A stretch of DNA of 41,355 nt, taken from NCBI GenBank assembly GCA_016868575.1, contig VGGL01000014.1, positions 1-41,355 of the forward strand. The letters are read 5' to 3'. Source of the stretch: Bacteroidota bacterium. Lineage in GTDB: Bacteria; Bacteroidota; Bacteroidia; Bacteroidales; FEN-979. This document shows, piece by piece, positions 1 to 41,355 of the stretch. A program made the translations under genes and the position numbers. The notes below the pieces were generated by a model that had not been told where the DNA came from, did no database searches, and saw only the letters and a program-made list of their open reading frames with translations. The first letter of the stretch is position 1. Each line of letters begins with the position of its first letter.

Positions 1-2
1 GA

Positions 3-254
3 GCCGGACGCCGGATTTTTGTCTACCCCCCTACCCATATTGTTGTCGCCTATGCCTCACAACTGGTTCCAGACATCCGGCAGGCGCTGCAAAAGATCAA
101 GAAGAAATACCGGAGTGAGATGCCTTCGATGATCTCCCTGATCTCAGGCCCCAGCCGAACCGCTGATATTGAAAAAACACTGGTCATGGGCGCACATGGC
201 CCGAAAGAACTCTATGTTTTCCTGATTGATGATTCCGTAACAACCGATGAGTGA
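3..254 (+). CDS. LUD-domain protein, C-terminal fragment
   Basis: This is the last 83 codons of a gene that begins before the window. The reading frame runs from base 3 to the TGA at 252-254 and contains the stretch SGPSRTADIEK followed by GAHGPKELYVFLID, the C-terminal signature of the LUD (LutC/YkgG) family. Family members are linked to lactate utilisation, but in Bacteroidota a stand-alone LUD protein is commonly found next to cdsA and its role there is not established. The stop codon overlaps the start of the next gene (ATG at 247) by 8 bases, which suggests translational coupling. The N-terminal part cannot be judged. Confidence 0.8.
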   Translation, partial: AGRRIFVYPPTHIVVAYASQLVPDIRQALQKIKKKYRSEMPSMISLISGPSRTADIEKTLVMGAHGPKELYVFLIDDSVTTDE

Positions 255-468
255 GCCATCTGCCAGTTCCTGGGAAAAAATATTCAGCTCTCCGGATGAA
301 TACCGGATCGAGATGCTGAAAGCCTTGCTGGAAGAAGAAGAGATCACCAGTGTGGTGATCAACAAAAAAGATTCTGCGTATGTCCTGATCGGTGAAGTGG
401 AACTTTATGTGAAGCCTGAAGATGTGATCCGAGCGAAAATGATTGCCGAACAACTATCCCAGCCGTGA
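247..468 (+). CDS. DUF2007 family small protein
   Basis: This encodes a soluble 73-residue protein with no signal peptide or membrane segment. The pattern of a short N-terminal strand, a helix (EYRIEMLKALLEEEEI), a strand (TSVVINKK) and a C-terminal AEQL helix after LYVKPEDVIRAKMI fits the DUF2007 (putative signal-transducing, ferredoxin-like fold) family. Its biochemical function is unknown. It starts inside the end of the LUD gene (8-base overlap) and its TGA overlaps the GTG start of cdsA by 4 bases, so it belongs to the same transcript. Family assignment is by pattern and is fairly secure; function is not. Confidence 0.8.
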   Translation: MSEPSASSWEKIFSSPDEYRIEMLKALLEEEEITSVVINKKDSAYVLIGEVELYVKPEDVIRAKMIAEQLSQP

Positions 469-1280
469 AAAACCTCATCACCAGAACCATCACCGGTGTG
501 TTACTGGTCGCCGCCATCCTGGGGGCGATATTTGTTTCGAAGTTGGTTTTCGCTGCCCTGTTCTTTCCGGTCTGTGCATTGGCACTATGGGAGTTTTACA
601 CCATCCTGCAGTCTTACAGCAATCCACAAAAATATCCCGGACTTGCAGCAGGATTGATCGTTTATACTGTCCTTTCCCTTTATGCTTTTGGGATGGCCGG
701 ACCGAAATGGCTGGCCATGCTGATCCCGGTCATTTTCTTTTTATTCATTTTCGAACTCTTCAGTAAAAATCCCCGGCCAATTGACAACCTGGCACTTACA
801 TTTTTAGGTATCATCTATATTGCCCTTCCCCTTTCCCTGCTGAATTTTTTCTTTGCTTCCCCATTTGTTGATCAATCCGGACTTCCCACCCTCCCGGCGG
901 GTGTCTTTATCATCACCTGGCTGAGCGATACCGGAGCCTACCTGGTGGGCAAACAGTTCGGGAGATACAAATTATATGACCGGATTTCTCCCAAGAAGAC
1001 CTGGGAAGGCGTTGCCGGTGGTGTTGTCGTTGCCTATCTTTGCGGATATGGAATGACTTTCTTTGATCAGGTGTTGAATCTTTTTCACTGGATGGTCGTT
1101 ACTACACTCATCATTATATTTGGAACCTTAGGCGACCTCATCGAGTCGAAGTTCAAACGGAGCCTTGACCTGAAAGACAGTGGCAACCTGCTCCCCGGCC
1201 ATGGAGGCATGCTTGACCGGTTTGATACGATCTTTTTATCCATCCCCTTTATCTATTTTTACATTTTAATCTTCCACTAA
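465..1280 (+). CDS. cdsA: Phosphatidate cytidylyltransferase CdsA
   Basis: This is a 271-residue integral membrane enzyme that converts phosphatidic acid and CTP to CDP-diacylglycerol, the branch point of phospholipid synthesis. About seven or eight hydrophobic segments are visible. The C-terminal half carries the family signature: SDTGAYLVGKQFGRYKL (about 150-166), then SPKKTWEG and the stretch from GDLIESKFKRSLDLKD to PGHGGMLDRFD with the acidic residues needed for metal and CTP binding. Translation appears to start at GTG 465, overlapping the DUF2007 stop (GTGA). One base separates it from psd, and the two enzymes act in the same pathway toward phosphatidylethanolamine. Confidence 0.95.
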   Translation: MKNLITRTITGVLLVAAILGAIFVSKLVFAALFFPVCALALWEFYTILQSYSNPQKYPGLAAGLIVYTVLSLYAFGMAGPKWLAMLIPVIFFLFIFELFSKNPRPIDNLALTFLGIIYIALPLSLLNFFFASPFVDQSGLPTLPAGVFIITWLSDTGAYLVGKQFGRYKLYDRISPKKTWEGVAGGVVVAYLCGYGMTFFDQVLNLFHWMVVTTLIIIFGTLGDLIESKFKRSLDLKDSGNLLPGHGGMLDRFDTIFLSIPFIYFYILIFH

Positions 1281-1281
1281 G

Positions 1282-1944
1282 ATGCGCATCCACCGGGAAG
1301 GATATATGATCATTCTGATAACCCTGATCATCACGATTGTGCTGCTCACAGGCATTAACCTGTTGTTTCCATCCCAAACCCCATTTCATTACTTGTTTTA
1401 CCTGGCTCTTGCCGTGATGGATTTGCTCATCATCCGGTTTTTCCGCTCCCCTGAAAGACCTGTCAATCCTCAAAAAGATGAGATTCTTGCCCCTGCTGAC
1501 GGGAAAGTCGTGGTCATCGAAGAAGTGGAAGAAAACGAATATTTCAATGAAAAACGGCTGCAGGTTTCCATTTTTATGTCGCCTACAAATGTCCATGTTA
1601 ACTGGTATCCCATTGAAGGCGATATCATCTATTACAAGTACCACCCCGGGCAGCATCTGATCGCTTTTCACCCGAAATCAAGTCATTGTAATGAAAGAAC
1701 GACTACGGTGATCCGGCATGAAAGCGGGAAAGAGGTACTTGTGAGGCAAATTGCCGGTGGAATGGCCAGACGCATCGTTTCCTATGCACAAGAGGGAGCA
1801 CACGTAACACCGGCGCAGGAGTTGGGTTTTATCAAATTTGGTTCACGGGTCGATTTGCTGCTGCCGACAGATACGCTTATCGAAACCAAACTGAAACAAA
1901 AAGTTACAGGATCATCAACCATTATTGGAAGAATCAAAAGTTAA
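1282..1944 (+). CDS. psd: Phosphatidylserine decarboxylase proenzyme
   Basis: This is a 220-residue protein of the short (PSD-A type) phosphatidylserine decarboxylase family, which makes phosphatidylethanolamine. Two hydrophobic segments lie near residues 10-55. The core runs from LAPADGKVVVIEE (69-81) through SPTNVHVNWYP to IAGGMARRIVSY. The pyruvoyl group should form by self-cleavage between Gly187 and Ser188 in the KFGSRVD motif, as in this family. It sits one base after cdsA and three bases before pstS. No phosphatidylserine synthase gene is in this window. Confidence 0.93.
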   Translation: MRIHREGYMIILITLIITIVLLTGINLLFPSQTPFHYLFYLALAVMDLLIIRFFRSPERPVNPQKDEILAPADGKVVVIEEVEENEYFNEKRLQVSIFMSPTNVHVNWYPIEGDIIYYKYHPGQHLIAFHPKSSHCNERTTTVIRHESGKEVLVRQIAGGMARRIVSYAQEGAHVTPAQELGFIKFGSRVDLLLPTDTLIETKLKQKVTGSSTIIGRIKS

Positions 1945-1947
1945 TCC

Positions 1948-2940
1948 ATGAACACAACGACATACCGATTGTTTAGAAGGGTCTTGTTGACGGGTCTGGT
2001 CTTCGGCATCCTTGTCATGTCCTCTTCCTGCCGGTCAAAGGAAGAACGGGAGCGGCGGAGGGGTGATAAACTCAAAGGGACGATCACCTTATCGGGCGCC
2101 TTTGCCCTCTACCCATTGGCTGTGAGATGGGCTGAAGTTTACCATACGATTCATCCGAAAGTAGTGATCAATATCTCCGCCGGAGGCGCTGGAAAAGGGA
2201 TGGCCGATGCGCTATCCGGGATGGTGGATTTGGGCATGTTTTCCAAAGAGATCAGTCCGCAGGAAGCAGCCCAGGGCGCTTGGTGGGTGGCGGTTGCCAA
2301 AGACGCCGTGTTGCCAACGATCAGCGACCAGAACCCCTATCTGGATGTGATCAAATCAAAAGGGCTTTCAAAAGATGAGTTCCGGGATATCTTCCTCACC
2401 GAAAAGATCCGTGACTGGAAGACTGCCCTGGGAGTTAACGGCCAGGATGAGATCCATGTGTATTCCCGCTCCGATGCCTGTGGAGCGGCCGAAGTCTGGG
2501 CGAAATACCTGGATAATAAAAAGCAGGAAGACCTTGTGGGCATTGGCTTAAATGGCGATCCCGGGGTAGCGGATGCGTTGCGGAAAGATCCGCTGGGCAT
2601 TGGATACAATAACCTCAATTTCACCTACGATCTTTCCACCCGTGTGAAATATAAAGGAATAGAAGTGATTCCGATTGATCTTAACAACAATGACAAGATC
2701 GATCCGGAAGAGAGCTTCTATGCTACCATTGATGACATCATGCATGCCATCCAGACCGGAGCTTATCCCTCTCCTCCCGCGCGGAAGCTCTATCTTGTAT
2801 CAAAAGGAAAACCTGAGGATCAGCTTGTTGTTGACTTTCTCCACTGGATCCTTACAGAAGGACAGAAATACGTACAGGAAGCCGGGTATATCAATCTTCC
2901 CGATTCCCTGGTCAGCGCTGAACGGCAAAAGATGGAATAA
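1948..2940 (+). CDS. pstS: Phosphate ABC transporter substrate-binding lipoprotein PstS
   Basis: This is a 330-residue periplasmic phosphate-binding protein of the PstS-like class. The N-terminus is a lipoprotein signal with the lipobox LVMSSSC, so it is probably anchored in the inner membrane. The phosphate-binding loop region LSGAFALYPLA follows the mature N-terminus, and typical PstS segments follow (SAGGAGKGMADALSG, IHVYSRSDACGAAEVW, GIGYNNLNFTYD). Unusually, residues 244-255 read DLNNNDKIDPEE, which fits the EF-hand calcium-loop pattern. It is the first of four pst genes in transporter order, three bases after psd. No phoU follows the operon. Confidence 0.9.
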   Translation: MNTTTYRLFRRVLLTGLVFGILVMSSSCRSKEERERRRGDKLKGTITLSGAFALYPLAVRWAEVYHTIHPKVVINISAGGAGKGMADALSGMVDLGMFSKEISPQEAAQGAWWVAVAKDAVLPTISDQNPYLDVIKSKGLSKDEFRDIFLTEKIRDWKTALGVNGQDEIHVYSRSDACGAAEVWAKYLDNKKQEDLVGIGLNGDPGVADALRKDPLGIGYNNLNFTYDLSTRVKYKGIEVIPIDLNNNDKIDPEESFYATIDDIMHAIQTGAYPSPPARKLYLVSKGKPEDQLVVDFLHWILTEGQKYVQEAGYINLPDSLVSAERQKME

Positions 2941-2952
2941 TATATATTCCCG

Positions 2953-3843
2953 ATGGAACTTTTCAACAGGCCGATCCGGCATCGCATCAACACCATTTGG
3001 ATGGTGCTTTGCCTGATCCTCATTGTGTCGCTTCCATTTATTCTGTCCATAGGGCTTTTTCTGAAATCCAGATTGTTACTGGAAGACCATTCCCTGTTTG
3101 ACCTGCTTTTCACAAAAGTGTGGAAACCCGGCGATGGGAAGTTTGGCTTTTATCCTTTCATTGTTGGTTCTGTCTGGGTTACCCTGATCGCCATGCTGAT
3201 CTCCGTACCCATCTGTCTCCTTACGGCAATACATGTCACCCAATACACCCGGAAGTATGTCCTGCGGATCATTCATCCGGCCATCGACATCCTGGCAGGG
3301 ATCCCCTCTGTGGTTTACGGTGTTTGGGGCATCCTGGTGATCGTCCCTTTTGTTTCCCGGTATTTGGCGCCCATCTTTGACTACCGCACCCTGGGATACA
3401 GCATCATTGCCGGCTCGCTGGTGCTTTCTGTGATGATCATCCCGTTCATGCTAAATATCCTCATTGAGATATTCCGTGCTATCCCCGTGGAGTTAAAGGA
3501 AGCGGCACTTTCGTTGGGTGCAACACGCTGGCAGGCGATCAAACAGGTACTGGTTAAAAAAGCTTTGCCGGGTATCATCGCAGCCTTTGGTTTTGGACTT
3601 GCCCGCGCCTTTGGAGAGACCATGGCCGTGCTGATGGTGGTGGGAAATGTCGTTAAAATCCCCAAAAATATTTTTGATCCCGGCTACCCGCTGCCTGCTC
3701 TTATTGCAAACAACTATGGGGAGATGCTCTCCATTCCGCAATATGACTCGGCGCTGATGTTTGCGGCGCTCGTTCTTCTGGGGGTATCGTTATTCTTTAA
3801 TGTTATTATGCACTTCCTCATCTCCCGTTACAATAAATATTGA
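2953..3843 (+). CDS. pstC: Phosphate ABC transporter permease PstC
   Basis: This is a 296-residue inner-membrane permease of the MetI-like (BPD_transp_1) family with about six transmembrane segments. The EAA-type loop that contacts the ATPase is EAALSLGATRWQAIKQVL (about 180-197), followed by LPGIIAAFGFGLARAFGETMAV, the characteristic PstC block. The N-terminus lacks the long extension seen in some PstC proteins. It pairs with PstA (3-base gap) to form the channel. The start at 2953 is 12 bases after pstS and gives a short cytoplasmic tail before the first membrane segment. Confidence 0.92.
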   Translation: MELFNRPIRHRINTIWMVLCLILIVSLPFILSIGLFLKSRLLLEDHSLFDLLFTKVWKPGDGKFGFYPFIVGSVWVTLIAMLISVPICLLTAIHVTQYTRKYVLRIIHPAIDILAGIPSVVYGVWGILVIVPFVSRYLAPIFDYRTLGYSIIAGSLVLSVMIIPFMLNILIEIFRAIPVELKEAALSLGATRWQAIKQVLVKKALPGIIAAFGFGLARAFGETMAVLMVVGNVVKIPKNIFDPGYPLPALIANNYGEMLSIPQYDSALMFAALVLLGVSLFFNVIMHFLISRYNKY

Positions 3844-3846
3844 TCT

Positions 3847-4707
3847 ATGTCACGCATACTCAAAAATACAGAAGAGAATATTTTCCGGGTATTGATGTTC
3901 ATCTCCACCACCTTTATCCTGACCATTCTGGCGATCATTATTTACAGCATTTTTGAAAAGGGGATTGAATTCATCTCCTGGGATATGTTAACCCAAACAC
4001 CCAAAGGAGGTTATTATTACGGAAAGGAAGGCGGTATTCTCAACGCGATTACAGGTTCCCTACTCCTCGCCGGAAGCGCTACCCTGCTAGCCCTGGTGAT
4101 CGGACTTCCGTTCGCCCTCTTCCTGAATGTTTTCCTGATCCGCCGGAAGAAGTTGGTTGCCTTTATTCGATTCCTGCTCGACATGATCTGGGGTATCCCG
4201 TCAATCGTCTATGGCGCATTCGGGTTTACCCTGATGATCTTTCTGGGCATCAAAACCTCGCTGCTCGCCGGGATTATCGTCGTCACACTTTTTATCCTGC
4301 CGATCATGATCCGTTCCATTGATGAGATCCTTCGAACAGTACCTATCGGCCTGATGGAAGCGTCCTATTCCCTGGGTTCCAACCGGTCGGAAACAGCCTT
4401 CCGGGTGTTTGTCAGGCAGGCATTTTCAGGGGTGATCACGGCCTTCCTCCTCTCCTTTGGGCGGGCGATCGGCGATGCCGCTTCTGTTCTTTTCACGGCG
4501 GGGTATACCGATAACCTCCCCAGTTCCCTGACAGAACCGGTAGCCACCTTACCCCTCTCGATCTTTTTCCAGCTCAGCTCCCCGGTACCAGAAGTCCAGG
4601 GCAGGGCGTATGCTTCTGCCATGGTGCTGACTTTCATCATCCTGTTGGCCAGCCTTTTCTCTCGGGGAATCGGTAAACGTTATCACAAGACCAAAATCAA
4701 TTTCTGA
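3847..4707 (+). CDS. pstA: Phosphate ABC transporter permease PstA
   Basis: This is a 286-residue MetI-like permease with about six membrane segments, the partner of PstC. Family features include WDMLTQTPKGGYYYGKEGGI in the first periplasmic loop and the ATPase-coupling loop MEASYSLGSNRSETAFRVFV, followed by SGVITAFLLSFGRAIGDAASVLFTAG. The segment from SLTEPVATLPLSIFFQLS to RAYASAMVL is the usual PstA C-terminal region. It starts three bases after the pstC stop and ends eight bases before pstB, so coordinated translation is likely. Confidence 0.92.
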   Translation: MSRILKNTEENIFRVLMFISTTFILTILAIIIYSIFEKGIEFISWDMLTQTPKGGYYYGKEGGILNAITGSLLLAGSATLLALVIGLPFALFLNVFLIRRKKLVAFIRFLLDMIWGIPSIVYGAFGFTLMIFLGIKTSLLAGIIVVTLFILPIMIRSIDEILRTVPIGLMEASYSLGSNRSETAFRVFVRQAFSGVITAFLLSFGRAIGDAASVLFTAGYTDNLPSSLTEPVATLPLSIFFQLSSPVPEVQGRAYASAMVLTFIILLASLFSRGIGKRYHKTKINF

Positions 4708-4715
4708 AAACCGGC

Positions 4716-5480
4716 ATGGAACCTAATCTGCAAAAAATCGATATCCGGAATCTCAATGTTTATCATGGAAAGGATAAGATCCTGAAGGATGTGAACATCA
4801 CGATCCCGGAGAACAAGATCACCGTCATCCTGGGACCTTCGGGCTGCGGAAAGACGACCCTGCTGAAATGCCTGAACCGGCTGATCGACCTGTATCCGGA
4901 ACTGAAAGCAGAAGGGCAGGTGCTGATCAATGGAAAGGATGTGTTGAATACCTCGGAAGATATCCACAATATCCGGCAACAGATGGGTTTGCTTTCACAG
5001 CGTCCTTATCCTCTGCCCATGACCATCTATAATAATATCGCTTACGGTTTACGGCTCAGGGGTGTAAAAGGCCGGCGGGAGCTTCACCGACAGGTGATGC
5101 ACTATTTACAGATGGTTAACCTATGGGATGAAGTGAAGAACCGTTTGCGGGCTCCGGCCTCAAGGCTTTCCATCGGCCAGCAGCAGCGGCTCTGTCTGGC
5201 ACGCGGATTGGCAGTGAACCCCGAGATCATCCTTGCCGATGAACCCACTTCAGCCCTCGACCCGATCTCTAGTCAGATCATTGAAGAGGAATTCATTACC
5301 CTGAAGGACAAGTACACCATCGTCCTGGTTACCCACATTCTCCGCCAGGCCCGCCGGATCGCCGATCATGTCATCTTCATGTACCTCGGCGAAGTGATTG
5401 AATCAGGACCGCCTGAACAGGTACTTGAAAATCCCCAGATGGAAAAAACCAAGGCTTATCTGAAAGGGGCTTTTAACTAA
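4716..5480 (+). CDS. pstB: Phosphate ABC transporter ATP-binding protein PstB
   Basis: This is a 254-residue cytoplasmic ATPase that energises phosphate import through PstCA. Walker A is GPSGCGKT (40-47), Walker B with the catalytic Glu is IILADEP (171-177), and the D-loop is SALDP. The signature motif reads LSIGQQQRL (151-159), where PstB and nearly all ABC ATPases have LSGGQ; the isoleucine at 153 is notable. The segment SQRPYPLPMTIYNNIAYG matches the PstB Q-loop region. Length is normal for the family. It is the last gene of the plus-strand string; a 172-base gap separates it from the convergent radical SAM gene. Confidence 0.93.
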   Translation: MEPNLQKIDIRNLNVYHGKDKILKDVNITIPENKITVILGPSGCGKTTLLKCLNRLIDLYPELKAEGQVLINGKDVLNTSEDIHNIRQQMGLLSQRPYPLPMTIYNNIAYGLRLRGVKGRRELHRQVMHYLQMVNLWDEVKNRLRAPASRLSIGQQQRLCLARGLAVNPEIILADEPTSALDPISSQIIEEEFITLKDKYTIVLVTHILRQARRIADHVIFMYLGEVIESGPPEQVLENPQMEKTKAYLKGAFN

Positions 5481-5560
5481 CAAGAGTATTTCTTTAATCC
5501 GGTTTCTGGCTTTTTCTTTTCAAAAACCCATACGAAAATCCAATAAGGAGACAGGTTGAA

Positions 5561-5578
5561 TTGGTCGTTACTGACCAA
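5561..5578. repeat. Short inverted repeat between convergent genes
   Basis: Arms TTGGTC and GACCAA flank a 6-base loop in the gap between pstB and the convergent radical SAM gene. It could help end transcription from either side, but neither side has a T tract, so it is only a weak terminator candidate. Confidence 0.3.
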
Positions 5579-5652
5579 CCACATAAATTATCATCGTTGT
5601 CAATTGCGGATTCCCGACTCGAAAATCCTTCCGATTTCTTCGAAAAGTACCC

Positions 5653-6591
5653 CTAAAATCTCTTTCCCTGGAATGTATCTCTTTCCTCCAGTCTCTTTTC
5701 CATCATCTGGATGATCTGCTCGTTGCGGATATGTCCCCAGTTGTAGGATTCTATATAATCCGGAGGGACTTCTCCGGCAAACCTTTCAACGACGATGGTT
5801 GGCCGGAGCAGTTCCAGGAAATCGATTACCAGGTCAAGGTATTCTTCGAGGGTAAACATGCTGAACCGCTCCGGATGCTGTTGGAATTCTGATTCTATTG
5901 GCGTCCCTTTGATGATCTGGAGCTGGTGGAGTTTGACGGAATCGACCGGGAGGGCTGAGAGGATCCCTGCTTCCTGCAGGATCTCTTCCCGGCTTTCGCC
6001 CGGCAATCCTATGATCAGGTGAACTCCTTGTCTCAGCCCGCACGCATGCGTCCTGAAAATCATCTCTTTGCTTTGGGCAAACGTGTGTCCCCGGTTCATC
6101 CATGCCAGGGTTTTTTCATAGCATGACTCTATGCCATACTCGATGATCACATGATGTTTGGCCGACAGTTCGGCAAAGTAGGCCAGCTTCTCATCATCCA
6201 TGCAGTCGGTCCGTGTAGAGACCACAACGCCGACAACATTTGGAAAGGACAATGCTTCATCGTAAAGCACCTTGAGTTTTTCCAACGAGGCATAGGTATT
6301 CGAAAATGGCTGGAAATATGCTAAATACTTGTGTACTTTCCGGTATCTCTTTTGGTGGAAGGCAATCCCTTTCCGCAGTTGCTCGCTGATCGGATCGGCC
6401 GGGTTGCAATAAGAGGGATTAAAGGAGGCGTTGTTGCAGTATTTGCACCCCTCTGTCCCAACAGTTCCGTCCCGGTTTGGACAGGTAAAGCCTGCATCTA
6501 CCGAGACTTTCTGCCGCCGTTCCCCGTACGTTCTCCGGAAATAATTGGAGTAGGCGTTAAACCTTCGGGAATGTCCCCAGATATATTCCAT
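5653..6591 (-). CDS. TIGR01212-family (YhcC-like) radical SAM protein
   Basis: This 312-residue cytoplasmic protein belongs to the YhcC/TIGR01212 radical SAM group. The [4Fe-4S] cysteines are in the family's unusual spacing: Cys37, Cys49 and Cys52 within CPNRDGTVGTEGCKYC. SAM-binding and barrel elements follow (VVSTRTDC, then IEYGIESCYEKTL and LRQGVHLIIGLPGE). The N-terminus YSNYFRRTYGERRQKVSVDAGFTCP is also typical. The substrate of this family has not been firmly established as far as I know. It lies 55 bases downstream of the POT transporter on the same strand and is probably co-transcribed with it. Confidence 0.9.
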   Translation of the reverse strand: MEYIWGHSRRFNAYSNYFRRTYGERRQKVSVDAGFTCPNRDGTVGTEGCKYCNNASFNPSYCNPADPISEQLRKGIAFHQKRYRKVHKYLAYFQPFSNTYASLEKLKVLYDEALSFPNVVGVVVSTRTDCMDDEKLAYFAELSAKHHVIIEYGIESCYEKTLAWMNRGHTFAQSKEMIFRTHACGLRQGVHLIIGLPGESREEILQEAGILSALPVDSVKLHQLQIIKGTPIESEFQQHPERFSMFTLEEYLDLVIDFLELLRPTIVVERFAGEVPPDYIESYNWGHIRNEQIIQMMEKRLEERDTFQGKRF

Positions 6592-6646
6592 CGGTTATCC
6601 TTACGTTCCCTCAGTGCAAAAAGAATGCGGTTCGCTGAAGTTATCG

Positions 6647-8482
6647 TCAGGTGGTTGCAGGCTTGGTTGTAGTAGCCCTTTCCAGTCTTCCCATCACGGA
6701 GAAGATAAACATGGCGGAGAGCAGACAACAGATGACCAGAACGGCCCAGAAACTCCAGAGTGCCAATTTGTCCCAAAACACTCCCATTACGCCAACCAGG
6801 TAATTACCGATGGCTGTGGCTGCGAACCAACCACCTTGCATCAATCCTTTGTATTGAGGCGGTGCAACCCTGGAAACGAATGAAATACCCATGGGACTCA
6901 GGAAAAGTTCAGCAATGGTCAGCACAAAATAGGTGCTGATGAGCCAGTTCGGTGATACAAGAAATTGGGAAGTACCTTCAAGTTCTGCAGGTGCCGGTTG
7001 ACCAAAAGATGCAAAAATGAGAATCACGAACCCCAATGCGGCAATCAGCATACCAATGCCAATCTTTCGTGGCGCTGAAGGCTCCTTCCCTTTATTTCCG
7101 AGCCAGGCAAAAAAGGTAACAAAAATGGGTGTAAGGATGACAATGAAGAACGGATTGAACTGCTGGAAAATGGGAGGTGTAATGCTCGTTGAAGCATCTG
7201 CTGTACTATAGATATACCAAATAATTGCGATGGCTGCCAGGAAAACGCTCCCTCCGATGATCTTGTTCAACCGTTTTTTATTCTGGATCAATTCCATCAG
7301 ACCGTAAAAGCCAATAATAGCGGGAAGGAGGGCTTTTAAAGTAAACCAGATTGATAAACCCGGCCCTATGTTAAGGATGGTGTAATCCCGGGCAAAGAAG
7401 GTCATGCAAAGACCATTTTGATGGAATGACATCCAGAAAAAGATCACGACAAAGAAAACCAATCCCAAGGCGATCAATCTTTGGCGGGTTTGCTGAGGAG
7501 TTAATTTAATGACTTCTGAAGCGAGGTTTTTGTCTTTGGCCTTTTGCCGTTCAGATTTGTCTGCATGGGCATGCGTTTTTTTGAAGATCAGGAAGATAGC
7601 AATGGAAATGATGAGGCTAAAACAAGCAACTGCGAAACCCCAGCGGTATGACTTCGCCAATGACTGGGTATATTTTTTGGCGAACGATCGGATATCATTA
7701 TAAGAGGTTCCAAGTTGTTGTTTTCCGCTCTGCTCGAGCTGCAGAGAGATACGGTTATATTCGGTCTGGTAGAGGACGCTCTTTTTCTTTTTCTGTTGTT
7801 TGATATATTTTTCGATATTATCTATTTCCTTCCCCTTAGCGGAAGCAGCGTTGATCACATCAAGGCGAAATGTTGCAGAATCAGTAACCGTGTAGTTCAA
7901 ATATTTTAGTGCAAGGTCAGGTACCTTAGCCTCGTATTTCAGGTTATCCTGCCTGAGCACATAGTTGCTAACTGCCTCTGCAGCACTGGGTGCGAAGAAT
8001 GCGCCAATATTGATGAACATATAAAAAATACTGAAGGCCACATCTCTTTTGGCAGAGTATTGTACTGCATCATAGATATTTCCGGTGAGTGCCTGGAGGT
8101 TTCCTTTGAAAAAGCCGGTGCCTAAAGCAATCAGGAACAGCGCCATGATCATGAAGTAGAATCCGGTATTACTGAACCCCATGGTGTCCATTCCACCAAC
8201 CGGTAAAGCCAGCAATGCATAACCGCCGAACATGACCCCAATTCCAATTATTACTGTTTTCCCGTACCCCAGGAAGCGGTCGGCCATAAAACCGCCGAAG
8301 AGCGGCAGGAAATATACCATGGCCAGGAAGGTGCTATAAATCAAGCTGGTTTGCGTTGGGGTAAAACCAAAGCGAGCCTGAAGATACAAGGCAAAAATGG
8401 CAAGCATCGTGTAATAACCAAAACGCTCGCCCATGTTGGTTAAAGCAAGAACGAATAGTCCTTTGGGATGTCCTTTGAACAT
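6647..8482 (-). CDS. POT/PTR2 family proton-coupled oligopeptide transporter
   Basis: This 611-residue inner-membrane protein belongs to the proton-dependent oligopeptide transporter family of the major facilitator superfamily and should import di- and tripeptides with protons. Fourteen or so hydrophobic segments are visible, and the second family signature is present as FFKGNLQALTGNIYD (about residues 124-138). The N-terminal motif reads NMGERFGYY (16-24), so the first Glu of the usual ExxER proton-coupling motif is Asn. A soluble insert of about 100 residues (roughly 190-285, LKYEAKVPD to SFAKKYTQSL) lies in the middle. The gene has its own promoter at 8533-8565 and diverges from the sigma factor operon. 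Confidence 0.9.
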   Translation of the reverse strand: MFKGHPKGLFVLALTNMGERFGYYTMLAIFALYLQARFGFTPTQTSLIYSTFLAMVYFLPLFGGFMADRFLGYGKTVIIGIGVMFGGYALLALPVGGMDTMGFSNTGFYFMIMALFLIALGTGFFKGNLQALTGNIYDAVQYSAKRDVAFSIFYMFINIGAFFAPSAAEAVSNYVLRQDNLKYEAKVPDLALKYLNYTVTDSATFRLDVINAASAKGKEIDNIEKYIKQQKKKKSVLYQTEYNRISLQLEQSGKQQLGTSYNDIRSFAKKYTQSLAKSYRWGFAVACFSLIISIAIFLIFKKTHAHADKSERQKAKDKNLASEVIKLTPQQTRQRLIALGLVFFVVIFFWMSFHQNGLCMTFFARDYTILNIGPGLSIWFTLKALLPAIIGFYGLMELIQNKKRLNKIIGGSVFLAAIAIIWYIYSTADASTSITPPIFQQFNPFFIVILTPIFVTFFAWLGNKGKEPSAPRKIGIGMLIAALGFVILIFASFGQPAPAELEGTSQFLVSPNWLISTYFVLTIAELFLSPMGISFVSRVAPPQYKGLMQGGWFAATAIGNYLVGVMGVFWDKLALWSFWAVLVICCLLSAMFIFSVMGRLERATTTKPATT

Positions 8483-8532
8483 AACTGTGTGATTTATTGA
8501 TTAATGATTCATCTGGATTCCGGAAAAGGGTT

Positions 8533-8565
8533 CAAAAATAAGTATTTTATTGAATGGCAGACAAA
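8533..8565 (-). promoter_or_regulatory. Bacteroidota-type promoter of the POT transporter
   Basis: Read on the minus strand, TTTG (8562-8565), a 21-base spacer and TATTTTTG (8533-8540) match the Bacteroidota consensus TTTG-N19-21-TAnnTTTG exactly. The -7 box lies about 50 bases upstream of the transporter ATG, which gives a normal leader length. Confidence 0.65.
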
Positions 8566-8577
8566 GTTCACAGGATA

Positions 8578-8604
8578 ATTACACCTCCGGGTGTAATAAC
8601 TTTG
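8578..8604 (+). promoter_or_regulatory. Palindrome overlapping the sigma-factor promoter -7 element
   Basis: Two perfect 8-base arms, ATTACACC (8578-8585) and GGTGTAAT (8590-8597), flank TCCG. The right arm runs directly into TAACTTTG (8597-8604), an exact match to the Bacteroidota -7 consensus TAnnTTTG. A start site near 8610 would favour ATG 8629 as the true start of the sigma factor. A dimeric regulator bound here would block or modulate the promoter. No good -33 TTTG is seen upstream. Confidence 0.45.
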
Positions 8605-8628
8605 TCGTGTTATCGTCTTAAACCCAAT

Positions 8629-9063
8629 ATGACACCTGCAGAATTTCAGGAAACGGTCCTCATCCATAAGAACAAACTATTCAGGTTTGCCAAGCGGATG
8701 CTAGAAGATGAAGAAGATGCGAGGGATGTGGTGCAGGATACCTTCCTGAAACTCTGGGCCAAAAGAAAAGACCTGGAATCGGTATCAAATATGGAAGCCT
8801 TTTCAATGCGCACGGTAAAAAATCTCTGCATCGACCGGATGCGATCCCTGGGTTATCGGAACAACCTGACCAGCCTGGATGTGGCTGAGAGGAGCGAAAA
8901 ACCGGGGAAGGCTGCTGATGCATTGGAAATGAAAGACCTGAAAAAATTCATCCAACAGATCATCAGCCAATTGCCGGAACAACAAAAGATGGTCATCCAG
9001 ATGCGGGATATTGAAGGTTATGAATACAAAGGAGATTTACGGCCTCATCAAAAAGTATTTTGA
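8629..9063 (+). pseudogene. ECF-type RNA polymerase sigma factor, C-terminally truncated
   Basis: This is an ECF sigma-70 factor. Region 2 is intact (KNKLFRFAKRMLEDEEDARDVVQDTFLKLW, then AFSMRTVKNLCIDRM), and the first helices of region 4 are present (FIQQIISQLPEQQKMVIQMRDIEGYEY). The sequence then switches to GDLRPHQKVF and stops, so the DNA-binding helix-turn-helix of region 4, about 40-50 residues, is missing. The break falls exactly where the downstream gene begins: its start ATGAATACAAAGGAGAT is what codons for YEYKEI would look like, so a deletion between two similar short sequences is the simplest explanation. ATG 8629 is preferred because the promoter-like TAACTTTG ends at 8604; an upstream in-frame ATG exists at 8554. 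The product (144 residues) is probably non-functional. Confidence 0.75.
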
Positions 9064-9562
9064 CGGCGAAACGACCCTTGAAGAGGAACAACAACTTCGC
9101 ACGTTTTTTTCGCAAGAAGATGTCCCTGAGGAACTTGTGGCATTCAAGGAGTTATTTGGCTATTATCATGCAAGTGCTGAAGAGTCCCTGGATGACACCT
9201 TTGAAAAATCCATCATGGCACAGATCGAAAAGGATGTCATCAAGCCCATTGGCTTCAACAGAAAAAAGATGTATTCCATCATGGGGATTGCAGCCGGTAT
9301 CCTGATCCTGATAGGAGTCCTGTTTTACACAGATTTCTTCCAATCATTCCAGACCGATTCATCCGGGTCGGATGCGGAATCCGAAATGGCCTATCTTCAA
9401 ACCAAACAAGCCTTGCTGTTGATTTCTACAAGCCTCAACAAAGGTCTTGACCAGGCCTCCAAGTTATCTGCTTTCAACAAAGGAGTTGAACACATGAACA
9501 AGTTATCGGCCTTCTATCAATGCGAAACAAAAGTCCTTCATCCAAACACCTTAGATAAATAA
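9020..9562 (+). CDS. Putative anti-sigma factor, single-pass membrane protein
   Basis: This encodes a 180-residue protein. The N-terminal part (MNTKEIYGLIKKYFDGETTLEEEQQLRTFF) is the short helical segment common to Bacteroidota proteins encoded directly after ECF sigma factors, where it is thought to bind the sigma factor. One transmembrane segment lies at about residues 85-105 (IMGIAAGILILIGVLFYTDFF), with a periplasmic C-terminal tail rich in leucine and serine. I do not see a zinc-binding HxxxCxxC motif. ATG 9020 lies inside the truncated sigma ORF in another frame. Anti-sigma function is inferred from position and architecture. Confidence 0.65.
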   Translation: MNTKEIYGLIKKYFDGETTLEEEQQLRTFFSQEDVPEELVAFKELFGYYHASAEESLDDTFEKSIMAQIEKDVIKPIGFNRKKMYSIMGIAAGILILIGVLFYTDFFQSFQTDSSGSDAESEMAYLQTKQALLLISTSLNKGLDQASKLSAFNKGVEHMNKLSAFYQCETKVLHPNTLDK

Positions 9563-9578
9563 CCAATACTACAAAACC

Positions 9579-10112
9579 ATGAAACGTGTAATCATTTCAT
9601 TCCTGATCATTTTCCTGCTGGGTGCAGGAGTCAGGGGGCAAAGCCCAATCGACAAATTCTTTGATAAATATATGGGACAAGACGGGTTTACCACCGTTGT
9701 CATCTCCAAAGAGATGTTCCAGATGTTTAAAGGTATGAAGACGGACAATGACAATAAAGCGATCGGAGAGATCATGAACCAGCTTGAAGGATTAAAAGTG
9801 GTTGCTTTCGACCGCGATTCGTCCAACAAATATACGGTCTCACAACTCTACAGTGAAGCACTCGCCGCCATTCCATTCGGCACGTACAAAGTTCTGATGC
9901 AGGTCAAAGAGAAAGACCAGGATGTAACTTTTTATGCCAAAGATGGACCCAAAGGCAAGCTAAGCGAATTGCTGATGCTGATGAAGTCTGGGAAGGAGAT
10001 GGCCGCTTTAAGCATAACCGGTTTGATCGACCTCAGCACCGTTTCGGAGTTATCCAAGTCGATGAATTTCAAAGGGATGGATAAGCTCAATAAACTGAAG
10101 GAAAAGAAGTGA
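9579..10112 (+). CDS. DUF4252 family exported protein
   Basis: This is a 177-residue protein with a clear signal peptide (MKRVIISFLIIFLLGAGVRGQ). The mature part starts SPIDKFFDKYMGQDGFTTVVISKEMFQMF, typical of DUF4252, a Bacteroidota family whose genes regularly sit behind a sigma factor/anti-sigma pair. Its function is unknown; a periplasmic or envelope role in the response controlled by the sigma factor is possible. It lies 16 bases after the anti-sigma-like gene, so it belongs to the same operon. With the sigma factor broken, its regulation in this strain is uncertain. Confidence 0.8.
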   Translation: MKRVIISFLIIFLLGAGVRGQSPIDKFFDKYMGQDGFTTVVISKEMFQMFKGMKTDNDNKAIGEIMNQLEGLKVVAFDRDSSNKYTVSQLYSEALAAIPFGTYKVLMQVKEKDQDVTFYAKDGPKGKLSELLMLMKSGKEMAALSITGLIDLSTVSELSKSMNFKGMDKLNKLKEKK

Positions 10113-10204
10113 AACCAAAGCGCGTCAGGTAAATCCCGGCGGTGTAGTCAGGATGGAAGTCCTGTATCTGAAAATGTTTATCTTCGCTCTCCAATTTGCA
10201 AGAT

Positions 10205-11053
10205 ATGAAACATCAGATCGCAGGACTTCTTCTTTTAGTATTGATCGCCGGATGTTCACCATCTCCTGAACAAGGTGATTCCAAAGTCATAACCGTTAGC
10301 ATTCAGCCACAGAAATACCTTGTCAGGCAAATTGGCGGAAATGACTGGTATATCAATGTGCTGGTTCCGCCAGGTTCAAGCCCTGAGACTTATGAACCCG
10401 GTCCTTTGCAGGTCAAGGATCTTGCGCAATCGGCCATCTATTTTGCCAATGGATACCTGGAGTTTGAACATGGGATCAATGGAAAAATTTCAGGACTTAA
10501 CAATCAACTTTCCATCATCGATCTTTCTGAGAACCTCTCACTTATCCAAGGGGATGATCATCATGGCGGCACAGATCCACATTACTGGCTCGGGCCGCAA
10601 GAGATCAAAATCATGGCTCAAACAATTGCTTCTGCTCTTCAGGAAAAAGATCCTGCAAACAAAGAACGCTATACCGCCAATCTCTCCACGTTCTTATCTC
10701 TCATGGACAGCCTGGATGTCAAAATCAGAAAACGTTTAGCGGAAAGGAAAAGGGATGATTTCATCGTTTTTCATCCGGCACTGGCCTATTTCAGCCGCCA
10801 GTACGGGCTGAATCAATTGGCATTGGAGGAAGAGGGAAAAAATCCTTCTGCAGCACACCTTAAAAGCTTGGTAGACATGGCCAGGGAGAAAGGGATCAGG
10901 CATCTTTTCGTTCAGCGTCAGTTCGATGAGCGAAACGCCGAGGCGCTGGCCAGAGAAATCAAGGGAGAACTCGTGGTTTTTGACCCGCTGGAAGAAAACC
11001 TGGAGAAAAACCTGTTATACCTTGCTGAAAAACTATCTATCGCGCTGAACTAA
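10205..11053 (+). CDS. Zinc/manganese ABC transporter substrate-binding lipoprotein
   Basis: This is a 282-residue lipoprotein (lipobox LIAGC, Cys17) of the ZnuA/TroA cluster A-I family, which captures Zn2+ or Mn2+ in the periplasm. Likely metal ligands are a His in the LEFEHGIN region, the His of DPHYWL after a short His-containing loop (DDHHGG), the His of VFHPALAYF and the acidic residue of FDPLEENL. The short loop does not settle zinc against manganese. ATG 10205 is preferred to an upstream TTG (10196) because the signal peptide then begins with MKHQ. It is followed after one base by its ATPase gene. A weak -7-like TATCTTCG lies at 10179-10186. Confidence 0.88.
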   Translation: MKHQIAGLLLLVLIAGCSPSPEQGDSKVITVSIQPQKYLVRQIGGNDWYINVLVPPGSSPETYEPGPLQVKDLAQSAIYFANGYLEFEHGINGKISGLNNQLSIIDLSENLSLIQGDDHHGGTDPHYWLGPQEIKIMAQTIASALQEKDPANKERYTANLSTFLSLMDSLDVKIRKRLAERKRDDFIVFHPALAYFSRQYGLNQLALEEEGKNPSAAHLKSLVDMAREKGIRHLFVQRQFDERNAEALAREIKGELVVFDPLEENLEKNLLYLAEKLSIALN

Positions 11054-11054
11054 G

Positions 11055-11792
11055 ATGGCCACTCTACTTGAGTTGGAACACATTACGGCCGGATATGGTG
11101 AGGAGATCATCTTCCGGGACGTTTCCCTGGTGGTGGAAAAGGGGGCGTTTATCGGGGTGATTGGTCCAAATGGAGGAGGCAAAACAACCCTTGTGAAGAT
11201 CATCCTGGGACTGCTCAAACCCATCCAGGGAAGTATCCGGAGTTATTTGGAGACAGAGATTGGGTATCTTCCGCAGAATAACCCCATTGACCGGAAGTTT
11301 CCGATTACAGTGCGGGAAGTGGTGATGTCAGGACTGATCTCAAAAGACAAGTTTTTTGTGCGGTTTGATCGGGAACACCGAAAAAAGGCAGAATCCATCA
11401 TGGAACGGATGGGCATTCTCCATCTCAGGAATAAATCGGTTGGAATGATTTCCGGAGGACAACTGCAAAGGGCATTACTAGGCAGGGCGATCATTTCAGA
11501 CCCTCATTTGCTTGTGCTGGATGAACCGGGTACCTTTGTTGACAACCGTTTTGAAAAGGACCTCTATGAATTGTTGGTGGAACTGAATAATACGGTAACT
11601 ATCATGATGGTTTCGCATGATGTGGGAACGATCTCCGCCTATGTAAAGTCGATTGTCTGCATCAACCGGAACCTGCATTATCACCGGTCAAACATCATCA
11701 CCCCGGAACAGCTCGCTCAATACAATTGCCCGATCCAGCTGATCACCCATGGAGATGTACCACACACGGTATTGAGCTCCCACAAAGACTGA
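11055..11792 (+). CDS. Zinc/manganese ABC transporter ATP-binding protein
   Basis: This is a 245-residue ATPase of the ZnuC/MntB class. Walker A is GPNGGGKTT (about 35-43), the signature is MISGGQLQRALLGRAI, Walker B is LLVLDEPGTFVD and the switch His is in MMVSHDVG. The segment GYLPQNNPIDRKFPITVREVV is characteristic of zinc/manganese importers. It is translationally close to both neighbours (one base after the binding protein, two bases before the permease). The cytoplasmic protein drives uptake through the permease encoded next. Confidence 0.9.
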   Translation: MATLLELEHITAGYGEEIIFRDVSLVVEKGAFIGVIGPNGGGKTTLVKIILGLLKPIQGSIRSYLETEIGYLPQNNPIDRKFPITVREVVMSGLISKDKFFVRFDREHRKKAESIMERMGILHLRNKSVGMISGGQLQRALLGRAIISDPHLLVLDEPGTFVDNRFEKDLYELLVELNNTVTIMMVSHDVGTISAYVKSIVCINRNLHYHRSNIITPEQLAQYNCPIQLITHGDVPHTVLSSHKD

Positions 11793-11794
11793 AC

Positions 11795-12613
11795 ATGATG
11801 GATGTCCTGCAGTATCAATTCTATCAATATGCCTTGTGGGCCGCCTTGCTGGTAAGTTTATCATGCGGAATTATCGGGACGTATATTACGGCCCGGCGCA
11901 TGGTATTCCTGAGCGGCGGTATCACCCATGCCTCCTTTGGGGGTATCGGGTTGGCCTATTTTCTGGGCATGAACCCGATGGTTGGCGCCATCATTTTTGC
12001 ACTTCTCTCTGCTTTCGGTATTGAGGTGCTTTCCAAAAAAGCAGATATCCGGCAGGATTCAGCAATCGGAATTCTCTGGACCATCGGGATGGCCATCGGC
12101 ATCGTCTTTATTTTTCTGACTCCCGGTTATGCTTCCAATCTTATGAGCTTCCTCTTCGGAAGTATCCTGACGGTTAGCTTGCAGGATCTTTTGCTGATGG
12201 GGTTAATCACTTTCACCCTGTTCCTGATCTTCCTGATACTTTTCAAGCAGATCCTCTTCATCGCTTTTGATGAGGAGTATGCTTCTACCCATAAAATCAG
12301 GGTGAAATTGCTCAACTACCTGATGATTTCGCTTGTGAGCCTTACCATTGTGATTGGTATCCGGGTCGTGGGTGTGATCATGGTCATATCCATGCTCACC
12401 ATTCCTCAAGCTATAGCCGGATTGTTCACCAATCGGTTCGGGAAAATGATCCTGTGGTCGATTCTCTTCGCCTTTATCGGGTCTGTTATCGGATTATATG
12501 TATCATATGCGGTGAATATCCCTTCAGGTGCAACCATTATTCTTACTCTTGCCGCTATCTATTTGATTATTAAACTACTGAAACTTTCCTTGGGAACATT
12601 TCAAACCAAATGA
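11795..12613 (+). CDS. Zinc/manganese ABC transporter permease
   Basis: This is a 272-residue ABC-3 family permease (ZnuB/MntC-like) with about eight to nine membrane segments. Family features are ARRMVFLSGGITHASFGGIGLAYF near the N-terminus, the region GILWTIGMAIGIVFIFLTPGY, and the ATPase-coupling segment DEEYASTHKIRVKLLNYLMI. ATG 11795 or the adjacent ATG 11798 follows the ATPase stop by two bases; an upstream in-frame start would overlap the ATPase gene by 67 bases and adds a non-conserved tail, so it is not used. It completes a three-gene metal importer and is convergent with the outer-membrane gene at 12640. Confidence 0.9.
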   Translation: MMDVLQYQFYQYALWAALLVSLSCGIIGTYITARRMVFLSGGITHASFGGIGLAYFLGMNPMVGAIIFALLSAFGIEVLSKKADIRQDSAIGILWTIGMAIGIVFIFLTPGYASNLMSFLFGSILTVSLQDLLLMGLITFTLFLIFLILFKQILFIAFDEEYASTHKIRVKLLNYLMISLVSLTIVIGIRVVGVIMVISMLTIPQAIAGLFTNRFGKMILWSILFAFIGSVIGLYVSYAVNIPSGATIILTLAAIYLIIKLLKLSLGTFQTK

Positions 12614-12639
12614 GCGGCTTATTCTTAGTCAGTCTCATA

Positions 12640-14712
12640 TCAAAACCTGAAACGCATCTGTACCGCAACCGTTGACCGCACATTCCCTTCCGATTCATCC
12701 AGTCCGCTTCCAACACTTTTTTTATCGGTGTACCATGTTCTGGCATATTTGAGCCATAAATCCAGCCGCCTGAAGCATGTTACCTTACACAAAAGATAGC
12801 ACCGTATCCCTTTGTCATACAAGGCCGGTACACTGAAAGCAAACAACAGGTCATTTTCATAGGCATACATCCGTTCATCCCAGGTATCGGTATCAAACAA
12901 GGCAAATCTTGTTGCCAGCATGAAAGGAAATGTTTCCGGACGATACTGGATATCATGGTAAAGCAGATATCCGTAATGTCTGTTATCGCCAGACTTTCGG
13001 TTGATCCGAATGTCGAGCCGGTCTTTGAAAATGATTCCCGGCAAAACAGTGTAAGAAAAATGGAAACGGATTTGCTGGCGCTGCTGCTTGATGGGATAAT
13101 TGATGCGGGGTGTTTCCGATGACTCATTGATCTCACTCTCCAGGAATCGGTATCGCACCAGGAATTGATGGTCCGGCCGACCGAAGATACCTTCGCATGT
13201 CATGACTCTTCCCGAAGAGGAACCATGCGTTCGGTATTTTAACGAGGGATGATGGTAGACATCGCAACTGGCCGAAAGTATTACCGTTTGATGTACCCGC
13301 CAGCGAACGCCTGTTAAAAACCCGCTCTCATTATTATTAGTCTGCTGAGCCCCATAGGCGCTCCCAAAAAGGTTGTGATAAGCAGGTGGATAATTCCGGA
13401 ACAGGATACTGCAAACCAGGTCTGCATCCGGTTGAATATTCAAACCTGCAAGCCAGGCCGTTGATCCATGGTGGGAATGAGAAACCTCCCCGTAGAAAAC
13501 CAGGCTTTTCCATATGGCTGAAATGTCCATCCCGTAATTTGTCTGGGTCGGCCCCCGGAAAGCAAATGTCTTGTACATCTCATCCTCCGGAGTAATGGGA
13601 AGGCTCATAGACATCCTGGTGCAAGTCCCGCCAATGTTGAACCAATCAGCCCGGAACCGAAGATTTCCTCCGTAAACTATCTCCCTGACTTTTCGCCGGG
13701 AAGCGATTTCACTTTCGGTTCGGTGGTCATCTGAGTCATCAAAAGAAGAAAACGTCAACAAATGCCCGGTTGAGTCCTCCAAAGCTCCGTTAATATCTCT
13801 TTTTCGATAGGAAAAAAAGCTTGTCATTTCAATCCACCCATACCTTCCCTGGGCCGCCACACCATTGAAAGAATACGCAGGGTTGGTGGACATGGAAGGG
13901 TGAAGATGGCTTCCTGTTTTTCGATAGGTCAGCGGATCCTGGGGATTGAAAAAGAGCGAACCGGTTCCCAGGTTCAGCCCCTGGCCGGTTTGGACACGGT
14001 AATTGCCGATAATCACTCTTTTCACGACACCAGGGGGTTCAATCATCAGGAAGCCGGCATAGGAATCAAATCCCTGCTTTTGATCTCCCCGGAAAAACCG
14101 TTCTCCCGGATCCTTGCTCCCGCTGAGGCCAAAGCTGATCCGATCACAAGGGGTTAATAACAAGCGAAAATGATACGCTTGCGGATCACCCAAATATCCG
14201 CCGCTATCACCTGCAAGGGTGTATCCTTTCTGCGGATCCAGCACCTGGGAATAGCGATATAAGAAATAGCCAAAACCGCCTGATCCCGGTTTTCGGAATT
14301 TAAATCCTTTGGGATCTGTTTGCTTTCCCACCTTCACATAAGGCAACAAACGCTGAATTACCGATGAATCAAGTCCCTCAACATACCCCAATTCATACAA
14401 GGAGATAAACCGATTGTTCTTCACCCTATATTGAATGATCTGTTCGATCTGCCGGTCAGAGAGAAATCCGAGCTTTTCCAGATCTGCAGTTTCTGCACGA
14501 TTCAGATCGATCGCATGCGATAACTGGAAATGCCGGTCATCTGTCAGGTAACTTATGTCAGGAATGGTCTCTGTTTCCTGATTTTGATTCAGGTAGTTTT
14601 CCTGTATCTGTTCTGTGAGAACAGGCAAGGTTTCTTCGCCTTCCTGTACCTGAGACCAGGTTTGTGCGGTCACCAGGCAACACATCAGGGATACCAGGAT
14701 CTGTTTGCGCAT
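12640..14712 (-). CDS. Helix-hairpin-helix domain outer-membrane protein
   Basis: This 690-residue protein has a signal peptide (MRKQILVSLMCCLVTAQTWSQ) and a ComEA-like helix-hairpin-helix segment around residues 70-130 (AIDLNRAETADLEKLGFLSDRQ, then NRFISLYELGYVEGLD). The remaining 550 residues alternate polar and aromatic residues like a large beta-barrel and end in MRFRF, a terminal aromatic typical of barrel proteins inserted by the BAM machine. Similar proteins are widespread in Bacteroidota without assigned function; whether the hairpin domain binds DNA outside the cytoplasm is unknown. ATG 14712 is chosen because the signal peptide starts there; the next gene upstream stops at the same point (TGATG overlap), so the two are translationally coupled. 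Confidence 0.75.
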   Translation of the reverse strand: MRKQILVSLMCCLVTAQTWSQVQEGEETLPVLTEQIQENYLNQNQETETIPDISYLTDDRHFQLSHAIDLNRAETADLEKLGFLSDRQIEQIIQYRVKNNRFISLYELGYVEGLDSSVIQRLLPYVKVGKQTDPKGFKFRKPGSGGFGYFLYRYSQVLDPQKGYTLAGDSGGYLGDPQAYHFRLLLTPCDRISFGLSGSKDPGERFFRGDQKQGFDSYAGFLMIEPPGVVKRVIIGNYRVQTGQGLNLGTGSLFFNPQDPLTYRKTGSHLHPSMSTNPAYSFNGVAAQGRYGWIEMTSFFSYRKRDINGALEDSTGHLLTFSSFDDSDDHRTESEIASRRKVREIVYGGNLRFRADWFNIGGTCTRMSMSLPITPEDEMYKTFAFRGPTQTNYGMDISAIWKSLVFYGEVSHSHHGSTAWLAGLNIQPDADLVCSILFRNYPPAYHNLFGSAYGAQQTNNNESGFLTGVRWRVHQTVILSASCDVYHHPSLKYRTHGSSSGRVMTCEGIFGRPDHQFLVRYRFLESEINESSETPRINYPIKQQRQQIRFHFSYTVLPGIIFKDRLDIRINRKSGDNRHYGYLLYHDIQYRPETFPFMLATRFALFDTDTWDERMYAYENDLLFAFSVPALYDKGIRCYLLCKVTCFRRLDLWLKYARTWYTDKKSVGSGLDESEGNVRSTVAVQMRFRF

Positions 14713-15539
14713 CAGTTTTTCCGGGAGATTTGAAAAACCAGGGAAGCTTGCGGGGAATACCCCAGTACAGGATGGTAGGATGAGGCCAGGTGAAAATCCA
14801 ATCTTGAGAGGTGCAGGCCTACCCCAAAGAAGATCATTCCCGGGGATGATGAAGCCCCGACCTGCAGGCTCAGCGGCTTTGCGGCATGGAATTCCAGACC
14901 GGCTTTCAGCCTGGCTTTTTCTTTTAACTCTTTTTCGGCTTCGACAGTGATCAGAATCTTTGACGAACATTGATAAACGCCGCCCATGCGAATGGTGGTG
15001 GGGATTGTTTCTTTTCCACCGCGTACCATCTTGACAGGATACGGGCTGTAGACGTGGACACCAATGGTCATTTTCCGGCCAGGATGAGCAAGCAACCCCA
15101 CCTCGAAGGTGATCAGGTTCCGGTTTCCATAACCTTCACCAATGTGTGTACGGAGGTAGTCCAGTTGCACACCAACCGACAAATACCGGCCAAACCTTCT
15201 GGCATAACCAAGACCTGCAATGGTTTCATTGTAAAGCGAAAACCCGAAATTGCTGAATGAAAGGCCGAAAGAACCCAGCCTGCTTGGTATCACAAGCGCA
15301 GCTGCTTTCACTGACAACTCGTTCATCAGAAACCGGTTCTCATAATATACACCTGCAGAAATGCTTTTCCATTCAGCCATGGCCGCCTGATTGTTCCTGA
15401 CTGCCCAGAAATCAACCAAACCCACCACTGCATTGCCCAGTCCGGCAGGCCTGCCGCCGGAGATCACAAGTCCGTTGCCTGCTCCAGCCGACAGATGTAA
15501 AGCCAGCAGAATCGAAATCAACCCCCTCAAACCAACCAT
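14712..15539 (-). CDS. PorV-like/UPF0164-type outer-membrane protein of unknown function
   Basis: This is a 275-residue protein with an N-terminal hydrophobic export signal ending near SAGAGNG. The pattern GGRPAGLGNAVVGLVDFWAVRNNQAAMA closely resembles the start of FadL/PorV-type barrels, where conserved Gly/Asn-rich turns precede the barrel. The rest shows short amphipathic strands (IAGLGYARRFGRYLSVGVQLDY). No catalytic motif is visible. It is the first gene of a two-gene unit with the helix-hairpin-helix outer-membrane protein, so the two may act together at the cell surface. Specific function is unknown. Confidence 0.65.
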   Translation of the reverse strand: MVGLRGLISILLALHLSAGAGNGLVISGGRPAGLGNAVVGLVDFWAVRNNQAAMAEWKSISAGVYYENRFLMNELSVKAAALVIPSRLGSFGLSFSNFGFSLYNETIAGLGYARRFGRYLSVGVQLDYLRTHIGEGYGNRNLITFEVGLLAHPGRKMTIGVHVYSPYPVKMVRGGKETIPTTIRMGGVYQCSSKILITVEAEKELKEKARLKAGLEFHAAKPLSLQVGASSSPGMIFFGVGLHLSRLDFHLASSYHPVLGYSPQASLVFQISRKN

Positions 15540-15629
15540 CTCAATAGAACGTTATACTGCTTAATCGGAAAAAAGCAAAAAGGTCATCTGTCGGAGAACA
15601 GTTTTTTTCTTCAATACCGGGATATGAAA

Positions 15630-15718
15630 TAAGAAAACCCGCCGGGTGGGGTGAAAGAACACTGCATAATCCCATGAAAAACTGCAATGTGAAAACTCTT
15701 TCTCCGGCAGGTTTCTTA
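15630..15718. ncRNA. Rod-like inverted repeat, candidate small RNA or leader structure
   Basis: Bases 15630-15645 pair with 15704-15718 (one bulged A, one C-A mismatch) to give a closing stem of about 14 pairs. Inside it GAAAG (15653-15657) pairs with CTTTC (15698-15702), and ACACTGCA (15659-15666) pairs with TGCAATGT (15683-15690) with one mismatch. The apical loop contains CCCA, which could pair with TGGG (15647-15650) as a pseudoknot. Read on the minus strand it would lie about 20 bases after a predicted transcription start and end with a GC stem running into TTTTCTTATTT, as a terminator would. I do not recognise it as a known riboswitch, 4.5S or tmRNA. Orientation is undecided. Confidence 0.4.
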
Positions 15719-15747
15719 GTTATGAAGACAAAGAGGCAACTGCACGG

Positions 15748-15778
15748 TAAAGGTAATATAAAAATATTCGTCTGTCAA
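15748..15778 (-). promoter_or_regulatory. Candidate promoter for the outer-membrane operon or small RNA
   Basis: On the minus strand TTGACA (15773-15778), 17 bases and TACCTTTA (15748-15755) resemble a Bacteroidota promoter; the last base of the -7 box deviates from TAnnTTTG. Transcription would start near 15740 and give a leader of about 200 bases that contains the rod-like element before the ATG at 15539. Confidence 0.4.
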
Positions 15779-15800
15779 TTGGGGATTTCCGTTTTTTTTT

Positions 15801-15818
15801 ATTCCGGATTTCCGGAAT
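15801..15818. promoter_or_regulatory. Operator-like palindrome
   Basis: ATTCCGGA and TCCGGAAT form a perfect 8-base inverted repeat around TT. There is a run of T before it and none directly after it on the plus strand, so it is not a terminator in that direction. It fits a binding site for a dimeric regulator, about 200 bases upstream of the OPT remnant and 260 bases upstream of the minus-strand operon. Confidence 0.3.
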
Positions 15819-16020
15819 GCTCCCAAATTTTTTTTACGTTAATTGATTGAATATCTTGTTATTAAGAAAATGGAGTGGCAACCACAAAAAAAACGACCCC
15901 TTTTGAAAAACTGCGGGAAATTGAGTTTTTGGATGGGTTTTTTTCAAAAAATGGAGGATCAGGACGAAAAAACCGGTTCCACAAATTCTGTTTACCTTGC
16001 AGACAAAAATCGGATAACCT

Positions 16021-16512
16021 ATGAGCGAACATCAAATCCGCAAAACGGAAGGGTTTCCTGAAAATGCCTACAGAGAAATAAAAGACGGAGAAACCTATCA
16101 ACCGGTCATGCTGCCCGACCGGATCTATCCGGAAGTCAATGTCTGGTCGGTGATGATGGGCCTGATAATGGCGGTTATTTTCTTAGCTGCGGCGGTCTAC
16201 CTTGGGCTGAAGATCGGTCAGGTATTTGAAGCAGCTATCCCGATAGCTATTCCGGCCGTTGGAATATCAGGCATCATCGGGAGAATGAATGCACTGGGAG
16301 AAAATGTCATCATCCAGTCGATTGGCGCCAGTTCCGGGCTGATCGTAGCCGGTGCTGTTTTTACCTTGCCTGCGCGTTACATCCTGAACCTGGAAGCGAA
16401 GTTCTACCAGGTTTTCCTGGCTTCCCTGCTGGGTGGATTTCTGGGGATTTTATTCCTGATGCTATGCGGATTCATGGTTTGGAGCACACTGAAAGCAAAA
16501 GAAACAGATTAA
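16021..16512 (+). pseudogene. OPT-family oligopeptide transporter, internally deleted remnant
   Basis: The first 145 or so residues are a good OPT-family start: PEVNVWSVMMGLIMAVIFLAAAVYLGLKIGQVFEAAIP, NALGENVIIQSIGASSGLIVAGAVFTLPARY and FYQVFLASLLGGFLGILFL. Full-length relatives have roughly 600-700 residues. Here the sequence passes directly from GGFLGILFL to MLCGFMVWSTLKAKETD and stops, which looks like the final membrane helix and tail of the same kind of protein. So about three quarters of the gene appears to be lost with the frame kept. A 163-residue product with three or four helices is unlikely to transport. It lies 14 bases before pepT, fitting a peptide import-and-cleavage unit. Confidence 0.7.
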
Positions 16513-16526
16513 TACGCACTCATCAT

Positions 16527-17756
16527 ATGGAAAAACCGCTTGATCGATTCCTCAGGTATGTTATGATAGATACCCAATCGAAAGAGGATGTGAAGGAGTA
16601 TCCAAGTACTGAAAAGCAAAAGGATTTCCTCAAATTACTTTTAAAAGAATTACAACATATCGGGCTGAAAGATGCTGTGATGGATGATCATGGTTACGTC
16701 ATGGCTACACTGCCTGCAACCACCAAAAAGAAAGTTCCTGTTATTGGATTCCTTGCGCATGTCGATACAAGTCCCGAGATGCCTGGCGATAATGTAAAAC
16801 CCAGGATTGTAAAAAAGTATGATGGGAGAGATATTCCGCTTGATCCGGAAGGTACTATCATTCTCAGTCCGGCCACATTCCCTGATCTGAAGCATCACAT
16901 CGGTCAAACCCTGGTAACAACAGATGGAACCACTCTGCTGGGGGCCGATGATAAAGCCGGGGTTGCAGAGATCATGGCCTTGGTTGAATACCTGGCTGCT
17001 CATCCCGAGATTGAACATGGCGCGATCCGGGTGGCATTTACACCGGATGAAGAGGTTGGCCGGGGGGTTGATTTCTTTGATGTGAAGAAGTTCGGCGCTG
17101 ACTTAGCCTATACCATTGATGGTGGCGGCATGGGTGAGATTGAATATGAAAATTTCAACGCTGCCGGGGCCAAGGTGAACATTCAGGGAAACAACATCCA
17201 TCCGGGATATGCCAAAGACAAAATGGTGAATGCCATCCTGTTGGGCATGGAATTCAACGCCCTTCTACCAGTTCACCAACGGCCGGAATCGACAGTAAAA
17301 TATGAAGGCTTTTTTCATCTGGTGAAATTCGAAGGTTCTGTGGAAAAGGCGTTTTTGCAATATATCCTCAGGGATCATGATAAATCGCTTTTCGAATCGA
17401 AGAAGCGGTATTTTCAGAGTTGCGTAGATTTGATGAACCAAAAGTATTCCGGACAGCCGTTCACGCTGGAACTCAAGGATCAATATTTCAACATGCGGGA
17501 AAAAGTCGAACCGGAATTTCACGTGGTTGAGAATGCCCAAAAAGCCATGGTCATGGCAGGCATTGAGCCGGTTATCATCCCGATACGCGGAGGTACCGAT
17601 GGTGCCCGGCTTTCATTCATGGGGTTGCCCTGTCCGAACCTGTTTGCCGGAATGCACAACTTTCACGGAAAATATGAGTTCGCTGTTGTGGAGGAGATGG
17701 AGAAAGCCGTTGAGGTGATGCTGAATATCGTTCGGATTTATTCAAATAAAGAATGA
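16527..17756 (+). CDS. pepT: Peptidase T (tripeptide aminopeptidase)
   Basis: This is a 409-residue cytoplasmic metallopeptidase of family M20B that removes the N-terminal residue of tripeptides. Metal and catalytic residues are visible: His78 and Asp80 in AHVDTS, Asp141/142 in GADDKAG, the Glu pair 175-176 in FTPDEEVGRG, Asp198 in YTIDGGG, and a C-terminal His in MHNFHGKYEF. RGGTDGARLSFMGLPCPN is the family's substrate-binding block. Length is normal. ATG 16527 gives the conserved start MEKPLDRFLRYVMIDTQS; the open frame extends upstream into the OPT remnant without homology. The adjacent OPT remnant suggests an original peptide-use unit. Confidence 0.95.
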   Translation: MEKPLDRFLRYVMIDTQSKEDVKEYPSTEKQKDFLKLLLKELQHIGLKDAVMDDHGYVMATLPATTKKKVPVIGFLAHVDTSPEMPGDNVKPRIVKKYDGRDIPLDPEGTIILSPATFPDLKHHIGQTLVTTDGTTLLGADDKAGVAEIMALVEYLAAHPEIEHGAIRVAFTPDEEVGRGVDFFDVKKFGADLAYTIDGGGMGEIEYENFNAAGAKVNIQGNNIHPGYAKDKMVNAILLGMEFNALLPVHQRPESTVKYEGFFHLVKFEGSVEKAFLQYILRDHDKSLFESKKRYFQSCVDLMNQKYSGQPFTLELKDQYFNMREKVEPEFHVVENAQKAMVMAGIEPVIIPIRGGTDGARLSFMGLPCPNLFAGMHNFHGKYEFAVVEEMEKAVEVMLNIVRIYSNKE

Positions 17757-17763
17757 AGGTTTC

Positions 17764-17904
17764 CTATTTCAATTTGTTGAGGTGATTTATTAATACATAT
17801 TCCATGGCAAGGTTCGCATCATACACCTCCAAGCCAAACAGTTGATAACTTTCGGCTACTTTAAGGAGAAGGAAAAGATAATTGGAGTAATTTTGATTTT
17901 GATC
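17764..17904 (-). pseudogene. Possible C-terminal remnant of an unidentified protein
   Basis: On the minus strand this stretch is open for about 46 codons down to a TAG at 17764-17766 and reads like a helical protein end (NYLFLLLKVAESYQLFGLEV, then LAMEYVLINHLNKLK). There is no plausible start codon, and an in-frame stop lies just upstream at 17905-17907. It may be what is left of a gene displaced by the restriction-modification locus. An open stretch of this length can also arise by chance. Confidence 0.25.
17888..17895 (+). promoter_or_regulatory. Promoter -7 element for the methyltransferase
   Basis: TAATTTTG matches TAnnTTTG exactly and ends 22 bases before the ATG of the methyltransferase gene. 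No clear -33 TTTG is found at the usual distance, so confidence is limited. Confidence 0.4.
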
Positions 17905-17917
17905 CTAAAAATGTCAT

Positions 17918-18886
17918 ATGAAAGCAAAAGAGCCGTTATTTGATTATATCAACCCGGACATTCATTATTCAATTCTAAACGGAGATTGCTTAACAATACT
18001 TAAAAGAATCGAAGATAACAGGTTCGATCTAATTTTAACTTCACCACCTTATAACATTGGTAAGTCTTATGAAACAAAGACGAGTATTGAAAAATATCTT
18101 GAAACACAAGAAGAAATTATTTCAGAACTTGTGAGAGTCCTTTCTTACGAAGGAAATCTCTGTTGGCAAGTTGGCAATTATATTGACAAAGGAGAAGTTT
18201 TCCCTCTCGATATATACTATTACCAAATTTTCAAAAGACTCGGATTCAAGCTCCGTAATCGTATTATTTGGTATTTCGGTCATGGACTGCACGCGAGTAA
18301 TCGTTTCAGTGGCCGTTACGAGTCAGTTCTTTGGTTTAGCAAGACAGACGATTACATTTTTAATCTTGACAGAGTTAGAGTCCCAGCAAAATATCCAGGT
18401 AAGCTACATTTTAAGGGACCAAAAAAAGGACAACCATCAGGTAATCATCTTGGCAAAAATCCAAGCGATATTTGGCAAATTCTCGAACAAGACTGGGAAA
18501 AAGCCATGTGGAATATTCCAAATGTCAAATCAAATCACCCTGAGAAAACAACACATCCCTGCCAATTTCCTATTGAGTTAGTTGAACGCTGTGTTTTAGC
18601 CTTGACAAATGAAGGCAGTTGGGTTTTGGACCCATTCATGGGAGTTGGTACAACAGTCATTGGGGCAATAAAAAACAACAGGAATGGAATGGGAATTGAG
18701 AAAGAAAAAGAATACTGTCAAATTGCCGAAAAGAGAGTCCGGGACTTAAAAGATGGAAATCTTAAAACAAGACCAATCACTAAGCCAATCCATAAGCCAA
18801 AAGAAAAAGACAAGCTCGCCCAATTCCCAAAAGAATGGATACAATTAGAGTTAATTGAAACCAGCAATAATATCATAAAGGAATGA
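17918..18886 (+). CDS. Type II DNA methyltransferase, probable N4-cytosine, beta class
   Basis: This is a 322-residue modification enzyme. The catalytic motif TSPPYN (41-46) comes before the SAM-binding motif DPFMGVGTT (238-246), which is the beta-class order, and SPPY in place of DPPY/NPPY is typical of N4-cytosine methyltransferases. The region between (about 120-210) would hold the target recognition domain. The TGA stop overlaps the ATG of the endonuclease gene (ATGA at 18883-18886). The partner belongs to the BglII/BstYI family, so the likely target is a six-base site with a GATC core (AGATCT or RGATCY); this is inference. The locus is visibly richer in A and T than its neighbours, which suggests horizontal acquisition. 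Confidence 0.9.
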   Translation: MKAKEPLFDYINPDIHYSILNGDCLTILKRIEDNRFDLILTSPPYNIGKSYETKTSIEKYLETQEEIISELVRVLSYEGNLCWQVGNYIDKGEVFPLDIYYYQIFKRLGFKLRNRIIWYFGHGLHASNRFSGRYESVLWFSKTDDYIFNLDRVRVPAKYPGKLHFKGPKKGQPSGNHLGKNPSDIWQILEQDWEKAMWNIPNVKSNHPEKTTHPCQFPIELVERCVLALTNEGSWVLDPFMGVGTTVIGAIKNNRNGMGIEKEKEYCQIAEKRVRDLKDGNLKTRPITKPIHKPKEKDKLAQFPKEWIQLELIETSNNIIKE

Positions 18887-19498
18887 AAATCGAAAAAAAA
18901 ATATTCCCATCTGAACGGAGAGGAATACTTAATCGTACATCATAAAACGCTATATAACGAGGTAGTTGGGATCATTGAAAGTATTGATGCTTCTACGTTT
19001 CTGACAAAAGTTAGCAAGGAAAAGACGATGACCGGGAAGGTGCTTTATAGTCCGATTAACCTTAACAAGACATTTAATGAAAAATTCAACAGGCTTGGTT
19101 GGCATGAAACAAGGTATCGTTACTATATTACGACAGAACAAAGACTTCTACCGGAACTAATCAATCTGCCTTATACCAAACAAAAGGAATTCCTGATCTC
19201 AAATGGCATAAAGGAGCCAATTTCATCATACAAACAGACTGATTTTGTAAAAGAACAAATTGCTGTTGAAGTTCAATTCGGGAAATACGCCTTTGTTGCA
19301 TTCGATTTGTTTGTCAAGCATCTTCTTTTCTATTCAGGCGGAATAATCAACTTAGGCGTTGAGGTTTTACCTACTAAGAAGATGCAATCGCAAATGAGTA
19401 GTGGGGTTGCATACTATGAAGGAGAAGTTTACAACATCCTCAGGCACGGCAGAAATAACCCACCTGTTCCACTTTTAATTTTGGGAATTGAACCTTAG
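18883..19498 (+). pseudogene. BglII/BstYI-like restriction endonuclease, frameshifted in an A9 tract
   Basis: The ATG at 18883 overlaps the methyltransferase stop, but its frame ends after 20 codons at 18943. From 18902 a second frame runs to the TAG at 19496-19498 and begins YSHLNGEEYLIVHHK, the normal N-terminal segment of the BglII/BstYI family. Removing one A from the run of nine at 18893-18901 joins ATG AAA ATC GAA AAA AAA to that frame and gives a 204-residue enzyme, the usual size. The catalytic residues are present (Asp120 in QTDFVKEQ; Glu129 and Gln131 in AVEVQFGKY, the ExQ form known from BglII), and the end matches the family (SSGVAYYEGEVYNILRHGR). A shortened protein from ATG 19028 would lack about 48 residues. 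The shift is either a sequencing error, a mutation or a phase switch. Confidence 0.85.
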
Positions 19499-19549
19499 TC
19501 TTGAATCAAGGTCAATCCGCATACTACACTTTCTATTCTAAGAAATAAA

Positions 19550-20512
19550 TTACTTTACCAACTCCCTGATGATCTCCTCCACGCTCACGCCATCGGCTTC
19601 TGACTTGTAGTTTCTGAGGATTCGGTGACGGAGGATGGGGATGGCTACGGCTCTTACATCTTCGATGTCGGGAGAGTATTTCCCGTTAACAGCCGCATGT
19701 GTTTTGGCGCCAATGATCAGGTATTGGGATGCCCGGGGACCGGCGCCCCAGGTGATGTACTTTTTCGTGACCTCCGGTGAGTCCGGGTTCCCGGGTCGCG
19801 TTTTAGATGTCAGGGTTACTGCGTAGTTGACCACATTATCCGCTACCGGAATTTTGCGCATGAGATGCTGAAAATAGAGGATCTCTTCGGATGTCAGTAT
19901 CTTTTTCGGATCGGGGTCGGCGTCTATGGTTGTCCGGTTTACAATATCGATCTCTTCCTTGAATTGGGGATAGTCAAGCCACACATTGAACATGAACCGG
20001 TCAAGCTGGGCTTCAGGCAGCGGATAGGTCCCTTCATGTTCAATGGGGTTCTGGGTAGCCAGGACAAAGAATGGCTCTTCCAACACATAAGAGACGCCGG
20101 CCACCGTCACCGCTTTTTCCTGCATCGCCTCCAGCAGGGCAGATTGGGTTTTCGGAGGAGTCCGGTTGATCTCATCTGCCAGGATAATATTTGCAAACAC
20201 CGGTCCTTTGATGAAGCGGAATTTCCGGTTTTCATCCAGGATCTCAGTTCCGATGATATCAGAGGGCATCAGGTCGGGAGTGAATTGTATCCGGCTGTAT
20301 GAGAGTCCCAGAACTTTTGAAAGGGTGTTTACCATCAGTGTCTTAGCCAGCCCGGGAACACCAACCAACAAGCAATGCCCACGGGAAAAGATGGAGATCA
20401 CCAGGTGTTGGATGATCTCATCCTGACCGACGATCACTTTGGCAATTTCGTTCTTCAGTAACCGGTATTTATCAACAAAGGCATCGACAGCTTCGACATC
20501 AGATTTAAACAT
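19550..20512 (-). CDS. MoxR-family AAA+ ATPase
   Basis: This is a 320-residue cytoplasmic AAA+ ATPase (AAA_3/MoxR group), a chaperone-like enzyme thought to help assemble or activate partner proteins, often ones with von Willebrand A domains. Walker A is GVPGLAKT, Walker B is ILADEINR, sensor 1 lies in FVLATQNPIEHEGTYPLPEAQLDRFM, and the C-terminal lid domain carries RASQYLIIGAKTHA. ATG 20512 gives the conserved N-terminus; an in-frame extension to 20614 would overlap the parvulin gene. No DUF58 or VWA gene, the usual partner, is in the window downstream, where the restriction-modification locus lies instead. Confidence 0.92.
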   Translation of the reverse strand: MFKSDVEAVDAFVDKYRLLKNEIAKVIVGQDEIIQHLVISIFSRGHCLLVGVPGLAKTLMVNTLSKVLGLSYSRIQFTPDLMPSDIIGTEILDENRKFRFIKGPVFANIILADEINRTPPKTQSALLEAMQEKAVTVAGVSYVLEEPFFVLATQNPIEHEGTYPLPEAQLDRFMFNVWLDYPQFKEEIDIVNRTTIDADPDPKKILTSEEILYFQHLMRKIPVADNVVNYAVTLTSKTRPGNPDSPEVTKKYITWGAGPRASQYLIIGAKTHAAVNGKYSPDIEDVRAVAIPILRHRILRNYKSEADGVSVEEIIRELVK

Positions 20513-20531
20513 AGCGGTATTTCCTTTCAGT

Positions 20532-21884
20532 TTACGACAATTTCCAACTCCAGCGGTACTTACAGTCCTTATAACGGGGGTGAATATTGATATATGTTCT
20601 TGCAGATTTACCATTTATCCAGTTTCCCACTACTTCGTCTTTTTTCTTCTCCATGGCCCATTCACTGATCCTGGAATAGTCGTCATCCAGGTTTGCCCGG
20701 TGTGGTTTGGAGCGGCTTTTCAGATAGTACAACCGCATTTCTTCCCGGCCCTTGTCGTTGGTTACCATAACCGGTTTTGAGATCTCTCCAACCTGCAGTT
20801 TATCGATGACATAGAACATTTTGGTGTCCATCGCATCTGTTTCAAAACGACTATTTCCGGTGGCCGGGTTTACCAGCATCCCATTGTTATTCTTACTTGG
20901 GTCATCGGAGATTTTTTTTACCGCATCAGCAAATGAGATGGAATCCAGCTTGATCAGCCGGGCAATGCTATCGAGTGTTTTTTGAGCCCGTTCCAGGCTG
21001 TTTGCAGATACTTTTGGCCGTAATAAGATATGACGCACATTTACATATTCACCTTTTCTGTTGATCAGTTGAAGGATATGGAAGCCATCCGGCGTCTCCA
21101 CCACTTCCGATATCTCACCGGGTTTAAGTCTGAAGGCTACAGCCTCAAAAGCAGGATGGAAAATTCCACGCCCGGTTGATCCCAGCTCCCCTCCCTGGCT
21201 GGAAGAACCCGGATCTTCAGAATACAAAACAGCCATGGTATTGAAGCTCTCCCCTTTTAAAATCTTTTCCCTGAGCTGATTCAGCCGATTCCTGGTCTCT
21301 TTCTTTTCTTCCTCTGTGATAAGTGGGATTTTCGAAATGACTCCAATTTCCATTTCAGAGTTGATCAAAGGAATACTATCTCGGGGAATTTTTTTGAAAT
21401 AGCTCCGTACTTCACTGGGAGTGACATTTACATCCTTTGTAATCTTCCGTTGTATCTCTTCCTCCATGATCTGCTCCTTGATGCTTTGCCGAAGTTCTGA
21501 TTTGATTTCGGTGATAGATTTCTGGTAATATTCCTCCAGTTTTTCCTGGCTGCCGATCTGGGAAATGAAATACCGGAGACGGCGATCCATTTCTGAGTCT
21601 ACCTGTGCGTCTGTAACCTGAACGCTATCGAGCTCAGCCTGGTTGAGCAGGAGTTTCTGAAACAGCATCGCTTCCAGCAATTTACACTTGAGCGTGTATG
21701 GAGCTTCCTTCAGGGGATTCTGTGATTTGATCTGTTGAAACTGGATCTCGAGTTCCGATTCCAGGATGATATGACCGCCAACAACCGCCGCAATTTCATC
21801 TACAATGATATCCTGAGACATCAGTGGAGAAAAGGATGCGAAAAATAGTGCGACGGACCATATCCAGGGTGAAAGATACTTCAT
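20532..21884 (-). CDS. SurA-like periplasmic peptidyl-prolyl isomerase
   Basis: This is a 450-residue exported protein (signal peptide MKYLSPWIWSVALFFASFSPLMSQ). A SurA-type N-terminal chaperone domain covers about residues 25-165 (DEIAAVVGGHIILESELEIQF). Two parvulin domains follow; the first is clear (SEDPGSSSQGGELGSTGRG, then DGFHILQLI), and the second (VNVRHILLRP to about 400) is less canonical. SurA proteins escort outer-membrane proteins through the periplasm. The gene is last of three related genes, overlaps the preceding one by the ATGA at 21881-21884, and is followed after 19 bases by moxR. Confidence 0.9.
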   Translation of the reverse strand: MKYLSPWIWSVALFFASFSPLMSQDIIVDEIAAVVGGHIILESELEIQFQQIKSQNPLKEAPYTLKCKLLEAMLFQKLLLNQAELDSVQVTDAQVDSEMDRRLRYFISQIGSQEKLEEYYQKSITEIKSELRQSIKEQIMEEEIQRKITKDVNVTPSEVRSYFKKIPRDSIPLINSEMEIGVISKIPLITEEEKKETRNRLNQLREKILKGESFNTMAVLYSEDPGSSSQGGELGSTGRGIFHPAFEAVAFRLKPGEISEVVETPDGFHILQLINRKGEYVNVRHILLRPKVSANSLERAQKTLDSIARLIKLDSISFADAVKKISDDPSKNNNGMLVNPATGNSRFETDAMDTKMFYVIDKLQVGEISKPVMVTNDKGREEMRLYYLKSRSKPHRANLDDDYSRISEWAMEKKKDEVVGNWINGKSARTYINIHPRYKDCKYRWSWKLS

Positions 21885-22741
21885 CGTTTATATATTTCAA
21901 AGTCATTGTTATTCAAGGCTTCCTGATAAAACTCCTGCTGGATCTTTTGGATCAAATGGACTTTTCGCTTATTCAGGATCACTGTTTTGATCTTTCCCTT
22001 TTCAAAACTCAAGGGGGATATATCCTGCCGGGTTTTGAAGTCTGTAAAATTGAGCAACCAGGTATAAAGGGTATCTTTTTGTTCGACAATCCGGTTGTTC
22101 CTCAGGAAGTTTTCCTGGTCGTACGTTTCAATTCCGACTTTGGATGCCAGGTCGTCAAAAGCGACCCATTCGCGATCGTCGAGGGAAAAATCCATGGCGC
22201 TTCTGTCACACATTTCGAGTAATTGGATGCTGTCATTTGGTCGATTGGAAGCCATGAGCCGACGCAATTGGGGTATCCCTTTTGAACGGCTGTCGACCTT
22301 TATATATTTTACCCGGACAATATTATTTCTCAGCAGAAACTGATCCGGGTTCTGGTTGTAGTAGGCTTCCATTTCCTGGTCTGAAACAATGGTATCCAGG
22401 TTTTTCCGGATCAATTCTGACTCATATGTGTAGGTTATGAGGGAATTTTTATATTCTTCGAGTTGTCTTTCGAAGGAGATCTGATCTTTGTTCAGGTTGT
22501 TTATGGCATGTTGAAGCATTAACCTGTCGCGGACCCATTTGTCAATGTAATTCCTGGTGATCAGGAGGCTATCTTCCCGGGAGGTTCCGGCAGGGACGAT
22601 ACCGGCAAGGTCATTGATTTCAAGATATTCACCATTCACCCTAGCCAGGGCATTTTCCTGTTTGCCCTTATCGAGCAGCGAGCAGGAATACATCAGCATG
22701 CCGATCAGGATCAGGCCAGGGAAATAATTAATTTTCAACAT
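21881..22741 (-). CDS. SurA N-domain-like periplasmic lipoprotein
   Basis: This is a 286-residue lipoprotein (lipobox-like LMYSCS near residue 20). Residues 30-140 resemble the chaperone domain of SurA/PpiC proteins (ARVNGEYLEINDLAGI; ITRNYIDKWVRDRLMLQHAI), but I see no complete parvulin domain. So it may be a chaperone without isomerase activity. It sits between two parvulin genes, with a 4-base overlap on one side and a 13-base gap on the other, which supports a joint role in outer-membrane protein folding. Function is inferred from context. Confidence 0.75.
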   Translation of the reverse strand: MLKINYFPGLILIGMLMYSCSLLDKGKQENALARVNGEYLEINDLAGIVPAGTSREDSLLITRNYIDKWVRDRLMLQHAINNLNKDQISFERQLEEYKNSLITYTYESELIRKNLDTIVSDQEMEAYYNQNPDQFLLRNNIVRVKYIKVDSRSKGIPQLRRLMASNRPNDSIQLLEMCDRSAMDFSLDDREWVAFDDLASKVGIETYDQENFLRNNRIVEQKDTLYTWLLNFTDFKTRQDISPLSFEKGKIKTVILNKRKVHLIQKIQQEFYQEALNNNDFEIYKR

Positions 22742-22754
22742 CTTGGCAGGTGAA

Positions 22755-24740
22755 CTATTTCAAATTGTTGAACACCTCTTTATTGACAGTGACCGGGTAA
22801 GTTGCTTTCAATTGGTTGATCCATTCCTTTTCCAGGGCATTCTGGTAATCAGCAGTGATCAATCCCCGGGCTTCTTGCAATGTCTTGATTTGAGGAGGAA
22901 GGATACGGTTGACCCTGATGAGGATGGTTGTATTTCCGGAAGGAATCTCCTGAGAAACCCCTTTCATCCATTTGATCTCATCGATATTTTTATTGTCACC
23001 GCGGCTGTATTTGCCAACTTCGACCTTGATCTTCTGAACCGAGTCGATATTATATTGCGACAGGATATCCTCCTGTTTCAGTCCACTCTGCAGTGTTTTT
23101 TTCAAAGCCGGAAGGATACTTGGATCTTTCACGGTGAATATCTCTGCATCCAGTCTTTCATCCCAAATGTAGTTGCCTTTGTTTTGTTCATAGAAGTTTT
23201 TCAGTCCGGTGGTATCTTTCACAGCCTTCGACCACACTTTTTGGTCAGTCAGATCAAATAATAAGATCCCATCGCGGTATTCTTTTACAAGGGCGCGAAA
23301 TTCGGGATAAAGATCTTCCAGTTTTGAATCATAGAAAGAGAAGAGGTTTTCCTCAAGGAAGGTTTTATAGTTGCGGGAGACGTATGCCCGGATGTCTTCC
23401 TTCCCCCTTTTTGTTTGTTTTTTTCCGAGGTAGTCGGCAAATTGCTTTTGTGCAAAGACCTGGTCTCCTATCTGGAATAAAACCTTATTTAACCCTTCCG
23501 CCTTCTTGGGGTCCCATTGAGCCTGGAAGATGGTTGTATCAACCAGCGTATAAAATGGCTCCAGGGCAGAGAGGTTTTCCCTGAATTCAAACTTCTTTCT
23601 GACCATGGCGATCACGGCTTTTCTGCTTTTATCAGAGCGAACATCTTTGGATATCCGTTGACGGAGAGTGTTTTTCTCTTCATCAAAGGTTCCTGTTGCT
23701 TTTCTTTCCTTCAACTTGATGATATGCCACCCATAGGGGGTGAGAACCGGACGGGTGTAATCACCTTCATTCTTCAGGCTCACAATAGCGAGAATAAATT
23801 CCGGCACCATTCTGTTTACGCCGAATTTCGGCAATATGCCACCATTTTCGGCTGAACCTTTATCATCAGAATATTTTTTAGCGAGAACGGCAAAGTCTTC
23901 ACCGGATTGTAATTTCCGGTAGATGCTATCGATCCGGAGAGAGCGTCCGGCGGAATCTTCTTTGGTGGCTTTATCCGGAAACTTCAGGTAGATATGCGCC
24001 ACGGTCACCTTTCCCAGCGCCTCAATCTTATCGGTCATTTTCAAAATATGATACCCGTAGTCAGATCTCACAATGGGAGAGATTTGCCCAATGGGTGTTG
24101 TGTAAGCTGATGTTTCAAACGAGTAGACCATGTCAAATACGGTAAAGAACCCAAGATCACCTTTGTTGCCTTTCATTGGTGGGCGGTTGGGTGTTGCTTC
24201 CCGGTCTTTGGAGGCAGGATCTTCCGATACCTCCATCACCACTTTCTCAAAAGGTTCTCCCTTGATGATCCGCTCCCGGGCGTCGGCAATCTTCTTATAA
24301 GCAGCCAGGGTATCTTCAGGAGAGGCATCGGATTTCAATTTGATAAATACATGGCTGGCACGGAGGTCGTATTTCATTCTCTCGTACGCTTCGCGAAGGA
24401 GTTGGTTTGTTGTTTCTTCATCCGACATGTACGGACGTGCCAGTTGTTCCCGATATCCTTTGAGTTCTTTACTGAAAGATGGAAGGGTATCCAATCCCAG
24501 GTCTTCAGCTTGTTTCACCTTGAGTCTGAAGTTGATGTACAGATCAAGGTATTCTTCCAAAGTTTTTTTATCGATCACTGTTCCCTTGACGTTGTTCTTC
24601 CTGTAAACATTCATGAATTCCGAGGTTGTCACGGTTTTTCCTGCGATGGTCATCAGCACCGGATCATCCGGTTTCTGTGCCGACAGCAAGCATGATACAA
24701 AGAGGCAAAGAAGAAGGAGAAGTTGTTTCTGGCTTTTCAT
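22755..24740 (-). CDS. Multi-domain parvulin-type peptidyl-prolyl isomerase
   Basis: This is a 661-residue exported protein with a signal peptide (MKSQKQLLLLLCLFVSCLLSAQ); the Cys17 context could also allow lipidation, but the lipobox is poor. An N-terminal SurA-like helical part is followed by two parvulin domains: one around residues 125-235 (RASHVFIKLK, then GYHILKMTDK) and one around 240-350 (VTVAHIYLKFP, then YGWHIIKLKE). The C-terminal 300 residues are helical and unassigned. It is the first of three adjacent isomerase/chaperone genes and begins 33 bases after guaB. Confidence 0.88.
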   Translation of the reverse strand: MKSQKQLLLLLCLFVSCLLSAQKPDDPVLMTIAGKTVTTSEFMNVYRKNNVKGTVIDKKTLEEYLDLYINFRLKVKQAEDLGLDTLPSFSKELKGYREQLARPYMSDEETTNQLLREAYERMKYDLRASHVFIKLKSDASPEDTLAAYKKIADARERIIKGEPFEKVVMEVSEDPASKDREATPNRPPMKGNKGDLGFFTVFDMVYSFETSAYTTPIGQISPIVRSDYGYHILKMTDKIEALGKVTVAHIYLKFPDKATKEDSAGRSLRIDSIYRKLQSGEDFAVLAKKYSDDKGSAENGGILPKFGVNRMVPEFILAIVSLKNEGDYTRPVLTPYGWHIIKLKERKATGTFDEEKNTLRQRISKDVRSDKSRKAVIAMVRKKFEFRENLSALEPFYTLVDTTIFQAQWDPKKAEGLNKVLFQIGDQVFAQKQFADYLGKKQTKRGKEDIRAYVSRNYKTFLEENLFSFYDSKLEDLYPEFRALVKEYRDGILLFDLTDQKVWSKAVKDTTGLKNFYEQNKGNYIWDERLDAEIFTVKDPSILPALKKTLQSGLKQEDILSQYNIDSVQKIKVEVGKYSRGDNKNIDEIKWMKGVSQEIPSGNTTILIRVNRILPPQIKTLQEARGLITADYQNALEKEWINQLKATYPVTVNKEVFNNLK

Positions 24741-24773
24741 AAAAATTATTGTATTATTATGGTTATCATTGTT

Positions 24774-26249
24774 TTATCTGCTGTAATTGGGTGCTTCGCG
24801 GGTGATGGTAACATCGTGCGGATGGCTTTCCACCACGCCTGCATGTGTAATTTTGATGAATTTTGCTTTTTGCAGGGATGGAATATTGCTGCTGCCGGTA
24901 TATCCCATTCCTGCCCGTAAGCCACCGACCATCTGGAAGATGACCTCGGAGAGTGATCCTTTATAGGGTACCCGGCCAACAATACCTTCGGGGACCAGTT
25001 TCCCGGTGTCTTCTTCGCCATCCTGGAAATATCGATCCCTGGAGCCTTTCTGCATGGCCTCGATGGAACCCATGCCGCGGTAAGTCTTAAATTTTCTTCC
25101 TTCGAAGATGATCGTTTCGCCAGGTGATTCATCAACCCCGGCAAACAAGGAACCGATCATCACCGAATGTGCCCCGGCTGCAATGGCCTTGGCAATATCG
25201 CCTGTATATCTCACCCCGCCATCGGCGATGATGGGCGTTTCAGTACCCTTTAATGCCCGGCTGATATCATAGATGGCTGAGAGTTGAGGAATTCCAACGC
25301 CGGCAATCACCCGCGTAGTACAGATAGAACCCGGGCCAATTCCCACTTTCACGCCATTCGCGCCGGCTTTCACAAGCGCCCTGGCAGCCTCTCCCGTGGC
25401 GATATTTCCTGCAATCAGATCGAGTTCCGGGTAAGCGGCCTTCACTTTCCGGATGGTATCGATCACCCCTTTCGAATGCCCATGGGCTGTGTCAACAACA
25501 ATTGCGTCGACATTTTCCCTGACAAGGGCTTCCACCCGGCTCATTACGTCATGGGTAACGCCGACGCCTGCGGCGACACGAAGACGGCCCAGGCTATCCT
25601 TGCAGGCATTGGGTCTGGCTTTTATCTTGATGATGTCCTTATAAGTGATGAGGCCGATCAGTTTATTACTTTTATCAACAACGGGAAGTTTCTCAATTTT
25701 ATACTGTTGAAGTATATCTTCTGCCTTTTCAAAGTCGGTGAATTCGGTCACCGAAATCACTTTTTTGGTCATGATTTCCGCTACCGGCCGGTTGAGGGAA
25801 CGCTCAAAGCGGAGATCCCGGTTGGTGACAATTCCCACCAATTGGTTATCGCGGCCAACCACTGGAATTCCACCGATATTATTCTCTTTCATCAGGTTCA
25901 GGGCATCGCTCACCCTGGCTTCCTGATGAATGGTAACCGGGTCGAGGATCATCCCGTTTTCGGCCCGTTTTACCTTCTTGACTTCTATCGCTTGATCCGC
26001 AATTGACATGTTTTTGTGCAACACACCGATCCCTCCTTCCTGAGCCATGGCGATGGCCATGATCGATTCAGTGACGGTGTCCATGGCAGCAGAAACGATG
26101 GGGATATTGAGTTTGATATTCTTTGTTAGGAGCGTGGAAACGTCCACGTCCCTGGGCAGCAGATCAGAATAATCGGGCACCAGCAAGACATCATCGTATG
26201 TAAACCCTTCTCCCTGAAACTTTTCCGGATCAAGTTTCATAGTTTTCAA
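24774..26249 (-). CDS. guaB: Inosine-5'-monophosphate dehydrogenase
   Basis: This 491-residue enzyme oxidises IMP to XMP with NAD+, the committed step of GMP synthesis. The catalytic loop is GPGSICTTR with its active-site Cys, preceded by [11 protein letters not shown] and followed by [19 protein letters not shown] and the flap region. Two CBS domains are inserted at about residues 95-215 ([37 protein letters not shown]). Translation starts at ATG 26249 or the ATG three codons later (26240). A TACCTTTG promoter element lies only about ten bases upstream. The three parvulin genes and moxR follow on the same strand. Confidence 0.96.
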
Positions 26250-26259
26250 AATTGATGCG

Positions 26260-26267
26260 CAAAGGTA
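26260..26267 (-). promoter_or_regulatory. Promoter -7 element of guaB
   Basis: Minus-strand TACCTTTG matches TAnnTTTG exactly. It ends about ten bases before ATG 26249, so the mRNA leader would be only a few bases long, or translation starts at the in-frame ATG 26240. A -33 element is not evident. Confidence 0.5.
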
Positions 26268-26283
26268 CGAAAAACGGTTGAAA

Positions 26284-27474
26284 TTACCGAATGAGGGTTA
26301 TGGTTCCACGGTTGGTAACTTTCGCCTTTTTCCCATCTTCATAATAGATCACCCAGGCATACACGCCGGCGGGGCAGGCTTTACCATTGTGTTGTCCATC
26401 CCAGGCCTGATCGATCTGATGGGTCTGGAAGACGGACTCTCCCCATCGGTTATATATCTCCAGGTTGAACCGGGTGATGTTTTCCGGAGGCAACCCAAGT
26501 ATCCTGAAATAGTCGTTCAATCCATCTCCATTAGGGGTAAAGGCGTTAGGGATAAAGGGGATCACCAGGATGCGTACGGTATCCTGATAGACCAACGAGC
26601 CACAAAGTTCCACCTCCGCCACATAGTCGCCGGTGAAATCCGGAGCAACCATGATCTCCGGTTGATTACCAATGGGCTCTCCCTCTGCGTACCAGGTAAA
26701 CATGATCTTATCCCCTCCCACAACATCCTCCGGATGGAATGGAATGGTGATGATCCGGAAGCTGTCGTTGCTTACCGGGAGGTATCTCCAGCTTTCCCTT
26801 TCAGCGTTCCAGGAGGTGGCATTGCGTCCGGGGACAGCGAAACCGGTGAATCCATTGGCATTCTGTAAGCCCTGGGTGGCTCTATTTCCCAGCCATTCAT
26901 CGCATGCCGGTTTCATGATCAGATGGTTTTCAATAACATTGGTGGATTCGTGCAAGACGATCTGAAAAGTGACAAATGTCGTCAGGCATTGGTACATCGG
27001 CATCTGGCACCAATAGACAACCAGACGACGAGCAGGAGGTTCGCCCAGGGTGACATAAAAGATAAACGGACTTCCAAATTGCTCCGGGTTATAATCCTGA
27101 AAAGGTCCCAGTATGCAGTTTTTGGGGTTGAAGTCGGCGTTATTCGGTATGGGAAAAGCATCACGTGTTCCCTTGGCGTTGGCATTTGGGCTAAAGCTAA
27201 TGAATCCGTTGGCGCCGATGAAGAACTCGTCATATATATTGCCAAAATAGGTGAAGTCAAATCCAATGGGCAATGGACCGGCAATCCCATCGTCCGACAG
27301 GTCAATACCTATTCCAGGAGTACCATATTGCATCGACAGGGTAACCGGTACGCCCGGGTTGATGGTGTCATTCCCCGTCACAACAAGTTGTGCAAGGATA
27401 GGAAGCGGGTTCCACCAGGTAAAGAAAGCCAGGCAAATCCATAATCCGATACTTACAACTTTCGGTGTTCCCAT
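26284..27474 (-). CDS. Secreted protein with gliding-motility-associated (CHU_C) C-terminal domain
   Basis: This 396-residue protein has a signal peptide (start [21 protein letters not shown]). A long beta-rich central part follows ([27 protein letters not shown] resembles adhesin-type domains). The C-terminal 85 residues ([50 protein letters not shown]) are a clear CHU_C/gliding-motility C-terminal domain, the sorting signal used by the type IX secretion system in Bacteroidota. It is likely secreted or attached to the cell surface. ATG 27474 is preferred to a TTG three codons upstream. A TAAGTTTG box at 27481-27488 ends just before the ATG. Confidence 0.88.
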
Positions 27475-27531
27475 GCACCACAAACTTACGAAGGATTATC
27501 CAATGGGATTCCCTGCGATCTAAATAAATTG

Positions 27532-27539
27532 TAACTTTG
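27532..27539 (+). promoter_or_regulatory. Promoter -7 element of glyA
   Basis: TAACTTTG matches TAnnTTTG exactly and ends 47 bases before the glyA ATG. The -33 region shows no clear TTTG. A start site near 27545 would give a leader of about 40 bases. Confidence 0.5.
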
Positions 27540-27586
27540 CATATCTCTTTATTTCTTGATGATAACGAACTTTTAAATTAAAAAAT

Positions 27587-28867
27587 ATGAACAGGGATAC
27601 TGAACTTTTCAAAATCATTGACGCAGAAATTGCCCGCCAGACGAATGGCATTGAACTTATCGCATCCGAAAATTTTGTCAGCCGGCAAGTGCTGGAAGCC
27701 ATGGGCTCGGTGCTGACCAATAAATATGCTGAAGGTTATCCTGGTAAAAGGTATTACGGCGGTTGTCAGCATGTGGATCAATCGGAACAGCTTGCCATCG
27801 ACCGTGCCAAACAACTTTTTGGTGCAGAATGGGCCAATGTTCAGCCCCATTCCGGTGCTCAGGCCAACATGGCTGTATTACTGGCCATACTGAAACCCGG
27901 GGATAAATTCATGGGACTCGACCTGTCGCATGGGGGACACCTGTCGCACGGATCGCCTGTAAACTCCAGCGGTATCCTGTACAAACCGGTGGCCTATACG
28001 GTTGATCAAGAGACCGGAACGATCAATTACGACAAGATGGAAGAGGTAGCCATGCGGGAGAACCCCAAGCTGATCATTGCAGGCGCCAGCGCATACTCCC
28101 GTGACTGGGACTATGTCCGTATGCGGGCTATTGCCGATAAGATCGGCGCTGTGTTGATGGCTGATATTGCCCATCCGGCCGGGTTGATCGCCAAAGGATT
28201 GCTGAACAATCCCCTGCCTCATTGCCATGTTGTGACCACAACCACCCACAAAACCCTTCGCGGGCCTCGCGGTGGTATGATCCTGATCGGCAAGGATTTC
28301 CCAAATCCGCTGGGCATCAAAACACCCAAAGGCGAGATCAAAATGATGAGCGCTGTGCTTGATTCTGCCTTGTTTCCAGGCATCCAGGGCGGGCCGTTGG
28401 AACATGTCATCGCCGCCAAAGCCGTATCTTTCTTCGAAGCCCTCTCCCCTGCTTACCAGGATTATGTGATCCAGGTTAAAAAGAATGCCGCCGTCATGGC
28501 GAAATCCTTTGTCGAAAAAGGATATCATGTGATTTCCGGTGGTACCGACAACCACCTGATGCTGATCGATCTAAGGAAGAAGTTCTCTGAAATCACCGGC
28601 AAACAGGTGGAAAACACCCTGGTGAAGGCCGATATCACGGTAAACAAAAACATGGTTCCTTTTGATTCCCGCTCTCCCTTCATGACCTCCGGCTTACGGG
28701 TCGGAACACCTGCCATAACGACCAGGGGATTGAAGGAAGAACACATGCCCGGGATCGTTGAAATGATCGATGAGGTAATCTCCAATATTGAAAATGAAGG
28801 GGTCATTGAATCGGTGAAACAACGCGTACATCAAATGATGGCCGGCTTCCCGCTTTTTGCCTATTAA
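27587..28867 (+). CDS. glyA: Serine hydroxymethyltransferase
   Basis: This 426-residue PLP enzyme interconverts serine and glycine while loading a one-carbon unit onto tetrahydrofolate. The cofactor lysine lies in [15 protein letters not shown], and other family blocks are [38 protein letters not shown] and the substrate-binding [13 protein letters not shown]. Length is typical. It is the first gene of a plus-strand unit: the SixA-like gene begins seven bases after its stop, with a possible upstream start overlapping glyA that is not needed. Confidence 0.97.
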
Positions 28868-28874
28868 CGTAGAG

Positions 28875-29369
28875 ATGAAAGAGCTTTTCCTGGTCCGGCA
28901 TGCCAAATCATCATGGGAAGATGTTGCGAATTCTGATTTCGAGCGACCATTACTCGAGAAAGGAATCAAGCGGATGCGGAAAGTGATCGATGTCCTTTTG
29001 GAAAAACAAGTGAAGATCGACCTGCTGATCACCAGTCCGGCAAAAAGGACCTATGAAACATCCCTCATCATTGCGAATCAGTTTGGCATTACCGAAGATG
29101 AGATCAGGCAGGAAAAGATGCTCTATGAAGGATCGGTGGCCGATTACGAAGATCTGTTCTATGATCTGTCCGATCACATCAACACCCTGATGATCGTTGG
29201 GCATAACCCATCCATCACCATGTTTGCCAATCGTTTTTTGGAAAGAAAAATTGACTACCTGCCCACCGCCGGTGTTGTTGGAATTACCTTCAAAACCGAT
29301 CAATGGGAATCTGTTTTTTCATCCCCTTCTGAAATCAGCCTGATTATCATCCCCAAACAATTGAAATAG
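28875..29369 (+). CDS. SixA-like histidine phosphatase
   Basis: This is a 164-residue cytoplasmic protein of the histidine phosphatase (phosphoglycerate mutase-like) superfamily. The phosphorylated His is in LVRHAKSSWED near the N-terminus, a second conserved His in IVGHNPSITMF (about 112-122), and a conserved Arg in SPAKRTYET. Length and motifs fit the SixA group of short phosphohistidine phosphatases, though its substrate cannot be told from sequence. ATG 28875 is preferred; an upstream TTG would overlap glyA. It is three bases ahead of the divIC-like gene. Confidence 0.88.
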   Translation: MKELFLVRHAKSSWEDVANSDFERPLLEKGIKRMRKVIDVLLEKQVKIDLLITSPAKRTYETSLIIANQFGITEDEIRQEKMLYEGSVADYEDLFYDLSDHINTLMIVGHNPSITMFANRFLERKIDYLPTAGVVGITFKTDQWESVFSSPSEISLIIIPKQLK

Positions 29370-29372
29370 ATT

Positions 29373-29675
29373 ATGAACTTCCGGTCGATACTCCGCTTTC
29401 TCCTAAACAGATACACGCTTGCAACCCTGATATTCCTGGTGTTGATCATTTTTCTGGATCGCGACAGCCTCCTGAACAGGCTGAAACTCCATCGGGAACT
29501 GAAAGGGGTGGAACAGGAAAAACAATTCCTCGAGGACGAGATCGCTAAAGACAAACAATCAATTCATCTGCTTTCCACCGATTCTGTAGAGCAGGAACGG
29601 TATGCACGGGAAGTACACCGGATGAAGAAAGATTCAGAAGACATCTACCTGATCGTCCGCAAGAAAAAGCAATGA
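29373..29675 (+). CDS. DivIC/FtsB-like septum formation protein
   Basis: This is a 100-residue single-pass membrane protein: a short cytoplasmic tail, one transmembrane segment at about residues 14-29 (TLATLIFLVLIIFLD), then a coiled coil (RLKLHRELKGVEQEKQFLEDEIAKDKQ) and a short end with the conserved pattern QERYAREVHRMKKDSEDIYLI. This is the FtsB/DivIC architecture, a division-complex protein that partners FtsL/FtsQ. It is last in the glyA unit and ends three bases before the end of convergent priA, leaving no room for a separate terminator. Confidence 0.85.
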   Translation: MNFRSILRFLLNRYTLATLIFLVLIIFLDRDSLLNRLKLHRELKGVEQEKQFLEDEIAKDKQSIHLLSTDSVEQERYAREVHRMKKDSEDIYLIVRKKKQ

Positions 29676-29678
29676 CCG

Positions 29679-32171
29679 CTATTGAGGGTCGACATCAATA
29701 TCCAGGAGGATATGCTTTTTGCTGTTTTCTTTCAGGAACTGCCTGATGGATTCCTGGATTTTCTTTTTTACGGTGACCATCGCGCTATCTCTCTCCATCT
29801 TGATGAGGATATGCCGGATGTAATAATCCCTGATCCTTGAAATAACCGGATATTCCGGACCCAGCACATGTTTTCCCAGATAACTGCGTAATTCCTTTGC
29901 AAGCAGGCTGGATCCCTGTTCAAGGATCTTTGGATCCTTGTGGCGAAGCCGAAGCCGGATCAACCTGTAATAGGGCGGGTAGAGGTATTTTCTGCGATCT
30001 TCCAGCTGATGTTTGAAAAAATCGTGATAATCACCGGAAAGAAATGTTTTGATCACCGGATGGTTGACCTTGAAGGTCTGGATGATGAACATACCTTCGC
30101 CGGCCATTCTTCCCGATCTTCCGGAAACCTGTATCAACAACTGAAAGGCTCGTTCCCATGAACGGAAGTCGGGGAAACTCAGCATATTATCCGCATTGAG
30201 GATGGCTGTAAGGCTCACTTTGGAAAAATTCAGCCCTTTGATGATCATCTGGGTACCAATCAGGACATCTGTTTTTCCTTCGTCGAACTCATCAATGATC
30301 TTGTGATAGGCCTGCTTGCTTCTGGCGATATCGAGGTCCAACCGGCGGATGATCGTCCCAGGCATCAGCAAGGCAAGATCCTCTTCGATCTTCTCGGTCC
30401 CGAACCCGATCATCTTCAGGTCAGGGCTTCCACATTCAGGACAAACAGGTGGGGCCGGCTCTGCATAACCGCAGTAATGACATCGCAATTCATTGAATTT
30501 CTTATGGTAGATCAGGGTGACATCACAATGCTTACACTCCGGGATCCACTTGCAGGAGGAACACTGTATGCGAATGGCAAAACCCCGGCGGTTTTGGAAC
30601 AGCAAAGCCTGGAATCCCTTTTTCACGGCGTCATTGAGTTGCTCCAGCAAGACCGAGGAAAAGTGAATCTGCATCTTTCCCTGTCGCAATTCATCGGCAA
30701 TATCGATCATCACCACACGTGGAGTGATGAAATTCCCGTATCGTTCCGTGAGTTCTACCAGTCCAAAGCGGCCGGATTTGGCGTTGTAATAAGATTCGAA
30801 AGAAGGTGACGCGGAGCCCAGCAAGACTTTGGCCGCATAGAGCCTGGCCAGGTAGATCACCGCATCCCTGGCCTGGAAACGGGGATTCGACTGATATTGC
30901 TTGTAGGCATGGTCATGTTCATCATCCACGATGATCAGCGAGGGTATCGAAAAAGGGAGCAGGATGGCCGACCGGGAACCCAGGATCAGTTGCCCTTTCC
31001 CTTTTTTTACCGGTTTCCAGGATAAGATGCGATCCCATGATTCTTTCTTGCCGGCTGGCTGCATCCGGCTGTAAAAGGTAACCATCTGATCTCCAAAATA
31101 AGCTGCATATTCCTCCAGTACCCTGCGGGTGATAGAGACTTCGGGCAGCAGAACGAGTACTTGTTCTCCACGTGACAAGGCCTCGTGGATCAGGTGGAAA
31201 TAGACCATTGTTTTTCCTGAAGCGGTAACTCCAAAAAGCAGCACGATGTCTTTCTCCAAAAACTCCTCGTTGATCTCATCGATTGCTTTCTGTTGAGGCT
31301 CAGAAAACAGGATTTGCTGCAGGTTCCGGGATGGTGCAGGGAGCTTTTCCCGGTCAACTGTTTGTTCCTCCAGTGAAAAAATTCCCTTTTTAACAAGCTG
31401 TTGAATGGCGGCATGCGTCACATCAGGACGGGAAAGCAGCTCTTTTCTGCTCATGATAACCTCCCTGAGGGGAGTATTGCCGGCATACCGAAGGAAGTGC
31501 ATAAACACCCGGAACTGGCTTCGGGCTTTTTTTTCCAGCACATCAAATAGATTCCTGAGTTGATCATCGTTTTCCGCCAGGGTACCGGTCAACCGGATGA
31601 ATGTTTCCTTGTGCGGTTTGTATTTTTCTGTGACTTCCTCTTCCGGTAGGATCACACGGCGATCGATCAACCCCCTGATAAAGGGAAGCACATCTGCAAT
31701 CCCAAGCAGGTGGGAGGCTTCCTGTAAACTCACGGAGGGTTTGTTCATCAGGGCATGGAAGAGGGCTTCTTCCCGTTCATCAAATGACTCCGCAACCGGG
31801 TTGATCAGGGGATTCAACGCCAACCTTGTTTCGCTGGTCAGTTTCATGGCTCCCGGTAAGGCGGTATCCATGACCTCTCCCAGGCTACAGAGATAATATG
31901 TTGAAATCCACTCCCAGAAGCGGAGCTGGGTTTCTGTTACAACAGGCTGGTCGTCAATTACCGAATGAATATATTTCGGAACGATGGAATCCGGGGCTTT
32001 TTCATGGATGTGCATGACAAGTCCGGTATAGATCTTCTTTTTCCCAAAAGGGACGATCACTCTGCAGCCCCTGTGAATCCTGTTGTTTAGCTCATACGGC
32101 ACCCGGTAGGTGAAAAGGGCATCCACCGGCAGGGGGAGCAGAACATCGGCAAAGAAGGTCAGGCGTTCCAA
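29679..32171 (-). CDS. priA: Primosomal protein N' (PriA replication-restart helicase)
   Basis: This is an 830-residue 3'-to-5' helicase that reloads the replisome at stalled forks. An N-terminal DNA-binding domain (about 1-180) is followed by Walker A GVTASGKT (314-321), GSRSAILLPF and the helicase C-terminal domain. The zinc-binding insert has its eight cysteines in four CxxC pairs within CSSCKWIPECKHC, CHYCG and CPECG. The Walker B box reads DDEH (416-419) where PriA proteins normally have DEEH, so the catalytic Glu is replaced by Asp. The gene begins 18 bases after pfkA and is likely co-transcribed with it. Confidence 0.95.
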   Translation of the reverse strand: MERLTFFADVLLPLPVDALFTYRVPYELNNRIHRGCRVIVPFGKKKIYTGLVMHIHEKAPDSIVPKYIHSVIDDQPVVTETQLRFWEWISTYYLCSLGEVMDTALPGAMKLTSETRLALNPLINPVAESFDEREEALFHALMNKPSVSLQEASHLLGIADVLPFIRGLIDRRVILPEEEVTEKYKPHKETFIRLTGTLAENDDQLRNLFDVLEKKARSQFRVFMHFLRYAGNTPLREVIMSRKELLSRPDVTHAAIQQLVKKGIFSLEEQTVDREKLPAPSRNLQQILFSEPQQKAIDEINEEFLEKDIVLLFGVTASGKTMVYFHLIHEALSRGEQVLVLLPEVSITRRVLEEYAAYFGDQMVTFYSRMQPAGKKESWDRILSWKPVKKGKGQLILGSRSAILLPFSIPSLIIVDDEHDHAYKQYQSNPRFQARDAVIYLARLYAAKVLLGSASPSFESYYNAKSGRFGLVELTERYGNFITPRVVMIDIADELRQGKMQIHFSSVLLEQLNDAVKKGFQALLFQNRRGFAIRIQCSSCKWIPECKHCDVTLIYHKKFNELRCHYCGYAEPAPPVCPECGSPDLKMIGFGTEKIEEDLALLMPGTIIRRLDLDIARSKQAYHKIIDEFDEGKTDVLIGTQMIIKGLNFSKVSLTAILNADNMLSFPDFRSWERAFQLLIQVSGRSGRMAGEGMFIIQTFKVNHPVIKTFLSGDYHDFFKHQLEDRRKYLYPPYYRLIRLRLRHKDPKILEQGSSLLAKELRSYLGKHVLGPEYPVISRIRDYYIRHILIKMERDSAMVTVKKKIQESIRQFLKENSKKHILLDIDVDPQ

Positions 32172-32189
32172 GGCTTTTGCGTTAGGAGG

Positions 32190-33176
32190 TTAAATAGCCA
32201 GGATGCGGGCGATCTCGAGCAGGTTCCGGTTGATGTTCTTTTTTCCGGATACTGCTTGATGAAAAGGAGTCATGACAACCTCCTCGCGGACCATCCCGAG
32301 CATGACACCCTGTGCTCCGTTGAGCAGTGCATAAACCGCTTCATAACCCAGGGTGCCGGCCAATACCCGGTCGACGGCGGAGGGGGCGCCTCCCCGCTGG
32401 ATATGCCCCAGGATAGAAACACGGGTATCGTAATGGGGAGCCACTTTTCTCAGCTTTCCGGCGATCTCTTCAGCTCCACCCTCTTCGTCTCCTTCAGCAA
32501 CGATGATGATGCCGGAGGACTTGCTTTGCCGCCAGTCATGATCCAGAAGTCGTGAGATGTTCTCAATATATGTTGGCGTTTCCGGAACCAGGATGAACTC
32601 TGCTCCTGCTGCCAGGCCACTTTGCAGAGCGATAAAGCCGGTATCCCTTCCCATCACCTCGATAAAAAACAGGCGATCACAGGAAGTGGCGGTATCTCTT
32701 ATTTTATCTACAGCATCCAGAATGGTATTGAGTGCGGTATCGAACCCAATCGTTCGGTCTGTTCCAAACAAGTCATTATCAATGGTTCCCGGCAGGCCAA
32801 CGATGGGGAAGTCATAGTCATTGATAAAATCAATTGCACCACGAAACGTTCCGTTCCCGCCGATCACCACCAGGGCATCAATGCCTTGTTCCAATAAAGC
32901 TGCATAGGCTTTCTGTCTTCCTTCAGGTTTTCGGAAAGCCTCGCTCCTGGCTGTCTTTAGAATTGTGCCTCCCCGATGAATGATGTTGGACACCGATTGG
33001 GGCCCCAGGGAAATGAAGTCCTTGTTGATGAGCCCGTCGTATCCTCTGATAATCCCTGAAATTTCGAGATTTTCGAAAATGGCGGTCCTGACAACTGCGC
33101 GGATGGCGGCATTCATCCCGGGAGAATCCCCGCCTGAAGTCAGCAGACCGATGTGTCTGATTTTCTTAACATTCAT
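32190..33176 (-). CDS. pfkA: ATP-dependent 6-phosphofructokinase
   Basis: This is a 328-residue glycolytic kinase that converts fructose 6-phosphate and ATP to fructose 1,6-bisphosphate. The nucleotide site is TSGGDSPGMNAAIRAVVR, the catalytic block is PGTIDND (129-135), and EVMGRDTGFIAL binds the sugar phosphate. A glycine at the position equivalent to E. coli Gly104 and PGTIDND in place of PKTIDND point to ATP rather than pyrophosphate. The Mg2+-binding motif usually written GGDGS reads GGNGT here, with Asn108 in place of Asp. A near-consensus TAACTTCG promoter box lies at 33206-33213 (minus). Confidence 0.93.
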   Translation of the reverse strand: MNVKKIRHIGLLTSGGDSPGMNAAIRAVVRTAIFENLEISGIIRGYDGLINKDFISLGPQSVSNIIHRGGTILKTARSEAFRKPEGRQKAYAALLEQGIDALVVIGGNGTFRGAIDFINDYDFPIVGLPGTIDNDLFGTDRTIGFDTALNTILDAVDKIRDTATSCDRLFFIEVMGRDTGFIALQSGLAAGAEFILVPETPTYIENISRLLDHDWRQSKSSGIIIVAEGDEEGGAEEIAGKLRKVAPHYDTRVSILGHIQRGGAPSAVDRVLAGTLGYEAVYALLNGAQGVMLGMVREEVVMTPFHQAVSGKKNINRNLLEIARILAI

Positions 33177-33205
33177 AATTAAAGTCAGGTTGTGCTTTAA
33201 GCATA

Positions 33206-33213
33206 CGAAGTTA
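33206..33213 (-). promoter_or_regulatory. Candidate promoter -7 element of pfkA
   Basis: Minus-strand TAACTTCG differs by one base from TAnnTTTG and lies about 30 bases upstream of the pfkA ATG. The -33 region is T-rich but has no exact TTTG at the normal distance. Confidence 0.35.
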
Positions 33214-33251
33214 CGAAGAGAATGAAAACGGCCTGACCCTGGTGGGGAGAA

Positions 33252-34415
33252 TTATTCCATCTCTACCTGCTTTTTACGCTTTTTACTTCCCTGGTACAGG
33301 TCAAACCTGGAAAACCTGCATTCAATGGGGCCGTTGAAAAGGGTGATCTTTCTGGAGGGGTGAAGACCGATCATTTTATCGGCTTGTTTATAGGGACTGA
33401 TGATCCATGTTTCGTATCCCTGGAATTTACTTTTCAGGTCATCTCCCATTTTTCTGAAAAATGCCTGAATATCCGCTACCGGCAGCCGTTGATCATAGGG
33501 GGGATTCAGGATCAATAATCCCGGTTTGGCCGGTGGTTGAAGATCGTGAAAATTACGCTGATCGAGGATTATTTCAGCGAAAAAACCTGCAGATTGAAGG
33601 TTTCTTTCGGCCTGTGAGATGGCTTTAGCTGAAATATCGAATCCCCTTATCAGGTCCCCGGGGAGCGTTTGAATATGATTGTTTGCTTCCATTCTGACCT
33701 TATCCCATAATCCCCGGTCGAAATCACTCCAGTTCATGAAGGCATAATCATTTCTGAAAAATCCTGCCGGTGTATTGGTTGCGATCAGGGCAGCTTCTGT
33801 CAGGATGGTTCCGCTGCCACACATCGGGTCAATCAGCGGTTTTTGCTGATCCCATCCGGTGAGGAGGATCATGCCGGCCGCCAGGCATTCATTCAATGGC
33901 GCTTCACCGCTTCTTCTCCGGTATCCCCGTTTATGCAGGGATTCCCCGGAACTATCCAGCGACACCGTGCACCGGTTCTTCCGGATGTGAACATCGATGG
34001 GAAAGTTGGGATTCTCTGTGGCCACAGAAGGGCGCACACCGGTGGTTTCCCTGAACCGGTCGACAATGGCATCCTTGGCCAGATGGGAAACAAAAAGGGA
34101 ATGTGAAAAAATGCTGTCGTGGATATTTGATGCTATCGAAAAGGTCTGCGAAGCAGAAAAATGATTTTCCCAATGAATATTTTTGATGCGGAGATAAAAA
34201 TCCTCCTGATCCCTGAAAGTAAAGGTACGCAACGGCTTCAATATCCTGAGCGCTGTGCGGCACAGATAGTTGGCCTTATACAGACTTTCTTGTGTGCCTG
34301 AGAAAGCCACAGATCGCCCTCCCGGAACAATGTCGCTTACCTGAATGGCCTTCAATTCTGTAGCCAGAATCTCTTCCAGTCCGGCAAGCGTTTTCGCAAT
34401 GTATGATTTCAACAT
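33252..34415 (-). CDS. THUMP-domain class I RNA guanine-N2 methyltransferase
   Basis: This is a 387-residue cytoplasmic enzyme resembling the N-terminal half of RlmL (YcbY) and YpsC-like proteins, which methylate guanine N2 in 23S rRNA. A THUMP RNA-binding domain covers about residues 45-160 (FYLRIKNIHWENHFSASQTFSI; THUMP end near VHIRKNRCTVSLDSSG). The methyltransferase part has DPMCGSGTILTEAA (SAM binding) and the catalytic LLILNPPYDQRL. The very C-terminus is basic (SKKRKKQVEME). ATG 34415 gives the conserved start. The exact target base is inferred from the family, not shown. Confidence 0.88.
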   Translation of the reverse strand: MLKSYIAKTLAGLEEILATELKAIQVSDIVPGGRSVAFSGTQESLYKANYLCRTALRILKPLRTFTFRDQEDFYLRIKNIHWENHFSASQTFSIASNIHDSIFSHSLFVSHLAKDAIVDRFRETTGVRPSVATENPNFPIDVHIRKNRCTVSLDSSGESLHKRGYRRRSGEAPLNECLAAGMILLTGWDQQKPLIDPMCGSGTILTEAALIATNTPAGFFRNDYAFMNWSDFDRGLWDKVRMEANNHIQTLPGDLIRGFDISAKAISQAERNLQSAGFFAEIILDQRNFHDLQPPAKPGLLILNPPYDQRLPVADIQAFFRKMGDDLKSKFQGYETWIISPYKQADKMIGLHPSRKITLFNGPIECRFSRFDLYQGSKKRKKQVEME

Positions 34416-34624
34416 CCTTATAAAAGCTAAATCAATACGGATTGATCATCACATCAATAGATATCGGCTTTCATTATTCATATGATGGTATCCAATCAAT
34501 GATCCTGCGAAGATATGGATTGTAAAGAACTCCGAAAAGTTGTTCACTTACTCCGGCATGATTCCATTCATCTCTTTTATTGTTTATTTGTACATTCGTA
34601 TCCGTTAAAAAAAACCGATTTGTG

Positions 34625-37120
34625 ATGCAGAGATCCCTACTTCTTGCTGTTTTGATTGGATTAATGCTCTGTCCTTCGCTGAAAAGCCTGGGTCAATCCT
34701 ATCTTGTGAGCGGAAAAGTCTATGACAGTCAAACAAAGGAGCCGTTGCCGTTCGTCAACATCGTGATCAATCCCACCACCAGCCCCAGAAAGAAAATGTT
34801 CGGCGGGACGACGGACATGGACGGCAAGTTTCGCTTTTCCTATCCGGAACCCATCGTTTCGCTGCAATTCAGCTATGTCGGTTACCATAGCCAGGTGATC
34901 CCGATACCCAAACAAAAAGAAAACATTCAGGTTAAACTTCAACGGACTGAGCTGGAACTGGCTGAAGTGGTTATCTACCCGACCGAAAATCCAGCCCACC
35001 GGATCATCCGGAATGTTGTGAAAAACCGGGATGTTAACGACCCGGAGAAACTTTCATCTTTCCAGTACCTCTCTTATGATAAGGTGGTTTTCACCCTCGA
35101 TACCAGCAAGAATACCCTGTCGGATTCCGTGGTAAGGATGTCGAACACCAAAGTCGGAGTGCAGTTTACGATGTCAGATTCGATCCAACCCCAACAGGTG
35201 GATGACTCGCTTCAGAAGTTCCTGGAAAAACAACATCTGTTCATCATGGAAAATGTGGTAGAACGGAAATTCAAATACCCCGACAAGAATTTCAATAATG
35301 TGCTTGCCAGCAAAATCTCAGGTTTGAAAGATCCGTTGTTTGTCTTTCTCACCACCCAAATTCAATCCTTTTCATTTTACAAAGAGTTCATCAAGATATA
35401 CACCAAGAGCTACGTCAATCCGATCAGTCCGGGGAGCACCGGCAAATATCTGTTTGTGATCCGCGATACGACTTTCCAGGGTAATGACACCTTGTTCACG
35501 ATCTCCTTCCGGCCGCGGAAAAACACCAACTTTGAAGGATTGAAAGGGGTGCTGACGATCCATACCGATAAATGGGCCATCCAGAATGTGATTGCCGAAC
35601 CGGCAGATGATCAGGGGGGTATCGGTGTCACCATCCAACAGATGTACGAAAAGGTAGATAGTTTGTACTGGTTTCCTGTCCAACTCAACACCGAAGTATC
35701 TTTCAAAGGGATCAAGGTGGGGAATTTTTATCCGCTGGGTAGCGGAAAGAGCTACATTCGAAACATCCTCATCAATCCGGAGCTCAGGGGGAAGGAGTTC
35801 AACCATTACGAAGTCGAACTTGCCCCGGATGCCGGGAACAGGAATCAGACATACTGGAACCAGTTCCGGGTCGACAGTTTGACACTGAAAGACCAGAAAA
35901 CGTATCAGGTGATCGACAGTCTTGGAAAGGAAGCGAATTTCGACCGGATGGTCAAGACTTTCCAAACCCTGATGAGCGGAAGGATTCCCTATAAATTCAT
36001 CGACTTTGAGTTGAATCGTATCCTGGGGTATAACCAATACGAAGGTCTCCGGCTGGGTCTGGGCATCCAGACCAACGCCCACCTGTCGAAGGTGGTGACT
36101 GTGGGTGGTTACGGTGCCTATGCTTTCAAGGACCACAGATGGAAATACGGTGGAAATGCAGGCTTCCTTCTCCATCGCCGCAATGAGCTGATGCTGAAGG
36201 TGAATTATTTCAATGATGTCATGGAAAGTGGTTGCATCCGGTTCTTTGATGACAATCCTTCCCTGCTTTTGGGAGACTACAGGGGATTGCTGTACCGGAA
36301 GATGGACCAGGCCGAGTTCATGGGTGGATCGATCGGATTCCGTACCCGGAAATACCTGTTGGTGAACCTGGCTATGAGCCGGACATTCAAGAAAACCTAT
36401 GATCCGGATTACAGCATCCAAAAAGGGAATATCACGATCCTCCGGGATGAGTTCATCTTCACCGAGCTATCCCTGGGCATGAAATGGGCATACAAGGAAA
36501 AGTTCATCGAAACAGGAACAAACCGTTATTCGCTTGGAACCAACTACCCTATTGTCTGGATTCAATATACGCGCGGAATAAAAGACCTGTTCAAGGGTGA
36601 CTTTGACTACAACCGGATAGACCTGAAGGTGAGAAAGACCTTTGCGATCAGGTACCTTGGCAACCTCTCCATGCAACTCCATGCCGGATATGTTGATGCT
36701 TACCTGCCCTGGTCCAATCTTTTCAACGGGATCGGCAGCTACCGGCTGTTTACCCTGTTTGCTCCGAACAGCTTTGCCACCCTGCGGATGAATGAATTCG
36801 TGATGAATAAGTATGCTTCGTTGTTCATCACTCATGATTTCGGGAAGTTGCTCTGGAAAGGGAAGAAATTCTCCCCTGAGTTTGCCATTGCCACCAATGT
36901 GGGCATCGGTGCGCTGGACAGGGAAGAGGACTATCGCCGCACCATCAACCTGGAGACCATGGAAAAGGGTTATTTCGAGTCGGGGTTACAGATCAACAAC
37001 CTGTTGAATCTACAGATATATAATCTCGGAGCAGCCGTCTATTACCGATGGGGACCCTATGCTTTCCCGCATGAGGGAGAGAACTTTAGTTACCGCATCA
37101 CACTATTTGTTCCATTTTAA
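34625..37120 (+). CDS. DUF5686/carboxypeptidase-regulatory-like outer-membrane protein
   Basis: This is an 831-residue protein with a signal peptide (residues 1-23). A carboxypeptidase-regulatory-like domain covers about 25-105 (VSGKVYDSQTKEPLPFVNIVI; YPEPIVSLQFSYVGY). The rest is a DUF5686-type outer-membrane barrel: many amphipathic strands, Tyr/Gly-rich turns and a final strand ending in FVPF, the terminal Phe used for barrel insertion. The family is frequent in Bacteroidota and lacks the TonB-receptor plug; its substrate is unknown. ATG 34625 gives the signal peptide; the frame is open upstream to 34580. It lies 12 bases ahead of the AI-2E-type permease. Confidence 0.85.
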   Translation: MQRSLLLAVLIGLMLCPSLKSLGQSYLVSGKVYDSQTKEPLPFVNIVINPTTSPRKKMFGGTTDMDGKFRFSYPEPIVSLQFSYVGYHSQVIPIPKQKENIQVKLQRTELELAEVVIYPTENPAHRIIRNVVKNRDVNDPEKLSSFQYLSYDKVVFTLDTSKNTLSDSVVRMSNTKVGVQFTMSDSIQPQQVDDSLQKFLEKQHLFIMENVVERKFKYPDKNFNNVLASKISGLKDPLFVFLTTQIQSFSFYKEFIKIYTKSYVNPISPGSTGKYLFVIRDTTFQGNDTLFTISFRPRKNTNFEGLKGVLTIHTDKWAIQNVIAEPADDQGGIGVTIQQMYEKVDSLYWFPVQLNTEVSFKGIKVGNFYPLGSGKSYIRNILINPELRGKEFNHYEVELAPDAGNRNQTYWNQFRVDSLTLKDQKTYQVIDSLGKEANFDRMVKTFQTLMSGRIPYKFIDFELNRILGYNQYEGLRLGLGIQTNAHLSKVVTVGGYGAYAFKDHRWKYGGNAGFLLHRRNELMLKVNYFNDVMESGCIRFFDDNPSLLLGDYRGLLYRKMDQAEFMGGSIGFRTRKYLLVNLAMSRTFKKTYDPDYSIQKGNITILRDEFIFTELSLGMKWAYKEKFIETGTNRYSLGTNYPIVWIQYTRGIKDLFKGDFDYNRIDLKVRKTFAIRYLGNLSMQLHAGYVDAYLPWSNLFNGIGSYRLFTLFAPNSFATLRMNEFVMNKYASLFITHDFGKLLWKGKKFSPEFAIATNVGIGALDREEDYRRTINLETMEKGYFESGLQINNLLNLQIYNLGAAVYYRWGPYAFPHEGENFSYRITLFVPF

Positions 37121-37132
37121 CAGATAGAAATC

Positions 37133-38236
37133 ATGAAAGAATTCATCAAACGGCATGAGTTGTTTTTCTTCATCCTGGGGGTGGTTGTCATCTGCCTGAT
37201 CTTCTGGTATTTTTCGTTGGTCATCGGGTATATCTTTTTATCGGCAATCATTGCGATCATCGGCCGGCCCCTGGTGGAGGTACTCGACCGGGTGAAAATA
37301 GGCCGGTTTCACCTCCCACACGTGCTGAATGTCACGGTTACCCTGCTACTGATACTTGCATTATGTGTGGGATTTTTGGCAATCTCAATCCCCTTGATCG
37401 TCCAGGAGGTTACACTTATCTCGCAAATCGACATCACAGCCATCCTGGAACACTATCAGGAGTACATTGATGCAGGCCAAAGCCTGATGGCACAGACCGG
37501 CATCCTGGAGCCCAACCAATCACTCGAGGCCTTCATTGAGCAAAAAGTGGAATCGCTGATCAGCCTGGCCACTTTTTCCACCCTCATCTCCAATGCACTG
37601 AAATTCACCGGTGAGTTCCTCTTTGGGCTTTTTACCGTCGTCTTCCTGGCCTTCTATTTCCTGGCCGATAAAAAATTGTTGCCCGGGGCCATCCTCGGGA
37701 TGGTGCCTGAGAAGTACCAGGAACAGACTAAAAACGTCTTGCGGGAAAGCAAGGTGCTATTATCCCGCTATTTCATCGGATTGGTTCTCGATGTGCTTTT
37801 CATGATGGTAGGATATACCATTGGCCTGATGATCATAGGGGTGAAAAGCGCCATTGTGATCGCCATTTTCGGTGGCGTGATACACATCATCCCCTACCTT
37901 GGCCCATGGATCGCGGCTTTTGTCGGCGTGATCCTTGGCACGACCACCGCCTTGAGCACCGGCAGCTACGACATTGTCCTTCCGATTGCCCTCAATATCA
38001 TCCTCGTCTTTGTCATTGTGGTTTTGATCGAGAACCTCATCATCCAACCGCTGATCTTCGGCAAAAGCGTTCGCGCCCATCCCATTGAAATCTATCTGGT
38101 GATCGTTCTGGCCGGCATCATGGGAGGGATCATCGGCATGATCATCGCCGTGCCGGTATATACGCTGTTGCGGATCATCGCCAAGGAGTTTTTCAGCCGG
38201 TTTCGGGTCGTTCAACGTATCACAGGACGGCTCTAA
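37133..38236 (+). CDS. AI-2E family transporter (PerM-like permease)
   Basis: This is a 367-residue inner-membrane protein with about eight hydrophobic segments, of the AI-2E exporter/PerM family. The first part (residues 8-90) holds three segments, a soluble stretch of about 60 residues (LISQIDITAILEHYQEYIDAGQ) follows, and the C-terminal block has VIHIIPYLGPWIAAFVGVILG, LIIQPLIFGKSVRAHPIEIYL and the last helix. Members are linked to autoinducer-2 export or sodium/proton antiport in different species, so function cannot be pinned down. It follows the DUF5686 gene by 12 bases. Confidence 0.88.
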   Translation: MKEFIKRHELFFFILGVVVICLIFWYFSLVIGYIFLSAIIAIIGRPLVEVLDRVKIGRFHLPHVLNVTVTLLLILALCVGFLAISIPLIVQEVTLISQIDITAILEHYQEYIDAGQSLMAQTGILEPNQSLEAFIEQKVESLISLATFSTLISNALKFTGEFLFGLFTVVFLAFYFLADKKLLPGAILGMVPEKYQEQTKNVLRESKVLLSRYFIGLVLDVLFMMVGYTIGLMIIGVKSAIVIAIFGGVIHIIPYLGPWIAAFVGVILGTTTALSTGSYDIVLPIALNIILVFVIVVLIENLIIQPLIFGKSVRAHPIEIYLVIVLAGIMGGIIGMIIAVPVYTLLRIIAKEFFSRFRVVQRITGRL

Positions 38237-38248
38237 ACGCTCGATACG

Positions 38249-38331
38249 CTTGAGTTATCCGACAAAAGATCAACGAATGATAAACTCAAATCGAACTTCA
38301 AAAATCGTTGATCAATATTCGAGTACTCAAG
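38249..38331. repeat. Nested inverted repeats between convergent genes
   Basis: An outer pair CTTGAGT (38249-38255) and ACTCAAG (38325-38331) encloses a perfect 9-base pair GATCAACGA (38268-38276) and TCGTTGATC (38305-38313). It lies between the convergent permease and phosphorylase genes, where a two-way terminator would be expected, but there is no T tract and the inner loop is 28 bases long. Confidence 0.4.
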
Positions 38332-38342
38332 AAACCCTGTGA

Positions 38343-39215
38343 TTATATCCTCTCCAGCACCGTCCGGATAATCCCTTCCATCGGTTTTTTATGACTTTTG
38401 CTGAAGGTGTTGTTCACCCGGTTGGCGATCACCAGGCAGACGGTCAGCATGTTGTGTCCGAGGATCTTGCCGAGGGCATAAAGCGAAGAGGTTTCCATCT
38501 CGAAGTTGACGATGCGGAGCCCATGAAAAGCGAATTGCTCCACCCTTTTATTTCCTTCGGGGAAAGCCAGTGGGATGCGCAACACCCGTCCCTGCGGCCC
38601 ATAAAAGCCCGGGGCGGTGATCGTCATGCCCGTGGTCATCCCTTTGCCGATACGCTTAAGCAAGGCGGAAGAACCCTTCACCACATAAGGTTTTGGGAAC
38701 TCCTTGTGCCAGCCGGTCTGACGGATGAACGCTTGCAGGATCTCCTTTTCATTGACTTTCCCGGAAGGCTGATAAAAATATAGGAGTCCATCGAGACCGA
38801 GCCCATATTCGGCAGCAACATAGGAATCCACGGGAATAGCGGGTTGGATGGCGCCGGTGGTTCCAATCCGGATAATATTCAGGGCTGTGTGCCGGGTTTT
38901 GACAGCTCGCTGCTCCAGGTCGATGTTCACCAGGGCATCGAGTTCATTGATCACAATGTCGATATTATCGGTCCCGATGCCGGTGGAAAGTACGGAGAGT
39001 CTCTTTTTCCCGATGAAGCCGGTATGGGTGATGAATTCCCGGTTGCTGATTTTTACCTCGATGCGGTCAAAGTATTTGGATATCTCTTTCACCCGGCCGG
39101 GATCGCCGACCACGATGATGTCCTGGGCCAGATGCTCAGGTCTCAGTTTCAGGTGATAGATGCTTCCGTCACGGTTCAGGATCAGTTCCGATGGGGGTAT
39201 GGGGTGCTTTGCCAT
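38343..39215 (-). CDS. Uridine phosphorylase-like nucleoside phosphorylase
   Basis: This is a 290-residue cytosolic enzyme of the PNP_UDP_1 family, which splits nucleosides with phosphate. Family blocks are VVGDPGRVKEISKYFD (phosphate site), STGIGTDNIDIVINEL, IRIGTTGAI and the ribose-binding NFEMETSSLYALGKILG. It is longer at the N-terminus than E. coli Udp. The uridine preference is suggested by overall resemblance, but a purine or broader specificity is possible. Its promoter box TATCTTTG lies at 39251-39258 (minus), next to the hexanucleotide array. Confidence 0.85.
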   Translation of the reverse strand: MAKHPIPPSELILNRDGSIYHLKLRPEHLAQDIIVVGDPGRVKEISKYFDRIEVKISNREFITHTGFIGKKRLSVLSTGIGTDNIDIVINELDALVNIDLEQRAVKTRHTALNIIRIGTTGAIQPAIPVDSYVAAEYGLGLDGLLYFYQPSGKVNEKEILQAFIRQTGWHKEFPKPYVVKGSSALLKRIGKGMTTGMTITAPGFYGPQGRVLRIPLAFPEGNKRVEQFAFHGLRIVNFEMETSSLYALGKILGHNMLTVCLVIANRVNNTFSKSHKKPMEGIIRTVLERI

Positions 39216-39250
39216 GTGCTCGAATATTGGTTATTTTGCCGAAACATTTG

Positions 39251-39258
39251 CAAAGATA
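39251..39258 (-). promoter_or_regulatory. Promoter -7 element of the nucleoside phosphorylase gene
   Basis: Minus-strand TATCTTTG matches TAnnTTTG exactly, about 36 bases upstream of the ATG. The -33 position falls inside the hexanucleotide repeat (39266-39295), where no exact TTTG lies at 19-21 bases. Confidence 0.5.
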
Positions 39259-39265
39259 TGATAAG

Positions 39266-39295
39266 TTCAAGTTCAAGCTCCAGTTCCAGTTCAAG
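39266..39295. repeat. Hexanucleotide array, TTCAAG-type, five units
   Basis: Five consecutive 6-base units read TTCAAG, TTCAAG, CTCCAG, TTCCAG, TTCAAG. They are the reverse complement of the larger array at 39312-39371 and so form an inverted pair with it. They occupy the -33 region of the minus-strand promoter. Confidence 0.85.
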
Positions 39296-39311
39296 ATAAC
39301 AAACTCATGTC

Positions 39312-39371
39312 CTTGAACTTGTCCTTGTCCTTGAACTTGTCCTTGAACTTGAACTTGTCCTTGAACTTGAA
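39312..39371. repeat. Hexanucleotide array, CTTGAA/CTTGTC, ten units
   Basis: Ten consecutive 6-base units alternate between CTTGAA (six copies) and CTTGTC (four copies) and end 12 bases before the cinA start codon. With 39266-39295 they could fold into a hairpin across the whole divergent intergenic region. No other promoter-like motif for cinA is visible here. Confidence 0.9.
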
Positions 39372-39383
39372 CAGAATTACGGA

Positions 39384-40625
39384 ATGAAAGTAGAAATTAT
39401 CAATATTGGTGATGAGTTGCTGATCGGGCAGGTGGTGAATACCAATGCGGCCTGGATGGCGGAGCAGTTGGTATTGGCCGGGATTAGCGTTGACCGGATC
39501 ACGGTGGTTGCGGATCAGGAAGAAGCGATCCTGGATGCTCTCCGGGAGGCTGAACCAAGAAGTGATGTGGTACTTGTCACCGGGGGATTGGGTCCCACGC
39601 CGGATGACTCGACCAAGGGGATTCTATGCAGGTATTTTAACACGAAGTTGGTCTTCCATGAAGATACTTTCCGACATATCCGGGAGATGTTCCCTGCCAG
39701 CCGGTACAGGATTACAAAGAACGACCGGGAACAGGCAATGATCCCTGAGATCTGTGAGCCGCTCAGAAATTTCCATGGCACGGCACCGGGCATGTGGTTT
39801 GAACGAAACGGCAAGATCATGGTTTTCATGCCTGGTGTACCTTTTGAGTTAAAACCCTTGATGAGCGACTTTGTGATTCCCAGGTTGAAGGGGAGAACAA
39901 CAGAGGTGATCCTGAACAAAACCGTGCTCACACAGGGCGTCGGTGAGTCGTATATTGCAGACCGGATAGCCGCCTGGGAAAAGAATTTGCCGGCCGCATT
40001 CAAGCTGGCTTATCTACCGCAACCCGGAATCGTTCGATTGCGACTGACAGCCAGGGGAAATGACCGAAATGTTCTGCAGTCTCAAATGGATGAAGCCATT
40101 AAAACCTTGCAACAGGTCATCCCGGAATGGATTTTCGGATATGATGATGACACCCTCGAAGCAATCCTTGCTGACCTTTTAACCCGGCAACATCTCACCC
40201 TTTCAACCGCTGAAAGTTGCACGGGTGGATACATTGCCCATCTCATCACTTCCGTGCCGGGGAGTTCACGTTATTACAAAGGCTCTGTCGTAGCCTATGC
40301 CAACGAGATCAAGGAGATGTATCTGGGGGTGACCCATGAGGATCTGATCACCCATGGTGCGGTGAGTGAACAGGTGGTATGCCAGATGGCGCTGGGTGTG
40401 AAAGCAAGGTTTCAAACCGAGTATGCCGTTGCCACCACAGGCATTGCCGGCCCGGATGGAGGTTCGCCTGAAAAGCCGGTAGGATTAACCTGGATTGCAG
40501 TCGCCGGCCCTGACGGTGTTATCGCCTCCCACTTCCGGTTTGGCGAACACCGGGAGCGCAATATCCGCAGAACCGCTTTAACGGCAATGAATATGTTGCG
40601 GAAGACCTTAGTCAGGGTAGTGTAA
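39384..40625 (+). CDS. cinA: Competence/damage-inducible protein CinA family
   Basis: This is a 413-residue two-domain protein. Residues 1-170 form a molybdopterin-binding-like (MoCF_biosynth) domain with INIGDELLIGQVVNTNAAW, LVTGGLGPTPDDSTK and FMPGVPFELKPLM. Residues 255-413 form the CinA C-terminal domain (STAESCTGGYIAHLITSVPGSS; ATTGIAGPDGGSPEKPVGLTWIAV), which carries nicotinamide-nucleotide amidase activity in studied members. The N-terminal domain of related proteins hydrolyses ADP-ribose. Whether this one works in NAD salvage or elsewhere is not settled by sequence. It stands alone, with the hexamer array directly upstream. Confidence 0.94.
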   Translation: MKVEIINIGDELLIGQVVNTNAAWMAEQLVLAGISVDRITVVADQEEAILDALREAEPRSDVVLVTGGLGPTPDDSTKGILCRYFNTKLVFHEDTFRHIREMFPASRYRITKNDREQAMIPEICEPLRNFHGTAPGMWFERNGKIMVFMPGVPFELKPLMSDFVIPRLKGRTTEVILNKTVLTQGVGESYIADRIAAWEKNLPAAFKLAYLPQPGIVRLRLTARGNDRNVLQSQMDEAIKTLQQVIPEWIFGYDDDTLEAILADLLTRQHLTLSTAESCTGGYIAHLITSVPGSSRYYKGSVVAYANEIKEMYLGVTHEDLITHGAVSEQVVCQMALGVKARFQTEYAVATTGIAGPDGGSPEKPVGLTWIAVAGPDGVIASHFRFGEHRERNIRRTALTAMNMLRKTLVRVV

Positions 40626-40650
40626 ACTGATAACCTCCCCCCCAGCTTTT

Positions 40651-40710
40651 CCAATGACCTCACCCCCCGTCCCCCTCCAGGATTTGCCAATGACCTCACC
40701 CCCCCGTCCC
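40651..40710. repeat. C-rich direct repeat, two copies
   Basis: CCAATGACCTCA followed by a C run and GTCCC occurs at 40651-40673 (six C) and again at 40687-40710 (seven C). It resembles the G/C-run intergenic repeats scattered through many Bacteroidota genomes; its origin is unknown. Confidence 0.8.
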
Positions 40711-40879
40711 ACACTTTACAGTTTGCCATCTTTCACCTCTCTCTCAGCACCTATGAAGTCTTACCTGGCATTTCCTACAGGAAAATTCGAAGTAAGAGAA
40801 GATAAGATGTGAGATTTGACGCGCGAAATGGTGAACTGTAAGATTGGAAGTAAAGTCAACCCGCACTTTACAGACCGCA

Positions 40880-40926
40880 TTACTTCGTGTACTTTGCGCA
40901 GAACTTTGCGTCCTTAGTGGTTAAAG
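40880..40926. repeat. TTTGCG/GTGGTTAA-type dispersed repeat-like segment
   Basis: Two copies of ACTTTGCG (40891-40898 and 40903-40910) are followed by a TAGTGGTTAAAG tail. Similar AT-rich phrases occur as dispersed intergenic repeats in many bacterial genomes, but copies elsewhere in this genome cannot be checked here. Confidence 0.35.
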
Positions 40927-40990
40927 AGAGGTTTTCCTAACCGCAAAAACCGTCAAGTCTTGCGCGGAGGACCCAAAGGGAAAGAAAACT

Positions 40991-41021
40991 TTTGACTTAT
41001 TCAATAACTTGTTTAGATTTG
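40991..41021 (+). promoter_or_regulatory. Near-perfect Bacteroidota promoter
   Basis: TTTG (40991-40994), a 19-base spacer and TAGATTTG (41014-41021) match TTTG-N19-21-TAnnTTTG exactly. Transcription would start near 41027, about 280 bases before the next ATG (41306), so the transcript would have a long leader containing all the repeats downstream, or would be a separate RNA. Confidence 0.6.
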
Positions 41022-41084
41022 CAACGGCAATTGCATTTTCATATCCCATGTCCTGGCAAAGTGATAACCGGATGCTCTTCCCTT

Positions 41085-41107
41085 ATAGGGGTATTTCTGT
41101 ACCCTAT
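41085..41107 (+). repeat. Small hairpin in the presumed leader
   Basis: ATAGGGGTA and TACCCTAT pair with a bulged G around a 6-base loop. It lies about 60 bases after the predicted transcription start. A structural role in the leader is possible but not shown. Confidence 0.35.
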
Positions 41108-41173
41108 CGGTGGTGTCAGGTTGTTTTGCATCTTTTATCCGGCATATTCATGTTTTCCGTTATCTTCTTCAAA

Positions 41174-41226
41174 GTACGAAGCCAGAAGCCCGAAGTACGA
41201 ATGAAAGTACGAGGTACGAAGTACGA
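41174..41226. repeat. Five copies of GTACGA
   Basis: The motif GTACGA, mostly within AAGTACGA contexts, starts at 41174, 41195, 41207, 41214 and 41221. Spacing is irregular, unlike a simple tandem array. Confidence 0.7.
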
Positions 41227-41244
41227 TTTAAAGGACGAACAACC

Positions 41245-41300
41245 AATAACTTAATAACCCAATAACTTAATAACCCAATAACCTAATAACCAAATAACTA
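41245..41300. repeat. Tandem array of seven 8-base AATAACNN units
   Basis: Seven perfect-length units, each AATAAC plus two variable bases (TT, CC, TT, CC, CT, CA, TA), run without gaps and end five bases before the next start codon. They lie where the ribosome binding region of the next gene would be. Confidence 0.9.
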
Positions 41301-41305
41301 ACCCC

Positions 41306-41355
41306 ATGAAAAAACTAATTGCAACTTTAACCCTCCTGGCGCTTTTCAGCGTTCC
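41306..41355 (+). CDS. Exported protein, N-terminal fragment
   Basis: An ATG at 41306 opens a frame that stays open to the end of the window (MKKLIATLTLLALFS, then V), a typical signal peptide: positively charged start, hydrophobic core. The mature protein lies outside the window, so nothing can be said about its function. It is the only gene the promoter at 40991-41021 could serve. Confidence 0.6.
   Translation, partial: MKKLIATLTLLALFSV

Follow-up and report, generated by a model that had tools for sequence, protein, structure and literature searches.

The window analysed here (the whole stretch of 41,355 nucleotides) carries what we take, with a probability of roughly 0.8, to be a young loss-of-function allele of an ECF sigma factor gene of the GFO_1088/PG0214 family, produced by one in-frame deletion between two short repeats (Table 1). 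The open reading frame starts at 8629 and runs to a stop codon at 9061-9063, its end reading ...MRDIEGYEYKGDLRPHQKVF; the product, which ends in ...LPEQQKMVIQMRDIEGYEYKGDLRPHQKVF, retains region 2 together with the N-terminal half of region 4, but no recognition helix. The Pfam profile of region 4 (PF08281) matches this product only at profile positions 4-30 of 54, compared with 3-54 and 4-54 for two relatives whose gene is intact, which agrees with the initial annotation, where a sigma factor that is normal up to RDIEGYEY and has lost its helix-turn-helix was placed at the same coordinates. When aligned to solved ECF sigma factors, region 4 of an intact relative runs on through the stretch that is missing in the window. 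The NCBIfam equivalog model NF058625 gives 147.8 bits, above its curated cut-off of 130, and is covered at model positions 1-133 of 170. Thus, the window gene is a truncated copy of an NF058625 member rather than a working member: it shares with that family the operon order of sigma, anti-sigma-like and DUF4252 genes as well as the overlap with the next gene, but is devoid of model positions 134-170, which hold the C-terminal half of region 4 and, within it, the recognition helix.

Table 1 Features of the truncated sigma factor locus, in positions of the window.
Feature	Position	Strand	Remarks
Conserved ECF-type promoter TGTAATA-N15-CGTCT	8592..8618	+	Predicted; 10 nt before the sigma ATG
ECF sigma factor gene, NF058625 sigma_PG0214 / GFO_1088 family	8629..9063	+	144 aa; relatives about 171 aa
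Deletion junction TATGAATAC	9019..9027	+	Y-E-Y of region 4 (DIEGYEY) coincides with the C-terminal Y-E-Y at the anti-sigma start
Anti-sigma-like membrane protein gene	9020..9562	+	180 aa; one apparent transmembrane segment; intact; putative role, from position
DUF4252 protein gene	9579..10112	+	177 aa; N-terminal signal-like stretch; intact; PF14060, E=3.9e-24

The family-level comparison encompassed 43 genomes, with 37 sigma loci examined besides the window. In all 37, a complete sigma gene with a full region 4 lies directly upstream of the anti-sigma-like gene, and the C-terminus of its product, usually YEYQRN, overlaps the anti-sigma start. Orthologues of the anti-sigma-like gene are present in 38 of the 43 genomes, the window's own included. 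In two family genomes (G001 and G066, 98% and 91% complete, respectively), searches for the anti-sigma-like gene and for the exact promoter both came back empty, and these genomes may have lost the entire operon.

At the junction, the ATG of the anti-sigma-like gene (9020-9022) is located, in another frame, within the sigma codons TAT GAA TAC (9019-9027), so that, as had been pointed out from the sequence at the outset, the same letters can be read as sigma codons and as the start of the downstream gene. The tyrosine of DIEGY and the tyrosine of the C-terminus are one single codon in the window sigma; in the family-level relatives, the distance from the DIEGY tyrosine to the C-terminal tyrosine of YEYQRN is exactly 37 codons (37/37). 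Given this constant spacing, 111 bp is the best estimate for the deletion, the simplest reading being that 37 codons were removed in the sigma frame, in place of the 130-150 bases that the initial annotation had estimated; depending on the unbroken ancestor of the window lineage, the true size could be larger or smaller by a multiple of 3. Measured against the anti-sigma ATG, the sigma frame of the window does not differ from that of the family relatives. The two genes overlap by 44 nt in the window, and the usual overlap among the family relatives is 20 nt; four intact loci from outside the family but within the order (L043, L117, L124 and L125) also show an overlap of about 44 nt and a comparably long tail, and therefore the long tail and the stop codon of the window sigma are probably native and form an ordinary C-terminus. 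The register and these long overlaps in intact relatives rule out the out-of-frame fusion that had been proposed: the sigma frame is kept, and by extending into the anti-sigma gene it forms the overlap that is normal for the family.

Compared in register, the two breakpoint places of the relatives are identical over up to 7-8 bp (TATGAAT, ATATGAAT), and the exact stretches shared near both breakpoints span 5-11 bp, none being longer than 11 bp. The only repeat left near the junction of the window itself, GGAACAACAA at 8976 and 9085 (109 apart), flanks no end of the deletion and was attributed to chance.

Repeats of 7-8 bp suffice for slipped-strand deletion in bacteria. A slipped-strand or other short-repeat event would have fused the TATGA(A)T-type sequence within DIEGYE(F/Y) with its match at the sigma/anti-sigma overlap, a single deletion that took out 37 codons, or about 111 bp, without shifting the frame, as both copies of the repeat encode Y-E-Y in the same frame. 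The repeat itself arises from two unrelated constraints, namely, the region 4 motif GYE(F/Y) and the anti-sigma ATG inside the sigma C-terminus. The initially suggested mode of origin, a single deletion across a pair of short similar sequences, is retained as the probable mechanism, with the internal Y-E-Y/F codons and the C-terminal Y-E-Y codons as the two sequences. As in RecA-independent, slipped-strand deletions between short direct repeats, two short near-identical sequences would have lain about 100 bp apart, with one left at the junction; nothing notable sets the window case apart from such deletions in bacteria.

An alternative is that the organism possesses the full gene and that the assembler, or a chimeric read, fused the two similar stretches. 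The assembly is fragmented (224 contigs, 94% completeness, 4% contamination), and the remnant and the promoter resemble those of a working gene, as this explanation would have it. However, the shared stretches of 5-11 bp are far shorter than the k-mers usually employed in assembly (21 or more), so that collapse by an assembler is not expected, and the join is exact, in frame and embedded in a long contig with normal neighbours. We therefore consider an artefact unlikely; the deletion may also be a minority variant.

Returning to the deletion, region 4.2 of a sigma factor reads the −35 element. With this region gone, the short sigma is expected to be unable to activate the promoter of its own gene, and it is from the loss of region 4.2 that we infer the loss of function; the anti-sigma and DUF4252 genes are still present, although their expression driven by the sigma factor should cease. 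Both partner genes are intact, in line with the initial annotation, and the operon with the anti-sigma-like membrane protein and the DUF4252 protein is present in the window as it is in the relatives. The DUF4252 protein scores 100.8 bits with NF058626 (GFO_1090), below the cut-off of 150, and is related to that family. The product of 9020-9562 matched no Pfam or NCBIfam family above cut-off, anti-sigma domain families included, and the Pfam matches of the anti-sigma alignment fell below the cut-offs and were judged to be noise; its putative anti-sigma role follows from its position in the operon. Comparable gene sets have been described in Porphyromonas gingivalis: PG_0214-0216 and PG_0985-0987 each consist of genes for a sigma factor, for a hypothetical protein and for a DUF4252 protein, with joint up-regulation reported, and PG_0215 has been called a putative anti-sigma factor (PMC10101095). 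These sets resemble the window operon in their described gene content, and the sigma genes of P. gingivalis are, unlike that of the window, presumably intact. Judging from the translations, the segment directly downstream of the DUF4252 gene (10196-12613) encodes a znuABC-like set made up of a metal-binding lipoprotein and the ATPase and permease of an ABC transporter, and 1948-5480 holds a phosphate-type ABC transporter cluster with a substrate-binding protein, an ATPase and two permeases.

The sigma operon is preceded by a conserved promoter-like motif, TGTAATA-N15-CGTCT, which is found with the 15-nt spacer at 38 of the 38 family loci, the window included (one has TGTAATG). The gap between this motif and the sigma ATG is nearly constant, 9-11 nt in the family loci, which suggests that the 5' leader is very short or missing altogether. 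In the window, the predicted promoter is of the autoregulatory type and intact (TGTAATA-N15-CGTCT-N10-ATG at 8592-8631; the consensus was derived here). The window genome contains a single exact match, located before the sigma operon, and most family genomes contain one or two; given so few sites, the sigma factor probably controls mainly its own operon. Accordingly, the initial statement on the loss of the regulon's sigma factor holds mainly in the sense that self-activation of the operon should be lost, the promoter being present about 1-2 times per genome, before the sigma factor's own operon. A copy with one mismatch, TGTAACA-N15-CGTCT (L064:1501-1527, i.e. G000:C57:8777-8803), lies about 31 nt before a putative outer-membrane beta-barrel gene; it is possible that this site is a further target or that it belongs to another ECF sigma factor. 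Overall, one-mismatch matches occur at background level.

In a comparison with 7 outgroups, the sigma remnant was as close to them as the intact ingroup genes are (difference +0.005, 95% CI −0.031 to 0.039); nor did its two partner genes, anti-sigma and DUF4252, show any acceleration. None of the 8 positions that are invariant elsewhere has changed in the remnant (0/8). Relaxed selection on the remnant, as might be read from a sigma identity lower than the corresponding anti-sigma identity would lead one to expect, was rejected on the strength of this relative-rate test; the low identity reflects the deep placement of the window's genus. With the promoter intact and the remnant evolving no faster than its intact relatives, the loss appears to be recent. 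No spare region 4, region 4 fragment or close paralogue was found in the genome assembly that includes the window; the other sigma-like matches, 7 in number, are all complete ECF genes with 25-30% identity.

The intact promoter and the unaccelerated remnant are also expected of a short protein that is still functional, be it as a sigma factor acting through the −10 element only, as a competitor for core binding or as an anti-sigma decoy, and the reading frame is open with region 2 intact. However, these facts fit a recent loss too. Furthermore, region 4.2 is kept in every intact relative, and the promoter includes a strongly conserved −35 element, the recognition of which by ECF sigma factors requires region 4. 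Continued function of the short protein thus seems very improbable, and slightly more improbable still is the specific version in which selection maintains the 144-aa product as a region 2-only competitor or decoy and another sigma factor serves the original promoter.

The truncation is unmatched in a broader sample as well. Among the matches listed from a draw of 393 genomes at the order level, the window sigma alone stops at query residue 132 and the others reach at least residue 158; no second case of truncation appeared among these matches. The possibility that homologues naturally end at this residue and that nothing is missing, which the initial annotation had raised, is refuted by the full region 4 of the 37 family relatives (37/37) and of all other order-level matches listed. 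Among the publications that our literature searches covered, none reports this deletion.

The truncated gene is a case of ordinary gene breakage in an uncultured Bacteroidota genome that leaves general understanding unchanged, and the family promoter consensus TGTAATA-N15-CGTCT provides a testable prediction. The state of the operon suggests that the loss of a sigma factor can precede the decay of its partner genes. Beyond that, this locus is a clean example of how gene overlap can create a built-in weak spot: the start codon of the anti-sigma gene forces a TATGA-type sequence at the sigma C-terminus, in frame with the Y-E-Y/F codons 111 bp upstream, and therefore one slip would remove, in frame, the half of region 4 that reads DNA.
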